This document shows, one piece after another, positions 1-64,000 of a stretch of DNA of 64,000 bases; position 1 is the first letter of the stretch, and every line of letters starts with the position of its first letter. This stretch comes from Halobacteriovoraceae bacterium (GTDB lineage: Bacteria; Bdellovibrionota; Bacteriovoracia; Bacteriovoracales; Bacteriovoracaceae). The DNA is taken from NCBI GenBank assembly GCA_002711995.1, contig PASN01000013.1:1-64000 (forward strand), written 5' to 3'. Both the position numbers and the translations under genes were made by a program. Below the pieces are notes generated by a model. It was not told where the DNA came from, ran no database searches, and saw only the letters and a program-made list of their open reading frames with translations.

Positions 1-147
1 TAGATCGCCATAATCGACACGAAAATTTGCCATATCTCGGCCAATTGATAGCTCAATCTTAAATAATAGAATCTGCACAACATTTGGGGCGCTTACTTTA
101 ATGCTGTCTAGCTTCTTTACACCCACTGTTCCTTTTACAAATATCAT
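1..147 (-). CDS. Possible N-terminal part of a gene running off the left edge
   Basis: From an ATG at 147 the minus strand stays open for 49 codons to the window edge, beginning MIFVKGTVGVKKLDSIKV. The frame also stays open upstream of the ATG for about 19 codons but holds no start codon there, so the ATG is the likely start. A weak GAAGAA stretch precedes it. The translation has no long hydrophobic run and is not recognised. It would be divergent from the gene at 195, only 47 nt away. Length and lack of homology make this tentative. Confidence 0.3.
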   Translation of the reverse strand, partial: MIFVKGTVGVKKLDSIKVSAPNVVQILLFKIELSIGRDMANFRVDYGDL

Positions 148-194
148 TAAGAATTCTTCAGGGTTTGATAGGCTGTATTCAAAGGGAGATGAAT

Positions 195-647
195 ATGAAG
201 TTTATAATTGGAATGGTGTTGGTCGGCTCATTTAGCTCAATCGCGGGAATAGTTGATGATTCTATTGAATTGGTTCGATCATCTTGTGGAATTACTTATA
301 GAGATATGTCCGCCTCTGAGCTAAGGGCGGAATTGGCCAAGAACAATCAACTCTTTCGAGGTAAGGGCCTGGCCCAGTTTTTGGGATCTAAATGCATAAA
401 CAGGGATCAGGTAAATAAATACATCAGATATAGAAATGAAATTAAAGAGTCGATGGAAAAAGAGTTGGGCTATGAGGTTTCCGGTGTTGGCGGTGAAGAA
501 ATTTATGGGCCATCATCTTCTATAAACATGAATAACTTTACGGACATCAATCTTGTAAAAAAGATGAAAGAAAGCTACGAGGTTCGCATGGATGGTTATA
601 ACTGCGCTCCTATATCATGTCTTGATTATTTGAAAATCAGCAAATAA
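195..647 (+). CDS. Small secreted protein of unknown function
   Basis: About 150 residues starting MKFIIGMVLVGSFSSIAG, a typical Sec signal peptide with a cleavage site near residues 18-20. I chose the ATG at 195 because AAAGGGAG (181-188) lies 6 nt before it; the ATG at 189 would touch the ribosome-binding site. The mature part is charged, with four Cys (in SSCG, SKC, YNC and ISC) that could form two disulfides in the periplasm. I do not recognise a family. It is convergent with the large secreted protein at 688-2334. Confidence 0.6.
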   Translation: MKFIIGMVLVGSFSSIAGIVDDSIELVRSSCGITYRDMSASELRAELAKNNQLFRGKGLAQFLGSKCINRDQVNKYIRYRNEIKESMEKELGYEVSGVGGEEIYGPSSSINMNNFTDINLVKKMKESYEVRMDGYNCAPISCLDYLKISK

Positions 648-653
648 ATGAAG

Positions 654-690
654 AGCCGCACCTCGGCCTACCAGACGGGATGCGGTTTTA
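654..690 (+). terminator. Weak terminator after the first gene
   Basis: AGCCGCA (654-660) pairs with TGCGGTT (681-687) around a 20-nt loop, ending in a short T run. It sits between two convergent genes. The long loop makes it only a candidate. Confidence 0.35.
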
Positions 691-2334
691 CTTGTTTATG
701 TGTTCTTGAATATTTTCTCTAAATTCTTTCCAAGCTCGCATTTTGTAACGATGGGTGATGATATCAAAGATTGGCTTTGACTTGTCTTTAGTGATCTCCG
801 CCTCTCGTGTGGCCTTCTGAGAGTACTCAGCGATTTCAATGCCTGAGGAGTCATTTCTGGATGACCTTCGTTTCATTCCAAATGGGTTTGAGCTTTTAGA
901 CTTTCGATTAGACCTAATAGATGAACCGGATTTCATTTTATTACTGCCAACTTTGTCCACATCAATTGCATTGGTATCTCCCTTGTAGGGATTAAAAGAA
1001 GCAACACTGCCTGAGAGAGTGGATGGTAGTTTGCCTTTTGTTGAAGATGCTTGACTGGCAAGTTTTGCGGCAAGACCTCTTGGCAATCCGGCCTTGGTTA
1101 ATTCAGTCGCTATATCTTTTGCTTCTGGATTGTTTCGCAAAGAGATCTTGTCCTTGGTTTTAATTTTTCCTAGGGCCTTTCTTGCATATGCAAGGTTCTT
1201 GGAAGCTATGGGAGCAAGCTTTCCGGAGTCAAGGCCTGTGGAGAAGTTGCTTATGCCTTGAAGTGGGCCTTTCATTTGCGCAGGTCTAAGTCCTAGGTTT
1301 AGCATTCCCTCTGCAAGTCTAGCATTTACGCATGAGTTTGTTGCTTTACAATCACACTTTAGGTCTGCCTTTCCTGTTTTGTCCACACAAGGGACTCCCG
1401 CCACGCTGCCCGCTCTTTGAAGTTCGGAGGCCACACAATATTTCATGTAGTTTGACGGGTCTAATCCATAAGATGTTTCTTGAGCGCAGAAACAAGTGGT
1501 GTCGGTGTGCGGGTTACAATCACCGGCCTTGGGAAGTTCTTCCGCCATTTTTTTTATGGCAGCAGACTTGTCCTCATGGGCATTTTTCTTTTTGTTATAA
1601 AAGTAGGCCAAAAATGTGGCAGCGCCTAGTTTGGCGCTCATCTTCCAATCGTTGACCGCCGCAGGAGTGGCCATAGCAATCGCGTAGCAACTGGCAGTTG
1701 CGCCCCAGCCATAAAATTGAAACTTTGCTGCCTTTGCTCTGTCTTGATGGGTCTTTGCAAGAGCGTACATGGATGCTCTTTGTCTTGCTGCAGGTTCGCT
1801 ATTTTGCAAGTTGTTTTGAGTCGTATTGTTTTGAGTCTGTTGGAATGCCATTGCGCCGGCCTCTGAAATCATGGGAATGTATCCGCAGACATCTGGCTTT
1901 TCTTCAGTTTTATCTTTTGACTCTGAAAGTTGGTTCTCACTTACTTCTTTGCCATCAGCGTTTTCATAGATTCCTTCTTTATTTGGAGTATAAACTTCGC
2001 CGTTCTCTCCAAGCTTAACTGGTTTGTCGTTCTTCATGACTTTACGGCTAAGCTTTCCGCCGCCTAGGCCGGAAAACATTGCATACATCTTTGAAACCAT
2101 TGGCATCATTGTGTCCAGAGTTGCCCAAGTGCCACCGTCAAAGGCCTCTCTACTCGTGCAAGTCTCATTGTCTTTACACATTTCCAGGTATTTTTCGTCA
2201 GCAAGACCTTGATGGATATAGTTCTCCGCCGCTCTCTCATCCTCAGCGCTGACCGGTGTGGTCTCATCAAATGCCGCCTCTTGGGAGAAAGAGGAGAGTG
2301 AAATAAATAGTAGCGTTAATAGTGTTGCCAGCAT
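688..2334 (-). CDS. Large secreted Cys-rich protein of unknown function
   Basis: 548 residues with an N-terminal signal peptide (MLATLLTLLFISLSSFS, then QEAAF). Residues about 205-250 contain two moderately hydrophobic stretches that may be membrane helices. A Cys cluster follows at about 270-340 (DCNPHTDTTCFC, KYC, CDCKATNSC). The C-terminal third is basic and Ser-rich. Low-complexity Gln/Asn (TQNNTTQNN) occurs near residue 168. I recognise no catalytic motif. It is transcribed away from the DtxR-like gene at 2529 across a shared 194-nt intergenic region. Confidence 0.7.
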   Translation of the reverse strand: MLATLLTLLFISLSSFSQEAAFDETTPVSAEDERAAENYIHQGLADEKYLEMCKDNETCTSREAFDGGTWATLDTMMPMVSKMYAMFSGLGGGKLSRKVMKNDKPVKLGENGEVYTPNKEGIYENADGKEVSENQLSESKDKTEEKPDVCGYIPMISEAGAMAFQQTQNNTTQNNLQNSEPAARQRASMYALAKTHQDRAKAAKFQFYGWGATASCYAIAMATPAAVNDWKMSAKLGAATFLAYFYNKKKNAHEDKSAAIKKMAEELPKAGDCNPHTDTTCFCAQETSYGLDPSNYMKYCVASELQRAGSVAGVPCVDKTGKADLKCDCKATNSCVNARLAEGMLNLGLRPAQMKGPLQGISNFSTGLDSGKLAPIASKNLAYARKALGKIKTKDKISLRNNPEAKDIATELTKAGLPRGLAAKLASQASSTKGKLPSTLSGSVASFNPYKGDTNAIDVDKVGSNKMKSGSSIRSNRKSKSSNPFGMKRRSSRNDSSGIEIAEYSQKATREAEITKDKSKPIFDIITHRYKMRAWKEFRENIQEHINK

Positions 2335-2528
2335 GCAATCTCCAGTTTTAATGATCTAGTACATTTTATCACGATGCATACGCATTTCTAGGTGGTTAAA
2401 AGCTTCTTATGCATGGATTCTACGTGATTTTAGTGAGTTGCATGGAACCTACAAAGATAGGTGTGTAATGAAGGTGCAAATTATAATTATCGTTTGACCA
2501 ATTATCACCAATTTAGGAAACTTTGACC

Positions 2529-3038
2529 ATGACTACAAAGAAAAGCTCTATTCAACACACCTCGGACAACGAGTTGACCCACTCTATGGCACATTACCTT
2601 TTAACTATTCACAAGTTAAAAGAAACAAAAGGTTATGCGCGGGTTACTGACATTGCAAAAGACATGGGGCTTACTAAAGGTTCTGTTTCCACCGCACTCA
2701 ACAATTTAAAAAAACGAGACCTTGTAACAGAGGATGAAAGCAAGTTCCTATCATTAAGCGCCGAAGGACATGAGCAAGTCCATTCAATTTTAAGTTCAAG
2801 AACACTCTTATATTACTTTTTAAAAGATATCTTAGAGGTTGATGACGAAACTGCACACCAAGATTCCTGCCTTATGGAGCATTTGGTAAGTGAGGAAACT
2901 CGCGAGAAGTTTTTTCGTTTCATGAAAAATGTTGCGACAGGTACCACTCCAAAACTTAAAACAGAGCTAGAGCTAGGCCACTTTAAGACTCCTGATGATT
3001 TCTACAAGGCCCAAAAAGGTGACAAGTACCTAGAGTAA
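2529..3038 (+). CDS. DtxR/MntR-family metal-responsive transcriptional regulator
   Basis: 169 residues: a winged helix-turn-helix (about 15-75, with the recognition-helix region GLTKGSVSTALNNL) and the metal-binding/dimerisation domain, without the C-terminal SH3 domain of long DtxR proteins. H110, C114, E117 and H118 in the HQDSCLMEH stretch match the DtxR site residues H98, C102, E105 and H106. The Cys favours a DtxR-type (iron) rather than MntR-type site. His22 falls where DtxR has Met10, and the DtxR ancillary residues His79 and Glu83 appear replaced (Arg, Tyr). I chose the ATG at 2529; a TTG at 2523 is nearer to AGGA (2515-2518). Its stop overlaps the permease start (TAATG), so the two are co-transcribed. 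Confidence 0.85.
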   Translation: MTTKKSSIQHTSDNELTHSMAHYLLTIHKLKETKGYARVTDIAKDMGLTKGSVSTALNNLKKRDLVTEDESKFLSLSAEGHEQVHSILSSRTLLYYFLKDILEVDDETAHQDSCLMEHLVSEETREKFFRFMKNVATGTTPKLKTELELGHFKTPDDFYKAQKGDKYLE

Positions 3039-4279
3039 TGACTAGCTATATTCAATTTATTAAAAATCTAGATCCGGCGTTTAAGAAAAACGCCGTTTTA
3101 GTTTTTCTGGGCTATTTTTTTGTATTATTAAGCTATCCATCAGTTAGAAGTGTTTCACAGTCTCTTTTTTATGAGCACTACACCGCTCAAGACTATTCAA
3201 TGGCCACATTCTTTTCAGTTTTAGCGCTTATCATTGCAATATTTGTAAGCAATAAAATTCAAGAGAAAATAGGAGCTCAGAAGCTTTTTCTATTAATTGG
3301 AACCCTGTCGATTGCCTTGTTGAGTGGTAGTTATATAGCACTCAACAATGGTTTTGCTCCAAGCGCTTTCTTTTTATTTGCGATCAAAGAATCCTACATC
3401 GTAATTCTTTTGCATTTGATTTTGGCATATGCCAACGCAACTTTCTCCCTTGAACAAGTAAAGAGACTTTATTGTCCTCTTGGGGCCGTGGGAGCTTTGG
3501 GTGGCATCATTGGGGGGCAGCTTACAAGCTCGCTATCAAACGCTTCAGGAGTTTTTGGTGCCTTTCTGTTTGGGATATTTTCCATACTCGCCTCAATTGC
3601 GGTGTTTATACCAACTAGAAGAATGGTGCTGACTCCAAAAGAAAAAGAAGAAGCTTCACCGCTTAAATCTATCGAGAGTGTGAAAAAGTACGTTTTTTTA
3701 ATTGCCGCCGTGGTTGCTCTTTCTCAATGGGTAATTTTTATTGCGGACCTTCAGTTCAATATTATTTTTGAAAACGCCTTTGCTAGCAAAGGGGAGAGAA
3801 CGGCATATCTGGGGAGACTTTATTCTTACATAAATCTCGTGAGCCTGATTATCCAATTTGGCATTCTTCCTTGGGTATTGGTCAGAATTTCTGTTAAGAA
3901 GATTTTCTTTGCTGTGCCGCTGTTGTTTCTTCTTCTTATTTTTGGAGGGATGGGACTTGGCGCCGGCTCTTTGGTTGCCAGCGCTTTCGTATTCATTTCT
4001 CTTAAGGGAACAGATTACTCGGTTTTTAACGTGGCCAAAGAAGTCATGTATTACCCGCTTGATAAAATGCAAAAATTCGGCGCCAAATATATCACCGATA
4101 TGTTTATTTACCGTCTGGCAAAGGCATTAATAGCTTTTGCCATGGCACAGTACATGCTGAAAGATATGATGGTCTTAAATTTGTTACAGGCCGCGTTTAT
4201 ATCTTTATGGCTAATTCTGTTAGTATTGTTGTTTAAAGAACAAGAAAAGGTAAATAAAGACGTATCGGAGAAACTATGA
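3038..4279 (+). CDS. 12-TM permease resembling ATP/ADP (NTT/TLC) transporters
   Basis: 413 residues with about 12 hydrophobic segments. Two regions recall the TLC/NTT nucleotide-transporter family, within the wider MFS fold: the loop VKRLYCPLGAVGALGGIIGGQ (about 143-163) and the segment with KEVMYYPLDK (about 335-345) followed by YRLAKAL. It is shorter than chlamydial or plastid NTT proteins (about 500 residues), so the substrate cannot be assigned. The start overlaps the DtxR-like stop by 1 nt and the end overlaps the M3 peptidase start by 4 nt (ATGA). A metal-linked substrate is an alternative, given the regulator. The family call rests on motif memory only. Confidence 0.6.
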   Translation: MTSYIQFIKNLDPAFKKNAVLVFLGYFFVLLSYPSVRSVSQSLFYEHYTAQDYSMATFFSVLALIIAIFVSNKIQEKIGAQKLFLLIGTLSIALLSGSYIALNNGFAPSAFFLFAIKESYIVILLHLILAYANATFSLEQVKRLYCPLGAVGALGGIIGGQLTSSLSNASGVFGAFLFGIFSILASIAVFIPTRRMVLTPKEKEEASPLKSIESVKKYVFLIAAVVALSQWVIFIADLQFNIIFENAFASKGERTAYLGRLYSYINLVSLIIQFGILPWVLVRISVKKIFFAVPLLFLLLIFGGMGLGAGSLVASAFVFISLKGTDYSVFNVAKEVMYYPLDKMQKFGAKYITDMFIYRLAKALIAFAMAQYMLKDMMVLNLLQAAFISLWLILLVLLFKEQEKVNKDVSEKL

Positions 4280-6303
4280 ATCCATTGCTTGAAAAATCAA
4301 ATCTAAAACACGAAGCAATTCCATTCGACAAAATCAAACCAGAGCACTTCCTTCCAGCTCTTGAAGAGGCAATCAAACACGCAAAATCTGAGTATGAGGA
4401 AATCAAAAAAGAGGAAGAAATTTCTTTTAAGACTATTATTGAAAGGGCCGAGGAGGCTGAGTCAACTCTAGATCAGATAGTTAATGTCTTTTACGCTTTA
4501 TATAGTGCTGAGTGCACTGATGAAATAAACGATATCTCTCAAAAGTTCTCTGAGACTTTAACCAAGTACTCCAGTGACATCACCCTGGATAAGAAGCTAT
4601 TTGCACAGATTCAAAGACTTTATGAACAGCGAGAGTCCAAAGGGCTTAGTCACGAACAAAATGTAATTTTAGAAGACATGTACAAGGGCTTCGCTCGAAA
4701 TGGAGCTCTTTTAGATGAAGAAGGTAAAAAGCGACTTAGAGAAATAGATGAAAAGCTTTCAAGCGTTGGACTAAAGTTTAGCGAGAACGTTAGAAAGGCC
4801 ACAAATGAATACGTTTTATTTGTAGAAAATAAAGAGCACCTTGAGGGAATGCCTGAGTCCGTACTGGAGCAAGCAAAAGAGACTGCGAAGGAGAAGGGAA
4901 AAGAAGGAGCATGGGCATTTACGCTTCACTTCCCAAGTTATCTTCAATTTATGCAGTACTGTCAGAAAAGAGAGTTGAGAAAAGAAATCTCCATGGCAGC
5001 TTCTTACAAGGCCGTGGAGGGCGAATTTGGAAATCAAGAAAATATCAAAGAAACTTTGAAACTTCGTCATGAAAGAGCAAGGCTTCTTGGATATGATGAT
5101 CATGCTCATTACACACTTGAAAAAAGAATGGCACAGGACTCGAAAACTGTAATGAGCTTTCTCGAGAATATCTTAGAGAAGGCCAGACCTGCGGCCACTA
5201 AAGAGTTTGATAAGTTGAAAGACTTAAAACATGAACTAACTGGTGAGGATAGAGAAGACTTTCACAAATATGATGGCCCTTTCTATACTGAAATACTGAA
5301 GAAGAGGGAGCTCAACATTGATGACGAGCTTCTTCGTCCTTACTTCAAGTTGGAAAATGTCATTGACGGTGTCTTTGAAGTTGCAAATAGGTTGTATGGC
5401 ATTAACTTTAAGGAAGTGGATGTTCCAGTCTACCACAAGGATGTAAAGGCGTTTGAGGTGACTGATGATAAAGGAAAGTTTGTGGGTCTTTTCTACGCTG
5501 ACTTCTTTCCACGTGACACTAAACGTCCTGGGGCATGGATGACTGATCTAAGAGCGCAGGGACTTCAGCATGGCGAGGTTAAAAGACCATTTGTTGCTAT
5601 TGTTTGTAATTTCACCAAGCCGACTGGGAGCAAGCCATCGCTTTTAACTCTTGATGAAGTTATGACTTTATTCCATGAGTTTGGACACTCTTTGCATGGC
5701 CTTCTTTCAAATGTGCACTATAGAGCAAAAAGTGGAACGAGTGTTTACTGGGATTTTGTGGAGCTTCCATCTCAAATTATGGAAAACTGGGTTATGGAAA
5801 AAGAGTGCCTGGATATTTTTGCAAAACACTACGAGACTGGAGAAAAAATCCCTCAAGAGTATGTGGATAAGATTAGAGAGTCCCAAACTTTCTTGGAAGG
5901 AATGGGAACTCTTCGTCAATTAAGCTTTGCTTTTCTGGATATGGCCTTTCATTCTGCAAATCCAGAAGATATTAAAGACGTTGTGGCATTTGAGCACAAG
6001 ATCATGGAGGACTATGACCTCTATCCAAGAGTGGAAAAACAAAATATGGCAGCTTCATTTGGACATATCTTTTCCGGGGGATACGCTGCTGGTTACTACT
6101 CCTACAAGTGGGCGGAAGTTCTTGATGCTGATGCTTTTGAAGCATTCAAAGAGAAAGGAATTTTTGACAAAGAAACAGCTCAGAAATTTAAAGAGAATAT
6201 CCTTGAAAAAGGTGGAAGTGACCATCCAGCAACTCTTTACCAGAACTTTAGAGGCAAAGATGCTGATCCTGAAGCACTTCTTAGAAGAGCTGGCCTAGTG
6301 TAG
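4276..6303 (+). CDS. prlC: Oligopeptidase A (M3 family zinc metallopeptidase)
   Basis: 675 residues, the usual size for cytoplasmic oligopeptidase A (E. coli PrlC is 680). The zinc-binding HEFGH is at residues 467-471, with the third ligand expected in the VELPSQIMENW segment about 25 residues later. The N-terminus (NPLLEKSNLKHEAIPFDKI) and the conserved KPSLLTLDEVMTLFHEFGHS region are typical. The family degrades short peptides, including cleaved signal peptides. It is the last gene of a three-gene operon and starts inside the permease stop codon. Close relatives such as Dcp are less likely, given the N-terminal match. Confidence 0.92.
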   Translation: MNPLLEKSNLKHEAIPFDKIKPEHFLPALEEAIKHAKSEYEEIKKEEEISFKTIIERAEEAESTLDQIVNVFYALYSAECTDEINDISQKFSETLTKYSSDITLDKKLFAQIQRLYEQRESKGLSHEQNVILEDMYKGFARNGALLDEEGKKRLREIDEKLSSVGLKFSENVRKATNEYVLFVENKEHLEGMPESVLEQAKETAKEKGKEGAWAFTLHFPSYLQFMQYCQKRELRKEISMAASYKAVEGEFGNQENIKETLKLRHERARLLGYDDHAHYTLEKRMAQDSKTVMSFLENILEKARPAATKEFDKLKDLKHELTGEDREDFHKYDGPFYTEILKKRELNIDDELLRPYFKLENVIDGVFEVANRLYGINFKEVDVPVYHKDVKAFEVTDDKGKFVGLFYADFFPRDTKRPGAWMTDLRAQGLQHGEVKRPFVAIVCNFTKPTGSKPSLLTLDEVMTLFHEFGHSLHGLLSNVHYRAKSGTSVYWDFVELPSQIMENWVMEKECLDIFAKHYETGEKIPQEYVDKIRESQTFLEGMGTLRQLSFAFLDMAFHSANPEDIKDVVAFEHKIMEDYDLYPRVEKQNMAASFGHIFSGGYAAGYYSYKWAEVLDADAFEAFKEKGIFDKETAQKFKENILEKGGSDHPATLYQNFRGKDADPEALLRRAGLV

Positions 6304-6313
6304 ATCATTAAAA

Positions 6314-6333
6314 TGTGGGCATTCGTGCCCACA
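6314..6333. terminator. Hairpin between prlC and mazG
   Basis: A perfect 8-bp stem, TGTGGGCA/TGCCCACA, with a TTCG tetraloop lies between two convergent genes. On the minus strand it is followed by TTTTAAT, so it fits mazG best as an intrinsic terminator; on the plus strand the T run is poor. Confidence 0.65.
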
Positions 6334-6335
6334 CA

Positions 6336-7130
6336 TTACTTAATTCTCTTGGATTTTAATTCTTTTTTTGTTTCCTGCCACAGTTCTTCTAATTGTTCGA
6401 CATTCATGGCCATCATGTCTTTGCTTTCACTTCTCGCTTTTTTCTCCATGTGAGAAAATCTATTGATGAACTTCTTGTTGGCATCTCGCAGTGCCTCTTC
6501 TGGATCATGACCTAGGTGCCTAGAGAGTTGAGCAACGCTGAAAAGTAGATCTCCAATCTCTTCTTTGACTCTTAAATCATTTCTTTCTTTCTCTTTGATC
6601 TCTTGTAGAACTTCTCCCAGCTCTTCTTCGACTTTGTCGTAAACCTGTTCAACAGTGTCCCAGTCAAAGTTTACTTTGGCGGACTTTGCTCCAATTTTGT
6701 CAGCGGCCATTAGAGAGGGCATGTAAACATCTTCTTCCTTGAAGAAGTGCTCATTGTCTTTGCTCTTAATTTTCTCCCAGTTTTTAGAAACCTCGCTTGC
6801 GTCTTTGGCCAGAGACTTATCCTCAAAAACGTGAGGATGTCTTTTGATCATTTTGTCCGCAAGAGTTTTGGAGACGCTCTCGATATTGAAGCTACTTCGC
6901 TCACTTGCTATCTGGGAGTGAAGGAGCACCTGTAGCAGTACATCTCCAAGTTCTTCTTCCATCTTCTTTTCATTGTCGCTCTCTACCGCGTGCACGTACT
7001 CATATGATTCTTCAATAAGGTATTTTAAAAGGCTTTTATTGGTTTGTTTGAGGTCCCACGGACACCCATCCTCTGGATGTCTAAGTTTAGCAATCACATC
7101 GACCAATCTTTGAAACTCCGGATATTCCAT
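6336..7130 (-). CDS. mazG: Nucleoside triphosphate pyrophosphohydrolase MazG
   Basis: 264 residues with the two tandem MazG domains of the E. coli-type enzyme. The first carries the metal-binding EESYEY and EEELGDVL motifs (about 40-70); the second carries KVEEELGEVLQEI and KEEIGDLLFSVAQLSRHLG. GCPWDLKQT near residue 25 is the family signature. It hydrolyses NTPs to NMP and PPi and is linked to housecleaning and the stringent response. I chose the ATG at 7130 because GGGAG precedes it by 5 nt; a GTG lies two codons upstream. It is divergent from ybeY and convergent with prlC. Confidence 0.93.
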   Translation of the reverse strand: MEYPEFQRLVDVIAKLRHPEDGCPWDLKQTNKSLLKYLIEESYEYVHAVESDNEKKMEEELGDVLLQVLLHSQIASERSSFNIESVSKTLADKMIKRHPHVFEDKSLAKDASEVSKNWEKIKSKDNEHFFKEEDVYMPSLMAADKIGAKSAKVNFDWDTVEQVYDKVEEELGEVLQEIKEKERNDLRVKEEIGDLLFSVAQLSRHLGHDPEEALRDANKKFINRFSHMEKKARSESKDMMAMNVEQLEELWQETKKELKSKRIK

Positions 7131-7183
7131 TTGCACTCCCTAATTTTGCTGGATCATGTTATTCTTAGCGCAAAAGAGGTGCT

Positions 7184-7693
7184 ATGGAAAAAGAGATTAA
7201 TTTAAGCGTCAATAATATCAATCTAAATTATTTTGCTGAGTCTGAGCTCGGTGAAAGGCTGGAATCGCTCTTGCGAAAATCATTAAAGGTCTTTTCTAGC
7301 AAGTCTGAAGTTATTCTCAAAGAGAAGTTTGAGTCTCTGGAAGTTAATCTTAATGTCATCGATGATGAAGAGATTCAAAAAATCAATGCAGAGTATAGAG
7401 GAAAGGATAAAGCAACGGACGTTCTTTCGTTTCCTTTACAAGAAAATGTGCGAAGAGGTGAGTTTGATCAATTCGAAGGTCACCTGGAACTAGGAGATAT
7501 TTTTATAGCAACTGGCGTTTGTGAGAAACAAGCACTTGAGAACAATCTTACCTTTGACGAAGAGTTTGTTCACTTGTTTGTTCATGGACTTCTTCACCTA
7601 AGTGGCTATGACCATGAGGAAAGCGAGGAAGAGGAAAAGATTATGGGCCAGCTAGAGAGTGAGATTATGGATGAGCTGGCCGGACAAAGTTAA
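7184..7693 (+). CDS. ybeY: Endoribonuclease YbeY (rRNA maturation factor)
   Basis: 169 residues. The zinc-binding HGLLHLSGYDH motif (the HGxLHLxGYDH signature) is near residue 135, and the upstream NAEYRGKDKATDVLSFPL block is characteristic. The family is a metal-dependent RNase acting in 16S rRNA 3' processing and ribosome quality control. A good ribosome-binding site (AGAGG) lies 4 nt before the ATG. The gene is convergent with the small secreted protein at 7690-7998, overlapping it by 4 nt at the stops. Confidence 0.95.
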   Translation: MEKEINLSVNNINLNYFAESELGERLESLLRKSLKVFSSKSEVILKEKFESLEVNLNVIDDEEIQKINAEYRGKDKATDVLSFPLQENVRRGEFDQFEGHLELGDIFIATGVCEKQALENNLTFDEEFVHLFVHGLLHLSGYDHEESEEEEKIMGQLESEIMDELAGQS

Positions 7694-7998
7694 TCTAAAA
7701 AGTACTGATCTTTATAGCTCACAATTCTTCCTGTGAGATTTCCGCTCTCTACATCTTTGCACTGCTCAGGGGTCAATTCAATCTCAACACCCTTGGCATC
7801 ATATTTTGAAAGTGGGCAAAGAAGGGATTCCTTGTACTCAGAATACTCGTTCACGATCGCTGAGCAATAGTCGCTAGTCTTAATTATTTCAAACTCTTGG
7901 CTTTTAACCTGAGCACTTTGCAGACTGCATGCAGATGCCGAATCCATAAAGGTGGAAAGTGCTAAGCAGATCATGGATAGTCTTAAAAAGTTCTTCAT
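7690..7998 (-). CDS. Small secreted protein of unknown function
   Basis: 102 residues with a signal peptide (MKNFLRLSMICLALSTFMDSASA) followed by a mature domain of about 78 residues with four or five Cys. I know no family for it. The stop overlaps the ybeY stop. The nearest upstream gene on the same strand is the protease at 8115-9446, but a strong terminator (8076-8105) separates them, so this gene probably has its own promoter. Confidence 0.55.
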   Translation of the reverse strand: MKNFLRLSMICLALSTFMDSASACSLQSAQVKSQEFEIIKTSDYCSAIVNEYSEYKESLLCPLSKYDAKGVEIELTPEQCKDVESGNLTGRIVSYKDQYFLD

Positions 7999-8075
7999 CT
8001 AGGGATCCTTTGTTTTTTAAGAATCTTAAAAGATAAAGTGAGGCGAAAGAAGGGGAGGAGAAGCTTTTACACGGT

Positions 8076-8105
8076 AAAAAAAAAGCGAGGCCTTAAAGAC
8101 CTCGC
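8076..8105 (-). terminator. Intrinsic terminator of the subtilisin-like protease gene
   Basis: Read on the minus strand: GCGAGG, a 9-nt loop, CCTCGC (arms 8100-8105 and 8085-8090), then an uninterrupted run of nine T (8076-8084). It lies 10 nt after the protease stop. Confidence 0.9.
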
Positions 8106-8114
8106 CTGATCAAA

Positions 8115-9446
8115 TTATTTATTTTGAGATCTTAACAGTTCATCATAGTTGTTAAGAGCGTGCCTCAAGGCCAGGTAAAGGTTTACCTTACCGCCTGAAA
8201 CCATTTTCGTTTTGAATTTTGGATGCTTTACCACTGAATCCATTATTACTTTCTTTAGGTTTACTCCATTTAGTTCAGGGAAGTGGCTTAAAACCTCAGC
8301 TGTAACACCTGCTGCCGTAGGCGCGGCCATAGAGGTGCCTGACATATTTGAGTACTTATTTCCCGGAACAGTCGAGTAGATTCCTGACCCTGGAGCGGCA
8401 ACATCAACTGTCTTTCTGCCAACATTTGAAAACCAAGAAAGACCGCCACTTTTGTTAGTTGAGGCAACAACCATTAAGTGGTCGCTTGGAAAAGATGCCG
8501 GATACTTGGGACTTACATCGTTATCCGATCTGTACTCATTTCCAGCTGCTGCGATAACAAGCGCTCCATAAGTCTTGCCGATATGATCGATGGTTTCATT
8601 TACGATCATTCCACCTTCGTTGTGCTTCTTGCCAAAAGAACAGTTAATTATTCTGGCGCCGTGCTTTGCAGCGTATAGGAATGACTCAACAACATCCGCG
8701 TCTGTTTCATCAGAACTGTCTGGAACCGCTCTGATTGCCATAATCTTAACATTGCTGGCAATTCCCGCAATGCCTGTGTGGTTGTTTTGCTCAGCTGCAA
8801 TTGTTCCCGCAACATGAGTTCCGTGAGCATGAGATGCCATTGGATCCCCAGAAGCATTACCTTCGTCGTCCTTGTTTAGAGTATCGATCCCGTGGACATC
8901 ATCAATGTAGCCATTGTTGTCATCATCAATGCCATTTCCTGGAATTTCATTTGAGTTTACCCACATAACGTTTTTAAGGTCTTCATGGTTGTAATCCACG
9001 CCTGTGTCCACAACTGCAACGATAACCTCATCTTTAACTAGTCCTAGAGGATTCATGTAAGCTCTGTTAACTGACACACCCTGGCCTCCAATGTCTTTAA
9101 ATGACCACACTCTAGATACCTTAGGATCATTAAATGCCTCAAAAAAATTCATTTCAGGCATTACCTTGTCTTTTTTGGGTTGAGGCAGCTCGCGCTTTCC
9201 TGCGAAGTAACTTTTCTCAGTAGCGGCAATGTTTTTGTTTTCTTTAAGCTCCGTTTCCAAAGCAACAGCATCTGTTGTTTGGACAAGGTAGTTCTGTCCG
9301 AAAAGAGGCTTCACTGACTTTATTAATTTGCTGGTTGGAATTTTTGCTCCTGGCGCCAACTTAATAAAAAGTTTGTCGGTCTCAAATCTTGGTGTCTCCG
9401 CGAATAGCGAGCCTGCCAAAATAATGGATAGAATAGCAATTTTCAT
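8115..9446 (-). CDS. Secreted subtilisin-family (S8) serine protease
   Basis: 443 residues: a signal peptide (1-16, ending SLFA), a propeptide-like inhibitor region (about 20-90), then the S8 catalytic domain. The triad is visible: Asp147 (VVDTGVDYNHEDL), His208 (HGTHVAGT) and Ser372 (GTSMAAPTAAG), with the oxyanion-hole Asn303 in AAAGNEY. The DDNNGYIDD stretch looks like a calcium-binding loop. The protein is probably exported and self-processed, and in a predatory bacterium could digest prey protein (inference). It is a single gene ending in a strong terminator. Confidence 0.93.
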   Translation of the reverse strand: MKIAILSIILAGSLFAETPRFETDKLFIKLAPGAKIPTSKLIKSVKPLFGQNYLVQTTDAVALETELKENKNIAATEKSYFAGKRELPQPKKDKVMPEMNFFEAFNDPKVSRVWSFKDIGGQGVSVNRAYMNPLGLVKDEVIVAVVDTGVDYNHEDLKNVMWVNSNEIPGNGIDDDNNGYIDDVHGIDTLNKDDEGNASGDPMASHAHGTHVAGTIAAEQNNHTGIAGIASNVKIMAIRAVPDSSDETDADVVESFLYAAKHGARIINCSFGKKHNEGGMIVNETIDHIGKTYGALVIAAAGNEYRSDNDVSPKYPASFPSDHLMVVASTNKSGGLSWFSNVGRKTVDVAAPGSGIYSTVPGNKYSNMSGTSMAAPTAAGVTAEVLSHFPELNGVNLKKVIMDSVVKHPKFKTKMVSGGKVNLYLALRHALNNYDELLRSQNK

Positions 9447-9713
9447 ATAAATCCTTTGTTTGGTTGATTTAAAAGCGGATAAATTGTGTCAACATTTGGA
9501 CCTAACGGCAAGTTGATTAAACTCAATATTTTCTTGATTGATCAATCTAAGTGTTTGAAAATGTGAAAAATGTCTACTTTATTTACGGGAAAAAAGTACA
9601 ATACTTGGACACTGAAGCCTTGTTTAGTAAAAATTGTTGATATTATTAGGTGTGTTAAAAAAAATTGATTTTAGCATTTTTGAACGCTGGTCGTTCAATT
9701 AAAAGGATAAGTT
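9447..9713. other. Divergent AT-rich intergenic region
   Basis: These 267 nt separate the divergent protease and outer-membrane protein genes. They hold a perfect 12-bp palindrome, GATTGATCAATC (9536-9547), and an inverted repeat near the downstream start (listed separately). No open reading frame with a plausible ribosome-binding site was seen. Promoters for both genes must lie here, but no close match to a sigma-70 consensus stands out. Confidence 0.5.
9680..9698. promoter_or_regulatory. Perfect inverted repeat, candidate operator
   Basis: TTGAACG (9680-9686) and CGTTCAA (9692-9698) are perfect 7-nt arms around CTGGT. The repeat ends 4 nt before the AAGGA ribosome-binding site of the gene at 9714. 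Its size and symmetry resemble a TetR-type operator, and it could equally act as an mRNA hairpin next to the ribosome-binding site. Confidence 0.45.
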
Positions 9714-11123
9714 TTGTTGAGAAAAATTCCATTTACCTCAATCTTGAAAAAAGCGACCCTTGTAACGCTTTCATCCTCCACTGCGTTGGGAGTGGGTATC
9801 GAGAGTCATATTTATAGTAATAAGGTTTCGAGTGCTTTAGAAAATATAAATGCCCAAAAAGAAGAGAAAGGTCTAAGCGGAGACTTCACTTTGAGATCAA
9901 ACCAGCTCGTTGAAGACGTTGGTGAAGTCGTAGGCAACCAATATTGGGGAGATTTGAATCTCGAATATAATGATGGAAGTGAGCAAGTTTCTGAAAAGAA
10001 AGTGTCCATGAGTGCCAGGGCCAATGACCAAGAGGCCCTAATGTTTTCAGTTCCAGAGGCCTATATTAAGTATAACTGGAGCGACTCTTCCTTAACTGTG
10101 GGCAGGAGTTTGCTTGAATGGGGATACATTGACGCTGTCTGGGGCTTTGGAAAGATAAATAATAGAAAAAACTTTGACTTCTTTGAGCCTGGTCACGAGG
10201 GCCTCACTGGAGTGGCCTATTCTAAAAGCGCGCCTGGAATGCGTTTTACGATTTTTGGCTCCCTTCTTTATGTGCCTGAGCTGAACCCTGGACAAGATTA
10301 TAACGAGGACAAAGGAACTATTGCTTGCAACAATCCTTGGTGTCGTCCTCAGTCTTCCACCGCGCCTTTAGAGGATGGAAAGGAAGTTCCCGTTTTTTAC
10401 ACAATTGATTATCCAGAGATTACTGACGTTGTCTTAAGATACAGCGCTGGTGCAAATGTTGAGCTGGATGTGGGTCCTACTACTTTGGAGTTTTTTGGTA
10501 TTAGAAAGCCTGAGAACCAATTATCAGTGGCCGCCGAATATTATTATGATATTGATGCTGGTGACAAAGGCACGGCCTTCGTAGACGTTACTCCACAAGT
10601 TTATTATCACGACGTAATGGGTGCAAATATCAAGTTTAAGTTAGGTGACTACATCACTGCCTATGGTGGTGGTTTAAGTATTACTCCTAACACTTATCCA
10701 GATGGCATTGACCCAAGTATCGTTTACACAGGACTAAAACCTAAGAAGAAAAGGGAAGATTACTTGGGTGGAGGTCTATTCTATCAAGGTGCAAAGTTTA
10801 AAGCGTCTGGGCATTATGTTGCAAGAGTTAGTGATTACGATTTAGATAACGATTTGTTGGTCGAGTATCCAAGGTGGAACCAGGCCTTCAATTTTAAAAT
10901 AAGTTCAGTTCTTACAAGGAAGTTAAGTGTCGATTTTGACTACAAATACGACATGCTCACGGAAGATCGGTTAACAATGTTTAGCGCTAGCTACATCGTT
11001 TCCCGAAACATGTTGGCATCTGGTGGTGTTAATATGATCGGAACAACCGATGACGTGGAATCCTTTTGGTCAGATTTTTCCAATAATGATTCTGTTTATG
11101 GCGCGCTAAAAGTTAGGTTCTAA
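9714..11123 (+). CDS. Outer-membrane beta-barrel protein of unknown specificity
   Basis: 469 residues. The N-terminus has a basic start, then a weakly hydrophobic signal-like stretch. The rest alternates hydrophobic and polar residues in strand-like pattern and ends in KVRF, the C-terminal aromatic signature recognised by the BAM complex. The start is TTG; AAGGA (9703-9707) lies 6 nt before TTG 9714 and 9 nt before a second TTG at 9717. A large lipoprotein gene follows after 18 nt, suggesting a two-gene envelope operon. The general shape recalls DUF1302-type barrels, but I cannot confirm a family. Confidence 0.7.
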   Translation: MLRKIPFTSILKKATLVTLSSSTALGVGIESHIYSNKVSSALENINAQKEEKGLSGDFTLRSNQLVEDVGEVVGNQYWGDLNLEYNDGSEQVSEKKVSMSARANDQEALMFSVPEAYIKYNWSDSSLTVGRSLLEWGYIDAVWGFGKINNRKNFDFFEPGHEGLTGVAYSKSAPGMRFTIFGSLLYVPELNPGQDYNEDKGTIACNNPWCRPQSSTAPLEDGKEVPVFYTIDYPEITDVVLRYSAGANVELDVGPTTLEFFGIRKPENQLSVAAEYYYDIDAGDKGTAFVDVTPQVYYHDVMGANIKFKLGDYITAYGGGLSITPNTYPDGIDPSIVYTGLKPKKKREDYLGGGLFYQGAKFKASGHYVARVSDYDLDNDLLVEYPRWNQAFNFKISSVLTRKLSVDFDYKYDMLTEDRLTMFSASYIVSRNMLASGGVNMIGTTDDVESFWSDFSNNDSVYGALKVRF

Positions 11124-11141
11124 ACCTAAGAGGCGTGTAAG

Positions 11142-13367
11142 ATGAAAAACATTCTAGGCCTTATGCTCGCAAGTCAATTGTTCTTGATGGTTGGATGCGG
11201 CGATCTATTCATGGGCAAAGAAAAGAAAACCAGCTTGTCACAGCTATTGACTTGCCGGGTTGATCCTTCTGCAATTTCTAAGGTTTTTACCGAAAACATA
11301 AAAGGTGACTTGCATTGCTTGGAAGAGAGTCTCAATCTATTTGTCGATGTTGTAAGATCCGACAGACCTGGAAACCTTTCATATGAAGAATTAAAAAAAT
11401 ACATCAGTAAAAATGTTGAAGATCTCCAGGGAGGAATTCTCGAAGCGCTGAAAGGTGTATTTCAGTTGAATTCCTTACTTAGTGGTGACGATCCCTACTA
11501 TATTAAAAAAGAGAATATTGGTGGACTGGTTAAGACGTTAATCATTGTTAACGAGCAGATGGTCCACAATAATATCTACGAGCTCTTTACCTCAAAAACT
11601 CCATTAACCTATGATGATCACCTTAAAAGAAAATCCATTGTATTTAATGTTTTCTCTAGAGTGGAAAAGGCGCTAAGCGAGTTCTTTAAGGCAAACAATA
11701 ACAAAATAAACTTAGTGGATCTACTCGCCACGTTTAAAGGTGTGGATGAAGAGGTTGTTGATGCTGGATTCAGCATGCTTTTTATTAAGAAAGCTTTTCT
11801 TGGAGGAGAGAAAGAAGTACTAACCGCCAAAGAGCTTAGACGTTTAATGTTGATGCTGGCAGATGCTGGCAAAATTATCTTTGATATCGTTAACCTTCCA
11901 AATATTGAGCACAGCAAAAGTGAAAGGGAGGATATCGTTGAGAGTCTGAAAGAAGACTTTGAGACTATCGTTGTTAACCTGAAGCCCCAAGCTGAAATGG
12001 AAGCTTCTGTATTCAAGTTGCAGGATATATTCGATGTGGTTGAGGCCTATCTGCCTGATTACAGAGAGATAACTAAATACAAGAAATCCATTCTGAAAAT
12101 TAAAGAAATTCTATTGGGAAGTGCCAGTGAAACTTTCACCAGTGAAGAGGTGAGGATTTTATTTCAAGATATCATATTGAAAAATTTAAAGAGAGGCACA
12201 TTCTTTTTCAAGGCCTATGAGGCCAATAAGTTTTTGCTAAATTCAAAGCGTCGCGTTCAGGTTGATCTACCTTACGTATTTGCGGCAAGCCCTTTGGAAA
12301 AAGAGTTTAAAGAAGACTTTAACAGAATAGCCAAAGACTACAGGTTTTTTCCAAACAAAGACCTACTGACTAGCTACCACTCAAAATATGACAGATCGGC
12401 GTGGGGCATGTTTGTTATTTCGGTCTTAGAAGACTTAACTGCCAGATTTTACTCACACTACGCTCCAAGAGACTCCGTATCCTATGGAGGATACAAGCTT
12501 ACTCAAAAACAGATGAGCCAAATCTTGGTGGACTTTAAAGATATTTTTGTAGGTTCAGGATTTGCTCTTCCAAATAGAGAAGTTAACACATCAGAGACGA
12601 TCACACTCATGACGAGTCTTTTTCAATATCAGTCAGATGGAAACGGTGACGATATCGAAGTGAATGAAACTGTGGAATTCTTGGTGTCTGTTGCAAGCGC
12701 TTATAGAGTGGCGGACAAGGCTGACAGATTTTTAAAGAATAAATGTCAAATCGATGAAAAGGGTAGGTATTCACCAACTTGTTTTAGAGAGAATTTCACC
12801 ACACTGTTTGAGCTTGAATTGGATAATACTACTGACTCAAAACCATTCAGCTTCTACTATCCTGGTCTTTCTGACTATGCCAAAGAGTTGGATGAGTATG
12901 CGATGGGCATTTACCTTGACCGTGTTGAGACGTTCACTAGAACATGCACAACATTTGACAACGGTGAAGATGTTCCAATGGGCTTTGGAGATATGTTTTT
13001 AATCTTTGCTGGCCTTATAAATATGGAGTCGACTTTCGTTAGATTCAATCAGCCACAGTTCTCATGGTACGAGGCGGATGAAAAATTAAGCCCAGAAGAG
13101 CTGAGAAGAGCGTTTAAAGAAGTGTATTCCGAAGCTATTGAATCTCAAGTTCCGTCAATACTGGCCTACACGGCCGAGGATGTTTTTAGATTCTTGTTAG
13201 ACAAAGGCAGAGAACCTAATCTGAAAGAAATGATCTTTAGGATTGCCGTTGTTGGTTACCCTTCAATATATGCAGATAGGAACTCGATAGCAGGAGTTCT
13301 GAAAGTTATCTCTCAAAGCTCTGAGGCCAAAAAGAATAACACTTTTGCATGCGACAGCTTGCGCTGA
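11142..13367 (+). CDS. Large lipoprotein of unknown function
   Basis: 741 residues with a lipoprotein signal peptide: MKNILGLMLASQLFLM then the lipobox VGC-G, giving acylated Cys19 after cleavage. The mature part is charged and predicted mostly helical, with EF-hand-like patterns (for example DGNGDDIEVNE near residue 505) that could bind calcium. No family was recognised. Its start is 18 nt after the barrel protein, so the two probably act together at the outer membrane. Confidence 0.7.
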   Translation: MKNILGLMLASQLFLMVGCGDLFMGKEKKTSLSQLLTCRVDPSAISKVFTENIKGDLHCLEESLNLFVDVVRSDRPGNLSYEELKKYISKNVEDLQGGILEALKGVFQLNSLLSGDDPYYIKKENIGGLVKTLIIVNEQMVHNNIYELFTSKTPLTYDDHLKRKSIVFNVFSRVEKALSEFFKANNNKINLVDLLATFKGVDEEVVDAGFSMLFIKKAFLGGEKEVLTAKELRRLMLMLADAGKIIFDIVNLPNIEHSKSEREDIVESLKEDFETIVVNLKPQAEMEASVFKLQDIFDVVEAYLPDYREITKYKKSILKIKEILLGSASETFTSEEVRILFQDIILKNLKRGTFFFKAYEANKFLLNSKRRVQVDLPYVFAASPLEKEFKEDFNRIAKDYRFFPNKDLLTSYHSKYDRSAWGMFVISVLEDLTARFYSHYAPRDSVSYGGYKLTQKQMSQILVDFKDIFVGSGFALPNREVNTSETITLMTSLFQYQSDGNGDDIEVNETVEFLVSVASAYRVADKADRFLKNKCQIDEKGRYSPTCFRENFTTLFELELDNTTDSKPFSFYYPGLSDYAKELDEYAMGIYLDRVETFTRTCTTFDNGEDVPMGFGDMFLIFAGLINMESTFVRFNQPQFSWYEADEKLSPEELRRAFKEVYSEAIESQVPSILAYTAEDVFRFLLDKGREPNLKEMIFRIAVVGYPSIYADRNSIAGVLKVISQSSEAKKNNTFACDSLR

Positions 13368-13392
13368 ATTGTTGAACCCTCCAAAAAATTAA

Positions 13393-13420
13393 GGTAGGCT
13401 CTTTTTTTAGGGAGCCTACT
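13393..13420 (+). promoter_or_regulatory. RNA hairpin covering the prfB ribosome-binding site
   Basis: GTAGGCTC (13394-13401) pairs perfectly with GAGCCTAC (13412-13419), and a G-T pair extends it by one. The Shine-Dalgarno AGGGAG (13409-13414) is half in the loop and half in the 3' arm, and the ATG begins at 13421. Folding would hide the ribosome-binding site. The loop contains seven T, so it might instead be a poor terminator of the upstream gene. Confidence 0.5.
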
Positions 13421-14555
13421 ATGAGTGAAAGTACAAATATAAAATTAAGCGAAATTAATTCTGAAGTGTCTGTGTTTAGAGAAACTCTTGAAAACGTTCG
13501 GAGGTCGCTTTGACATCCCTAGAAAGACTGCCCGCTTAGAAGAAATATCGGAAATGGAGGCCTTGGAAGGCTTTTGGCAAGATGCTGACAACGCTGCGAA
13601 GGTTCAAAAAGAAAAATCAATTCTTCAATCTACCGTAAAAAGCTACTCTGAAGTTAAAGAACTCTTGGATGAGTTTGATATTTTGCACGAATACGCCTCC
13701 GAAGGAGATGACGATTCCGCTTCTGAGGCCTTGGAAGTGTACAATAAGTTAAATACCGCTACTGAGGAACTTGAAAAACAATCCCTTCTTTCCGAAGAAA
13801 TGGACCCCAATAACGCCATTGTATCTATAAATGCGGGAGCTGGTGGAACGGAGTCATGCGACTGGGCCGGAATGCTTCATAGAATGCTCACAAGGTGGGC
13901 CGAGTCCAAAGGATTTAAAGTTGATGTTATGGATTATCAATACGGTGATTCTGCTGGAATTAAGTCTGTAACGATGATGGTTTCTGGGAATTTTGCTTAT
14001 GGACTTATGAAGTCAGAGTCTGGAATTCACAGACTTGTGCGTATTTCTCCATTTGATTCAAACGCTAGAAGACACACCTCGTTTGCATCTGTTTTTGTTT
14101 CTCCAGAGGTTGATGACACTATTGAAATTGAAGTTGAAGATAAAGATTTGAGAATAGATGTTTATAGGTCAGGGGGTGCCGGTGGCCAGTCTGTTAACAC
14201 CACCGATTCTGCAGTAAGGATAACCCACCTTCCGACAAATATTGTAGTGACGTGTCAGAATGAAAGGTCACAGCTTCAAAATAAGCAAACTGCGATGAAA
14301 ATCTTGAAGTCCAGACTCTATGAAAAAGCAATGGAAGAAAAGAGAGCAGAGCAGGCCGAAGCCGAGGCCAATAAAAAAGAGATTGGATGGGGCTCTCAGA
14401 TTCGCTCCTATGTTCTCCATCCATATAAAATGGTTAAAGATCACAGAACAAACCATGAATCGGGCAATGCGGAAAAAGTCCTAGACGGGGACCTTGATGG
14501 TTTTATGAAATCCTACCTTCAGTGGAGTAAACTAAGTGAACAAGAAAGCGAGTAG
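13421..14555 (+). CDS. prfB: Peptide chain release factor 2, made by programmed +1 frameshift
   Basis: RF2 ends translation at UGA and UAA. The first 30 codons run from ATG 13421 to an in-frame TGA (13511-13513); a +1 shift at CTT-TGA continues into 347 more codons, giving about 377 residues (E. coli RF2 is 365). The RF2 anticodon-like SPF is present (RISPFDSNARRHTS), as is the catalytic GGQ (GGAGGQSVNTT). GGAGG 3 nt before the CTT is the expected stimulator. The gene end overlaps the aminotransferase start at 14536 by 20 nt. A ribosome-binding-site hairpin precedes it. Confidence 0.95.
13500..13514 (+). other. Programmed +1 ribosomal frameshift site of prfB
   Basis: GGAGG (13500-13504), a 3-nt spacer TCG, then CTT TGA C. 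This is the layout of the E. coli RF2 site (SD-like element, 3 nt, CUU UGA C). Slipping from CTT to TTT moves into the frame that encodes DIPRKTARLEE and the rest of RF2. Low RF2 slows UGA decoding and raises frameshifting, which autoregulates the factor. Confidence 0.92.
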
Positions 14556-15831
14556 TATTAGTCTTAATCCCGACGTCTCTGGCCTTAAGGAATCTTCAAC
14601 ATTGAAGATCAACCAGACTGCCTTGTCCAAGAGGGCGAAGGGTGAGAAAGTTTTCCACTTTGGTTTTGGTCAATCCCCGTTTCCAGTGCTTCCACAAATT
14701 GTAGAGGAGCTAAAACAAAATGCTCATCGAAAAGAGTATTTGCCGACTAAGGGACTACTCCCATTAAGACAGGCAATTTGTGACTATTATAAATCAAAAT
14801 TTGGATATGATTTTCATGAGGATCTTGTCATTGTGGGCCCTGGGTCAAAAGAACTTCTTTTCCAGGCGTTGTTCGCGCTTGAGGGACCAGTTATAGTTCC
14901 AGCTCCGAGTTGGGTAAGTTATGGGCCACAAGTTAACTTGCGTGGCAAAGATATAACTCCAGTAATCACTAAAGAAACTAATAATTATAAGCTAACCCCA
15001 GAAGAGCTGAAAGAGGTTTGTGTCAACTTAGGACCTGGGCAAAAAGTTTTAATTTTGAACACGCCGAACAACCCTTCTGGAGCTGTCTACGCAGAGAAGG
15101 AGATCTCTGAACTTGCTAAGATATGCAAGCAAAACAATATAATTGTAATTTCAGATGAAATCTATGCAGAAGTGGATTTTTCCTTGGAAAGAAAAAGAGG
15201 CTTCTTTCATTTCTACCCTGAAGGAACAATTGTAACTTCAGGTTTAAGCAAGGCCCAGTCAGCTGGTGGGTACCGTCTTGGCTTTCTTGCTACTTCACCA
15301 AACTTGGCAGAGCTAGTCGACGCTTTGACATCTTTAATTAGTGAAACTTTCAGCGCTGTGAGCGCTCCTGTGCAATACAGTGCAATAAAGGCCTACAATA
15401 AAAACGCTGATGTTGATAAATATCTAGACACTTGCTCTAAGGTGCACAAGACCTGTGGTGAGTATATGGCCAAAAGGTTTAATGAAATGGGAGTTTCGTG
15501 TCCTATTCCAGAGGGCGCTTTCTATTTAATGCCAAGTTTTCAGGCTTTTGCGCAAAAGCTTAAACAGAATGAGGGTGTGGAGAGTTCCCAACAACTTTGT
15601 GATTTGTTCTTGAATAAGCTGAATGTGGCCATGCTTCCTGGAAGTGATTTCTATATGGGAGATGAGTTGCTCTGCGTTCGTGTGGCAAGTGTCGACTATG
15701 ATGGTGAGCAGGTTTATAAAGAAATGCTTAAGGCCGGAGATGATTTTGAGCCTGTAGAGTTTGTCGAGCGCTACTGCCCAAATCTTAAAGATGGCCTTGA
15801 CGCAATAGAGGGGTTTTTAAAGTCCCTGTAA
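14536..15831 (+). CDS. PLP-dependent aminotransferase, class I/II (fold type I)
   Basis: 431 residues. The Schiff-base lysine lies in TSGLSKAQSAGGYRLGF (about 233-250), with the cofactor Asn in NTPNNPSGAVY and Asp/Tyr in SDEIYAEVDF. The N-terminal GQSPFPVLPQIVEEL and YLPTKGLLPLRQAI match aspartate/aromatic aminotransferase-like enzymes. The amino acid substrate cannot be told. The start is GTG 14536 inside the end of prfB, so the two are translationally coupled. The C-terminus ends 24 nt before a likely lysS promoter. Confidence 0.85.
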   Translation: MNKKASSISLNPDVSGLKESSTLKINQTALSKRAKGEKVFHFGFGQSPFPVLPQIVEELKQNAHRKEYLPTKGLLPLRQAICDYYKSKFGYDFHEDLVIVGPGSKELLFQALFALEGPVIVPAPSWVSYGPQVNLRGKDITPVITKETNNYKLTPEELKEVCVNLGPGQKVLILNTPNNPSGAVYAEKEISELAKICKQNNIIVISDEIYAEVDFSLERKRGFFHFYPEGTIVTSGLSKAQSAGGYRLGFLATSPNLAELVDALTSLISETFSAVSAPVQYSAIKAYNKNADVDKYLDTCSKVHKTCGEYMAKRFNEMGVSCPIPEGAFYLMPSFQAFAQKLKQNEGVESSQQLCDLFLNKLNVAMLPGSDFYMGDELLCVRVASVDYDGEQVYKEMLKAGDDFEPVEFVERYCPNLKDGLDAIEGFLKSL

Positions 15832-15855
15832 CCACTAACTCCCCGTTATGATTGG

Positions 15856-15884
15856 TTGTCAATGCATGGGCTAGACGCTATTAT
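15856..15884 (+). promoter_or_regulatory. Sigma-70-type promoter upstream of lysS
   Basis: TTGTCA (15856-15861), a 17-nt spacer and TATTAT (15879-15884). Transcription would begin near 15891, after the ATG at 15862, which favours the lysS start at 15919. Confidence 0.6.
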
Positions 15885-15918
15885 CCATCCATTAAAAACA
15901 TTAGAAGCAAGGCAAGGC

Positions 15919-17457
15919 ATGAAAGAGAAGTATATTTCGCAGTGGGAAAACTTATTCAACGAACAAATGAACGTAAGAATCGAAAAACGTTCTAAAATTA
16001 AGGACTTAGGATCAAGTCCCTACAAGCATAACGTTAGACCTACCACTACAGCGAAAGAACTTAGAACAAAATACGGTGAAATTGCCAAAGAAGATATTGG
16101 TGAAACAGAAGATTACGTAATTTGTGGAAGGGCACTTCTCGTAAGAGACTTTGGAAAGGCCGCATTTATTCAAATTGACGATGGAACTGATCGTTTTCAA
16201 TTATATGTAAAAAAGAAAGTTACAAGTGACGAGGGATTCGCAGAGTACAAACTATGTGACTATGGGGACATCGTTTACGCAAAAGGTGACGTCTTTAAAA
16301 CTAATAAGGGTGAGCTTTCTATTAACTCAAAGGACTTCAAGGTCCTTACAAAGTCTATTAGACCGCTGCCTGAGAAATTTCACGGCCTAACGGATCAAGA
16401 GCTTAAGTATAGAATGCGCTATGTCGACATGATCATGAATCCTGAGACAAGACAAAAGCTTAAGACACGTTCCCAAATTGTTCGATACATCAGAGAGTTC
16501 TTCTATCAGAATGATTATTTGGAGGTTGAAACTCCAATGATGCACTCTGTTGCAGGTGGAGCGGCAGCAAAGCCTTTCGAAACTCACCATAACGCCCTTG
16601 ATATGGAGCTATTCATGAGAATTGCTCCTGAGCTTCATCTAAAAAGGCTCATTGTAGGTGGATACAATAGAGTTTTTGAGATGAACCGCTGTTTTAGAAA
16701 TGAAGGTTTGTCCCTAAAGCACAATCCTGAGTTTACTTCAGTTGAGTTTTACCAGGCCTATGCAACTTATGAAGATCTAATGAATCTTACTGAAGAGCTA
16801 ATTTCTGGAATCGCTAAGGATGTTTTGAAAACTGAAACTGTTACTTTTGGCGAGAATGAAATAAGCCTAAAGGCACCATTCCAAAGAATGACAATGAGAG
16901 ACGCTGTTAAAAAGCACACTTCATTGACTGATGAGGACTTGAAAAATCCGGCCAAGATGATCGAATTGATCACAAGCAAAAAAGAGGGCGAATTTAAGAA
17001 GTCTGATCTTGAAAAGCTTTCGGCTGCAAGACTAATGGTTCTTTGCTTTGAAGAATTTGCTGAAGATAAATTGATCCAGCCAACCTTTATTACTGAGTAT
17101 CCTACAGAGGTTTCACCGCTTTCTAGAAGAAACGATGAAAATCCTGAGTACGTTGATCGCTTTGAATTTTTCATGAATGGATGGGAAATCGCCAATGCAT
17201 TCAACGAGCTTAACGATCCAACTGATCAACTTGATAGGTTTGCCGATCAGGCCATGCTAAAAGAGGGTGGGGACGAAGAGGCGGTTGACCCTGATTATGA
17301 TTATGTAAGAGCTCTTGAATATGGAATGCCGCCTACAGCGGGTGAAGGTATTGGTATAGACAGACTCGTCATGATCCTAACCAACTCTCATACAATTAGA
17401 GACGTAATTCTTTTCCCTCTACTTAAAAAAGAGACCTTTTTCGAAAAAGAGGAGTAA
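15919..17457 (+). CDS. lysS: Lysyl-tRNA synthetase, class II
   Basis: 512 residues, near the family's usual 505. An N-terminal OB-fold anticodon-binding domain (about 40-150, containing FGKAAFIQIDDGTDRFQLYV) precedes the class II catalytic core: motif 2 is FEMNRCFRNEGLSLKHNPEFTS and motif 3 is GIGIDRLVMIL. The enzyme charges tRNA-Lys in the cytoplasm. The start is uncertain: I prefer ATG 15919, preceded by AAGGCAAGG, because the likely promoter places the transcript start near 15891. Longer starts at 15856 or 15862 would lie inside that promoter. The lolC/E-like gene follows with no gap. Confidence 0.93.
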   Translation: MKEKYISQWENLFNEQMNVRIEKRSKIKDLGSSPYKHNVRPTTTAKELRTKYGEIAKEDIGETEDYVICGRALLVRDFGKAAFIQIDDGTDRFQLYVKKKVTSDEGFAEYKLCDYGDIVYAKGDVFKTNKGELSINSKDFKVLTKSIRPLPEKFHGLTDQELKYRMRYVDMIMNPETRQKLKTRSQIVRYIREFFYQNDYLEVETPMMHSVAGGAAAKPFETHHNALDMELFMRIAPELHLKRLIVGGYNRVFEMNRCFRNEGLSLKHNPEFTSVEFYQAYATYEDLMNLTEELISGIAKDVLKTETVTFGENEISLKAPFQRMTMRDAVKKHTSLTDEDLKNPAKMIELITSKKEGEFKKSDLEKLSAARLMVLCFEEFAEDKLIQPTFITEYPTEVSPLSRRNDENPEYVDRFEFFMNGWEIANAFNELNDPTDQLDRFADQAMLKEGGDEEAVDPDYDYVRALEYGMPPTAGEGIGIDRLVMILTNSHTIRDVILFPLLKKETFFEKEE

Positions 17458-18621
17458 ATGGGCTCCACTTGGTCCATTTTTAAGATCATTTCTGAAGGAA
17501 GGGCCGCGACACGCTTTCTCGTTGCGGCCTTGTTAAGCTTTTCATTTTCTATTTCCGTAATTTTATCAACTATAGGGCTCATGGATGGTTTCGAAATTAG
17601 TCTTCGAAACTCATTGAAGGGATCCTCTGGAGATTTTCAAGTCACGTCAACTAAGGGTTATTTCCTCTTGGAGAATCTTGAAAATTCATTGAAAGACTAT
17701 GAATGGTCTCCTGTTATGCAGGTTGAGGCGTTTGCTGTGGCAAACGAAGTTAATAAAGGCGTTTTGGTTAAAGGCGTTGAACCAAGCAGTTTCAATAAGG
17801 TTACTGGTCTTGATCTTGATTTGAATAAGGGGATTGCAATAGGCCATGTTCTGGCTGAAGAACTAAACCTTAATATTGGAGACAGCATAAGGTTAACTTT
17901 TGCCAGTGACAAGATGAGGGATCAGGCAGGGGCCATCCTAAAGAATTACGCTGTGGATTCAATTGTAACTCACGGAATTTATGAGAAAGACCTGAGGTTT
18001 GTCTATATATCTCGCAATGAACTTCTTGAGACTTTTAAATATAAACAAGGTGCAGTGAACAAGTTATTGGTTGCTGGCAACGATGGTGAGAACTTTGAGA
18101 CCTCTCTATCAAGACTGGAGCAAACTTTAACAACTCCGTACAAGGTTGAGCCTTATTGGGCGGAATACAAAACTTTATTGAAGGCCGTAGAGGTGGAGAA
18201 GACGTCAATCAGCTTGATTCTACAAATCATTGTGGTTGTGGCCATCTTTAATGTTGTTGCTTTCATTATTTATATTATGGAAAAGAAATCTCAAGAGTTC
18301 TTTTTGTTAAGAGCGTTTGGAGCAAGCATTTCCACTATCTCTAGGTTTTGGAAGGTGTTGCTTTTCTTTATATGGTTTGTTTCCTCCCTGGTTGCAGTCG
18401 TTATGACTTGGGTCTTTAATTTGGTGATTGGAAAATTGCCAGTCTTTGAACTTCCAGGGGATATTTACGTTCTGAGCAAGCTTGAAATAATCCTTGGCCT
18501 GGAAGATTATTTATTGGTCTTCTCTTTGGCCTTTTTCTGGATATTCTTAATAGGCACGGTAACGATGTGGAGAATGAAGAAACGGACGGTTCTTTCTGGC
18601 CTAAGACAGGAGTTTAAGTAA
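17458..18621 (+). CDS. LolC/LolE-type lipoprotein-releasing ABC permease
   Basis: 387 residues with FtsX/MacB topology: TM1 (about 22-44), a periplasmic domain of about 210 residues, then three TM segments near 255-280, 300-325 and 350-375. With the adjacent LolD ATPase it would extract lipoproteins from the inner membrane for LolA. Only one permease gene is next to lolD, so this may be a LolF-like homodimer rather than LolC/LolE, unless a second gene is elsewhere. The ATG follows the lysS stop directly, and the stop overlaps the lolD start (TAATG). Confidence 0.85.
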   Translation: MGSTWSIFKIISEGRAATRFLVAALLSFSFSISVILSTIGLMDGFEISLRNSLKGSSGDFQVTSTKGYFLLENLENSLKDYEWSPVMQVEAFAVANEVNKGVLVKGVEPSSFNKVTGLDLDLNKGIAIGHVLAEELNLNIGDSIRLTFASDKMRDQAGAILKNYAVDSIVTHGIYEKDLRFVYISRNELLETFKYKQGAVNKLLVAGNDGENFETSLSRLEQTLTTPYKVEPYWAEYKTLLKAVEVEKTSISLILQIIVVVAIFNVVAFIIYIMEKKSQEFFLLRAFGASISTISRFWKVLLFFIWFVSSLVAVVMTWVFNLVIGKLPVFELPGDIYVLSKLEIILGLEDYLLVFSLAFFWIFLIGTVTMWRMKKRTVLSGLRQEFK

Positions 18622-19280
18622 TGAGTTTTATAGAGTGTCTGAATGTTCAAAAAAGCTTTGGCCCAACTAAGGTTTTGCGCGGAATTGATTTTAGTCTAGA
18701 GGCGAGAGAGCAAGTGGCGTTAGTTGGCGCTTCTGGCTCAGGAAAGTCGACCTTCCTTTATCTTTTAGGTGGCCTGGACACGGCCGATGAGGGGACTGTT
18801 AAAGTAAATTCCAAAGAATTGGCAAAAATGAATGATCAAGGTCTAGCAAACTACAGAAACAATGCTGTGGGCTTTATATTTCAATTTCATTTCTTGCTTC
18901 CCTCTATGAATTGTTTGGATAACTTGTTGTTGCCTGCAAAGATTGGAAATCATTCTATGAAGAAAACAAAAGAACATGTGCTGGAGCTTGTCGAAAGACT
19001 GGGTGTGTCACACTGCTTGAAAAAGTACCCTTACGAAATATCAGGGGGAGAGCAGCAAAGGATTAACATTATAAGAGCTCTTTCACTGAAGCCTTCACTG
19101 CTGCTGTGCGATGAGCCTACTGGAAACCTGGATAGTAAAAACTCTGAGCTTGTTTCTAACACTCTCTCGGAACTTGCTAGAGATTACAATAGTGCAATGA
19201 TTGTGGTGACTCATGACAATAATGTTGCGTCGCACTTTCCAAGGAAAATAGTCATTGAAGATGGTCGGATAATTAGCTAA
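18621..19280 (+). CDS. lolD: LolD-type ABC transporter ATPase
   Basis: 219 residues. Walker A is GASGSGKSTFLYLLGGLD (about 38), the Q-loop is in FIFQFHFLLPSMN, the signature is ISGGEQQRINIIRAL and Walker B is LLLCDEPTGNLD, followed by the switch His in VVTHDNN. The FQFHFLLP stretch and GNLDS block are typical of the LolD/MacB subfamily. It powers the preceding permease at the inner membrane. It starts inside the permease stop codon and leads into bamA after 52 nt. Confidence 0.9.
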   Translation: MSFIECLNVQKSFGPTKVLRGIDFSLEAREQVALVGASGSGKSTFLYLLGGLDTADEGTVKVNSKELAKMNDQGLANYRNNAVGFIFQFHFLLPSMNCLDNLLLPAKIGNHSMKKTKEHVLELVERLGVSHCLKKYPYEISGGEQQRINIIRALSLKPSLLLCDEPTGNLDSKNSELVSNTLSELARDYNSAMIVVTHDNNVASHFPRKIVIEDGRIIS

Positions 19281-19332
19281 TATCACTCTCAATTAGTGAT
19301 TTCCATAGCTTGCTAAAAGGTTCAAAGCATTC

Positions 19333-21624
19333 ATGTTTAAGTATATTCTTTTATCTATTCATCTATTATGTGTTTCTTCTTTTGCTCAAGAAAGTTTGGG
19401 AAAGGTTGAAAACTTTTTTAAAGTTGATGGGATTGAGGTTGCCGGTGCGAAAAAGGTTGAACCTGAGGCCGTTATTGAGAAAATTTCTCTTAAAGAGGGA
19501 AGCATGGCCACCAACTACTCAATCCGAGAGGCCATTAAATCCATTTATGATTTGAAATATTTTGAAATCGTTGAGGCACACCAAATAAAGAAGGATGGTA
19601 AAAACATTCTTCAGTTCAAAGTAAAAGAAAAGCCTATCGTCAGTAAGATAATCTTTGAAGGCAACGACGAAGTGTCTTCTGATGATTTAAGAGAGCAAGT
19701 TAAGACCAGAGAATTCAATATCTTGGATGTTAACACTGTTAAGTCAGACGTGGCCAAGGTTCAAGACTTCTATGAAGAGAAGGGATTCTTTCTGGCAAAT
19801 GTAGACTACGAGCTGGTTCCTAATTCTTTGGGTGGAGTGGATTTAAAATTCATGGTCAGAGAATTCGACAAGGTTAGAGTTAAGAGAATTATGTTCCTGG
19901 GCAATAATGAAATCGAAGACGATGAGCTTAAAGGGTTTATGCAAACTCGTGAAGAGTCGTTGTTTTCTCCACTAAGCGGCTCAGGAAACTTTAAAGAATT
20001 TAATTTTAAGAACGATGTGGAAAGATTGAAGTATCTGTATAAAACCAGAGGCTACCTTCAAGTAAACATTGGCAATCCTTCCATAACGGTTTCTGAAGAT
20101 AAAAAGTGGATTTTCATAACTATTAAAGTTAATGAAGGCCCTAAATTTTCAATCAACAATATCTTTTATAATGGTGAATTGCTATTCACCGAAAGTGAGA
20201 TGAGAGAAAAAACTCAGCTCAAGTCCGGGGACACATATTCAGAAGAAACCCTTCGTCAGGACATTCAGGCCTTAACAGAAATGTATCAAGACAAAGGTTA
20301 TGCCTTTGCCAACGTTCTTAGAACTTTGCAAATGGTTCCTGGCGAGAACAAGGTGGATATCAACTACTCATTTGAAAAAGGTGAGATCGCCTACTTTGGA
20401 AAGATCATTGTTAAAGGCAATACTAAAACTCGTGACAAGGTTGTAAGAAGAGAGCTTAGAATTCACGAAGGTATGATGTACTCCGGATCTCTCTTAAGAA
20501 AGTCCAAGGAAAATGTAGTAAGACTTGGATTCTTTGAGCCTGCAAGTGTTGTATTCAACACAGTTTCTCCTAAAGGAAGCAATAATGTTCTTAACGTGGA
20601 AATTTCCGTAAAAGAGAGACAAACAGGCCAAATCTCTGTAGGTGCCGGTTACTCAACTGCTACTAAGGGCTTTTTCCAGGCCTCAGTTTCCCAAAACAAC
20701 TTTAGAGGTTTGGGACAAAACCTAAACTTAAACGTTTCACTGGCAGAGCAACAGAAGACATACAACCTAGGGTTCACAGAGCCGTACTTCCTGGACACTA
20801 AATGGACTGCTGGTGGTGATATCTACAGAACTCAAAGTGGGTTAATCAGCTCCTTTAGCTCTGAAAAATATGGTGGGGACGTAAGAGTCGGCTATCCAAT
20901 ATTTGAATACACAAGACTCTTTATGACTTTAAGACATGAAGTTACAGATATTCAAAACGTAAGAAACCCTACAGTTGATGAAGATATTGAAAATGGCACG
21001 GCGGCCACAGTGCAAATGTCTTTAAGAATGGATAAAAGAAATAATATCTTTGAGCCTAGTGATGGTCACTTTGGTTCTGCCACCATCGAGTATGCTGGTT
21101 TTTATGGAGATCAGAAATGGTTGAAAGCGTCTCTTGAAGGACGCTTCTATGAGCCAGTTTACAAAGAATTGGTATTTAGATCTAGACTTAGAGCTGAACA
21201 GTTAATGAAAACCTCAACGCGAGAGCTGCCAAGAACTGAGAAGTTTCAATTAGGTGGCGCTAGAAACATGCGTGGTTATGACTTTGAAGATATTGGACCA
21301 AAAGAGTTGTTGGAAGATGAAATTTCCGGCGAAGAGAGACTCTTTAATATTGGTGGTCAGTTCTCAATACTGACAACACTTGAGCTAGAGCATCCACTAA
21401 TCAAAGAAGCTGGCCTTAAGTGGGTTGTGTTCTATGATGCTGGTAACGTATATGAAAACTCCTTTGGGGAGGATGGAAATATTACCTTAAGACAAGACTA
21501 CGGTTTTGGTTTTAGGTGGTTCTCTCCAATAGGTGTGTTAAGATTTGAATTTGGATATCCAATTGATCCGGAAGAGGGACAAGACGGTCAACAATTCCAT
21601 TTCGATATTGGACAGTTGTTTTAA
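19333..21624 (+). CDS. bamA: Outer-membrane protein assembly factor BamA
   Basis: 763 residues: a signal peptide (MFKYILLSIHLLCVSSFAQ), five POTRA domains (about 27-345) and an Omp85 barrel (about 430-763). Barrel landmarks include FRGLGQNLNLNVSL, the LGGARNMRGYDF region (the VRGF/Y motif of the Omp85 lock loop) and a terminal phenylalanine (FDIGQLF). BamA inserts beta-barrel proteins, including the OMPs in this window. No strong Shine-Dalgarno precedes the ATG; AAAGG lies about 14 nt upstream. The neighbours skp and lpxD follow in the order widespread in Proteobacteria. Confidence 0.97.
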   Translation: MFKYILLSIHLLCVSSFAQESLGKVENFFKVDGIEVAGAKKVEPEAVIEKISLKEGSMATNYSIREAIKSIYDLKYFEIVEAHQIKKDGKNILQFKVKEKPIVSKIIFEGNDEVSSDDLREQVKTREFNILDVNTVKSDVAKVQDFYEEKGFFLANVDYELVPNSLGGVDLKFMVREFDKVRVKRIMFLGNNEIEDDELKGFMQTREESLFSPLSGSGNFKEFNFKNDVERLKYLYKTRGYLQVNIGNPSITVSEDKKWIFITIKVNEGPKFSINNIFYNGELLFTESEMREKTQLKSGDTYSEETLRQDIQALTEMYQDKGYAFANVLRTLQMVPGENKVDINYSFEKGEIAYFGKIIVKGNTKTRDKVVRRELRIHEGMMYSGSLLRKSKENVVRLGFFEPASVVFNTVSPKGSNNVLNVEISVKERQTGQISVGAGYSTATKGFFQASVSQNNFRGLGQNLNLNVSLAEQQKTYNLGFTEPYFLDTKWTAGGDIYRTQSGLISSFSSEKYGGDVRVGYPIFEYTRLFMTLRHEVTDIQNVRNPTVDEDIENGTAATVQMSLRMDKRNNIFEPSDGHFGSATIEYAGFYGDQKWLKASLEGRFYEPVYKELVFRSRLRAEQLMKTSTRELPRTEKFQLGGARNMRGYDFEDIGPKELLEDEISGEERLFNIGGQFSILTTLELEHPLIKEAGLKWVVFYDAGNVYENSFGEDGNITLRQDYGFGFRWFSPIGVLRFEFGYPIDPEEGQDGQQFHFDIGQLF

Positions 21625-21665
21625 GTTGCTGCTCACATAGTATGTGGGGTTTTAAGGAGGAAAGA

Positions 21666-22169
21666 ATGAAAAATTTAATTATGGTAATCGCGCTGGCCTT
21701 TTCTTTTTCTGCCATGGCGGAAGTAAAGATAGGTGTTGTTAACATACAAAAAGTCATCACTTCAATTGGTGAAGGCAAAAGTGTTATGAAGACTTTGGAA
21801 AAGTCTTTTAAATCAAAGCAAAAAGAAATCAAGTCTGAAGAGGAAGCTATTAAAAAACTTCAGCAGGACTATCAAAAGCAAAGCTCTCTTTTGAGTGACA
21901 AGGCCAAAGCTAAAAAAGAAGATGAGATTAGAAAGAAAATTTCAAGTCTTCAAAGAAAGACCATGGAATATCAAAAAAATATCCAAAACCAAGAGAAGCA
22001 GCTAAAGAAGCCAATCTTGGAAAAGCTTAAGCCTGTAATAGACTCCGTAAGTAAAGATAAAGGCGTTGCTTTGACTTTTGAAGCTTCTTCTTCTCCAGTT
22101 GTTTACGCTCAAAAACAAATTGATATCACTTCAGACGTTATTAAGGCGTACGACAAAAAACACAAGTAA
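21666..22169 (+). CDS. skp: OmpH/Skp-family periplasmic chaperone
   Basis: 167 residues with a signal peptide (MKNLIMVIALAFSFSAMA) and VKIGVVNIQKVI, the usual start of mature Skp. The middle (about 40-130) is a Lys/Glu/Gln-rich coiled coil, the tentacle region that holds unfolded outer-membrane proteins. A very strong AAGGAGG lies 6 nt before ATG 21666, which decides the start. It lies between bamA and lpxD, the standard context. Confidence 0.93.
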   Translation: MKNLIMVIALAFSFSAMAEVKIGVVNIQKVITSIGEGKSVMKTLEKSFKSKQKEIKSEEEAIKKLQQDYQKQSSLLSDKAKAKKEDEIRKKISSLQRKTMEYQKNIQNQEKQLKKPILEKLKPVIDSVSKDKGVALTFEASSSPVVYAQKQIDITSDVIKAYDKKHK

Positions 22170-22172
22170 GTT

Positions 22173-23201
22173 ATGAAATTTAGCGAACTAAAAAGCGTTG
22201 GTCCCTCTCTGAATTTAAAGTTCGGAGAGGAAGACCAAATTGATATTCATTCTATTTCCACTCCATCCACTCCATTAGAAAATACCTTTGTATTTATTAA
22301 GAATAAGAAATTCTTGGAAAGTTTTCTAAGTGGAGATCTTTGTTCCAATCTTGGAGCTGTTTTTACAAACAAGCTTTTCGAAACTTTGGATGAAGAGCAG
22401 TTAAAGGAACTCAAAGAAAAGCTGTCTTGGCTTGCAACAGTTGAGAGTGTGGAAGAAGCAATGTGCGCTTTTTCCAAACCTTTTTATGATCAAAAGTTTT
22501 CTAGTTTAAATCTTCATGTGGATGGAAGACAGATGGGATCCGCTGAGATTGATCCCTCCGCTGAAATCGCCCAAAATGTTTTTATAGGAGAAGGCGTAAA
22601 GGTTGGACCGAATGTCACCATTATGCCTGGGTGTGTGATCATGTCCAATAGCGAGATTGGAGCTGGGACCATACTATTTCCAAACGTCACCATATATCCT
22701 TACACAAGTTTAGGCGGCAATTGCAGAATTCATTCGAACACAACCATTGGTTCGGATGGCTTCGGTTATAACTTCCTAGGTGGCGAACATAAAAAGGTTT
22801 GGCACTTTGGAGGCGTTGTCATTAAAGACAATGTTGAGATTGGCGCCAACTCCGCTGTGGATGCAGGCGCGTTTACGCCAACTTTTATTGATAGTGGCAC
22901 AAAAATTGATAACTTTTGCCAAGTTGCCCACAACTCCAAAGTGGGGAAACATTGTGTAATTTGCGGCAGGGCCGGAGTTGCTGGAAGTGTTACCCTTGAT
23001 GACTATGTCATTATGGGGGCCGGCAGTGGTTGCGCGCCTGGAGCACATCTTAAAACAGGCACCCAAGTAGCCGCGATGGGGATTGTTAGTGAAAACGCGG
23101 TATGGGGTCCTAAGGCCGTCTTGGCAGGCCATCCCGCTCGACCTTTAAAAGAATGGCTTAGAACTCAGGCCAAAATTAATATTCTGACTAAGAAAAAGTA
23201 G
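22173..23201 (+). CDS. lpxD: UDP-3-O-acylglucosamine N-acyltransferase
   Basis: 342 residues. An N-terminal uridine-binding domain (about 1-110) is followed by a left-handed beta-helix of hexapeptide repeats (about 118-300) and a C-terminal helix. The catalytic His is expected in FCQVAHNSKVG, matching the E. coli QIAHNV segment, and GSDGFGYNF is the family's acyl-binding stretch. LpxD adds the N-linked hydroxyacyl chain in lipid A synthesis. The start is 3 nt after the skp stop and fabZ follows after 7 nt. Confidence 0.95.
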   Translation: MKFSELKSVGPSLNLKFGEEDQIDIHSISTPSTPLENTFVFIKNKKFLESFLSGDLCSNLGAVFTNKLFETLDEEQLKELKEKLSWLATVESVEEAMCAFSKPFYDQKFSSLNLHVDGRQMGSAEIDPSAEIAQNVFIGEGVKVGPNVTIMPGCVIMSNSEIGAGTILFPNVTIYPYTSLGGNCRIHSNTTIGSDGFGYNFLGGEHKKVWHFGGVVIKDNVEIGANSAVDAGAFTPTFIDSGTKIDNFCQVAHNSKVGKHCVICGRAGVAGSVTLDDYVIMGAGSGCAPGAHLKTGTQVAAMGIVSENAVWGPKAVLAGHPARPLKEWLRTQAKINILTKKK

Positions 23202-23208
23202 GTTGATT

Positions 23209-23709
23209 ATGCTAATGGACAAAAATCAGGTTGTAGACTTTTTACCGCATCGAGATCCTTTTCTGTTTATTGACAGTGTTTCGGAGGTGGATACTTCCGG
23301 TTGTGAAAGCCAAACAGAATTTAATGAAGCAAAAGACCTTGTCGGGGCCACAGTTGTTGCTAATTTCGAAATCAAAGACGATCTTGAAATTTTGAAAGGT
23401 CACTTCCCTGGCAATCCTATTTTACCAGGTGTGGTTCAAGTTGAAATGATGGCGCAAGCAAGTGCGTTTCTTTCAGTGCCTCTAGTCGGAACCGATATGG
23501 CCGAGTATGAAGTTGAAACCCTTTTATTGTCAGTGGACAAGGCCAAGTTTAGAAAACCATTGGTCCCTGGAATGAAGTTGGAAATTAAAGCTCACCTAAT
23601 GAAAGTTAGGGCGGGAATGGCAAGTTATGAAGGCCTTATAACTTGTGAAGGAAATAAAATCGCCGAGGCGGTGATTATGGCCTCGGTAAAAATTACTAAA
23701 AAAGATTAA
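23209..23709 (+). CDS. fabZ: 3-hydroxyacyl-ACP dehydratase FabZ
   Basis: 166 residues with a hot-dog fold. The catalytic His is in KGHFPGNPILPGVVQVEMMAQ (about 64-84), with the paired Glu in the same stretch. FLPHRDPFLFIDSV at the N-terminus is the usual FabZ opening. Roughly 15 extra residues (about 28-45) separate the first strand from the core, which makes it slightly longer than E. coli FabZ (151). I chose ATG 23209, 6 nt after TAGG. It competes with LpxA and LpxD for hydroxyacyl-ACP, which explains its place between them. Confidence 0.94.
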   Translation: MLMDKNQVVDFLPHRDPFLFIDSVSEVDTSGCESQTEFNEAKDLVGATVVANFEIKDDLEILKGHFPGNPILPGVVQVEMMAQASAFLSVPLVGTDMAEYEVETLLLSVDKAKFRKPLVPGMKLEIKAHLMKVRAGMASYEGLITCEGNKIAEAVIMASVKITKKD

Positions 23710-23720
23710 AAAGGAACTCA

Positions 23721-24515
23721 ATGAGTGTAGAGATTCACCCGACGGCAATCGTTGAAGAGGGTGCGAAGTTTGGAGAAAATGTTAAGGTTGGTCCATATTG
23801 TATTATAGGGGCCAACGTATCAGTGGGTGATGGAACTAAGCTTAAGTCCCACGTGGTCTTAGAAGGACATACGACTATTGGAAAGAACAACGATATCCAT
23901 CAGTTCTGCTCAATCGGAGTGCCACCTCAAGATAAAAGCTACAATGGAGAGCCTACTGAGACAATTATTGGCGATAACAATCTGTTCAGAGAAAATGTGA
24001 CAGTACACAGAGCAACAACTAAACAAGATCACAAAACAGTGGTTGGAAACAATGGCTATTTTATGGCCGGCGTTCACATCGCCCATGATTGCGTTGTTGG
24101 GGACAATGTCACAATGGCCAACAACACGCTTTTGGCCGGGCATGTTCATATTGGTGATTTTGTTCAAATGGGCGGAGCGTGTGGAATCACTCCTTTTGTT
24201 AACATCGGTAGGGGAGCATTTATTGGCGCGGCCAGTGCGATTGACAGAGATATCCCTCACTTTTGCGCGGCCCTTGGCAATAGAATTAGACTCAAAGGCG
24301 TTAACATTATCGGAATGAAGAGAAGAGGATACACCAAGGACCAAATATCGGAAGTTGTTGAGTTTTACAGAATCATGGAGGCGAGTGCTCTTTCCGCCAA
24401 GGCCTTCGTGGAGCATCCTGAAAACTTAGAGGATTATAAGAACAACCCTGTAATACAGGAACTGGTAGAGTTTATCTCTAAAAGTGAGATTGGGCTTCCT
24501 CCATTTATGTCTTAA
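23721..24515 (+). CDS. lpxA: UDP-N-acetylglucosamine acyltransferase LpxA
   Basis: 264 residues (E. coli 262): a beta-helix of hexapeptide repeats (about 1-190) and a C-terminal helical domain. The catalytic His125 equivalent is in HIAHDC, and H144 is kept in LAGHVHIGDF. By alignment from memory, E. coli His160 (VHQF) is Thr here (ITPF), and the acyl-chain ruler Gly173 is Ala (FIGA). LpxA performs the first acylation of lipid A. The next gene is a Gfo/Idh oxidoreductase, as expected where LpxA uses an amino-sugar acceptor. Confidence 0.95.
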   Translation: MSVEIHPTAIVEEGAKFGENVKVGPYCIIGANVSVGDGTKLKSHVVLEGHTTIGKNNDIHQFCSIGVPPQDKSYNGEPTETIIGDNNLFRENVTVHRATTKQDHKTVVGNNGYFMAGVHIAHDCVVGDNVTMANNTLLAGHVHIGDFVQMGGACGITPFVNIGRGAFIGAASAIDRDIPHFCAALGNRIRLKGVNIIGMKRRGYTKDQISEVVEFYRIMEASALSAKAFVEHPENLEDYKNNPVIQELVEFISKSEIGLPPFMS

Positions 24516-24527
24516 AAGGATTAAATT

Positions 24528-25478
24528 ATGAGTAATAAGGTTAGAGTTGCAGTCGTGGGCTATGGGCATCTAGGTAGATGGCATGCTCAAAAGGCTGACC
24601 AATTTGATACATGTGAACTTGTGGCAATCGTTGAGTCCTACTCTGCGAATCAGGAAAAAGCGAAACAGGCCCATGCAAACACAAAAATAGTAAATGACAT
24701 TAGTGAAGTCATGGGCGAGATCGATGCCGCGGTTGTCGTGACTCCCACCTCGACTCACTATGAACTTGTAAAAATGCTGCTTGAAAACAATAAACATGTT
24801 TTCTGCGAAAAACCATTGTGCTCCACAGTTGAAGAGGCAAATTCACTTAAAGAGAACCTGAAAGAAGGACTTGTTCTTCAGGTTGGCCATAGTGAAAGAT
24901 GTCACCAAGCGTGGGAGCTTTTAAACAAGGACATTGGCGATATAAAAGGCGCGGCCACTTTGAAAATTGAAAGAGTCGCCGCCTTTAAAGGTAGAGCGAC
25001 CGATGTGGACGTTGTTCAAGACCTTATGATTCACGACCTGGATTTGACTCGCTTTTTGCTTCAAAGAAAAGTTAAGTCGGTTAGGGCCTATGGGCACAAG
25101 ATTAGAACGGGCAAATGGGACCAGGTAAATGCTGTCTTAAATTTTGAAGATGGCTCTGTTGCCATGATTGCGAGTGGCAGAAATCATGTGAGGGAAGTGA
25201 GAAGTCTTGAAATTACCCACGACAATGGGTGTTTCTTTGTGGATCTTTTTAGAAATAAAATTGCCACAGCTACGGACACAGATTATGGAGAAGGCGAGTA
25301 CGTTAAAGAGTTTGACTATGAAAAAAGAGATCATTTACTCATTGAACAGGAAAACTTCTACAATTCCATTTTAAACAATAAAGCGCCAATGGTTGGATAT
25401 GAGGACGGGCTCAAAGCAATAGAGCTTGTTCAGGCCGTGCTAACCAGTTTGGAAACGGGTAAAGAGGTTGAAGTCTAA
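24528..25478 (+). CDS. Gfo/Idh/MocA oxidoreductase, GnnA-like candidate
   Basis: 316 residues. The N-terminal Rossmann fold has VAVVGYGHLGRWHAQK (about 6-21), and the signature EKPLC follows VVTPTSTHYELV near residues 70-96. The C-terminal Gfo/Idh domain contains VVQDLMIHDLDLTRFLL. Its position between lpxA and lpxB matches gnnA of Acidithiobacillus, whose product oxidises C3 of UDP-GlcNAc so that an aminotransferase (GnnB) can make UDP-GlcNAc3N. No gnnB-like gene lies next to it. The end overlaps lpxB by 11 nt. Confidence 0.85.
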   Translation: MSNKVRVAVVGYGHLGRWHAQKADQFDTCELVAIVESYSANQEKAKQAHANTKIVNDISEVMGEIDAAVVVTPTSTHYELVKMLLENNKHVFCEKPLCSTVEEANSLKENLKEGLVLQVGHSERCHQAWELLNKDIGDIKGAATLKIERVAAFKGRATDVDVVQDLMIHDLDLTRFLLQRKVKSVRAYGHKIRTGKWDQVNAVLNFEDGSVAMIASGRNHVREVRSLEITHDNGCFFVDLFRNKIATATDTDYGEGEYVKEFDYEKRDHLLIEQENFYNSILNNKAPMVGYEDGLKAIELVQAVLTSLETGKEVEV

Positions 25479-26610
25479 ACAAAGCTGTCTAATATTGGCC
25501 GGAGAAAGATCCGGAGAAGATCACGCTCTTACCTTCTTTGATGAACTTAAAGAGGCTGTTCCTGACTGCGATTTTTATGGTGTGGCCGGGGACCGTCTTA
25601 GATCAAGAGGAGTTGAAACACTCTACGATGTAAAAGATTTTTCTGGAATTGGAATTTCTGAGATTCTCTCAAAGATTCCTTTCTATTTTAAAGCTTTGGA
25701 TAAGATTGTTGATGAGGTGGATAGGCGTCAAACTAAGGCGGCGATCTTGATTGACTTTCAAGGCTTTAATTTAAAGCTTGCCAAGAAGCTTAAAAAGCGA
25801 GGCGTGAAGGTTCTCTATTATGTAGCTCCCCAAGCATGGGCGTGGAAGGCCTATCGCGCCAAGGCCTTGCAAAAATACGTTCACACTCTATTCACAATTC
25901 TGCCTTTTGAGAAAAAGTGGTTTTCAGATAGAGGAGTGTCAAAGACTCGATCTGTTATCCACCCTCTCATGATTGAGCACGGTGAGAGATTAAAGAGCGT
26001 AAGGGTAAAGAAACACTCTGACTTTTCGAACAGAAAAAAACGAGTCCTGCTTCTGCCGGGAAGTAGGAGAAGCGAGGTCACTGTTCTATTGCCTATATAT
26101 GAAAAGGCCATGAACTTACTTTCAGAAAGTGAAGACTTTGAACTGGGTATAGTAAATGTGGAAAGTGTTCCTGAGGAGTGCTATGAAAGCAACCTTGACT
26201 TTGACAAGGTTTATGATTCTGAGGAACTTCCCAAAGCATTTGAATGGGCCGATATGTGTGTGGCCGCATCCGGAACAGTTACTCTTTCTTGTGGACTATA
26301 TGGAGTGCCGACAGTTGTGTGCTACAAGCTAAGCCTTGTAACAGAATTCATATTTAGTTTGATCGTGAAATATGATGGCCCTGTTTCACTAACCAATATC
26401 ACTCATCAAAAATATTTGTTTCCAGAGCTTATCCAACACCATGCCGACAGGTACAATATTGTAAAACATCTCAAAAAGTGGATGGATGATCCTAAAGAGT
26501 ATGATCGTGTGGCAGAAGAGCTTTTCAACACCAAACAGATGCTAAGCGGAGAGGATTTTTCGGTTCCTCAATACATGGCAGAAGTGATACAATCCAGTTA
26601 TGAATCTTAA
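25468..26610 (+). CDS. lpxB: Lipid-A-disaccharide synthase
   Basis: 380 residues of GT19 type. The N-terminus LILAGERSGEDHAL replaces the usual GE-SGD motif with an extra residue. VAPQAWAWKAYRAK (about 115-130) and LLLPGSRRSEVTVLLP are typical, as is CVAASGTVTLSCGLYGVPTVVCYK. LpxB joins UDP-diacylglucosamine and lipid X. The only in-frame start is TTG 25468, 11 nt inside the preceding gene; AAAGAGG directly abuts it, so translation is probably coupled. The end overlaps lpxK by 11 nt. Confidence 0.93.
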   Translation: MKSKQSCLILAGERSGEDHALTFFDELKEAVPDCDFYGVAGDRLRSRGVETLYDVKDFSGIGISEILSKIPFYFKALDKIVDEVDRRQTKAAILIDFQGFNLKLAKKLKKRGVKVLYYVAPQAWAWKAYRAKALQKYVHTLFTILPFEKKWFSDRGVSKTRSVIHPLMIEHGERLKSVRVKKHSDFSNRKKRVLLLPGSRRSEVTVLLPIYEKAMNLLSESEDFELGIVNVESVPEECYESNLDFDKVYDSEELPKAFEWADMCVAASGTVTLSCGLYGVPTVVCYKLSLVTEFIFSLIVKYDGPVSLTNITHQKYLFPELIQHHADRYNIVKHLKKWMDDPKEYDRVAEELFNTKQMLSGEDFSVPQYMAEVIQSSYES

Positions 26611-27664
26611 GGTCATGTCAAATATGCTGTTGCTCCCAGTCTCCAAGCTTTGGGACTTTTTGTATAGAGTTCGCAGATCTTTCTATGAGTACGGCATTTT
26701 TAAAAAAGAATATTTTAAAGTTCCTATTATTTCTGTTGGAAACGTAACTTTTGGCGGCACAGGGAAAACTCCCATGATTATTTGGCTTGTTTCAAAGCTT
26801 GAGGAGTATGACCAGATTCCAGCGGTGCTGACTCGTGGTTATAAGGGAGCGATGGAGCATAAATCTGGTCTAATTAAAGGCGGCCAGCGATTTAGATCAA
26901 ACCCACAAGTTTTTGGCGATGAGCCAATGCTGATTTCTCAAAGATTGAAGAAGGGCGCAGTTATTGTGGGTAAGAAAAGAGCGCAGAATCTGAAAAAGTA
27001 CTTCCACGAAGTTCAACCCGATGTGGTTTTATTGGACGATGGCTTTCAACACATTCAGCTTTATCGCTCTTTCAATATCGTGTTGTTTGACGCTCTTTTG
27101 CCACTAGATCGTTACAAAACAGCGCCTCTTGGCTACCTTAGGGAAGGTCTCACATCTTTGCGTCATGCGGATGCTATTCTTGTGAGTCGTTCTGACCAGG
27201 CGACTGAAGAACAGCTAGAGGGGCTTTTTAGTCTTTTAAGGCCATATCACAGAGAAGATACCATTATAGGCAAGTTCAGATATATCCCAGCGGGATTGTT
27301 TGATTGTTACTATAAAAAACAAATGGATGTCGATGAGCTTGCTGGAAAGAAAGTCGTTGCATTAAGCGCGATCGCTTCTCCTGAAGCATTCTATAAAATG
27401 CTTGAAAATGCAGGTGCGGAGATCGTTGAGAAGATAGACTACCCCGACCATCATTTTTTTAGCGATAAAGAAATAAATGATATTCTTTTACGTGCGACCA
27501 AGCATAACGCTATAGTTTTGACCAGTGAGAAAGATATGGTCAAGATTAGAAGAGTGTCACAAGACGAGCGTATCCTATTCCTAAATATAGCTGTGGATTT
27601 CATCGGCGGAGAAGAAGAGCTTTTGTCGGGTATAAAGAAAGTTATCAACCTTGATTATCAATAG
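26600..27664 (+). CDS. lpxK: Tetraacyldisaccharide 4'-kinase
   Basis: 354 residues. The unusual P-loop VGNVTFGGTGKTPMIIWL (about 47-64) follows an N-terminal membrane-associating helix. VVLLDDGFQHIQLYRSFNIVLFDA is the LpxK hallmark around the catalytic Asp, and DYPDHHFFSDKEI closes the core. It phosphorylates lipid A precursor at the 4' position on the inner membrane. Starts at 26600 and 26615 are both possible; the second has TAAGG 3 nt upstream. Its presence is notable because Bdellovibrio lipid A is reported to lack phosphates. Confidence 0.93.
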   Translation: MNLKVMSNMLLLPVSKLWDFLYRVRRSFYEYGIFKKEYFKVPIISVGNVTFGGTGKTPMIIWLVSKLEEYDQIPAVLTRGYKGAMEHKSGLIKGGQRFRSNPQVFGDEPMLISQRLKKGAVIVGKKRAQNLKKYFHEVQPDVVLLDDGFQHIQLYRSFNIVLFDALLPLDRYKTAPLGYLREGLTSLRHADAILVSRSDQATEEQLEGLFSLLRPYHREDTIIGKFRYIPAGLFDCYYKKQMDVDELAGKKVVALSAIASPEAFYKMLENAGAEIVEKIDYPDHHFFSDKEINDILLRATKHNAIVLTSEKDMVKIRRVSQDERILFLNIAVDFIGGEEELLSGIKKVINLDYQ

Positions 27665-27701
27665 AATGGGTTTAAAATAGAAAGATAACCAAGGAACTTT
27701 T

Positions 27702-28784
27702 GTGAACTTTCTTTTTTTAACCGCTATTTCTATTCTCTTATCCTCTTGTTCAACTCAAAGTTGGGGCGACCTTTTTGGTGATGACGGTCCAGAGGAAAGA
27801 AATAAAGAGTTAATGGAGTCTTTTGGGACAGAAGAAGATGTTCTTGAAAAGTTCACTGAAACAAAAGAAGTAAAAAAAACTCCAGAAAAAGTTGTAAAGA
27901 AGAAAGAAGAAAAGACAGTCGTCTTTAAAAAGAAAAAAAACAACCCCGCCAAGATTAAGAAGAAAACTGTCCCTAAAAAGCGCGTGGCCATGAAGGTGGA
28001 GAAGAAAAGGCCCGTGGCCGCTTTCCCACCTGACTATCCTGTGGAGCTTAAAAGTCTTTCAAAAGCTAGCGAAAAACTTTGGAAAAGCTACAGTCCAAAG
28101 TTCTTTCCAGGTGAAAAGATCTTTATGGATATAAATTATATGGGCATATCCACTGGCAAGATCGTTTTAAGCACCGAAGAAGAAACAGTGATTGGAGACA
28201 CTCCTGTTTATCATATTCACGCTAGAGTAAAGACCGCCGACTATTATAGATACCTTTACGAACTAGACGACAATATCGACTCTTATATCTCTAAAGAAAG
28301 CGACACTCCAGTTAAGTTTAGTCTTATTCAAAGAGAGTCTGGGCAAGATGTTGACGACCTTCAACTCTTTGATCTTGAGAAGCTTAAAACTTATTCTTTA
28401 TACAAAAGAGTCACAGAGGATCGAACCAAAAAGAAAAAAGAAGAGGCCTTCATTCCCAAAAGGTTCACAGATCCGCTATCGGTTATATGGTTTTTAAGAG
28501 GTCTTCCAATGGATAAAGGGCTTAGTTTTAAAGTGCCTATAGTTAATAGAGGAAAGATCATTGTTCTTGAGGCCAAGAATAAAGGAATTGAGACTATTGA
28601 CACTGAACTAGGTAAAAAGAAGGCCTATAAGATGTCTGCGGTGACAAGTTACACCGGAGAAACCCTTAAAAGCGGTGAGATGACGTTTTGGTTCTCTGCC
28701 GATGACAAGCGGGTGTTTCTTCAGTTTAAAGCAAAAATTAAAATCGGCTCCATTAGCGGAGAGATCAAGAAATACAAACTATGA
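27702..28784 (+). CDS. DUF3108 lipoprotein
   Basis: 360 residues beginning at GTG 27702. The signal MNFLFLTAISILL ends in a lipobox SSC, giving an acylated Cys16. Residues about 40-110 form a very Lys/Glu/Pro-rich linker. The C-terminal domain (about 125-360) is DUF3108-like (PGEKIFMDINYMGISTGKI, then the ending SGEIKKYKL). The function is unknown; the family often lies near envelope genes. The stop overlaps the glycosyltransferase start by 4 nt. Confidence 0.8.
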   Translation: MNFLFLTAISILLSSCSTQSWGDLFGDDGPEERNKELMESFGTEEDVLEKFTETKEVKKTPEKVVKKKEEKTVVFKKKKNNPAKIKKKTVPKKRVAMKVEKKRPVAAFPPDYPVELKSLSKASEKLWKSYSPKFFPGEKIFMDINYMGISTGKIVLSTEEETVIGDTPVYHIHARVKTADYYRYLYELDDNIDSYISKESDTPVKFSLIQRESGQDVDDLQLFDLEKLKTYSLYKRVTEDRTKKKKEEAFIPKRFTDPLSVIWFLRGLPMDKGLSFKVPIVNRGKIIVLEAKNKGIETIDTELGKKKAYKMSAVTSYTGETLKSGEMTFWFSADDKRVFLQFKAKIKIGSISGEIKKYKL

Positions 28785-29944
28785 AAGAAAGAGTTCATGT
28801 AAATGATTTAACCACCCTGTTTATCTGTCCCAGCACAGAGTGGAGAACTCTTGAAAGAAAGGCCATCGCAGACTGTCTGTACTTGCGCGATAGCGGGGGA
28901 AATCCCATTCTTTTTTGCGTGAAGGGTTCATATGTTGATCGCGAAGCTGAAAAAAGAGACCTGCCTAGGATCTATTACACTGGCCAGAAGCTGGATAGGC
29001 TTTTTGATCTTCGTTACATAAGGGACATGCGTAAAATTCTTAAAGAGAACCGGTTTGATATTGTCCACTGCTACAATCTAGACTTTATCTGGGGCCTTTG
29101 CTTTGTATTGTTGTCTAATCCAAAAGTTCCTCTGCTTTTAACGTTTAATCACTTTTTGAACTATACTCAAAAATCCCTATGGCAAAGGTGGCTCTTTAGA
29201 AGAGTTGATTTGATAATCACCTTTTCCCAAACCACAAAAGAGATTGCTCAAGAAACCCTGCCTGTCAGTCTGAGAAAAGTTAAAATTGCTGGCGGGGGAA
29301 TTGATGTTCTTCCTAGACCTGAAAGGGTTGAAAAGCTTGTAAAGCGACTCGGAGCTATTGTTTGCGGGCCTGACGACTATGAAAGGGTAAAGGTTGTGAT
29401 TTATGCGCTTCAAGCGCTTCTACCCTCTACGGTTGATTTGGGGATCAAGGTTGAGTTTTCCTTATTTATGGAGGACGAACAGACGGACACTAAAGAAGTT
29501 CTAGAAAAGTTGGTTATAGGTCTGGGCATGTCTGATGTTATAAGTTTTAAACCTCTATTAACTGAATACAGTCCATTTAAAGAGGTGGATGTGTTCATAA
29601 GCACTTCTTTTCAAGAGCCATTCAATGACTATGAGATTATGGCCTTATTATCCCATGTTCCTGTGATTTTTCCGAGAACAGCATCTCGTCAGTCAATATT
29701 GCTCCAATACAAGTGGGTTGGAGAGTCTTATTACTTTGAGGATGCTAGGGAACTAAAAACAAAGCTTCTTAAGTTATTGATAAATGAACAGGTTTATTTA
29801 AATGAGCTTCAAGATAGTCACCAACAGATCAAGGATCTTCACGGAATAGAGGCCTATGCTCAGAGAGTTTCTGGCTTTTATGAGAGACTTTATGCTAAGC
29901 GATTGCGTTACTTAAGACATAAAGAAAATCTTAATCTTTCTTAA
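28781..29944 (+). CDS. GT4-like glycosyltransferase
   Basis: 387 residues of GT-B architecture. The N-terminal half has RFDIVHCYNLDFIWGLCF, LLTFNHFLNY and VDLIITFSQTTKEI. The C-terminal half has FKEVDVFISTSFQEPFNDYEIMALLSHVPVIF, with the family's acidic residues in the QEPFNDYE stretch. The donor and acceptor cannot be read off. Being the last gene of the lipid A operon, it could modify lipid A or the LPS core. The C-terminus is rich in Arg and Lys, which may bind the membrane. Confidence 0.8.
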   Translation: MKERVHVNDLTTLFICPSTEWRTLERKAIADCLYLRDSGGNPILFCVKGSYVDREAEKRDLPRIYYTGQKLDRLFDLRYIRDMRKILKENRFDIVHCYNLDFIWGLCFVLLSNPKVPLLLTFNHFLNYTQKSLWQRWLFRRVDLIITFSQTTKEIAQETLPVSLRKVKIAGGGIDVLPRPERVEKLVKRLGAIVCGPDDYERVKVVIYALQALLPSTVDLGIKVEFSLFMEDEQTDTKEVLEKLVIGLGMSDVISFKPLLTEYSPFKEVDVFISTSFQEPFNDYEIMALLSHVPVIFPRTASRQSILLQYKWVGESYYFEDARELKTKLLKLLINEQVYLNELQDSHQQIKDLHGIEAYAQRVSGFYERLYAKRLRYLRHKENLNLS

Positions 29945-30076
29945 TTCGGAAATTATTACCCTTCTAACGGTTTGTAATGACTCGGTTTCTTTCAGCTAGG
30001 CATCGCGTCCTTCCTATCTAGGCATTATTTGGAGCGCTGAGGCCTTTGCCCCACGGAATTCAGAGTACTTATGTGG

Positions 30077-30105
30077 TTGACTTATACCCAAGGTCATCAT
30101 ATAAC
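30077..30105 (+). promoter_or_regulatory. Sigma-70 promoter of rpsA
   Basis: TTGACT (30077-30082), a 17-nt spacer, and TATAAC (30100-30105) give a near-consensus promoter. The transcript would start near 30112 with a leader of about 45 nt before ATG 30157. It separates rpsA from the envelope operon. Confidence 0.75.
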
Positions 30106-30156
30106 TCTAAACCTTCTACAGTAGTAGAATTAATGCCAGTTTTTAAGAGGTGTCTT

Positions 30157-31881
30157 ATGACAACTACACAAATCCCCGCGTGGGCAAAAGAATTTGAAGT
30201 CGTTACTTCTGAAGAAGAAGCAGCGCAAACAGGGAGCGAAGAATTTGAGAAGCTTCTCAATGAAACCAGCTCCAAAAGCTTCCAAGAAGGTGAAGTTTAC
30301 AAAGGTAAAGTAATCGCTATCACTGATGACCTAGTTACAGTTGATATCGGTTATAAGCAAGAAGGTTTGGTTTTCGCCAAAGAATTTAGAAACTATGACG
30401 GTACGTTGAAAGTTTCTGAAGGTGACGAAATCGAAGTTTACTTGGAGAGACTTGAGTCTCACCTAGGAAACCTTGTTCTTTCTAAGGACAAAGCCGAAAT
30501 CCTTAAAGCTTGGGATAAAATTTCTGAAGCTTGCGAAAAAGGTCAACCTGTTAAAGGTACAGTTATCGCTAAAGTTAAAGGCGGTCTATCTGTTGACATC
30601 GGTGTTAAAGCGTTCCTTCCAGGATCTCAAATCGACATCAGACCTACTAAAAACCTTGATAAGTTCATTGGTAAAACAATGGAATTCAAAGTTATTAAAT
30701 TTAACAAGAAAAGAGGGAACATCGTTCTTTCTAGAAGAGCTATCCTTCAAGAGGAAAGAGGCAAGTTGAGAGACGAGACTCTTGAGCAAATCTCTGAAGG
30801 TATGGTTGTTAAATGTATCGTTAAGAATATCACTGACTACGGCGCGTTTATCGACCTAGGTGGTGTTGACGGTCTACTTCACATTACTGACATGTCTTGG
30901 GGAAGAGTTAAGCACCCTTCTAATCTATTGGCAGTTGGCGATGAAATCGACGTTAAGATCTTGAAGTACGATGCATCTAAAGAAAGAGTTTCTTTAGGTC
31001 TTAAGCAAGTTCAACCAAACCCTTGGGAATCAGCACAGGAAAAATACCAAACTGGTACCAAAGTTAAAGGTGAAATCGTTTCAATTAAAGATTACGGAAT
31101 CTTTGTTGAGCTAGACGATGGAATCTAAGGTCTTGTTCACGTATCTGAAGTTTCTTGGACTAACCCTAAAGGACCTATCAAGGGTCACAATGTTGGGGAC
31201 ACTATTGAAGCTCAGGTTCTAGAAGTAGACGTTGAAAATAAGAGAATTTCTCTTGGCCTTAAGCAGCTTCTTGCAAACCCATGGGATGAGCTAGAAGTTC
31301 AATACCCTGTAGGGAAAGAAGTTGAAGGTGTTGTAAAAGCAGTTGTTGATTTTGGTGTTTTCGTTGATCTTGACGGAGCTCCAGTTGACGCTCTTATTCA
31401 CGTAAGCGACATCTCTTGGACTAAGAAAAACATTAACCCAAGTGAAGAATTCAAAGTTGGCGACAAGGTAAAAGCTGTTGTTCTAACTGTTGATAAAGAC
31501 AATTCTAAATTCTGCCTAGGGATCAAGCAACTTGAAGAAGATCCTTGGAAGAGAATTGAAGAAAGAATGCCAGTAGGTTCTGTAGTTGAAGGCGAAGTAG
31601 TAAGAGTTACTGACTTTGGCGCTTTCGTAGAGCTTGAGACAGGAATTGAAGGTCTTATCCACATCTCTGAGTTGTCAGAAGAAAGAGTTGAGAAGCCAAG
31701 CGATGTTATCAAAGTTGGTGACAAAGTTAAGGCGTTGATCATGTCTATCGACAAAGACGACAAGAAGATCGCACTTTCTAAGAAAAACGCTGAAAATGGC
31801 GCGGATCTTTCGAAGTACCAAGATGAGCAAGGTGGAACCAGTGCTCTAGCAGAAAAACTTAAAGGCTTTTCTGTAGATTAA
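30157..31881 (+). pseudogene. rpsA: 30S ribosomal protein S1, interrupted by an in-frame TAA
   Basis: The frame would encode 574 residues with six S1 domains (starts about 44, 129, 214, 302, 388, 475). TAA at 31126-31128 is codon 324, inside domain 4, between VELDDGI and GLVHVSEVSW. The equivalent position in domain 6 reads TGIEGLIHISE, so GAA to TAA (one base) is the obvious change. Everything downstream stays in frame with normal codon use. As read, the product is 323 residues holding domains 1-3. S1 delivers mRNA to the 30S subunit and is essential in E. coli. ATG 30157 has AAGAGG 6 nt upstream. This may be a sequence error. Confidence 0.9.
31126..31128 (+). other. In-frame TAA stop inside rpsA
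   Basis: This codon is the only break in a 575-codon frame. The next in-frame ATG is 31567, which could give only domain 6. There is no slippery sequence or SD-like element at the stop, so recoding is not indicated. Confidence 0.9.
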
Positions 31882-31908
31882 TTTTTAAAACACAGTTTTA
31901 GAAATATA

Positions 31909-31935
31909 GGGAGACCAAATGGTCTCCCTTTTTTT
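31909..31935 (+). terminator. Intrinsic terminator of rpsA
   Basis: GGGAGACC (31909-31916), loop AAAT and GGTCTCCC (31921-31928), then seven T. A perfect 8-bp stem. The T run touches the stop codon of the convergent gene at 31934. Confidence 0.96.
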
Positions 31936-32563
31936 ATTCAGGCCTGAAAGTAAAACCTATCATAAAGTAGTATTTCGTGGATTCTTCGCCAGACTCCGTT
32001 TCAATTGGCTCCATATAGTTCACATTGGCAAAAAGGCCACGTCCTGGTCTTATATCCTTTTCATAGGCCAGAGAGAGCAAAGGTCCATATGTGCTCTTGG
32101 ATGCGCTAGTGTCTAGCCCAGAACTGAAAGTTTGGCTTTCCCCTCTATCCACATTAGAGGATTTAAAATCGGAGAAGCCACCTGCTCCCAAAGAAAATCC
32201 TGTGACGACTTCGTACCTGCCTAGGAGGTGAGCCTGAAACTTTTGAACTTGCTCTACTAAGGTGGAATTGTTCTTTGAGACAGAGTATTCTTTTGTGAGT
32301 CTAGAGGCTCCTACCTCTAAGGAATATCTTTCGGACATGATGTAGCGCAACCACATGCCAACACCTAATACATCGTGTGTAAGGGCGTCAGAGTCGACAT
32401 CATCTACCTGGTCAATCCCCTGTGAAGAGGTGAGTCCAAAACCTATTCTCAAAGGCGAATTTTTATTGGTTTTGGTTACAACTATAGATTTGTGTGAACT
32501 TGAAATATTGCTGGCAATTCCAGGGCCTGAGAAGATAAGAATTAATATAAGGCCAAGAAACAT
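31934..32563 (-). CDS. Predicted outer-membrane protein, small beta-barrel
   Basis: 209 residues from ATG 32563, which has AAGGAG 6 nt upstream; the signal is MFLGLILILIFSGPGIAS. The rest alternates polar and hydrophobic residues with aromatic strand ends (YFMIGFTFRP at the end), consistent with an 8-10 strand barrel. I do not recognise a specific family. It is convergent with rpsA, with the two ends separated only by the rpsA terminator. Confidence 0.65.
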   Translation of the reverse strand: MFLGLILILIFSGPGIASNISSSHKSIVVTKTNKNSPLRIGFGLTSSQGIDQVDDVDSDALTHDVLGVGMWLRYIMSERYSLEVGASRLTKEYSVSKNNSTLVEQVQKFQAHLLGRYEVVTGFSLGAGGFSDFKSSNVDRGESQTFSSGLDTSASKSTYGPLLSLAYEKDIRPGRGLFANVNYMEPIETESGEESTKYYFMIGFTFRPE

Positions 32564-32642
32564 TTTTTCTCCTTGATAGATCCTAATCAAGAAGCTTTTC
32601 TAGGTAAAAATGGCTTGGCCTATATCAATACATTGGTAAGTT

Positions 32643-33584
32643 CTATCTATGTTTAATTAAAAAACAGTGATGGATTTTTAAATCAGAGAAGTCTTGAGGT
32701 ATGGACTTCAGACTTATGTCCTTTACTTCAAACTCGTCAAATAGAGTTTCATCCAACTTGAACTTTCTAAAGTTATTTGAAAAATAAAGCTCTCCATCTT
32801 TTTCAAGCCTTGCCATGCATAGCCTTACAAGGCGTAAGTGATCTCTTTGGACGTCAAAAGAGCCTTCCATTCTTTTGGAGTTGGAGAAGCTTGGTGGATC
32901 ACAGAAAATGATGTCGTATTTTGACTCTTCTGATTTTAAAAATTCAAAAGTATCGCTGTGAATGAATCTATGATCATCAATTGTAATATTGTTAAGTCTG
33001 AAATTGTCTTTTGCCCAGTTTAGATAAGTTTTGGACATGTCCACTGAGGTTGTGTAGCCCTTGCCCATAGCGGCCGCCACACTAAAGGAGCCTGTGTAGC
33101 AGAAAAGGTTTAGAAAACGTTTTGCTTTGGAAAGAGACCTAATATCTTTTCTCAAAGGCCTGTGGTCTAAAAATAGGCCTGAATCTAAATAGTCGCTAAG
33201 ATTAACTTTGTATTTACATCCGTTCTCAGTGACTACTCTTGTCTCATCTTTTTTAGTAATTGTTTCGTACTGGTTTTTACCTTTTTTAACTTCTCGAACC
33301 TTGAGGAACACGTTGTTTTCATCAATGTTTAGAGTAGTGTTGATGGCCTCGATAATATCTGAGCGATGTTGTTTGACTTTCCTTTGATTTTCTTCAGTCG
33401 GTTCTAGCTTTTTACCCTTTTCCCATACAATGGCACTGTCCTTGTATATATCAATGATATATGGATATTGAGGGATGTCTTTATCGTAAATTCGATAGGC
33501 CTCAAGCTCCTGTTGAGATATAAACTTTTTGAGCTTTTTATGGTTTTTCCTAAGGCGGTTTTGAATAGTTGTTTTATCTTCCAT
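32643..33584 (-). CDS. RlmK-like 23S rRNA methyltransferase, standalone
   Basis: 313 residues from ATG 33584 (a longer TTG start exists at 33605). An N-terminal region (about 20-90) carrying AYRIYDKDIPQYPYIIDIY is followed by a class I SAM fold: DSGLFLDHRPLRKDI, motif I FLNLFCYTGSFSVAAA and motif IV IIFCDPPSFSNSKR. This is the arrangement of the C-terminal half of E. coli RlmKL (RlmK, m7G2069 of 23S rRNA). The RlmL half is absent here. It is divergent from clpS. Confidence 0.82.
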   Translation of the reverse strand: MEDKTTIQNRLRKNHKKLKKFISQQELEAYRIYDKDIPQYPYIIDIYKDSAIVWEKGKKLEPTEENQRKVKQHRSDIIEAINTTLNIDENNVFLKVREVKKGKNQYETITKKDETRVVTENGCKYKVNLSDYLDSGLFLDHRPLRKDIRSLSKAKRFLNLFCYTGSFSVAAAMGKGYTTSVDMSKTYLNWAKDNFRLNNITIDDHRFIHSDTFEFLKSEESKYDIIFCDPPSFSNSKRMEGSFDVQRDHLRLVRLCMARLEKDGELYFSNNFRKFKLDETLFDEFEVKDISLKSIPQDFSDLKIHHCFLIKHR

Positions 33585-33650
33585 AACACGTATTATAAAA
33601 TGCAATGTGGAATTGCAAAAGAACAGTATTGCTCAAAATGGAATTTAATT

Positions 33651-34007
33651 ATGTTTTATGATGCTTCAAAAATAAAAATATACATGGGAAATGGGGACCA
33701 AGAGTCGGGCGATCCGGGGATAGCCGTCGCTGAAAAGACAAAAGTCAAAAAACCGCCAATGTATAAAGTGCTTATGCACAATGATGACTACACTACTATG
33801 GAGTTTGTTATTCATGTTTTGATGAAGTTTTTCAATAAAACCTATGAGGAGGCTCATGCAATAATGTTGCAGGTTCATAATGACGGTATTGGCATTTGCG
33901 GGATTTTTACTCATGAAGTTGCTGAGTCAAAGTCTCACAAAGTGAACCGTTATTCTCGGGGAAAAGGGCATCCTTTAAAAAGTTCTATTGAACCTTGCGA
34001 TTCCTAA
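33651..34007 (+). CDS. clpS: ClpS adaptor for the ClpAP protease
   Basis: 118 residues from ATG 33651. A flexible N-terminal extension of about 38 residues precedes the core: KVLMHNDDYTTMEFVIHVLMKFF, then VHNDGIGICGIFTHEVAESK. HNDD and the His/Asp cleft bind N-degron substrates and hand them to ClpA. The start is uncertain, since no strong Shine-Dalgarno precedes 33651 or the alternative ATG 33684. A small inverted repeat separates it from clpA. Confidence 0.92.
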   Translation: MFYDASKIKIYMGNGDQESGDPGIAVAEKTKVKKPPMYKVLMHNDDYTTMEFVIHVLMKFFNKTYEEAHAIMLQVHNDGIGICGIFTHEVAESKSHKVNRYSRGKGHPLKSSIEPCDS

Positions 34008-34011
34008 AATC

Positions 34012-34029
34012 ATTCCCATATTAGGGAAT
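34012..34029 (+). repeat. Intercistronic inverted repeat between clpS and clpA
   Basis: ATTCCC (34012-34017) and GGGAAT (34024-34029) form a 6-bp stem that ends 2 nt before the GAGAGG of clpA. It has no T run, so it may set relative expression or mRNA ends rather than stop transcription. Confidence 0.35.
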
Positions 34030-34045
34030 ATAGAGAGGTAATTTT

Positions 34046-36409
34046 ATGATTAGTTCCCAATTGGAAATGTTTTTAAATAAGGCCATAAAGAAGGCCAATG
34101 AACGTAAACATGAGTTTTTAACTCTGGAGAATGTTCTACTTGCGATTATTGAAGATAAGACAGTTAACAAGGTTTTAGGTGAGTGTGGCGTTGATATAAA
34201 TCTTCTCAAGAAGGATTTGGAAACCTTTATTGATGAAGATTCCAACTTTTCTCTTTTAAATCAGGAAGAAATCGACGAACTAGGAAAAGAGCAGTTCACC
34301 AACGAAGAGATGAGAAGAATCGCTAACCAAAACGGTATCTTCTATCAACCTGAGATATCTCTTTCTCTGCAAAGAATTATTCAAAGGGCCGCTCTTCATG
34401 TTCAAAGTTCTGGAAAGAAGGCCATTCTGCCAGTCAATCTTCTTGTTGCTATGTTTAGCGCAAAAGAGTCATATGGGGTTTATTTACTCAAAAAACATGG
34501 TGTTGAAAGAATCAATATCGTTGAAAAGATAGCTCACGGCTCTGACAGTCCTTCGACTGGAGAGCCTTCCATTGAATCAGACCCTCTTGAAGGAGAGGAG
34601 GAAAAAAGCTCAAAAGTACTAGACGAATACACAATTAATCTCAACAAACTCGCAAGAGAGGGCAAAATAGACCCTGTCGTTGGCAGAAAGGATGAACTTC
34701 AAAGAGTTATACAGGTTTTGTGTAGAAGAAGAAAAAACAACCCTGTTCTAGTGGGTGATGCAGGTGTGGGGAAAACAGCGGTAGCTGAGGGACTTGCCAT
34801 ACTCATAGAGGATGGGGAAGTTCCATCGATTATTTCTGATATGGAAATATATAGCCTCGATATGGCTGGCCTTCTGGCAGGAACAAAGTTTAGAGGCGAT
34901 TTTGAAGAAAGGCTCAAGGCCGTAATCGCCGCAATTGAAGAAAAGAACAAAGAACACGGGTGCATTCTCTATATTGATGAAATTCACAACATAATTGGAG
35001 CTGGTAGCACAAATGCCGGCAGTATGGACGCATCCAATCTTTTAAAGCCAGCGCTAAGCAGGGGATCAATTCGTTGTATGGGAAGTACAACTTATGACGA
35101 GTTTAGAAAGTTCTTTGAAAAAGATCAGGCACTAACTAGAAGATTCCAAAAAATAGACATCTTGGAGCCATCCATTGGTGACACTATTAATATATTGAAA
35201 GGTCTTCGCTCACGTTTTGAAGAACATCATGGGGTTAACTATCCTAATGAGATTCTTGAATCTGCAGTAAATCTCAGCAGCAAGCATATTAACGACAGAA
35301 AACTTCCTGATAAGGCGATTGATGTTATAGATGAAGTTGGAGCGTACTTAAGAATTCGCAACAAAGATGCAAAAGAAGAAGACGTTCAAAAAGAGGTTAA
35401 ACTTCAAGATATTGAGAAGGTTGTGGCCAAAATAGCTCGTATCCCAGAGAAGAACATAACCTCTAATGAAAAGGATAAGTTAAAAAACCTCGAGAGAGAT
35501 CTCAAGTTATTGATATTTGGGCAGGATAAAGCGATTGAAAAAGTTAGCAATGCCATTATTCTCTCTAGATCCGGTCTTGGTGATCAACAAAAACCTATAG
35601 CAAACTTCCTTTTTGCTGGGCCTACCGGTGTTGGTAAAACGGAACTTGCCAAGCAATTGGCCATGACCATGGGTATAAACTTTGAAAGAATCGACATGTC
35701 TGAATATATGGAAAAGCACTCTGTTTCGAAGTTAATCGGGGCTCCTCCAGGATATGTTGGGTTTGATCAAGGTGGTATTTTAACTGAAAAAGTTAATAAA
35801 AACCCATATTCAGTGCTCTTGTTGGATGAAATCGAAAAGGCTCACCCAGATGTGTTTAACATCCTTTTACAGGTAATGGATCACGGTAAATTAACTGATT
35901 CCAACGGCAAAACCTTCGATTTTAGAAACGTAATTTTAATTATGACCAGTAATGCTGGAGCTCAGGAAATGGAGTCGGGAAGCATTGGTCTTTCTAAGGG
36001 AGGAGCTAAGTTCAATATGGCCAAAAGAGATCAGGCCATTAAGAAGTACTTCACCCCTGAGTTTAGAAATAGGTTGGATGCTGTGATTTACTTCAATCAT
36101 TTGTCCGATACAAACATCAAATCCATCGTTGAAAAGTTCATTATGGAACTTGAAAATCAACTGTTGGAGAAGAAGGTTGAGTTGGAGGTAAGTGACGAAG
36201 TCATCGACTGGATCGCACTTCACGGTTACGACCCTAAGATGGGAGCAAGGCCAATTGGCAGAATGGTGAATGAAGAATTAAGAAAATCATTGGCCAATGA
36301 AGTGCTTTTTGGAAAGCTTGAAAAAGGCGGAAAAGTAGTCGCAAAACTTAAAAACGACAAGATAAACTTTGAGTTTGAGACTAAGAAAGTGGAAGAAATT
36401 TCACCTTAA
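34046..36409 (+). CDS. clpA: ATP-dependent Clp protease ATPase subunit ClpA
   Basis: 787 residues: an N-domain that binds ClpS (about 1-145), then two AAA+ modules. Walker A motifs are GDAGVGKTA in D1 and GPTGVGKTE in D2; Walker B motifs are ILYIDEIHN and VLLLDEIEKAHPD. The ClpP-docking loop IGL is present in GSIGLSKGG of D2. GAGAGG lies 8 nt before the ATG. It unfolds substrates for ClpP, with clpS directly upstream as usual; clpP is not in the window. Confidence 0.96.
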   Translation: MISSQLEMFLNKAIKKANERKHEFLTLENVLLAIIEDKTVNKVLGECGVDINLLKKDLETFIDEDSNFSLLNQEEIDELGKEQFTNEEMRRIANQNGIFYQPEISLSLQRIIQRAALHVQSSGKKAILPVNLLVAMFSAKESYGVYLLKKHGVERINIVEKIAHGSDSPSTGEPSIESDPLEGEEEKSSKVLDEYTINLNKLAREGKIDPVVGRKDELQRVIQVLCRRRKNNPVLVGDAGVGKTAVAEGLAILIEDGEVPSIISDMEIYSLDMAGLLAGTKFRGDFEERLKAVIAAIEEKNKEHGCILYIDEIHNIIGAGSTNAGSMDASNLLKPALSRGSIRCMGSTTYDEFRKFFEKDQALTRRFQKIDILEPSIGDTINILKGLRSRFEEHHGVNYPNEILESAVNLSSKHINDRKLPDKAIDVIDEVGAYLRIRNKDAKEEDVQKEVKLQDIEKVVAKIARIPEKNITSNEKDKLKNLERDLKLLIFGQDKAIEKVSNAIILSRSGLGDQQKPIANFLFAGPTGVGKTELAKQLAMTMGINFERIDMSEYMEKHSVSKLIGAPPGYVGFDQGGILTEKVNKNPYSVLLLDEIEKAHPDVFNILLQVMDHGKLTDSNGKTFDFRNVILIMTSNAGAQEMESGSIGLSKGGAKFNMAKRDQAIKKYFTPEFRNRLDAVIYFNHLSDTNIKSIVEKFIMELENQLLEKKVELEVSDEVIDWIALHGYDPKMGARPIGRMVNEELRKSLANEVLFGKLEKGGKVVAKLKNDKINFEFETKKVEEISP

Positions 36410-36694
36410 GTATCTAGGTTTTTAGGAAAGGATTTAAACTTTTTTTTAAAAAAATTCTCTCCTAAAAAACACGTTAAAAAAGTTCTAAAGCCTCTCCTGC
36501 AATGAACTTTTTAAAACCTACCTTCTTCTTCACTCTAAAAAACACATTTTAAAAAACTTAAGTCTTTTTTTGAATCTTCCGATGGAAAAACAAATTTTAT
36601 ATTTTTTATTTGCGTTAAATAAAAAAACTGTTTATCCTTGAAATTAGATACAATATTATTTTTGGGGATTAAATTTATTTCTGGGAGGAAATTT
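36410..36694 (+). other. AT-rich intergenic region before the histone-like gene
   Basis: These 285 nt are very AT-rich with several A and T runs. GGATTTAAAC followed by T8A7 (36447-36461) could form a weak hairpin. A TACAAT (36649-36654) is a possible -10 element of the gene at 36695, without a convincing -35. No credible open reading frame was seen. Confidence 0.4.
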
Positions 36695-37192
36695 ATGGCT
36701 GCAAAAAAAGCAACAAAGAAAAAAGTAGCTAAAAAAGCAACAAAGAAAAAAGTTGCAAAAAAAGCTACAAAGAAAAAAGTAGCTAAAAAAGCAACGAAGA
36801 AAAAAGCTGCTAAAAAAGCTACAAAGAAAAAAGCAACCAAGAAAGTAGCTAAAAAAGCAACTAAGAAAAAAGTGGCTAAAAAAGCAACTAAGAAAAAAGT
36901 AGCTAAGAAAGCAACTAAGAAAAAAGCTGCTAAGAAGGCTACTAAGAAGAAAGCAACTAAGAAAAAAGCTGCAAAAAAAGCTACTAAGAAAAAAGTAGCT
37001 AAGAAAGCAACTAAGAAAAAAGCTGCTAAGAAAGCAACAAAGAAAAAAGCAACTAAGAAAAAAGCTGCAAAAAAAGCTACTAAGAAAAAAGTAGCTAAGA
37101 AAGCAACTAAGAAGAAAGCAACTAAGAAGAAAGCTGCTAAGAAGCCTGCTGCAAAGAAGGCTACTAAGAAAAAAGTTGCTAAGAAAAAGTAA
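36695..37192 (+). CDS. Histone H1-like Lys/Ala/Thr repeat protein
   Basis: 165 residues built almost entirely of the repeat AAKKATKKK with the variant VAKKATKKK; Lys is roughly half of all residues. The start ATG 36695 has GGGAGG 6 nt upstream, and an intrinsic terminator follows. There is no globular domain. Proteins like this (Bordetella BpH1, Chlamydia Hc, C-terminal tails of histone H1) bind DNA non-specifically and compact the nucleoid. Function here is inferred from composition alone. Repeat number may vary between strains. Confidence 0.8.
   Translation: MAAKKATKKKVAKKATKKKVAKKATKKKVAKKATKKKAAKKATKKKATKKVAKKATKKKVAKKATKKKVAKKATKKKAAKKATKKKATKKKAAKKATKKKVAKKATKKKAAKKATKKKATKKKAAKKATKKKVAKKATKKKATKKKAAKKPAAKKATKKKVAKKK
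36704..37190 (+). repeat. Imperfect tandem DNA repeats within the histone-like gene
   Basis: Units of AAAAAAGCAACTAAG-like sequence with period 15, 24 or 27 nt tile the gene. Third-position changes (GCT/GCA/GCG, AAG/AAA) show that the units diverged under protein-level constraint rather than by fresh copying throughout. Blocks such as 36940-37010 and 37030-37100 are nearly identical, suggesting a recent segment duplication. Confidence 0.7.
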
Positions 37193-37218
37193 TTTTTCTA
37201 AAAAATGACCAAACATAG

Positions 37219-37242
37219 GGGCCTCTTCTGAGGCCCTTTTTT
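37219..37242 (+). terminator. Intrinsic terminator of the histone-like gene
   Basis: GGGCCTC (37219-37225), loop TTCT, GAGGCCC (37230-37236), then six T. A perfect 7-bp GC-rich stem. Confidence 0.96.
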
Positions 37243-37327
37243 ATTGAGTTCAAAATCCCATCCAAATCCTATCCATTTTAAGAAGACCACTTTATACTTG
37301 ATCCAATTAGACAAAGGTTGGAGTCAT

Positions 37328-37933
37328 ATGAAGCATATCAATAAGTTATTTTTAAAAGGTTTGATTGTCGTACTACCGGTTACGGTAACAATCTATGTTC
37401 TTGTTTTAGTTGCGACCAAGGCCGAGACGGTATTCGGCGGTCTTATTAAAGATATTCTTGGGGCAGAGCTTTATGTTCCCGGACTTGGAATTCTTCTAAC
37501 TTTCATAGCAATTTTGGCCGTGGGCATATTGGTGTCAAACTTCATAACGGGAAGGATAATAAACTGGGCGATGGATAAGTTTGAAAACTTTCCTTTGATT
37601 AAGGCAATTTATAAGCCTCTTAAAGATTTGATGTCTCTTTTTGCCACTGGAAGTGAAAACAACATGAAAAAAGTTGTTTTTGTGAACTTTGAACACCTTG
37701 GCTTTAAGTGCATTGGGCTGGTGACTAGGGAGGAATTCTCTGACTTGCCGGTAAACTCTGTAGGGCCTAATCAAATCGCTGTATATATTCCAATGAGTTA
37801 CATGTTAGGTGGATTCACGGCCATTGTGGATAAAGACAGTGTTGAGACACTTGATATCCCAGTTGATAAGGCATTTAAACTGGCAATCACTGGTTGGATT
37901 AAAGCGGAAAAGAATCGTGACTTTAAAATGTAG
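37328..37933 (+). CDS. DUF502 family membrane protein
   Basis: 201 residues. Two TM segments (about 8-30 and 52-75) flank GLGI, and the family motif NFITGRIINWAMDKFENFPLIKAIYKPLKDLM follows, then a soluble domain (VFVNFEHLGFKCIGLVTRE). Function unknown; the family is widespread in Proteobacteria and in plants (COV). I chose ATG 37328, 5 nt after GGAG. Its end overlaps the next gene by 17 nt, suggesting translational coupling. Confidence 0.85.
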   Translation: MKHINKLFLKGLIVVLPVTVTIYVLVLVATKAETVFGGLIKDILGAELYVPGLGILLTFIAILAVGILVSNFITGRIINWAMDKFENFPLIKAIYKPLKDLMSLFATGSENNMKKVVFVNFEHLGFKCIGLVTREEFSDLPVNSVGPNQIAVYIPMSYMLGGFTAIVDKDSVETLDIPVDKAFKLAITGWIKAEKNRDFKM

Positions 37934-38561
37934 GCTTTGCCAGTCCAAGTCCGTTGATGAATTTTTAGAGGTAGAAAGGCCATTTAAGGCGAAATATTAT
38001 ATCTGTTCCAATTGCGACTTGGTGTTTTTAGACGAAACTCAGCTTCTAGAGTCCAAAGAAGAGCGCTCGCAGTATAGCCTACATCAAAACGATAAAAGAG
38101 ATCCTGGGTATGTTAACTTTTTGTTCCGGTCAATAGGGCCAACTCTTAGACATATAAAACCAAACTTTAAAGGCCTTGATTTTGGTTGTGGTCCATATCC
38201 TATGTTGGTTGAGCTCATGAAAGAGGAAGGATTTGATATGGATTTTTATGATCCATACTTTTTTCCCTCGCAAAACCTAGATAAGGAATACGACTTTGTC
38301 ATTAGCACTGAAGTGGTCGAACACTTTAATAATCCAAACAAGTCATGGGCTGAATTGGTATCTAAGGTGGCAGAAGGCGGTATTCTTTCCATCATGACTT
38401 CTATTCGCTATCAAGACATCGATTTCAAGAGCTGGCATTATAGAAATGACCAAACTCATATTAGTTTTTACTCTGAAAAGACTCTTGAGTGGATTGCAAC
38501 CCACTTTAACCTAGAGCTCATCGACAAAGAGAAAAATGTCGCGATCTTTAAAAAGCTGTAG
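37917..38561 (+). CDS. Class I SAM methyltransferase with a zinc-ribbon N-terminus
   Basis: 214 residues. CRLC and CSNC near residues 5 and 29 form a probable zinc ribbon. The Rossmann methyltransferase follows: motif I GLDFGCGPYPM (about 85), then ISTEVVEHFNNPNKSW and a C-terminal sheet. I chose GTG 37917, since a longer frame would run over more of the DUF502 gene; AAAGCGGAAAAG is upstream. The substrate is unknown. The fold resembles the Methyltransf_23 group acting on small molecules or lipids. Confidence 0.75.
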   Translation: MTLKCRLCQSKSVDEFLEVERPFKAKYYICSNCDLVFLDETQLLESKEERSQYSLHQNDKRDPGYVNFLFRSIGPTLRHIKPNFKGLDFGCGPYPMLVELMKEEGFDMDFYDPYFFPSQNLDKEYDFVISTEVVEHFNNPNKSWAELVSKVAEGGILSIMTSIRYQDIDFKSWHYRNDQTHISFYSEKTLEWIATHFNLELIDKEKNVAIFKKL

Positions 38562-38563
38562 CC

Positions 38564-38917
38564 TTACTTTGAGAATATAAATGGCTGGGTTAGCTCAACC
38601 ACCTGATCTTTTTCTAGTTTTGGAAAGATAATCAGATCCGCCACAGAGAACATGCAGTCCACAAACTTTCTTGGATACTGTTGGTTGTCTATTTTAAATT
38701 TTTCGACCTGTCCTTTTGAATTTATATCCAGATCAAGAACAACTCTAACTCTGTCGTTGCCTAATTCTTTAAAAAGATTGTGCTCTTTTGCACAATTGGC
38801 GAATTCTGGTGATTTTTCATTAAGCGCTCTTAACATTTGAGATTGAAGATCCCTTGCCTGGTCTCTTTTCTCAAAAGTTGAACAGGACACAAGTAAAAGC
38901 AATGCTAAAACCTTCAT
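38564..38917 (-). CDS. Lipoprotein with AgmX/PglI C-terminal-like domain
   Basis: 117 residues from ATG 38917. The signal MKVLALLLLVS with lipobox VSC places the acylated Cys at 12. The mature domain has a Cys early (NCAKEH), then LDLDINSKGQVEKFKI, then a second Cys (DCMFSVADLIIFPK). That spacing fits the AgmX/PglI (GltG-type) C-terminal domain seen in gliding and TonB-related proteins. Partner genes are not adjacent. It is convergent with the methyltransferase. Confidence 0.6.
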   Translation of the reverse strand: MKVLALLLLVSCSTFEKRDQARDLQSQMLRALNEKSPEFANCAKEHNLFKELGNDRVRVVLDLDINSKGQVEKFKIDNQQYPRKFVDCMFSVADLIIFPKLEKDQVVELTQPFIFSK

Positions 38918-39017
38918 ATAACTTCTCCGGGTTTGATAAGTGGCTGGAAACATTGTATATCAGAGTGGTCTGCTTGACAAAAATGATACCGATATTCACT
39001 AAAAAAAGGAAAGATTT

Positions 39018-40475
39018 ATGTCAAAACCTCAAGATTTTCCAAGTGAACCAAAGAAGCTTTGGGACGTTTTCTACGACTTTACTCAAACCCCAAGACCCAG
39101 CAAGCACGAAGAAAAAATACAAGAATACCTAATAGACCTTGCGAAGAAGCACTCGTTTGAATGCCAAAAAGATAGTGTTGGAAACATAATTATGTATGTT
39201 CCAGGCAAAAACGGCAGGGAAGATGACGAACCTGTTTTGGTTCAAAACCATATCGATATGGTGACAGACTCTCTTCCTGAGGTCCAAATTGACTTTAAAA
39301 ATGATCCTATCGAGACATTTATGGACGATGGATGGCTTAAGGCAAAAGGAACGACTTTAGGTGCAGACAATGGAATTGGTTGTGCTGCCGCTTTGGCGAT
39401 TGCACTGGATGAAAGTGCTGTGCATCCTCCTTTGGAGCTTTTGTTTACTGTGGATGAGGAGACTGGTCTTAATGGAGCTCTTGGACTCGAGTCCAAATAT
39501 TTTAAAGCAAAAAAGATGCTTAATTTGGACACTGAGGAATGGGGAAGTCTTTATATTGGTTGCGCTGGTGGAATTGATTATCAGTTTGAAAGAGATTTTG
39601 AATTAGAAAACAAGGAAGAGGGTGAATCTCTTTTTGAATTGAAGATTTCTGGACTGGTTGGCGGCCATTCTGGGCTGGATATCCAAGAGCAAAGAGGCAA
39701 TGCAATAAAGATGATTTCAGAATACCTCTCTGAGGCCTTAAATGGGGCTAGTTTGAAGTTGGCCGAGCTGCGAGGGGGTAGGGCACATAATATCATCCCA
39801 AGGGATGCATTTGCTAAATTTTACGCTCAAAACACCCAATCCGATAGGCTTAAAGAATTGGCTCAGGAAATGAAAAGAAGATGGCTATCATATCTGCCAA
39901 AAGAAGATCAAAACTTTGAAATTGAAATATCACAAACTGAAGCAACTCCAGACGCATTGTCTTTTGAAAATACCTCTCAGTTTATTCAATTTGCCTCCCT
40001 TTTTCCACATGGCGCTCACGCCTATGATCTTGCAAGCGGAAGAAAGCTTGTTGGAATGAGCAATAATATGGCAAGACTGCTTCTTGTGAGAGGAAAAGCT
40101 TACGCTCAGACATCTGTTAGGTTCTTTGACCGCGAGGAGGCCAAAAAGCTTGAGCTTCAATTAAAATCTTTGGGGAAAGTATTTGGATATAAAGTTGAAA
40201 GCGCTTCAGAGTACCCCAGCTGGAAGCCTGTGCTTGAAAACCCGGTTCTAGAGACTGTTAAAGGTGTGTACAAAGAAACATTCAATGAAGAAGCTGAAGT
40301 CACCGCAATTCATGCAGGCCTTGAATGTGGAATTCTAAAAGACAAGATCGGTAAAATCGATGTAGTATCATTTGGACCCACCATTATGGGAGCGCATTCA
40401 CCTGATGAAAGAGTGGATGTGGCCTCTGTTGAAAAGTTCTGGTTGCTGTTTAAAAATGTTATGGAAAAAATATAG
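39018..40475 (+). CDS. pepD: Aminoacyl-histidine dipeptidase (M20 family, PepD)
   Basis: 485 residues, the E. coli PepD length. Metal-binding landmarks are in order: His in QNHIDMVTD, Asp in GADNGIGCA, the Glu pair in DEETGLNGA, Asp in LNLDTEEWG and His near the end in IHAGLECGIL. A dimerisation domain is inserted after about residue 200. It cleaves Xaa-His and other dipeptides in the cytoplasm. The next gene starts 9 nt downstream and probably shares the transcript. Confidence 0.93.
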   Translation: MSKPQDFPSEPKKLWDVFYDFTQTPRPSKHEEKIQEYLIDLAKKHSFECQKDSVGNIIMYVPGKNGREDDEPVLVQNHIDMVTDSLPEVQIDFKNDPIETFMDDGWLKAKGTTLGADNGIGCAAALAIALDESAVHPPLELLFTVDEETGLNGALGLESKYFKAKKMLNLDTEEWGSLYIGCAGGIDYQFERDFELENKEEGESLFELKISGLVGGHSGLDIQEQRGNAIKMISEYLSEALNGASLKLAELRGGRAHNIIPRDAFAKFYAQNTQSDRLKELAQEMKRRWLSYLPKEDQNFEIEISQTEATPDALSFENTSQFIQFASLFPHGAHAYDLASGRKLVGMSNNMARLLLVRGKAYAQTSVRFFDREEAKKLELQLKSLGKVFGYKVESASEYPSWKPVLENPVLETVKGVYKETFNEEAEVTAIHAGLECGILKDKIGKIDVVSFGPTIMGAHSPDERVDVASVEKFWLLFKNVMEKI

Positions 40476-40484
40476 GAGAAAGTA

Positions 40485-40838
40485 GTGTCTTATCAGTTTT
40501 ACAAAATTATTCATGTTGTTTCGATTGTTCTATTCTTTGCTCTTTACATGTCTGCAAGTGTGAAGGACAGCAAGAAAATAAAGAAAGAAGTTATATTTTC
40601 AGGCGTTGCTTTGATTCTTATTCTTGTTTCTGGTTTTGGCCTTATCGCTCGATTGGGTATGGCCCATGGCGCTGAATGGCCTATGTGGATCAAACTTAAA
40701 GTTGCCATTTGGACGACAATTGGAATTGTTGGCCACACAGTTCTTAAGAGATATGCAGCCCATAGATTGAAGTTCTTTTGGATTGGATTTGTATTATTGA
40801 TATGCGCTTCATATTTAGCAAATTATAAGATTGGATAA
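40485..40838 (+). CDS. Small four-TM membrane protein
   Basis: 117 residues from GTG 40485, preceded by AGGAGA. Four TM helices (about 5-22, 34-54, 66-84, 92-112). TM1 begins YKIIHVV with a membrane His, and WPMWIKLKVAIW precedes TM3; this is the pattern of SirB/CopD-like membrane proteins. I assign no function. It follows pepD by 9 nt. Confidence 0.65.
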   Translation: MSYQFYKIIHVVSIVLFFALYMSASVKDSKKIKKEVIFSGVALILILVSGFGLIARLGMAHGAEWPMWIKLKVAIWTTIGIVGHTVLKRYAAHRLKFFWIGFVLLICASYLANYKIG

Positions 40839-40875
40839 ATTTGCCAAGGCGCTAGATTATTTTTACTATTAATAC

Positions 40876-41097
40876 ATGATACGTTTAATAATCAAATTTT
40901 ATATAATGATTCTGCTGGCGGATATGATCCTAAGCTACTTCCCTCAACTTCATGACAATGAAATTGTTAAGGGAATTAGAAAGGCCGCGGATTTTACCGA
41001 GCGTCCTATAAGGAAGCTACTTCCGCCAGATCTGCCTTTTGACTTTAGTCCATTGGTGGTTATTGTGCTATTGAACCTTTTAATGGCGCTTTGGTAA
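40876..41097 (+). CDS. YggT family membrane protein
   Basis: 73 residues with two TM helices (about 5-22, 52-72). The motif between them, FTERPIRKLLPPDLPFDFSPLVV, is the YggT/Ycf19 signature (TEP-L-PIR--LPP---DFSP). The family is single-domain here rather than duplicated. Members influence membrane protein and cytochrome assembly and osmotic tolerance; a specific role is not clear. It is downstream of the small membrane protein. Confidence 0.8.
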   Translation: MIRLIIKFYIMILLADMILSYFPQLHDNEIVKGIRKAADFTERPIRKLLPPDLPFDFSPLVVIVLLNLLMALW

Positions 41098-41133
41098 GAA
41101 TCTTACGAAGAAAGAGTGTAAACAGGGAAGTTT

Positions 41134-41955
41134 ATGTTTCAAGACGACATTGAGCTTTTAGTGAGCCAAACTTTTAAAGAGGCCCAAGAGATTGAAGGAA
41201 AGAGTGAATTTCCTTGGGAGGCCACTGGTGACAGTTTTCTAGAAATTCCAAGCGACACGCCTGGCCTTCTCTATTACCTTCAAAAAAACTCTTCCACATT
41301 TGTTATACGAATGATTGAGGCCGAAGACCTTAGGTCTATGCGTGAGCGTATTATTTCCGCTCCGGAAGACTTCCCAACTTTGAGACTTTTATCTGGCGAA
41401 GACGAAAGAAGTCTTGAAGAAAAACTAAACTTCTTTGAATGTGACAACCTTCAAATTGCAAAGTCTATTAAAAGACAGCTGGCCAATAAAAGATTTCCTC
41501 TTCACGAGGAGAGAATCCTTAATGTAAGTGATCCTGGTGATAACTGGTGGATCAAACATGACCAAAAGTCCTTAAATATCTACTTTAAGCTATGTAGAAC
41601 TGAGTCTATAGATACGCTCACAAAAGTTGGACCTTTGGGAGACTGCCAAGAGGCCATGTCTTGGCTCAATAAGCTTTATGGGTATTTCTCCCTACTTTTC
41701 CCTGTAAAAGACTATTCCAGCGCTCACGGACAGTTTTTCATGAGCTGCGAGCATGGAAATAACCCTCTATTTCAAGAAATTGTTAATGTCTTTACTACTG
41801 GAGAAATTGGCAATGGACTATGGGAGAGACTTAGAGAAGTCGAATCTCAAGCAAAAGAGCCTGTGGTTATTGAATCTCTAAATAAGGCAAACTACTTTCT
41901 TATGGAAATCGCTTCCATGAGAAGCTTCTGGATTGAGATCCAGGATCAGCTTTAG
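41134..41955 (+). CDS. Cytoplasmic protein of unknown function
   Basis: 273 residues, no signal peptide or TM segment. Balanced acidic and basic composition; WEATGDSF near residue 28 and WWIKHDQKSLNIYFK near 138 are Trp-rich blocks. I recognise no domain. The ATG follows GGGAAG, and it sits between yggT-like and a small lipoprotein gene. A short hairpin with T run follows at 41985. Confidence 0.65.
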   Translation: MFQDDIELLVSQTFKEAQEIEGKSEFPWEATGDSFLEIPSDTPGLLYYLQKNSSTFVIRMIEAEDLRSMRERIISAPEDFPTLRLLSGEDERSLEEKLNFFECDNLQIAKSIKRQLANKRFPLHEERILNVSDPGDNWWIKHDQKSLNIYFKLCRTESIDTLTKVGPLGDCQEAMSWLNKLYGYFSLLFPVKDYSSAHGQFFMSCEHGNNPLFQEIVNVFTTGEIGNGLWERLREVESQAKEPVVIESLNKANYFLMEIASMRSFWIEIQDQL

Positions 41956-41984
41956 TGGGAATTAAAGCCCTCGGAAAGCAGACG

Positions 41985-42008
41985 TAGCATATTTACATGC
42001 TATTTTTT
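41985..42008 (+). terminator. Small terminator or attenuator abutting the next ribosome-binding site
   Basis: TAGCAT (41985-41990), a 6-nt loop and ATGCTA (41997-42002), then six T (42003-42008). The 6-bp AT-rich stem is weak. GGAG of the next gene begins at 42009, so the next gene may be expressed by read-through. Confidence 0.4.
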
Positions 42009-42018
42009 GGAGAAAAAA

Positions 42019-42408
42019 ATGAAAATAATGGCTATCCCAATTCTTCTTTTTGCTTTCTATTCTTGTACTTCTAATAGGTACAGGGATACGGATGCTAAGT
42101 TTTGTGCTTTCCTGGAAAGTAGAGAGGGAGAATTACTTGATAAAGCAGATATTAGTTATCCATTAAACAAAAGCAAAGTGACGCTCAAAAGTGGAAAGGC
42201 TAGTTGTTCAATTGATACAAGTGCTATAAATAGCGAAGTTCGAGAACGAGGCCCGATTGTAATACCCATAACTTTAAACGTTTCAAGGAAGAGTTTAAAA
42301 GGACTTTCAGAGTTAACGCCTGGTTCGGGAAATGGTGTAGCTCAATTACTATTCCAAAACTATAATTGCTATGTGACTTGGAAACGTCGAGATTGCAAAT
42401 CACACTGA
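42019..42408 (+). CDS. Small lipoprotein of unknown function
   Basis: 129 residues from ATG 42019, 6 nt after GGAG (a longer frame at 42007 has no ribosome-binding site). The signal MKIMAIPILLFAFY ends in a lipobox YSC, giving an acylated Cys near residue 16. Four Cys in the mature part (FCAF, KASC, YNC, RRDC) may pair. No family recognised. Confidence 0.55.
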   Translation: MKIMAIPILLFAFYSCTSNRYRDTDAKFCAFLESREGELLDKADISYPLNKSKVTLKSGKASCSIDTSAINSEVRERGPIVIPITLNVSRKSLKGLSELTPGSGNGVAQLLFQNYNCYVTWKRRDCKSH

Positions 42409-42464
42409 TTAATTAAGGTCGTAACTTTCAAAAGCCGGTAGTTGGATCTGTCTTTATTTTGTTA

Positions 42465-42497
42465 GGGGGTGATAGCTGATTTTTATAAATCACCCCC
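42465..42497. repeat. Perfect 9-bp inverted repeat
   Basis: GGGGGTGAT (42465-42473) and ATCACCCCC (42489-42497) flank a 15-nt loop between convergent genes. There is no T run on either side, so it may stabilise mRNA ends or terminate weakly. Confidence 0.5.
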
Positions 42498-42527
42498 GAA
42501 TTAGAACGTGAAGCTTCGGGCAAAAAA

Positions 42528-42752
42528 TTACTTTGAAGTTTCTTTGGCCATAACAAAGCCTGCAACCATAATTTGAGCTAGTTGGCCGATTTCTTCGTCA
42601 TCCTCAATACCGTAGAAATACTCAATGTGCTCACAGATCATCTCGATGTCATCGTCATCAAGATGCTTTTCCACAAGCTTCATCATCTCTTCTGGGCCGG
42701 ATTCTTCTAGTTTAGTCAGGTATTGTTCTAGTTTTTCTTTGTCTACTCGCAT
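42528..42752 (-). CDS. Small acidic protein of unknown function
   Basis: 74 residues, strongly acidic (MRVDKEKLEQYLTKLEESG at the start, then EKHLDDDDIEM and GIEDDEEIG), predicted all-helical, no signal or TM. AAAGGAAAAA precedes the ATG on the minus strand. It is divergent from the helicase gene at 42889 across 136 nt. I know no family. Confidence 0.6.
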   Translation of the reverse strand: MRVDKEKLEQYLTKLEESGPEEMMKLVEKHLDDDDIEMICEHIEYFYGIEDDEEIGQLAQIMVAGFVMAKETSK

Positions 42753-42888
42753 TATAAATTTTTCCTTTTATTTTAAATACCTTAAGAAAATGCCCTCGTC
42801 CATTCTAAATAAATAGAATTTAGCCTTAAGAAACCTTTAAGATAATGACAACCTGTGGTAGAAGTCATGCAACTAATAAGGAACGAAA

Positions 42889-44604
42889 ATGTTATTTAAA
42901 GAACTAAATTTAAAAGAGACCTCCCTTAAGGCCATTGAGGCGTTAGGATTTGAGAGTCCATCAGAGATCCAAGAGAAATCTATTCCATTGCTTATGGATG
43001 GGGACATAGACTTTATTGGGCAGGCACAAACAGGAACAGGAAAAACAGCAGCATTTACACTGCCACTATTGGAAAAAATTGATTTTTCCTCAAAAGATAT
43101 TCAGTCTTTGATTCTTGCTCCTACTAGAGAGTTAGCAAATCAAATCTGTGAAGAAATTAAAAAACTTTCTAAATTTGAACCAGTAAGAACTCTTGCTGTT
43201 TACGGGGGACAACCTGTAAGTGGACAACTAAGAGAGCTTAGAAGAAACAAACCACAAGTAATTGTTGGAACTCCAGGTAGAGTTTTAGACTTTATCAACA
43301 GAGACGCTTTAAAACTTGAAACTTGTAAGTACGTAATCCTGGATGAGGCAGATGAGATGCTTGATATGGGATTTTTTGACGATGTTAACACTATCTTGTC
43401 CGCAGCTGGGGAAAACGCTGATAAAAAAATCTGGATGTTCTCAGCTACGATGCCAAAGCCAATTCTTGCACTTGTGAAGCAACACTTTGCTGACCCTCAG
43501 CTAGTTAAAGTTACAAGAAAGAACCTTACTGCAGACTCTGTAAAACAGCAGTTCGCAGTAGTAAGAAGACGTGACCAAGTAGAAGCTCTTTGTCGCTACT
43601 TGGATTATCACCAAAACACGTACGCAATTGTCTTCACTAGAACGAAAGTGGGAGCTAAAGAAATAACTGATGAACTAAACATGAGAGGATTTCCTTCAGA
43701 CGCTCTTCACGGTGATATGTCTCAAGAACAAAGAGATCTTACAATGAAGAAGTTCAAAGAGAAGAAAATCAACCTTCTTATTTGTACTGATGTTGCTGCT
43801 AGAGGCATTGACGTAAACGACCTTACACACGTAATAAACTTCTCACTTCCTCAAGACAACGAGTCTTACGTTCACAGAATCGGAAGAACTGGTAGAGGTG
43901 GAAATCAAGGTATCGCTCTTTCAATCATTGAGCCTTCTGAGTCGAGAAGAATTAGAGATATCGAAAGAATTACCAAAGCAAAAATCGAAAAGATCAAACT
44001 TCCTAAGATCAGCGAGATTAAAGCTGTTCTTAGAGAGAAGTCATACACAGAGTTCTCTGAGTCAATCGAAGCTTTCGAGGCAATGGGCTCTGAGGATTTT
44101 GAAAACTTCAAAGAGAAGTTTGCTGATGTGGATAAAGAAGACATCCTTAAAGGTGCTTTCTCATTTATCTTTAACCAGTCTCTAAAGAGATATAAGAACG
44201 CTCAGGATCTTGATGTTAAGGGCAGAGAAAGAGATAGTAGAGACAGCGGCGCTGCCAGAAGAGGTGATAGACCTGGTGGAGCTCGAGTTCAAAGAGGCTA
44301 TGAAAAATTCTTTTTGGCCTTTGGTAGAAAGGACGGAATGGATCCAGGCAATCTAATCAAAATGGTGTCAAGAGGCATGGGAGTTAGAGGATCTGAAGTT
44401 GGAAGGATTGATGTAAAAGACACATTCTCATTCTTTGAAATGCCAGAAAGATATAAAGATAAGGTTCTTGGCATGAACTCGGATTCATGGAACCAAAGAA
44501 AGATCTCCGTTGAGGTTGCTCAGGCCAACGCCGGTGGCGGTGGTGGTGGAAGAGGAAGAAGAAACGGAAACAGAAATTCCTCAAGAAGACGTTTTTCTAG
44601 ATAA
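42889..44604 (+). CDS. DEAD-box RNA helicase with DbpA-type RNA-binding domain
   Basis: 571 residues. The helicase core has the Q motif (FESPSEIQEKSIPLL), Walker A (AQTGTGKTA), DEAD (VILDEADEMLD), SAT (FSATMP), and HRIGRTGRGG. A DbpA-like RNA-binding domain (about 465-545) is followed by an RGG-like Gly/Arg tail. This is the DeaD/CsdA layout, used in ribosome assembly, cold response and mRNA decay. AAGGA precedes ATG 42889. Confidence 0.93.
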   Translation: MLFKELNLKETSLKAIEALGFESPSEIQEKSIPLLMDGDIDFIGQAQTGTGKTAAFTLPLLEKIDFSSKDIQSLILAPTRELANQICEEIKKLSKFEPVRTLAVYGGQPVSGQLRELRRNKPQVIVGTPGRVLDFINRDALKLETCKYVILDEADEMLDMGFFDDVNTILSAAGENADKKIWMFSATMPKPILALVKQHFADPQLVKVTRKNLTADSVKQQFAVVRRRDQVEALCRYLDYHQNTYAIVFTRTKVGAKEITDELNMRGFPSDALHGDMSQEQRDLTMKKFKEKKINLLICTDVAARGIDVNDLTHVINFSLPQDNESYVHRIGRTGRGGNQGIALSIIEPSESRRIRDIERITKAKIEKIKLPKISEIKAVLREKSYTEFSESIEAFEAMGSEDFENFKEKFADVDKEDILKGAFSFIFNQSLKRYKNAQDLDVKGRERDSRDSGAARRGDRPGGARVQRGYEKFFLAFGRKDGMDPGNLIKMVSRGMGVRGSEVGRIDVKDTFSFFEMPERYKDKVLGMNSDSWNQRKISVEVAQANAGGGGGGRGRRNGNRNSSRRRFSR

Positions 44605-44617
44605 ACTCATTTGATTT

Positions 44618-44654
44618 AAGCTTTCGGAAAAATTTGCTGTTTTTTCGAAAGCTT
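44618..44654 (+). terminator. Long hairpin after the helicase gene
   Basis: AAGCTTTCGGAAAAA (44618-44632) pairs with TTTTTTCGAAAGCTT (44640-44654) over 15 bp with one G-T pair; the loop is 7 nt. The T run is inside the 3' arm rather than after it, so it may end transcription or protect the 3' end. Confidence 0.5.
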
Positions 44655-44735
44655 GAGTTGAATAAGCGCCCACGATACAATAAGATTAAATTTACTGTAA
44701 AAACAGGAAGTTAACTAAAAGCAGGAAGTTTAGTC

Positions 44736-45308
44736 TTGGAATTCATTTTTGAAGATACAGAAGATAACACCATCAGAAGGCCGTTCACGCCTAAAGATTT
44801 AAATACAAACGATGTATGGACACCTCCAGGCGAGACTCCTCAGGCCGTTAAAGCTGCACCTGCAGCACCGGCAGTAAGAAGAAAAAGCCTTCCAAGCAGC
44901 ACCGGCGAAGTTGAAATTGCCAGTCCTGCCAAGCGTAGAAAAAGAAAAAGCGCTGATGTTAACTACCTTAAAAACGTAAAGACACCTCGCAAGAAAAAGA
45001 AACAAAAAGAAAAGATAAAGTGGACCTGGAACAAGGTTGGCTGGGTTATTTGTCTTTGTGTATTTCTTAGATTGATATTTATGGATAGAGGAGTGGCCCA
45101 TTACTATAGAATGCAGGACACGCTTCAAGAGAAAAGAGTGGAGCTTGAGCTTTTAAAAGAAGAGAATGCCGCTCTTGTTAAAGAAATCCATGAAATTAAA
45201 GTGAATCCCGCTTATCAGAGGAAAGTTACTCGTGAACACTTGGGTGTTATAGCTCAAGATGAATATCTTATTCTATTTGCAAAAGATCGCTCGGCCCTTT
45301 CCATTTAA
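44736..45308 (+). CDS. FtsB/DivIC-like septum protein with a long basic N-terminus
   Basis: 190 residues from TTG 44736, with AGGAAG about 9 nt upstream. An N-terminal cytoplasmic region of about 100 residues is Pro/Ala then Lys/Arg-rich (KTPRKKKKQKEKIKW), followed by a TM helix (about 100-118) and a coiled coil (about 125-155). It closes with REHLGVIAQDEYLILF, the usual FtsB ending. FtsB/DivIC forms the FtsQLB divisome subcomplex. The last 41 nt overlap the convergent DUF192 gene. Confidence 0.75.
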   Translation: MEFIFEDTEDNTIRRPFTPKDLNTNDVWTPPGETPQAVKAAPAAPAVRRKSLPSSTGEVEIASPAKRRKRKSADVNYLKNVKTPRKKKKQKEKIKWTWNKVGWVICLCVFLRLIFMDRGVAHYYRMQDTLQEKRVELELLKEENAALVKEIHEIKVNPAYQRKVTREHLGVIAQDEYLILFAKDRSALSI

Positions 45309-45792
45309 GGGTCACCCCAGGCCTGATTTCTTTGGCGTAATTCGATGAAGATTTAATTTCCAAAACGTGCCAAGAGTTTACCATCTTGCTTCTTGGAACA
45401 ATGGACCTAGGTTCGCTTTTGGGAAAGCTTTTTAAATTTCGGTGAACATCCAATACATAAAAGTCTTTAGTTAAGAAAATGATATCTAGATTGAAGTGGG
45501 TCTCTAGCATCCAGAACTGTCGAGGCTTGTACTCATTGCCTGTAAAAAGCATGGAATCTTTATCTCCAAAGATATCTGAAGGCACTCTGCTTAGCCCATT
45601 GAGCTGTTCAATGGGAGACTTGGCCACATAGACGTTGAGGATATTTCCTGAGGGAAGAGCGATCTCACCCTTTGCCAATGAGTTAAGACGGGATCTTGCG
45701 TCATCCTTACAGCCGCATGCTATTAATAATATAAGGATTATCCCTAATTTTTTAATGAGCTTTGGACTATCTTGCGTTATAAAGAGATGCAT
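45268..45792 (-). CDS. DUF192 lipoprotein
   Basis: 174 residues. The signal IKKLGIILILLIACGC ends in a lipobox (IACGC), so one of the Cys at about 27-29 is acylated. The DUF192 core follows: VYVAKSPIEQLNGLSRVPS, SMLFTGNEYKPRQFWMLET and FNLDIIFLTKDFYVLDVH, then HVLEIKS. The function of the family is not established. The last codons are antisense to the FtsB-like C-terminus. It is divergent from aspS. Confidence 0.85.
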   Translation of the reverse strand: MHLFITQDSPKLIKKLGIILILLIACGCKDDARSRLNSLAKGEIALPSGNILNVYVAKSPIEQLNGLSRVPSDIFGDKDSMLFTGNEYKPRQFWMLETHFNLDIIFLTKDFYVLDVHRNLKSFPKSEPRSIVPRSKMVNSWHVLEIKSSSNYAKEIRPGVTLKWKGPSDLLQIE

Positions 45793-45832
45793 ATCTTATC
45801 CTTCAATCAACTTTATTATAGGGAGTTTTACA

Positions 45833-47632
45833 ATGAAAAACCACAATCTCCAAGACTCAAAACTTGCTGGACACATGAGAAGCCATACTTGCGGTGAGTT
45901 GAGGGACTCAAATGATGGAGAGACCGTAACCCTATGCGGATGGTTAAATAAAGACAGAAACCTTGGTGGTTTGCATTTTATCGACATTAGAGACAAGTAT
46001 GGCGTGACTCAGCTGTCTTTTGACGAGTTCAAAGGTGACATCTCCATTGTAAAAAAATTCTCACTAGAATCAGTAATCATGGCAACTGGCAGAGTTAGAA
46101 AAAGACCTGAAAGCGCTCGCAACAAAAATATGGATACTGGTGATGTTGAGGTGGTGGTTGAGAAGATTGAAGAATTGGCCCATGCTAGTGAGCCTCCATT
46201 TCTTCCACATGGAGCTGTAAAGGCCCACGAGGACCTTAAGCTTAAATATAGATATCTAGACCTTAGATCTGACAGACTTCAAAATATTCTTTCTGTTCGC
46301 TCACAGGCGATGCAAGACACGAGAATGGCGCTTTATGAGGAAGGTTTCACGGAAGTGGAAACTCCTATTCTTTATAAAACGACTCCAGAAGGCGCAAGGG
46401 ACTATGTTGTTCCTTCAAGGGTTCATCCTGGAAAAGTTTATGCTCTTCCACAGTCTCCACAAACTTTAAAGCAACTATTGATGATTGGCTCAACCGATAA
46501 GTACTTTCAAATTTGTAAGTGTTTTAGAGATGAAGATTTAAGGGCCGATAGACAGCCAGAATTCAGCCAAATAGATATTGAGGTTAGCTTTGCCACTCAA
46601 GAGTATATTAAAAACCTGGCCACTAAAGTCGTAAGAAGACTTTTTAAATTGGACGAGAGCTTTGAAGTTCCTGTCATGAGCTATGACACCGCAATGGAAA
46701 AGTACGGCAGTGACAAGCCTGACGTAAGGTTTGGGCTTGAGCATATGAATGCCACATCTTTGTTTAAAGGATCAGGCTTCAAAGTTTTTGAGACAGTTAT
46801 AGAGAGTGAAGGCCTTATTAAGGCCATATTTGTGAAGAAAGAAATTAAAGAGTTCTCCAGAAAAGAAGTAGACGCCCTTGTTGATGTTGTTAAACCACAT
46901 GGCGGTAAAGGGGTGGCCTGGTTTAAAGTAAATTCTGGAGAAGTATCTGGAGGGATCTCCAAGTTTGTTTCTGAAGATGCATTGAAAGGGCTAGAGGAGC
47001 TTAATCCTGAGGCCGGTGATGGAACTTATTTCTTCTGCGCAGACCCTAAGGCTAGTGTGTCTCACGCATGTGCTGACGCTCTTAGAAGACACTTCGGAAA
47101 GACTTTGGAGTTGATTGATCCAAACGACTATAAGTTTCTATGGGTAAATGACTTTCCACTTCTTGAGCATGATGAGGAAGAGGGACGTTTTTACGCCTGT
47201 CACCACCCATTCACAATGCCAAAGAAAACTCAAATGGAGCAGTTCAAGAAAGGCAACTTTGAAGATCTAGCTAATATGCCGGCTGAGGCCTATGACCTTG
47301 TTTGCAATGGTTATGAAATCGGTGGTGGTTCTCTTAGAATTTATGACAATGAAGTTCAGTCTCAAATGTTTAAAGTTCTGGGGATGAGCGAAGAGGAAGT
47401 AAGCGCTAAGTTTGGCTTCTTTGTTGAAGCTCTAAAATATGGAACTCCTCCACACGCGGGCATCGCATTTGGCTTTGATCGTGTTGTAATGCTTTTAGCG
47501 AAAACGGACAATATCAGAGACGCAATTGCCTTTCCTAAGACAAATCAAGCAACTGATCTTATGAGCAACGCTCCAAGCACGCCTGAGCAAGCTCAAATGG
47601 ATGAGTTACATCTTAATTTTAAAGAAAAGTAG
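45833..47632 (+). CDS. aspS: Aspartyl-tRNA synthetase
   Basis: 599 residues, the bacterial type with a GAD insertion domain (about 290-420). The N-terminal OB fold has TLCGWLNKDRNLGGLHFIDIRD; class II motif 2 is CFRDEDLRADRQPEFSQID and motif 3 is AFGFDRVVMLL. I chose ATG 45833, about 7 nt after GGGAG; the longer open frame would overlap the DUF192 lipoprotein gene. Whether it is discriminating or also charges tRNA-Asn was not resolved; no gatCAB genes are in the window. Confidence 0.95.
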   Translation: MKNHNLQDSKLAGHMRSHTCGELRDSNDGETVTLCGWLNKDRNLGGLHFIDIRDKYGVTQLSFDEFKGDISIVKKFSLESVIMATGRVRKRPESARNKNMDTGDVEVVVEKIEELAHASEPPFLPHGAVKAHEDLKLKYRYLDLRSDRLQNILSVRSQAMQDTRMALYEEGFTEVETPILYKTTPEGARDYVVPSRVHPGKVYALPQSPQTLKQLLMIGSTDKYFQICKCFRDEDLRADRQPEFSQIDIEVSFATQEYIKNLATKVVRRLFKLDESFEVPVMSYDTAMEKYGSDKPDVRFGLEHMNATSLFKGSGFKVFETVIESEGLIKAIFVKKEIKEFSRKEVDALVDVVKPHGGKGVAWFKVNSGEVSGGISKFVSEDALKGLEELNPEAGDGTYFFCADPKASVSHACADALRRHFGKTLELIDPNDYKFLWVNDFPLLEHDEEEGRFYACHHPFTMPKKTQMEQFKKGNFEDLANMPAEAYDLVCNGYEIGGGSLRIYDNEVQSQMFKVLGMSEEEVSAKFGFFVEALKYGTPPHAGIAFGFDRVVMLLAKTDNIRDAIAFPKTNQATDLMSNAPSTPEQAQMDELHLNFKEK

Positions 47633-48274
47633 TTAGGCTGCTTTATCCAATGAATTGATATCAATGCTTATATGTTCTTTGTGGCCCTCTTTTGCGGCCT
47701 CAAAGGACTTAAGCCACTCATCACTCACAACTCTAGTTTTTGAAAAGAAATCAGGAATTCCTCTTTTTTCTTCATGCAGAAGTGAAAGAAAGAAGAACAT
47801 TCCCATAGAAAAGTAGCAGGCCACGTAAGCAAGACTTCTCTTGAAGGCCTGGGACAAGCTAGGCTCACTAGAAGTCATGTTCTCTTTGTGAGGGTAAGCT
47901 TCGTCGATAATATTCAGTTTCATAATGTGACAGCCTAAAGTTTTACCATTTAGAGCATAGCCACAATAGAGAAAGTAGGTGAAGTAAATCAGGGTAAAGA
48001 CACCAAAGCTAAAGGCGTCACCCATTTGCAGTAGTGACACTTTTTGAGTTGGACTCATTGGAAGAAAAAAATTGGTCACAAAAGTTGCATATGAAAGCAG
48101 AACCATTAGGTTGAGCATTAGAACGCAGGTGAAATCGCTCATGAAGGCAAAGGCCCTTCTAAGAGTTGTTTTCTCTTTTGAGAGAGGGAAAAACTCAAAG
48201 TGCTCGGAATCATCCGGCATCTTTTGAGAGTTAATATAATCAATAAGCTTTACTACGTTGTTCTTTTCCATCAT
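47633..48274 (-). CDS. RDD family membrane protein
   Basis: 213 residues. LRRAFAFMSDFTCVLMLN opens the RDD domain with its Arg and Asp, followed by three or four TM segments (about 42-65, 85-110 and 145-165). NGKTLGCHIMKLNII and RGIPDFFSKTRVV are the other RDD landmarks. The family is linked to ion or osmolyte transport but individual roles are unclear. The stop immediately follows the convergent aspS stop. ATG 48274 and 48271 are both possible. Confidence 0.8.
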   Translation of the reverse strand: MMEKNNVVKLIDYINSQKMPDDSEHFEFFPLSKEKTTLRRAFAFMSDFTCVLMLNLMVLLSYATFVTNFFLPMSPTQKVSLLQMGDAFSFGVFTLIYFTYFLYCGYALNGKTLGCHIMKLNIIDEAYPHKENMTSSEPSLSQAFKRSLAYVACYFSMGMFFFLSLLHEEKRGIPDFFSKTRVVSDEWLKSFEAAKEGHKEHISIDINSLDKAA

Positions 48275-48334
48275 CAAACTTTTCGGCTGTAGCTTGTGAA
48301 AAGTTGAGTAAATGCTTGGGGGGTAAAATCTGCC

Positions 48335-48844
48335 TTACGGGGCTTCAGAAGCGGGGATGAGCTGCTTTTGTATCTTTTCGCCCATCATGTTCATATATTG
48401 AATCTGTTCTTCGCTTAGGACGTCCGAGTACTCTTTTATCGAATCATAAACTGTTGGAAATTCATCTAAAATAAGAATCTTCTCGCTGGTGGTGGGGGAA
48501 GTGTAGCCTCTTCCATTCTCATAGCCATATGCCCATCGCCAAGGAAGTCCTGTGTTTGGCCGTCCTCCAATCCTTACCGCAAGGTACATCATATAGGCGT
48601 TTGCTGAGTTGGAAACCTTTGCCACACAGCTTTCAAGCTCAACATCAGACTCTTGCCTCTCTTCAGATGTGCCTCCAATCCAGTAAGCAATGTCATGGGC
48701 AAAGCAGCAGTGGAACCATTCCTTCTTGGCGTTGGTGTCAAAACCATCAACGTAGGCCGAGCAACCATCTGTTGAGAATGGAAGGATTTGAGCACTCCAA
48801 GAAATACTCGCATAGAATAAAAGAGCTAAAGACGCTTTTAACAT
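48335..48844 (-). CDS. Secreted phospholipase A2-like protein
   Basis: 169 residues with a signal peptide (MLKASLALLFYASISWSA). The mature part has STDGCSAYVDG followed by FHCCFAHDIAYWIGG, matching the CC-x-x-HD catalytic helix of phospholipase A2 folds: the His would activate water and the Asp bind calcium. The preceding DGCS loop could supply backbone calcium ligands. This is a motif-level call and activity is not shown. It would act in the periplasm or outside. Confidence 0.6.
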   Translation of the reverse strand: MLKASLALLFYASISWSAQILPFSTDGCSAYVDGFDTNAKKEWFHCCFAHDIAYWIGGTSEERQESDVELESCVAKVSNSANAYMMYLAVRIGGRPNTGLPWRWAYGYENGRGYTSPTTSEKILILDEFPTVYDSIKEYSDVLSEEQIQYMNMMGEKIQKQLIPASEAP

Positions 48845-49094
48845 ACTGTTGTTTATTCGGAGTATTTTTCAATACTCTTTAGTTTAAGTAGCCCTTTTGT
48901 TTAGGTGTGGTCCGGCTTGAGTTCGTCTCTGTTTCTCATTCGCTGGAATGAGTTAAATGATTCACGACAACTTAAGTCTATTTATGGCCTTCACTTTGCA
49001 GAATACATACCTAGACCATGGCCAATGTTATCAAATCAATATGTTAGTGAGGCCGGTTCGTCTAATTTTTTGACACTGAAGGGGAGTTATTTAC

Positions 49095-50870
49095 ATGAGA
49101 GAGTTATTAATTTATGCAGTTGTTTTAGGGGTGTGCTTCTCCTGCGGCAAGGACAGCGATAGTGGAAAAACGGATGACTTGGGTTATGGAAGGGTTGTTA
49201 TGGCCACAGCTGCTTTGAATGACGATGGCACCTATGACTTCGGGGGTAATAATTCTAATAAGTCCCTTGTTTGTAACGAGTCATTTGTTCTAAAGGCGTT
49301 CAACTACCTAGAGGTCGCATCTGCCTACACACAAAAGGCCGTGGCTAAGTCAAAATTTGATAATGAACAAACTAGAAATGTGGTTCGAAACTATAACTCT
49401 TTGCGTGAGGATTTGAACTCTACGCTTGCAGATTGGGAGAACAAGTGCGTCTCCAATGAAAAATTGGCCCAAGTAGATCTTGTCTATGAATTTAATTTAA
49501 AAATAAGAACAAAGAAAGCCGCCAGTAATTCTTTGATTGGCAGCCTAGAGAGCATACCAGAGTACAAAAGCTCTCTCGATAGATTGTTGGGTGCCGCTGC
49601 AAAAGGACAAACTCCCTCCTTGAATGATATTAAAAACGCACATTATTACCAACAGACCTTGCTTTCGGCGGAACGTCCCATTGTGCAGCTTGAGAAAGAA
49701 AGATTCGAACGTTCCATGAATTCCTTGGTTAACGAATTGCCGGAGGGGGCCCACCAGATGGAGCTCGCGGATTTTAAAGTCGCTTATGAGGAGATAATCG
49801 AGAAAAATCTTAATAAAAAAATAGAGTACAATAAAGCTTACTTTTCAGTTCCGAGTAAAATAACAAGAGGTAAAAGCCAATGCCTTGGAGGCACTAAAAC
49901 AGATCTTCTACTTAACCTGGAAGTTCGGGGGGAAGACTATTATGACAATAGACCTGTAATAATTTCTGCCCCAGGCCATATCCTGCCGGGATACATTGCT
50001 GGTCATGGTGACGAGTTTCACCTGTATGGAATTGAGACCACTGCGGAAGGAAAAGCAGAAGTCTATTACGGCAATATAAGAGATATAGCCTCTCTTGATG
50101 AGAACATTCTCGTAGTGGACGCCTTTGACTATTTATTTCTTAACGCCATTCAACACTATTTGGATGAACCAAATAAGGCCTATGAAAAGCTAGTTAAAAG
50201 AATTGTTAAAAAATACGGAATTGAAAAATCAGATGAAATGCTTCACAAAGCTTTATCTATGAAGTCTGAAGGCAGTGTTGATTCGCTTGGCTCGGAGGTT
50301 TTCTCTTTTGGAGTTAGCACCCAGGCAAGTGGGACTTTTCAACGTTCTAAATTTTCCTCAAAATCAAAAACAAACGCTTCTTTCATTCCGGCAAAGAAGG
50401 TTCTAGGTGACATACAGAAAAGGGCAGCTGCAAGTTCAATAGAAACCGCTTTGGAGTCATTTAAGAGAAAATTGGCCAGGTATGGTTACCTAAGTTTACC
50501 GGCAAGCGGGCCAACCGGCGGGGTGCTAGGGGAGTCCCTGCAACTGGAGATTGAGGTGGTCTTCCAAGAGATGTTCCCGCTTATGGCAGTCGGCACAGGA
50601 GTGTACAATTGTTTCGATGGCGAAGAGCTGTACAGAATGTTCTTTGACGGGCATTCAATCGAGTTTCTCCACCAGAAGAAGCGTCTTTTTAAGTCTTCTG
50701 GGAAGGCACTTGTGGAAGACGACACTTATTTTGGTTTGGGACCTTTGGAGCAAGGGTCATATGTCAATACACCTCAAGGGTATATTGAGGAGTTTAGAGT
50801 ATACGCTTGGAAAGCGTCTTCTGGCATGTCAGAAGTCGCCCCCACGGATCATGTTTGTAGAAGAGATTAA
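49095..50870 (+). CDS. Large lipoprotein of unknown function
   Basis: 591 residues. The signal MRELLIYAVVLGV ends in a lipobox FSC, so Cys17 is likely acylated, and GKDSDSGKTDD follows. The mature protein is mixed helical and strand with no motif I recognise; YNCFDGEELYRMFFDGHSIEF (about 505-525) is a conserved-looking block. It lies alone on its strand and is convergent with mutS, 5 nt from its stop. Confidence 0.65.
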   Translation: MRELLIYAVVLGVCFSCGKDSDSGKTDDLGYGRVVMATAALNDDGTYDFGGNNSNKSLVCNESFVLKAFNYLEVASAYTQKAVAKSKFDNEQTRNVVRNYNSLREDLNSTLADWENKCVSNEKLAQVDLVYEFNLKIRTKKAASNSLIGSLESIPEYKSSLDRLLGAAAKGQTPSLNDIKNAHYYQQTLLSAERPIVQLEKERFERSMNSLVNELPEGAHQMELADFKVAYEEIIEKNLNKKIEYNKAYFSVPSKITRGKSQCLGGTKTDLLLNLEVRGEDYYDNRPVIISAPGHILPGYIAGHGDEFHLYGIETTAEGKAEVYYGNIRDIASLDENILVVDAFDYLFLNAIQHYLDEPNKAYEKLVKRIVKKYGIEKSDEMLHKALSMKSEGSVDSLGSEVFSFGVSTQASGTFQRSKFSSKSKTNASFIPAKKVLGDIQKRAAASSIETALESFKRKLARYGYLSLPASGPTGGVLGESLQLEIEVVFQEMFPLMAVGTGVYNCFDGEELYRMFFDGHSIEFLHQKKRLFKSSGKALVEDDTYFGLGPLEQGSYVNTPQGYIEEFRVYAWKASSGMSEVAPTDHVCRRD

Positions 50871-50875
50871 ACCAC

Positions 50876-53533
50876 TTAGTTTAAAAAACTCTTTTGTAGC
50901 TCGTAAAGTTTGTTCATGGCCTGCATTGGGGTCATGTTGCTTAAATCAAGCTTTTCGAGCTCATCCAAAATAGATGAACTCATATCCTCAAACACAATCT
51001 GTGGAAGAGGGGAGAACATGTCCAGTTGGTCTTTTGCCTTATCGCAGCCAACGATGTTGTTTTGACTGCTAGAAGTCTCCAGCTGATTTAGAATCTCTCC
51101 AGAACGATTTAGGATTTCCTTTGGAAGTCCTGCAAGCTTTGCCACGTGAATACCAAAACTTTGTCCTGCTCCTTCTTCAATGAGCTTATATAGGAATTGA
51201 ACGTTTCCGTTTTCATTGACTGTCTTAACCGTTAGGTTTTTGGCCCCTGGCAAATCATCAGCAAGCTCAATAAGCTCGTGATAGTGAGTGGAAAAAAGTG
51301 TAAGAGCTTTAGTCTTTGAAACGAAGTACTCAACTAGAGACCAGGCAATGCTTAGGCCATCGTAAGTGGAAGTTCCACGTCCAATTTCATCTAGAACAAT
51401 AAGAGAGTCCTCTGTCGCGTGACGTATGATTTCTGCTGTCTCGCTCATCTCAACCATAAAGGTCGATTGACCTTTAATAATATCGTCGCTCGCTCCAAGT
51501 CTTGAGAAGAGATAGTCTCTAATTCCTAATTCAGCGCTTTGAGCAGGCACAAAAGATCCAATTTGAGCTAGAAATTGGATAATCGCCATCTCCCTCATAA
51601 CTGTCGTTTTACCGGCCATGTTCGGACCAGTGATCAATCCAAAGAAACTGTCGTTATCTAGACGCAGATCGTGCGGAACAAACTGGTCCTTGATTGCGGC
51701 CTTAATTAGTGGATGCCATGCCTTTTTAATATTTAGAACTTTTTTGTCTTTTGAGATTTGAGGCCTAATTAGATCGTGTTGAAATGCCGTCCATGCAAAG
51801 CTTTGGAACACATCCATTAAAGATAAAGAGTTTGCAAGCTTCAAAACCAAAGCCGAGTTTTGAGCGATTTTGCCAACAAGCGAGTTGAATATCTCTCTTT
51901 CAAGCTTGTGAAGTTTTTCTTTTGAGCTAACAACCTCTTTTTCAAACTCTGCAAGTTCAGGACTTTGGTATCTTTCGCTATTAACAAGAGTCTGCCTTCT
52001 CACAAACTCTTTTGGAACTTTCGAAACATGGGATTTGGAAACTTCAATGAAATATCCTGCCACATTGTTATGCTTTACCTTTAAGTTGGATATACCTGTC
52101 TCTTCTCTGTACCTTGCCTCAAGATCCATCAAGGCGCCTGTGGCGTTTTTAGCAAAACTTGCAAGCTTGTCTCTCTCTTTGCTGCAGCCCTGCTTTATAA
52201 GGTTGCCCTTGTCCAAGTTTGCGCCAATCTCATCATTGATGGTCGCCTCTACTTCTGACTGCAAAGAACCAAGCATTTGAAGCTCTTTCTTTGTGAACTC
52301 AGGAAGTACATTTTTAAAATTGCCTTTAAATAAATTCAGAAGCTCAACGTGACTCTGATTGGACCTGGCCAGGTTTATAAGGTCTCCGCCGTTAACCTTG
52401 CCGGTTGAAACCTTAGCTAAAATTCTCTCCAAGTCTCTTGTCTCTCCAAGGTGTTGGCGAATTTCTTGTAGATCATCATGTTTTTCAATTAAATATCCAA
52501 CAAGATCCTGTCTTGCTTTAATTTGCTTTAAATCTCTAAGCGGAGATAGAAAAACTCTCTTTAGCTTTCTAGCTCCCATTGAACTTTGTGTTGAGTCCAT
52601 GAACCCCAAAATAGATTCTTTGTATGTCTCCCTTCTCTTTGGAAGGATTTCAAGACCGGCCAATGTAGGGTAGGTAACCTTCATGTCTGATTCGTAAGAA
52701 ATGAGTTGAAATGGCCTAAAGTGATTGATGCTCTCTAAAGACTGGGTAGAACAAATGTAGTAGCTTAAAGCGCCAATTGGAGCGATAATTTCCTTATGAA
52801 GGTTTAAAACCTCATCCCTTTGGTAAGTGGCGATTAGTTTTTCAATATAAATTGATGTGTACTTTTCTTCAAAGTACTCTTCCGACAAATGAGTTTTTAA
52901 GATGTTTTCCTGTTTCAAGTACTCTTGAAGAATGGTTGACTCATCCCACTGTCCTAAGAATGAGATAAACTCCTTTGGCCTATAAACCGCAAGTTTCTCA
53001 ACAAGGCTTTCCTCGTCTGGAAAAACCAATCCAACAAAATCGCCGGTGGTGTAATCAATTAAGATAAGGTAGTGACTCTCGCTTCCTTTAAAAGCACAGG
53101 CCATGAATGAGTGGTCTTTGCTTTCACTCTTATCAAGATCAAATGGCATTCCTGGTGAAACAACTTGAGTTACCGCTCTTTTAACAATTCCCTTGGCCTC
53201 TTTTGGATCCTCTACTTGCTCACAGATTGCGACCTTCTTGCCAAGCGCTGTCACTCGATCAATGTAAGTTGCCGCTGCATGGTGAGGAATACCCGCCATT
53301 GGAATCTTATAGTTGCCTAACTTCCCTCTATGAGTAAGGGATATGTTTAGAAGTTTGCTTGCTTCAATGGCATCTTCAAAGAAAAGCTCATAGAAGTCAC
53401 CCATTCTGAACATAAGCATAATGCCTGGGTATTGTTTTCTTATCGAATAGTACTGCTCCATCATTGGAGTTAGCTTTGTACCTGTTTTAACTATTTCATC
53501 TAGGGTGGCGGTTTCTATCTGTTGCACTGTCAC
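50876..53533 (-). CDS. mutS: DNA mismatch repair protein MutS
   Basis: 885 residues. The mismatch-binding Phe-x-Glu is in FRMGDFYELF (about 42). The ATPase has Walker A GPNMAGKTTVMRE, then STFMVEMSE and Walker B LIVLDEIGRGTSTYDG, with a C-terminal dimerisation helix. It starts at GTG 53533 with AAGGAAA upstream. MutS recognises base mismatches and recruits MutL, which is not in the window. It is divergent from lptCA across 158 nt. Confidence 0.96.
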   Translation of the reverse strand: MTVQQIETATLDEIVKTGTKLTPMMEQYYSIRKQYPGIMLMFRMGDFYELFFEDAIEASKLLNISLTHRGKLGNYKIPMAGIPHHAAATYIDRVTALGKKVAICEQVEDPKEAKGIVKRAVTQVVSPGMPFDLDKSESKDHSFMACAFKGSESHYLILIDYTTGDFVGLVFPDEESLVEKLAVYRPKEFISFLGQWDESTILQEYLKQENILKTHLSEEYFEEKYTSIYIEKLIATYQRDEVLNLHKEIIAPIGALSYYICSTQSLESINHFRPFQLISYESDMKVTYPTLAGLEILPKRRETYKESILGFMDSTQSSMGARKLKRVFLSPLRDLKQIKARQDLVGYLIEKHDDLQEIRQHLGETRDLERILAKVSTGKVNGGDLINLARSNQSHVELLNLFKGNFKNVLPEFTKKELQMLGSLQSEVEATINDEIGANLDKGNLIKQGCSKERDKLASFAKNATGALMDLEARYREETGISNLKVKHNNVAGYFIEVSKSHVSKVPKEFVRRQTLVNSERYQSPELAEFEKEVVSSKEKLHKLEREIFNSLVGKIAQNSALVLKLANSLSLMDVFQSFAWTAFQHDLIRPQISKDKKVLNIKKAWHPLIKAAIKDQFVPHDLRLDNDSFFGLITGPNMAGKTTVMREMAIIQFLAQIGSFVPAQSAELGIRDYLFSRLGASDDIIKGQSTFMVEMSETAEIIRHATEDSLIVLDEIGRGTSTYDGLSIAWSLVEYFVSKTKALTLFSTHYHELIELADDLPGAKNLTVKTVNENGNVQFLYKLIEEGAGQSFGIHVAKLAGLPKEILNRSGEILNQLETSSSQNNIVGCDKAKDQLDMFSPLPQIVFEDMSSSILDELEKLDLSNMTPMQAMNKLYELQKSFLN

Positions 53534-53691
53534 AATGTTTCCTTGATTTTCAATGACTTATGGTTTTTGTTTAAGGATTTTCTACCATAACCCGACAAGT
53601 TCAGTCAAAGATTTCACGCTAATTAATATCTTTTAAAAGTGCTAAACCTTTGAAATAATTAAGTTTACTTTGAACTAAATAAGAGCGTTTT

Positions 53692-54678
53692 ATGATTAAT
53701 CTGCGATCAACAATTATCACCACATCCTTCGTTATAGCGACGGGACTTGTAGTTAATCAGGCCGTGGGAATCAAACCGGATGATGTGAGCAAGTCTAATT
53801 TCTTGGATGTTGAAATCATTGAGGAATCCACATTTGAGAAAATGGATTATTTCGCGCTTCAAAATGGTTCAAAAGTCATTGCCCTTAATGCGGACACTTT
53901 GAGAATTGTTAATCAAAGGGATCTCTATTTTACCCTGCCGGACGGTTTGCTCTACAATGATGCTGGAGAAGAAATTGCATTCCAAGCAAGGGAGGGCAAA
54001 TTTAAGAACTTAAAAGAAGAACTATTTCTTGATGGAGACGTTGCTTTCAAGGCCACCGATGGTGACTATAATGCGGCCGAGCTCTATTATAATGGCTCTA
54101 AAGACTTCTTAGAGGCAAAAGGTAAAATCAAGGCCAATCTCCTTGATAATTCCACCAATGACACTATTAAAATAAGCTCAAATTACATGAGCTCATGGCT
54201 TAATGAGCAGAGGTCTCTTTTCATTGGCGATGTCGAAGGACAGGTCAAAAGAAAAAGGGTGTATGAGGGCTCATTTAGCTTTAAAGCCGAGAGAATGGAG
54301 TTAAACCGTAGAAAGTCCCAAATTTCACTTAACCAAAATGTATTTTTAGAACGTAATAACTATGACTTACAGGCCCAGAGGGCCGAAATTTTTCTGGAAA
54401 ACTACAATAAAAAGCTCAAGTATTATGTGCTTTATGACGATATTAAACTTGTGGAGCAACTCAACACTGCTGATGGCGACTTTCAGATTAGAAAGGCGTA
54501 CTCAGAGAAACTTGAAGGCTATATGTCTCAAGGAAAGATTGTGATGACTGGAGCTCCACGTGTTGAGCAAGGAGACGACTTGATCAAGGGCTACCAAATC
54601 ACCCTTAGAGAAAATGTCGAATTGGTTGAGGTCGAAGAGGCCCAATCCAGCTTTAAGCTCAAGAAGGAAAAGGAATAA
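53692..54678 (+). CDS. LptC-LptA fusion protein for LPS transport
   Basis: 328 residues. An N-terminal TM anchor (about 6-26) is followed by an LptC-type domain (about 35-130) and OstA/LptA-type beta-jellyroll repeats (about 130-310), seen as LFLDGDVAFKATDGDYNAAE, then ISLNQNVFLERNNYDLQAQRAE, and IVMTGAPRVEQGDDLIKG. LptC and LptA normally are separate proteins bridging LPS across the periplasm. The following genes are lptB and rpoN, as in other Proteobacteria. The domain limits are approximate. Confidence 0.75.
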   Translation: MINLRSTIITTSFVIATGLVVNQAVGIKPDDVSKSNFLDVEIIEESTFEKMDYFALQNGSKVIALNADTLRIVNQRDLYFTLPDGLLYNDAGEEIAFQAREGKFKNLKEELFLDGDVAFKATDGDYNAAELYYNGSKDFLEAKGKIKANLLDNSTNDTIKISSNYMSSWLNEQRSLFIGDVEGQVKRKRVYEGSFSFKAERMELNRRKSQISLNQNVFLERNNYDLQAQRAEIFLENYNKKLKYYVLYDDIKLVEQLNTADGDFQIRKAYSEKLEGYMSQGKIVMTGAPRVEQGDDLIKGYQITLRENVELVEVEEAQSSFKLKKEKE

Positions 54679-54680
54679 AA

Positions 54681-55409
54681 ATGGCCGAAGCATGCTTAAA
54701 AGGCAGCGAACTAAAAAAAGTCTACTCGGGAAGAACGGTTGTTAAAAACGTTAGCCTTGAAGTGGAAAGAGGTCAGGTTGTTGGTCTTCTAGGTCCAAAT
54801 GGAGCTGGAAAGACAACTTCGTTTTATATGATGGTCGGACTTGTTAAAGCTGATCACGGATACATAAAACTGCAGGATGAAGATATTACCAAACTTCCTC
54901 TGCATAAAAGGGCCAAGAAAGGCATAGGTTACTTGCCTCAGGAGGCCAGTGTTTTTAGAGAGCTGACTGTTGAAGAAAACATTTATTCAGTTCTTGAAAT
55001 TAGGAACATGTTCAAAAATGAAAAAAAGAACTCTCTGGAACGTTTAATAAAGGATTTTGGACTGAATCATATTAGAAAGTCCAAAGGTCGTGAACTTTCC
55101 GGGGGAGAGAGAAGAAGAGTCGAAATCGCAAGGTGTTTGGCGCTAGACCCTGCCTTTGTCTTGCTGGACGAGCCTTTTGCAGGGGTTGACCCACTTGCGG
55201 TTAGCGACATTCAAAAGATCATTAGAGATCTTAAAAAACGAAATATAGGCGTGCTGATTACAGATCACAATGTTCGGGAAACTCTGGGCATTGTTGATCA
55301 CGCCTATATCATGAGTGCGGGAGAGTTGCTGGTTAACGGCACGCCCGACGAAATTGTAAACTCCGAGGTGGTGAGAAAATTCTACCTTGGAGAAGAATTT
55401 AAAATGTAG
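54681..55409 (+). CDS. lptB: LPS export ABC transporter ATPase LptB
   Basis: 242 residues. Walker A is LLGPNGAGKTTSFYMMVGLV, the signature is LSGGERRRVEIARCLA, and Walker B is FVLLDEPFAGVDP. GIGYLPQEASVFRELTVEEN is the LptB-specific Q-loop region. It powers LPS extraction with LptFG, which are not in this window. The ATG is 2 nt after the lptCA stop. Confidence 0.96.
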   Translation: MAEACLKGSELKKVYSGRTVVKNVSLEVERGQVVGLLGPNGAGKTTSFYMMVGLVKADHGYIKLQDEDITKLPLHKRAKKGIGYLPQEASVFRELTVEENIYSVLEIRNMFKNEKKNSLERLIKDFGLNHIRKSKGRELSGGERRRVEIARCLALDPAFVLLDEPFAGVDPLAVSDIQKIIRDLKKRNIGVLITDHNVRETLGIVDHAYIMSAGELLVNGTPDEIVNSEVVRKFYLGEEFKM

Positions 55410-55443
55410 AGAACTTTTTTAGAACACACACACGGAGACTAAA

Positions 55444-56889
55444 ATGGCTCAGAAAATGTCGATGAATCTCAAGCAAACTCAAAACTTGATGATGACGCCT
55501 CAATTGCAGCAGGCAATCAAGCTTTTGACCTTGACCCACTTGGAGATGACGAATGTGATCTCGCAAGAAATGGTTGAAAATCCCATGCTTGAAGAGTCGG
55601 GTGGAGAGTCGTCTAAGGCCGAACTTGAAAAAAGAAGCAAAGAAAGCAAAGAGGCCAAGTCCGATGACTTCAATGGACCTGACATCATAGACAATTCCAA
55701 AGACAATTTCGATTGGGATAAGTACATTGATTCCTACAACAGCACATCTTCGACTCCTTACACTAAAGAGTACGCTTCAAAAGAGGATGCTCCAAACTAT
55801 GAAAATATGGTTTCCAAAGGTGCGACACTTCAAGAGCATTTAGAGTGGCAACTTAGAATGGAAAACCTCACCGATGAAGAGTGGAAACTCGCTAGAGGCG
55901 TTATTCATAACTTGAATGACGAGGGCTATCTAATGGAAAACTTGGAAGAAATACTAATTGAATCCAAGTTGGAAAGAGAAGACGCTTTAGAAATAGTAAG
56001 TATGATTCAAAACCTTGATCCTGTAGGGTGTGCCACTTCCGGGCTTCAAGAGTGTTTGATGGTTCAAGCACAGGCCCTTGAACAACCCGTCCCTCTAGTT
56101 GAGATGATCCTTAAGAATCACCTAGATGATTTAATGAAGAAGGATTATAAAAATATAGCAAAAGAGCTATCTATCGAGCTGGACAAGGTTAAAGACGCTG
56201 AATGCATTATTCACAGTTTTCACCCAAAGCCTGGTAGATTGGTAAGCCCAGCAGAAACTCATTATGTTGTTCCGGATATATTTGTTAAAGATATTGGCGG
56301 CGAGCTTGTTATCAATTTAAATGATGACGGAGTTCCGAGACTTAAAATCTCAAAGTTGTATCAAAATCTATTAAAGAAAGGAAACAACGATGAGACCAAT
56401 GAATATGTTCAAGACAAGCTAAGATCGGCAATGTGGCTCATTAAGTCTATAGAGAACAGGCAAAAGACTATCGAGAAGGGTGCAAACGCAATCTTGAAAT
56501 ATCAGCCAGAGTTCTTTAGAAAAGGCGTTGCTTATCTAAAGCCTATGATTCTTAAAGATATTGCCAACGAGATTGGAATGCATGAATCCACTGTATCTAG
56601 GGTTACAACGAATAAATACATGCACACACCAATTGGGACATTTGAATTGAAATTCTTCTTTAACGCTGGGATCGGTGGAAAAAACGGTGGAATCGACACC
56701 ACCAGCGAATCCTTGAAACTAAAGATAAAAGATTTAATTGGAAACGAGGATCCTAAGAAACCGCTATCTGATCAAAAGATTGCTGATATCTTGAAGAAGA
56801 GCGATATCAAAGTTGCTAGAAGAACAGTGGCGAAGTATCGAGAAATGCTGAACATTCTACCATCCTCAAAAAGAAAAAACGCTAGTTGA
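55444..56889 (+). CDS. rpoN: RNA polymerase sigma-54 factor
   Basis: 481 residues. Region I is Gln/Leu-rich (LKQTQNLMMTPQLQQAIKLL), a short acidic region II follows, then the core-binding and DNA-binding parts, with VSRVTTNKYMHTPIGTFELK and the RpoN box VARRTVAKYREML at 460-472. Sigma-54 directs enhancer-dependent transcription, requiring AAA+ activators not seen here. It is downstream of lptB, a widely conserved arrangement. Confidence 0.96.
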   Translation: MAQKMSMNLKQTQNLMMTPQLQQAIKLLTLTHLEMTNVISQEMVENPMLEESGGESSKAELEKRSKESKEAKSDDFNGPDIIDNSKDNFDWDKYIDSYNSTSSTPYTKEYASKEDAPNYENMVSKGATLQEHLEWQLRMENLTDEEWKLARGVIHNLNDEGYLMENLEEILIESKLEREDALEIVSMIQNLDPVGCATSGLQECLMVQAQALEQPVPLVEMILKNHLDDLMKKDYKNIAKELSIELDKVKDAECIIHSFHPKPGRLVSPAETHYVVPDIFVKDIGGELVINLNDDGVPRLKISKLYQNLLKKGNNDETNEYVQDKLRSAMWLIKSIENRQKTIEKGANAILKYQPEFFRKGVAYLKPMILKDIANEIGMHESTVSRVTTNKYMHTPIGTFELKFFFNAGIGGKNGGIDTTSESLKLKIKDLIGNEDPKKPLSDQKIADILKKSDIKVARRTVAKYREMLNILPSSKRKNAS

Positions 56890-56893
56890 CCAG

Positions 56894-56918
56894 AAAAGGC
56901 TGAATCTTTCGGCCTTTT
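56894..56918 (+). terminator. Weak hairpin between rpoN and hpf
   Basis: AAAAGGC (56894-56900) and GCCTTTT (56912-56918) form a 7-bp stem around an 11-nt loop, with the T run merged into the 3' arm. Possible attenuator only; hpf may be partly co-transcribed. Confidence 0.3.
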
Positions 56919-56974
56919 TGGCCGATAAGAAACATAACACTCACACCAATACCCAAAAGGAAAGAGGCCAGTTT

Positions 56975-57367
56975 ATGAAGATCGTTAGTTCATTTAAACA
57001 CATGGAACACACTCCCTCTCTTGATGAAAAGATTGAGGCAAAAACACAAAAACTAAAGAAGTACTTTGAAGGAAATTTTGAAGTCCATTGGACATGTTCT
57101 GTAAAGGAAGATGGAAAACACGCTGCTGAAGTTAAAGTCTTGGGACCTAGCTTCGAGTATCACGCGGCAGCCGTGACGGAAAGCCTTTATAAATCCCTAG
57201 ACCAGGTGATTAACAAGGTTGAAAGACAGGTAAACAAGAAGAAGGACAAATGGAAAAACCACATTTCCAGAAAACATAAAAAGTCTGTAAAAGAACACCT
57301 AATCGCTCAGGCCACATGGGATGAGCAATATTGGGAAGATCGAGAAGAAGAAGATCTAGCAGCATAG
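56975..57367 (+). CDS. hpf: Ribosome hibernation promoting factor (HPF/RaiA family)
   Basis: 130 residues from ATG 56975 (AAAGAGG upstream). An S30AE domain (about 1-95; KIVSSFKHMEHTPSLDEKIEAK, then SLYKSLDQVINKVERQVNK) is followed by a short basic then acidic tail (EEDLAA). It lacks the C-terminal dimerisation domain of long HPF, so it is a short-form protein slightly longer than the E. coli one (95). It binds ribosomes in stationary phase. Confidence 0.93.
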   Translation: MKIVSSFKHMEHTPSLDEKIEAKTQKLKKYFEGNFEVHWTCSVKEDGKHAAEVKVLGPSFEYHAAAVTESLYKSLDQVINKVERQVNKKKDKWKNHISRKHKKSVKEHLIAQATWDEQYWEDREEEDLAA

Positions 57368-57375
57368 GATATTCA

Positions 57376-57398
57376 GGCCGCTATTCAGCGGCCTTTTT
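57376..57398 (+). terminator. Intrinsic terminator of hpf
   Basis: GGCCGCT (57376-57382), loop ATTC, AGCGGCC (57387-57393), then five T. It lies over the last four codons and the stop of the convergent RND gene (57385), so the terminator also encodes part of that protein. Confidence 0.9.
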
Positions 57399-59712
57399 CT
57401 TTGTGTATTATTTCCAAGATTGCTGGCAAGACTACAAAGTCGCTCACTAAAGCAATGATTAAAACCACTGAAACACTAGCCCCAAACTTTGCGTTTGGAA
57501 CGTAGTCTCCTAGCATTAAAACACTAAATCCCAGGGCCAATAGAAGTGTTGTGTTAAATAGGGAGGGGTAAACATTTTCTACGATTTCAGCAATGGTGTC
57601 CCTTAAGCTTTTACCACCTATCAAACTTCGGTAAGCAAAGAGAAAGTGAACACTGTCATCCACGGCAATCCCAAGACAAACACTGGCAACCAAAACCGTT
57701 CCCATGTCCACTTGAAATCCTGTCACTGCATATAGCCCAGCGCCTATGGCCAACGGAAGCAAACTTGGAATCATTGCAAATACACTTAAACGCAAAGACT
57801 GAAAAATAATCCACAAGGCCAATGTGATAGTGACTACCGCTATAGAGAAGGAATGTGTGAAGGCCTCAACGATATACGGAGTTAGGTCGTGAAAAAGTGG
57901 AGTTTTTCCTGTGACCTGCCCATCTAGGCCTAATTCCTTAATTTTGTTTTTAATAAGAGCAATTTTTGCGTTTGAACTAAGGGAGTCTTTTAGCTTCCAC
58001 TTCGCCGTAATTCTGACAGCGTCTCTTTGAGCGTTGATTCTATTTTCTATCGGCTGCTCTGGTGGAAGGCCCATAGAATAAAACAAGAGCTCTTGTGCAA
58101 CATGCTCAGTTGTGGGGGGGATTCTGTAGTACTTCTCATCTCCACCGTGGAAGGTTTGGTTTATTTCCTTAAGGTGATCATTTATGGAAAGTGTGCTCTC
58201 AACATAACTTCTTGATTCGAGCCAATCTTCAAGAGCTTCAACTCTTTTTAAAAAAGATGGATCTTTTGCGCTTTCTCCTGGGGTGGATTTAATCATTATT
58301 TCTAAACTTCCAACAAAACCTAGTTTGTCTTCTATAAGTTCATAGGCGTTCACAAGAGGATGATCTTCCTTGAACTGCTCTATGGGATCCATATTAACCT
58401 CAAGGTCTTTAGAGCCATATAGTCCTAAAAGTCCCAATATTAAAGCAATGGAGGCGATTAAGTATTTTCGATTAATAATGAAATCTGCAAAGGCGTACGC
58501 ATGCTTGGGAGAACTCATCTCCTTAGACACAGTAATTGATTCCTTTTCATGCTTGGACTTTGAAAATTTAGGAAGAAGTACCAATATCGGTCCTAGTAAA
58601 AAATAAGTGCTCAGCCAAGCGAATATTGCGCCAAAGCCTACAGCTACACCCAGTTCAGCAACGGGCATTACTTTCGCATCAAAAAAGCTAAAAAAGCCCA
58701 AAGAAGTTGTGATGGTTGTTAGTATTGTCGGGTAAAAGTTTTTAAGGAGAGAGTTTTTAACGGCCTCGAGATTTGAAAGTCCCTTTTTAAGACCTAAGAA
58801 AAAGACCGTAAGTATATGTATCGAATCTGCCAACGCCACAGTCATTAGAATTGTAGGAGCGGCACTGGTTAGAGTATTGACAGTAAGCCCTAGGTAGCCC
58901 ATGGCGCCAAACATTAAAGTGGTGGATGTGCCGATTGTTATATAGGGCAGGGCCACTCCTGAGAAACTTCTGAAAAGAACAATTAGTACAATTGTGAATA
59001 ACCCATATAAAAACGGAATCAGGTAAAACATGTCCGAGATAGTGATTGCTCTAAAGGCGTCGGTTAGAATTACTGGTCCTAGTGCCACAAATTTCAAATC
59101 TGGATTTTTCTGCCTTAATTCGCTGAGGATTTGATCCACCTGGGCCGTGATTTCTTGATAGTCAGGGGGGTTGTCATGTGCTGGTCGAAGTTGGGCGCTT
59201 ACAATTGTAAACTCAGCATTTTTATCTAGGAAAGAGCCTGTCAAAATAGGATTGGCCAAAGCACGGGTTTTAATTCTATCAAAATCTTCTTGAGCTAGAG
59301 AACTTAACTCATCTTCGTAAACAAGGGACTCTACATTGATTTCGTCACCTTCGGCCCTAATGTCATTAAAGTTGAACACTGAATCAACTCTAATTATGTC
59401 ATCTGTTTCATAAAGCCTGTCGGTTAACTGAAACACCACCTCTGCAGTCTCTTTATTAAAAAGCCCACCAGGGTTTTGAATTCCAATCATGACGCTGTCG
59501 TCGTTTCCAAAGTTTTTTTCAAACTCCCTATAAAGCTCCATTAAGGGGTCTTTGGGGTTGTACCAAACCTTATATGAGAAATCGCTCTTAAGAAGAAGAG
59601 CGCCTGCACTTACGAGTGTGTTAAAAACTAGAAAAGTTACTAGGACTTTTATTGGAGAGCTTAGAATCTTGTTAACTGTCGCTTCTTGGATTCTACTGAT
59701 GACTTTTTTCAT
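57385..59712 (-). CDS. RND superfamily exporter (MMPL type)
   Basis: 775 residues, 12 TM segments: TM1 about 20-42, six more around 220-385, then TM7 near 415 and five at 625-760; two large periplasmic loops. Acidic residues for proton flow are in ALADSIHILTVFF (TM4) and VCLGIAVDDSVHFLFA (TM10), as in the MMPL/HpnN/HAE3 group. Lipids and hydrophobic natural products are typical substrates. Its start overlaps the P450 stop by 4 nt (ATGA), so it belongs to a three-gene operon. Confidence 0.88.
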   Translation of the reverse strand: MKKVISRIQEATVNKILSSPIKVLVTFLVFNTLVSAGALLLKSDFSYKVWYNPKDPLMELYREFEKNFGNDDSVMIGIQNPGGLFNKETAEVVFQLTDRLYETDDIIRVDSVFNFNDIRAEGDEINVESLVYEDELSSLAQEDFDRIKTRALANPILTGSFLDKNAEFTIVSAQLRPAHDNPPDYQEITAQVDQILSELRQKNPDLKFVALGPVILTDAFRAITISDMFYLIPFLYGLFTIVLIVLFRSFSGVALPYITIGTSTTLMFGAMGYLGLTVNTLTSAAPTILMTVALADSIHILTVFFLGLKKGLSNLEAVKNSLLKNFYPTILTTITTSLGFFSFFDAKVMPVAELGVAVGFGAIFAWLSTYFLLGPILVLLPKFSKSKHEKESITVSKEMSSPKHAYAFADFIINRKYLIASIALILGLLGLYGSKDLEVNMDPIEQFKEDHPLVNAYELIEDKLGFVGSLEIMIKSTPGESAKDPSFLKRVEALEDWLESRSYVESTLSINDHLKEINQTFHGGDEKYYRIPPTTEHVAQELLFYSMGLPPEQPIENRINAQRDAVRITAKWKLKDSLSSNAKIALIKNKIKELGLDGQVTGKTPLFHDLTPYIVEAFTHSFSIAVVTITLALWIIFQSLRLSVFAMIPSLLPLAIGAGLYAVTGFQVDMGTVLVASVCLGIAVDDSVHFLFAYRSLIGGKSLRDTIAEIVENVYPSLFNTTLLLALGFSVLMLGDYVPNAKFGASVSVVLIIALVSDFVVLPAILEIIHKEKGR

Positions 59713-61031
59713 CTTCTTGCCTTTAATTTTAGGTGAAAACCTTCTTTTGATTGCAGGGTTGCCATAGGATATGGTGTAGGCATGTTGCCCTTTAAAAATT
59801 TAAATTGTTGAAGGGTGTGAATTAGTATTAATTTTATCTCAATTTGACCAAACTGCTTCCCGACGCATATTCTAGGTCCGCCACCAAAAGGGAAGAATGA
59901 GAACTGTCTTTTTATGTGATTGTCTGATTCAATAAAGCGATCAGGGTTGAAGCTGTTTGGATTGTTCCAAACTTCAGGGCTTCTTTGCGTTAAATACGGA
60001 CTCACTAATACAATTTCTCCCGCTTCTATCTTCAGCCCATTTATTTCATCGTTTTCGGCTGCTACCCGCGTCCAGGCCCAACCTGCTGGGTAAAGCCTCA
60101 TGGTTTCGTTGATGACTGCGTCTAAGTATGGCAGCTTATCCAAGTCTTTGATTTTAACATCCGTCACGTCAAAGTCTTTTATTTCTTCGTATAGCTTTTC
60201 TTGCACTTCTTGATGCTCTCCCAATAAACATGAAAGCCAGGCCAGGGTAAGAGCAGATGTCTCAAAACCTGCAAACATGAGGCTGATGATATTGTCTCGG
60301 ACTCGTTGGTCATCGAACTTCATGTCTTCACATTCCTCTTGAGCTTGCAGCATTAGAGAGATCATACTGAAGTTTTTTCGACGTTCCTTGGACTTTTGAA
60401 CTTCGATACTCTTGTAAATGACTTTATTTAAATATTCTGTGCACTTTGCGTATTCTTTTTTCTTTGAATTTACTGCCTCAGGCAGCTGGAAGGGCAGATA
60501 ATTAGTCTTTGTAAGGTAGTCACTAATGGTATTTAGCGAGTAGTTTAATTTTTCAAACTCCTCGGAGAGGTCAATTCCAATGATAGTTGCAATAATAATT
60601 TCAAATGTAATCTTTGCATATAGGTCATAGACGTCGATTTCTTTATTAGATGATGTTTTGGTAATCTCGTTTTGAGTTTTTTCGACAATAATAGGGACGC
60701 AGGACTCTATATAACGTGGTCCAAAGAGTGGTTGAACCATCTTTCTTTGAACCTTCCATTCCTCGTTGTTAGTGGTGAACACTCCCTTGCCAAATAGTTG
60801 GTCAAAATTAGTCCTTTTGTAGTAGTTTTTCATGTTTAAACGCATTACATGCTTCACATCTTCTGGGGTGGACAAGACGGTGAGGATCTTAGGTCCGATT
60901 TTAATTTTAAAACTGTCTCCTAGTTCACCTTGCAGGCTAGTTAGAAGTGCTAGACGATCTTTTTGATACTTTAAAAAATTACCAATTATCGGAAGTCCTA
61001 AACTCGTGGGAATGGTTCTTTGCTCACTCAT
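59709..61031 (-). CDS. Cytochrome P450
   Basis: 440 residues. The heme loop FPFGGGPRICVGKQFG has the ligand Cys389; the I-helix AGFETSALTLAW contains the oxygen-activating Thr region; the K-helix ExxR is ETMRLYPAGWAWTR. There is no membrane anchor. Such P450s hydroxylate lipids, steroids or natural products, needing redox partners that are not in the window. The start overlaps the BtaA-like stop by 4 nt and the stop overlaps the RND start by 4 nt. Confidence 0.95.
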   Translation of the reverse strand: MSEQRTIPTSLGLPIIGNFLKYQKDRLALLTSLQGELGDSFKIKIGPKILTVLSTPEDVKHVMRLNMKNYYKRTNFDQLFGKGVFTTNNEEWKVQRKMVQPLFGPRYIESCVPIIVEKTQNEITKTSSNKEIDVYDLYAKITFEIIIATIIGIDLSEEFEKLNYSLNTISDYLTKTNYLPFQLPEAVNSKKKEYAKCTEYLNKVIYKSIEVQKSKERRKNFSMISLMLQAQEECEDMKFDDQRVRDNIISLMFAGFETSALTLAWLSCLLGEHQEVQEKLYEEIKDFDVTDVKIKDLDKLPYLDAVINETMRLYPAGWAWTRVAAENDEINGLKIEAGEIVLVSPYLTQRSPEVWNNPNSFNPDRFIESDNHIKRQFSFFPFGGGPRICVGKQFGQIEIKLILIHTLQQFKFLKGNMPTPYPMATLQSKEGFHLKLKARR

Positions 61032-62110
61032 GATTTTTGTAAAACCTCAACTCGATACATTTGAGTTTTTTCTTGTTCGATTTCGTCCTTAAACTTATAG
61101 GTAATGTCAGTATATCCCGTTCTGTCGACCTCTGGAATCCTTAGGTAGCTTCTAATAACAACAACACCATCCTCTGCCAAAGATGGCTTCACTTTCTGCA
61201 GAAAGTTTTTCTCCAGCTCTCCTGAAAAATAAGAGGGGACATCACTAAAAGAAATATAATCATATCCATATTGTTCTTCTAAGTAACCCACTATGTCTTT
61301 TTGTTTGAAACCTGGTGTGAGTTTATTTAGAGACTCTTTCATTTCTCCAAAACAATCGGAATTCGTCTCTATTGGAGAACCTTCTTTGTATTCAATTTTA
61401 CCAAGCATGCATAATTGAACAAAAAAGTTGTCCCTAGCAAGTCCATTTGCGAATAGTGTGTTAAAAGCTTTTGAGTAGTAGTCAAAGTGAGGCATGGGAA
61501 TGTTCTTCTTAATGAAGTCTCCTTTGTACAAAAGAGCATTGAAGGTTGCCCTGTTTCCAATTACTCTGATTACAAAGTTCCAGCGCTTCCAAGGAAATCC
61601 CTTTTTTAAGTAGGCCTGCTGTTCGTCTAAGTTCTCACATTTAAATAAATTATGCGCCTTACTACCGAAAAGGAACTTTACGGCCTTTCCGAAAAGAGAG
61701 AAAGAATTCTCCCATTTTCCTTTATAGAGAAGGGAGGTCCATTCATTTACCTCGAATATCTCTTCAATAATCTCTTTTGCTTCAAAGCTTAGGGCCTTAA
61801 AAGTTTCCTTTCGAAACTCAATGTTATCCTCTGGAGAGTAGGGAGAATAGCCCCAAAACTTTAGATAATCATCTAGCTCAAGCTCTTTTATTAACTCCAC
61901 CCTCAACGCTGCAAGGCCTAGCTGCGCCTCTGAAAGGTCAATGCAGTCGAGCTTCTCCACTATGGGAGAGAGAAGTGTTAGTGCTCGCGAGCCTGATCCA
62001 CAGACGCTCAGAACCTTCTTGGATTGTAGTTTTTTTACAATCCTTCTTTCCATTTCACTATCTTCATTTGCCATGGAATAATTCAGCTTGTTAAAATACT
62101 TTTCAGACAT
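61028..62110 (-). CDS. BtaA-like (DUF3419) 3-amino-3-carboxypropyl transferase
   Basis: 360 residues from ATG 62110, 4 nt after AAGGAAG; a longer frame to 62158 has no better site. LNYSMANEDSEMERRI then VLSVCGSGSRALTLLS and VEKLDCIDLSEAQLGLAALR form the SAM-binding part of DUF3419/BtaA. BtaA moves the aminocarboxypropyl group of SAM to diacylglycerol, the first step of betaine lipid synthesis; the N-methylating partner BtaB is not adjacent. The substrate here may differ. First gene of the operon. Confidence 0.8.
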   Translation of the reverse strand: MSEKYFNKLNYSMANEDSEMERRIVKKLQSKKVLSVCGSGSRALTLLSPIVEKLDCIDLSEAQLGLAALRVELIKELELDDYLKFWGYSPYSPEDNIEFRKETFKALSFEAKEIIEEIFEVNEWTSLLYKGKWENSFSLFGKAVKFLFGSKAHNLFKCENLDEQQAYLKKGFPWKRWNFVIRVIGNRATFNALLYKGDFIKKNIPMPHFDYYSKAFNTLFANGLARDNFFVQLCMLGKIEYKEGSPIETNSDCFGEMKESLNKLTPGFKQKDIVGYLEEQYGYDYISFSDVPSYFSGELEKNFLQKVKPSLAEDGVVVIRSYLRIPEVDRTGYTDITYKFKDEIEQEKTQMYRVEVLQKS

Positions 62111-62135
62111 AAAACTTCCTTGAAAGGGGTCCGCT

Positions 62136-62769
62136 ATGTTCTTTATGACAAAACACATTGTGGATGCGATTGTTTTGAACTTTCGTAGATGCTTGCCCTA
62201 TATGTGGGAAAGCAAGGGACTTAGTCTCCCAGTCTCCACAATTCTCATCTTTTCTGAGGTCGTTACCATACCCACGGCCCTTATGTTTGACTTGATGGCA
62301 CTCAGTTTTCAGAAAAAGGACCTTCCAGTTCTTAAAGAAGATTTTGTTGATATGTCCCTTACGCCTAGTTTTAAAAAAAAAGTTTAGAGAAGTTGAGAGA
62401 CCCACTGGATTTAAATACTTTAAAGTTCCTCTTTGGAAGCTTGTTAAAATAACATGCGAAGCTAATTGGGAAGAATTTCAACGCATTCTTAAGTTGCATT
62501 TCCGTGAAGCCAAAGACTCTAAATCTTCCAACTCCATGTTTCTGCATATCGTGGAATCTTCTCTTCGTTGTGCCCACTATGCCAGGATTAATCAAGAAAA
62601 GGCCCATGAGCGGGGATTGAAAAGTCCTAAAAACTTCTACAAGGCACTTTTGCTGGCGCATTTGAGTGCTATTCCAACGTCCAGTTTCCTGGATTTGATT
62701 GCTTGCCCTGTCCAGAGAAGGGGAGTTCCAATTCTTCATCAAGATTTGCCCCCTGTCTGGCCGGTTTGA
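62136..62769 (+). pseudogene. Unknown protein, reading frame broken at an A9 run
   Basis: The ATG 62136 has GAAAGGGG 6 nt upstream. The frame encodes 83 residues and stops at TAG 62385. Removing one A from the run at 62373-62381 continues it as FREVERPTGFKYFKVPLWK to 62769, giving about 210 residues. The result has one hydrophobic segment (about 30-55) and ILRLHF-type basic stretches; no family is recognised. Whether the break is a sequence error, a true mutation or slippage cannot be told. It is divergent from the BtaA-like operon. Confidence 0.65.
62373..62381 (+). other. A9 homopolymer at the frameshift point
   Basis: Nine consecutive A lie at the junction of the two open parts of the gene at 62136-62769. 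Eight A would restore the frame. Runs of this length allow transcriptional slippage, ribosomal slippage and replication errors. Confidence 0.8.
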
Positions 62770-63773
62770 AGTTCCTTTTTAAAAAGAGCATACTCATGGC
62801 GGGCCACCGGCGTTTGCAGGTGATCAAAAAAGTGCTCACTGACATTTCCTTTCCGAACCATTGCACCCACACATTTATTAAAGCCATTTTTTCGACCTTG
62901 AGCTATGGCCGCATGTAGCAGCGCAGAAGCAAGTTTTGCTCCTTGATATTTTGGATCTATCAAAATGGACTTAACGATCTGTTCTTGTGAGGAATCAATA
63001 AATGAGAAAACATACCCAATTTCTTGACCGTCTGGGTCTTTAATAAAGAACGAATATTGCAGATCCATTTCTTTAACTGCAGCAATGTGAACGGCGAGAT
63101 ATTGCTCATAGCTGATTTTCTCGTACATGTAGTTCACCGCAAATGCCTTTAGGTTTAGATTGTACAAAATTGAAGTTTCATCCTCTCTGGATAAATCAAG
63201 ATTTCTAAAGGTGTATCCCTCCTGTTTGGCAGCATCAAACGCAAGCTTTGTCCTGTTAAAAGAAATAATGCTGTCATCGTAAAACATGGAAATGTAGCCC
63301 TGGTCGAGAGCAAAACCACCTTCTTTAAAAAGACCTGGATAAAAAGAGGGATTGTTTGGCTCCCAGGAATAGTCCGCACTGCCGCTTTCAACTTTAAAAC
63401 GATTTCCTAGCCAAACATTAAAGTCAATTGGTCCAATGATGGTTTTAATTCCCTTGGAACCAAGCCATTCCTCTGCCTTGGTAATCAATAAGTGCCCATG
63501 TTCCTTTTCGCTTGGTGATAACTCAAAAAAGCCAAAGTATCCTGTATCTTCATAGTCTTTGGAAACGTTGCACCCTATGCGTCCAATGTCCTCGCCGTCT
63601 TTGGTTAAAATGAAAAACTCTTTTTCAACATTTTTAAAAACCTTCTCTAGACCTTGCCAATAGGGAGCTGGGGGAAGGGGTCTATCAGGATAAAGAGAGT
63701 TTGGAAGCTCTGAAAAACGCTTCATAAACTCTTTTTTATCTTGTTCCAAGCTTAGAGCGCTAATCTTCATCAT
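62739..63773 (-). CDS. GNAT-like N-acetyltransferase
   Basis: 344 residues, apparently two related halves. The C-terminal half has the GNAT core: IGYVFSFIDSSQEQIVKSILIDPKYQGAKLASALLHAAIAQG, where the QGAKLASAL stretch matches the acetyl-CoA loop (Q/R-x-x-G-x-G/A). The N-terminal half (about 50-165) carries GRIGCNVSKDYEDTGYFGFFEL, a second GNAT-like sheet. The acceptor is unknown. Its start overlaps the upstream gene by 14 nt. The 3' end overlaps the frameshifted gene by 31 nt. Confidence 0.75.
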   Translation of the reverse strand: MMKISALSLEQDKKEFMKRFSELPNSLYPDRPLPPAPYWQGLEKVFKNVEKEFFILTKDGEDIGRIGCNVSKDYEDTGYFGFFELSPSEKEHGHLLITKAEEWLGSKGIKTIIGPIDFNVWLGNRFKVESGSADYSWEPNNPSFYPGLFKEGGFALDQGYISMFYDDSIISFNRTKLAFDAAKQEGYTFRNLDLSREDETSILYNLNLKAFAVNYMYEKISYEQYLAVHIAAVKEMDLQYSFFIKDPDGQEIGYVFSFIDSSQEQIVKSILIDPKYQGAKLASALLHAAIAQGRKNGFNKCVGAMVRKGNVSEHFFDHLQTPVARHEYALFKKELQTGQTGGKS

Positions 63774-64000
63774 TTAAAATCCTTACTTCTCCACGGGTTG
63801 CGTTTAACTCAACCATATCACCTGATTTAAGTTTTTCCATAAGTCCACCACTTACTCCAACCACTGTAGGCAGGCCAAGCTCTCTTGCAATTACCGCCGA
63901 GTGAGAAAGAAGGCTTCCTCTCTCGATAATCAACCCAGAACAAGATGGGTATAAAGGAACCCAACCTGGATCAGTTCGCTTAGTAACTAGGATCTCACCA
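63760..64000 (-). CDS. C-terminus of a PEP-utilising mobile-domain protein (partial)
   Basis: The frame runs off the right edge; 79 codons are visible. They encode the swivelling phosphohistidine domain: the block ERGSLLSHSAVIARELG then LPTVVGV, with the catalytic His in SLLSHSA. This is the domain found at the C-terminus of PEP synthase and of rifampin phosphotransferase-like enzymes. It ends at TAG 63760, overlapping the GNAT start by 14 nt, so the two are coupled. The rest of the protein lies outside the window. Confidence 0.8.
   Translation of the reverse strand, partial: GEILVTKRTDPGWVPLYPSCSGLIIERGSLLSHSAVIARELGLPTVVGVSGGLMEKLKSGDMVELNATRGEVRILNDED

Follow-up and report, generated by a model that had tools for sequence, protein, structure and literature searches.

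Organization of the Locus

The window, that is, the whole stretch of 64,000 nucleotides that was analyzed, makes up the start (64 kb) of a contig of 361,554 bases, and contig coordinates equal window coordinates. Close to its end lie three genes coding for a DUF3419 protein, a cytochrome P450 and an MMPL/RND-family transporter (Table 1), each of which scores above the Pfam cut-off (98 bits against a cut-off of 28.2, 295.9 bits and 52.8 bits, respectively). The coordinates confirm what an earlier note on this DNA had stated, namely that the three minus-strand genes follow each other head-to-tail and overlap twice by 4 nt (ATGA), at 61028-61031 (DUF3419/P450) and 59709-59712 (P450/MMPL). The DUF3419 open reading frame as listed begins at 62158; the alternative ATG at 62110 is the most likely start, since homologues align from this position and an RBS-like GGAAG stretch is located shortly 5′ of it. 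Scans for σ70 promoters and terminators returned matches no better than chance level.

The earlier note reads the three genes as likely serving one pathway. A pathway made up of these genes by themselves is not supported: the trio closes, on the 3′ side, a cluster of no fewer than 10 genes that extends past the window edge at 64000. The DUF3419 gene of most relatives lies within an operon of lipid kinase, reductase and acyl reductase genes that contains neither P450 nor MMPL. A stand-alone three-gene pathway was dropped because the operon continues upstream beyond 64000. Region L047 (contig positions 54000-73900) was used to read the operon beyond the window edge. The order of genes is lipid kinase, SDR reductase, acyl-ACP-reductase-like protein, AMP ligase, UbiA, PEP-synthase/PigC-like protein (PEPS), GNAT, DUF3419, P450 and MMPL, and most neighbouring genes overlap or touch. 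The GNAT and DUF3419 genes are separated by 628 bases in the window versus ca. 12 bases in the congener (L027/L055). The gap in the window houses a divergent gene whose frame is broken near 62380 at a homopolymer; unbroken copies occupy the corresponding position in L056, L057, L059, L066 and L111, and a Pfam search of the gene's family gave no match.

Table 1. Genes of the cluster and their positions (sequence beyond 64,000 was read in region L047)
Feature	Position	Strand	Length	Family and putative role
MMPL/RND-family transporter	57385..59712	-	775 aa	PF03176; probable exporter of the cluster product
Cytochrome P450	59709..61031	-	440 aa	PF00067; putative tailoring oxidase
DUF3419 protein	61028..62110	-	360 aa	PF11899; putative SAM aminocarboxypropyl transferase, subfamily distinct from BtaA
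Divergent gene between GNAT and DUF3419	62136..62766	+	~217 aa	Uncharacterized family; tblastn matches in two frames
GNAT acyltransferase	62739..63773	-	344 aa	PF00583
PEP-synthase/PigC-like protein (PEPS)	63760..66519 (3′ end in the window, 63760..64000)	-	919 aa	PPDK_N and PEP-utilizers
UbiA-family protein	66480..67331	-		
AMP ligase	67318..68748	-	476 aa	AMP-binding enzyme
Acyl-ACP-reductase-like protein	68748..70784	-	678 aa	C-terminal half of acyl-ACP-reductase/PigE-type thioester reductase
SDR/FAR reductase	70781..71830	-		NAD_binding_4, fatty-acyl-reductase-like
Lipid kinase	72105..73070	-		YegS/DAGK-type

Conservation of the Cluster

A scan of species-representative genomes yielded 80 loci, mostly from Bacteriovoracaceae, Halobacteriovoraceae and MAGs of other Bdellovibrionota; named organisms among them are Halobacteriovorax marinus, Corallococcus and Trinickia. 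Together with the window locus and four more, 85 loci were compared. The genes found near DUF3419 code for the lipid kinase (58 loci), acyl reductase (56), AMP ligase (53), PEPS (50), FAR (50), UbiA (48), a formyltransferase (34) and GNAT (23).

Across 59 related genomes, DUF3419 and PEPS were both present in 21 and both missing in 33, while DUF3419 alone was found in two and PEPS alone in three (Fisher p=8e-11, a linkage-independent value that is optimistic, since the species are related). One of the two DUF3419-only genomes is 85% complete, and the other contains a weak 32-bit match. For DUF3419 and the acyl reductase, the same genomes gave 17 with both, six with DUF3419 alone, none with the reductase alone and 36 with neither (p=4e-10); these counts come mostly from MAGs and related species, and the p-values overstate independence. 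The acyl reductase is absent from three cluster-bearing genomes (G012, G013 and G050), so the acceptor, or hydrophobic part, may differ between lineages.

In genome G004, the genes form two operons more than 1 Mb apart, lipid kinase-FAR-acyl reductase-DUF3419 and formyltransferase-AMP ligase-UbiA-PEPS. A plasmid of Roseinatronobacter sp. S2 carries, in one run, genes for UbiA, PEPS (30% identity across 898 columns), DUF3419, an unknown protein of 439 aa, a GNAT-like protein (whose GNAT match is sub-threshold) and AMP ligase. This six-gene run (NZ_CP121116.1, 128-136 kb) is an independent case from Alphaproteobacteria. Genome G006 has no DUF3419 gene; it has a CarS-like-UbiA-PEPS-P450-GNAT run that adjoins a class III aminotransferase fused to an acyl-reductase domain. 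We conclude that the cluster is a real, conserved and undescribed system built from known enzyme families, behind which an unreported lipid or natural product may stand. Literature searches for the combination of DUF3419, P450 and MMPL found no description, in agreement with the earlier note, whose author knew of none; DUF3419 on its own turned up in four papers.

Enzymes Encoded Upstream of the Trio

The C-terminal half of the acyl-ACP-reductase-like protein has the fold of acyl-ACP reductase (AAR; Foldseek E 8e-19 to 6jzu), and the AAR catalytic Cys is aligned in it and kept in 51 out of 51 sequences. Its N-terminal ca. 300 residues had no named match in searches, Foldseek included. In UbiA, the first Asp-rich motif, DExKDxxxD, is mostly kept; the place where the second Asp-rich motif is expected is often occupied by E(V/I/L/F)GRK, and, judging from this replacement, the UbiA donor may be unusual. 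The N-x-H-x3-LP-x-(Y/F)(R/K) signature was found in 23 of 32 formyltransferases.

PEPS combines an ATP-grasp PPDK_N domain (PF01326) with a PEP-utilizers domain (PF00391), and its phosphohistidine motif SH(S/T)A is kept in 27 of 29 proteins. Since PEPS resembles PigC/RedH over its full length, the reductase domain is of the PigE type and the aminotransferase/reductase fusion of G006 is TamH-like (TamH: PMC9594044), one can consider a tambjamine- or prodiginine-like small product in place of a membrane lipid. The AMP ligase, thioester reductase and PigC-like ligase would then build and condense a fatty tail, and DUF3419 would give an amino-acid unit. We consider this unlikely: PEPS scores 872 bits to NF004881 versus 335 bits to PigC, the lipid kinase and UbiA are foreign to those pathways, and the annotated loci contain no pyrrole-forming genes.

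The DUF3419 Protein and BtaA

BtaA is sufficient for the formation of diacylglyceryl-homoserine in an E. coli host. Its product is diacylglyceryl-O-homoserine (PMC10685587), and aminocarboxypropyl transfer releases methylthioadenosine (PMC10491745). Sinorhizobium and Shinella records in which BtaB, a 235 aa methyltransferase, is encoded by the next gene served as authentic BtaA controls. Alignment of the DUF3419 profile with the Sinorhizobium BtaA by hhalign gave a probability of 97.6% over 304 columns with 16% identity. Common to both are a Glu-Asp pair in the N-terminal region, a glycine-rich SAM loop and an acidic VD/ID position. The WED, GSGGCN and LLDAQDW motifs of BtaA are replaced by NED, GSGSR and SFSDVPS in the DUF3419 protein. 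A quick tree placed BtaA apart from the DUF3419 group of the window, with long branches.

PDB sequence searches with the DUF3419 protein and its profile returned no relevant match. A Foldseek search with its AlphaFold model (pLDDT 93) retrieved weak SAM methyltransferase-fold matches only; these included nicotianamine synthase MtNAS and CntL, and no E value was lower than 1e-3. The search thus gives no structural proof of aminocarboxypropyl transfer. At cluster loci, no BtaB was found apart from one weak methyltransferase match (26% identity) in L090, and the best match in the whole genome was a partial methyltransferase match of 21 bits on another contig; BtaB is therefore missing, as the earlier note had it. 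The likeness to BtaA on which that note relied stands as far as homology and the SAM-side residues are concerned and fails for the motifs outside the SAM half. Since the subfamily is well separated from BtaA and these motifs differ, it does not follow that the enzyme modifies a lipid (diacylglycerol) head group, as had been suggested. The sequence comparisons support the view that the DUF3419 protein is a SAM-binding relative of BtaA; we do not classify it as BtaA, since the SAM half is kept, the other BtaA motifs are absent and BtaB is missing.

Could it nevertheless be a divergent BtaA that makes diacylglyceryl-homoserine, a membrane lipid that the other genes modify? The homology over 304 columns, with its shared ED, glycine and Asp positions, and the lipid kinase in the operon would fit. 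We hold this to be quite improbable in view of the absence of BtaB, the altered motifs, the long branch that separates BtaA from the DUF3419 group and the presence of an AMP ligase, UbiA, PEPS and GNAT, which a betaine lipid does not need. A plain betaine lipid pathway was dropped because of the absence of BtaB. It is more improbable still that DUF3419 transfers nothing to a lipid and that its role is to cyclize SAM, to cleave it or to alkylate some small polar compound. Such chemistry would fit the gene context of a nearby DUF3419 clade (Corallococcus, Trinickia, Deefgea), in which the neighbours are a haem-oxygenase-like protein, a GNAT resembling N-acyl amino acid synthase and/or AdoMet decarboxylase, but the core linkage of the window group is with acyl reductase, lipid kinase, UbiA and MMPL.

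Linkage of the P450 and MMPL Genes

The P450 gene directly follows DUF3419 in 12 of the 85 loci, which belong to two separate DUF3419 clades. In clade A (the window, L055, L056, L057, L059, L111 and L134), the AMP ligase-UbiA-PEPS-GNAT block precedes DUF3419-P450 wherever the contig shows it, with the exception of L059. In clade B (L043, L099, L108, L109 and L120), the order is DUF3419-P450-AMP ligase-UbiA-PEPS-GNAT, i.e., the clade A block rotated. Between the two clades, P450 identity is 24-33%, compared with 21-28% to the other P450s in the vicinity of these loci, and a common origin is possible.

The earlier note had made its proposal depend on whether the three genes are neighbours in relatives too, and in some of these they are. 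The trio is complete in four genomes, namely, those of the window, L059, L134 and L057 (where the MMPL gene is cut by the contig end), and L055/G001 is a probable fifth case, since its contig stops inside the P450 gene and an MMPL fragment, 72% identical, opens another contig. The arrangement goes beyond coincidence, since proteins encoded in the DUF3419-P450-MMPL order in other genomes are roughly 38-48% identical to those of the window. In L066 and L068, MMPL directly follows DUF3419 with no P450 in between. In G002 (the genome of L059), the trio is located on a contig without AMP ligase, UbiA and PEPS genes, beside unrelated genes; thus, the trio can be a unit of its own.

The P450 has the haem motif FGGGPRICVG (FxxGxxxCxG), ExxR (ETMR) and the I-helix motif (A/G)Gx(D/E)T (AGFET). 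Its nearest solved structures are those of general P450s (CYP3A4, CYP46A1, CYP120 and CYP51), so its substrate is not predictable from them. The MMPL protein matches PF03176 in two stretches, with the domain repeated in both halves, and contains RND-type D-S-(I/V)-H motifs. It scored 166.9 bits to TIGR00921 (HAE3), below the cut-off of 351.9, and is therefore assigned to the MMPL/RND superfamily only; among solved structures HpnN was closest, with a weak match. That the P450 and MMPL genes lie there by coincidence, with a role of their own unrelated to DUF3419, is the least probable alternative: both are missing from most relatives and are found close together without DUF3419 in L140 and L141, but two separate DUF3419 clades have P450 as the following gene, the top five P450 matches in the 59 genomes all adjoin DUF3419, and two of the matches that come after them (G006 and G034) adjoin UbiA/PEPS genes.

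Mutually Exclusive GNAT and Formyltransferase Genes

GNAT and formyltransferase enzymes normally acylate amines. Among 58 loci showing AMP ligase, UbiA or PEPS genes, 23 contain GNAT, 31 contain a formyltransferase, none contain both and four contain neither, some of the latter being cut by contig ends. GNAT-type loci are spread over several DUF3419 clades. Since the two genes never occur together and both enzyme types normally acylate amines, the simplest reading, which the distribution suggests, is that they acylate one common amine intermediate. Plausibly, this amine is that of the aminocarboxypropyl group installed by DUF3419. The DUF3419-less genome G006 is in line with this hypothesis, since the adjoining fusion pairs an aminotransferase with an acyl reductase, as does TamH, the enzyme that forms fatty amines for tambjamine (PMC9594044), and would be an alternative source of the amine.

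Proposed Pathway

The best reading is that the pathway yields an aminocarboxypropyl lipid that is N-acylated and, in some lineages, tailored by P450 and exported by the RND protein. We think it somewhat more probable than not that a conserved biosynthetic system, of which the trio is the distal part, makes a hydrophobic metabolite whose amine is formed via DUF3419 and N-acylated, with P450 and MMPL as the tail of the system. From the observed gene content, linkage, genome co-occurrence, exclusivity and kept catalytic motifs we infer the reactions, their order and the product as follows. Judging from the fold and the conserved Cys, the acyl-ACP-reductase-like protein and the NAD_binding_4 reductase would convert an acyl thioester to an aldehyde or alcohol. 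The families of the lipid kinase, PEPS-type phosphotransferase, AMP ligase and UbiA suggest that these proteins may activate and assemble the hydrophobic part. By homology, DUF3419 would transfer the aminocarboxypropyl group from SAM. The new amine would then be acylated by GNAT, or by the formyltransferase in sister clusters, as the exclusivity of the two suggests. In the lineage of the window, linkage points to P450 and the MMPL pump as the proteins that would oxidize the product and move it outwards.

More tentatively, and with less confidence, one can envisage a widespread and undescribed lipid class of Bdellovibrionota, made up of long-chain or prenyl homoserine ethers that are N-acylated or N-formylated depending on the species and produced by a non-BtaA DUF3419 and the UbiA/PEPS pair, to which the lineage of the window would add P450 oxidation and RND export. 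To our knowledge, aminocarboxypropyl transfer to lipids has been described for betaine lipids only. A second, multi-gene use of this group, conserved across Bacteriovoracia, Oligoflexia and an alphaproteobacterial plasmid, would, if true, mean that lipidomics has missed a lipid class in a predator-rich phylum, and would bring DUF3419 subfamilies, the UbiA/PEPS pair and the P450/RND tail into one testable pathway. The named cultured relatives, Halobacteriovorax marinus and Roseinatronobacter, make the pathway testable. The main value lies in the conservation of the cluster and in an amine hypothesis that can be tested, and not in the trio alone.

Comparison with Known Systems

The cluster shares with BtaA/BtaB betaine lipid (DGTS) synthesis a homologous DUF3419 enzyme with the SAM-side residues kept; it differs in lacking BtaB, in the subfamily and motifs of this enzyme, and in the genes that surround it, which code for acyl reductase, AMP ligase, UbiA, PEPS and GNAT. 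Cyanobacterial AAR corresponds to the C-terminal half of the 678 aa protein, catalytic Cys included, whereas the cluster protein has an extra N-terminal domain of ca. 300 aa without a named match. With the tail genes of prodigiosin and tambjamine (PigE, PigC, TamA and TamH), the cluster has in common a thioester-reductase domain, an AMP-forming ligase and a PPDK-type ATP-dependent enzyme, and, in the G006 relative, the aminotransferase/reductase fusion. Unlike these systems, the cluster of the window has no aminotransferase, no pyrrole genes were seen in it, and it contains DUF3419, UbiA, lipid kinase and P450. HpnN/HAE3 RND lipid exporters are similar to the MMPL protein in family and motifs; the cluster, however, has no hopanoid genes and other partner genes, and its MMPL protein scores below the curated cut-offs. 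The window's cluster also lacks the serine palmitoyltransferase of bacterial ceramide synthesis (Spt, bCerS and CerR), for which reason a sphingolipid pathway was dropped, but the action of an acyltransferase on a lipid amine in that system may offer a parallel.

Genes Adjoining the DUF3419 Operon

The gene between GNAT and DUF3419 belongs to an uncharacterised family, for which a Pfam search returned no matches. Its frame in the window is broken near position 62380, at a homopolymer, and is uninterrupted at the equivalent position in five related loci (L056, L057, L059, L066 and L111). The window copy is either a pseudogene or the product of an assembly error.

Locations of the genes and clusters discussed
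Feature	Location	Strand	Context
Uncharacterised family gene, ~217 aa	window 62136-62766	+	between GNAT and DUF3419
P450 + RND cluster	L141 (G010:C138:60000-79000)		same contig as the DUF3419 operon of G010
UbiA/PEP-synthase-like cluster	L142 (G006:C1:3000-21000)		without DUF3419
HMG-CoA reductase fused to phosphotransferase-like domain	L045 4709-7054 (G013)		near UbiA/GNAT/DUF3419/PEP-synthase-like genes

The proximity of the HMG-CoA reductase fusion to these genes in L045 hints at an isoprenoid donor.

Related Clusters and Other DUF3419 Contexts

The P450 and RND cluster of L141 comprises KAS III-like (a label assigned by eye), P450, JmjC/cupin hydroxylase, LolA-like and MMPL genes. In L142, CarS-like, UbiA, PEP-synthase-like, P450 and GNAT genes are clustered with a divergent class III aminotransferase fused to an acyl-reductase domain. 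UbiA and PEP-synthase-like genes are also paired, without DUF3419, in L146 (G034) and L147 (G026). L146 additionally carries a P450, an AMP-like ligase and two other proteins, one SDR-like and one of 960 aa that is uncharacterised. UbiA adjoining the PEP-synthase-like gene looks like an independent module.

In a DUF3419 clade from Corallococcus, Trinickia and Deefgea (L123, L126, L131, L133 and L052), the neighbour is a haem-oxygenase-like iron enzyme, and some of the loci also carry AdoMet decarboxylase or a protein resembling N-acyl amino acid/AHL synthases; judged by these gene neighbours, this is a separate DUF3419 pathway. A third context for DUF3419 is the Rhizobium and Shinella operon (L053 and L054), which also encodes ketoacyl synthase III, an SDR, an MBL-fold hydrolase, a CoF synthetase and one further hypothetical protein.
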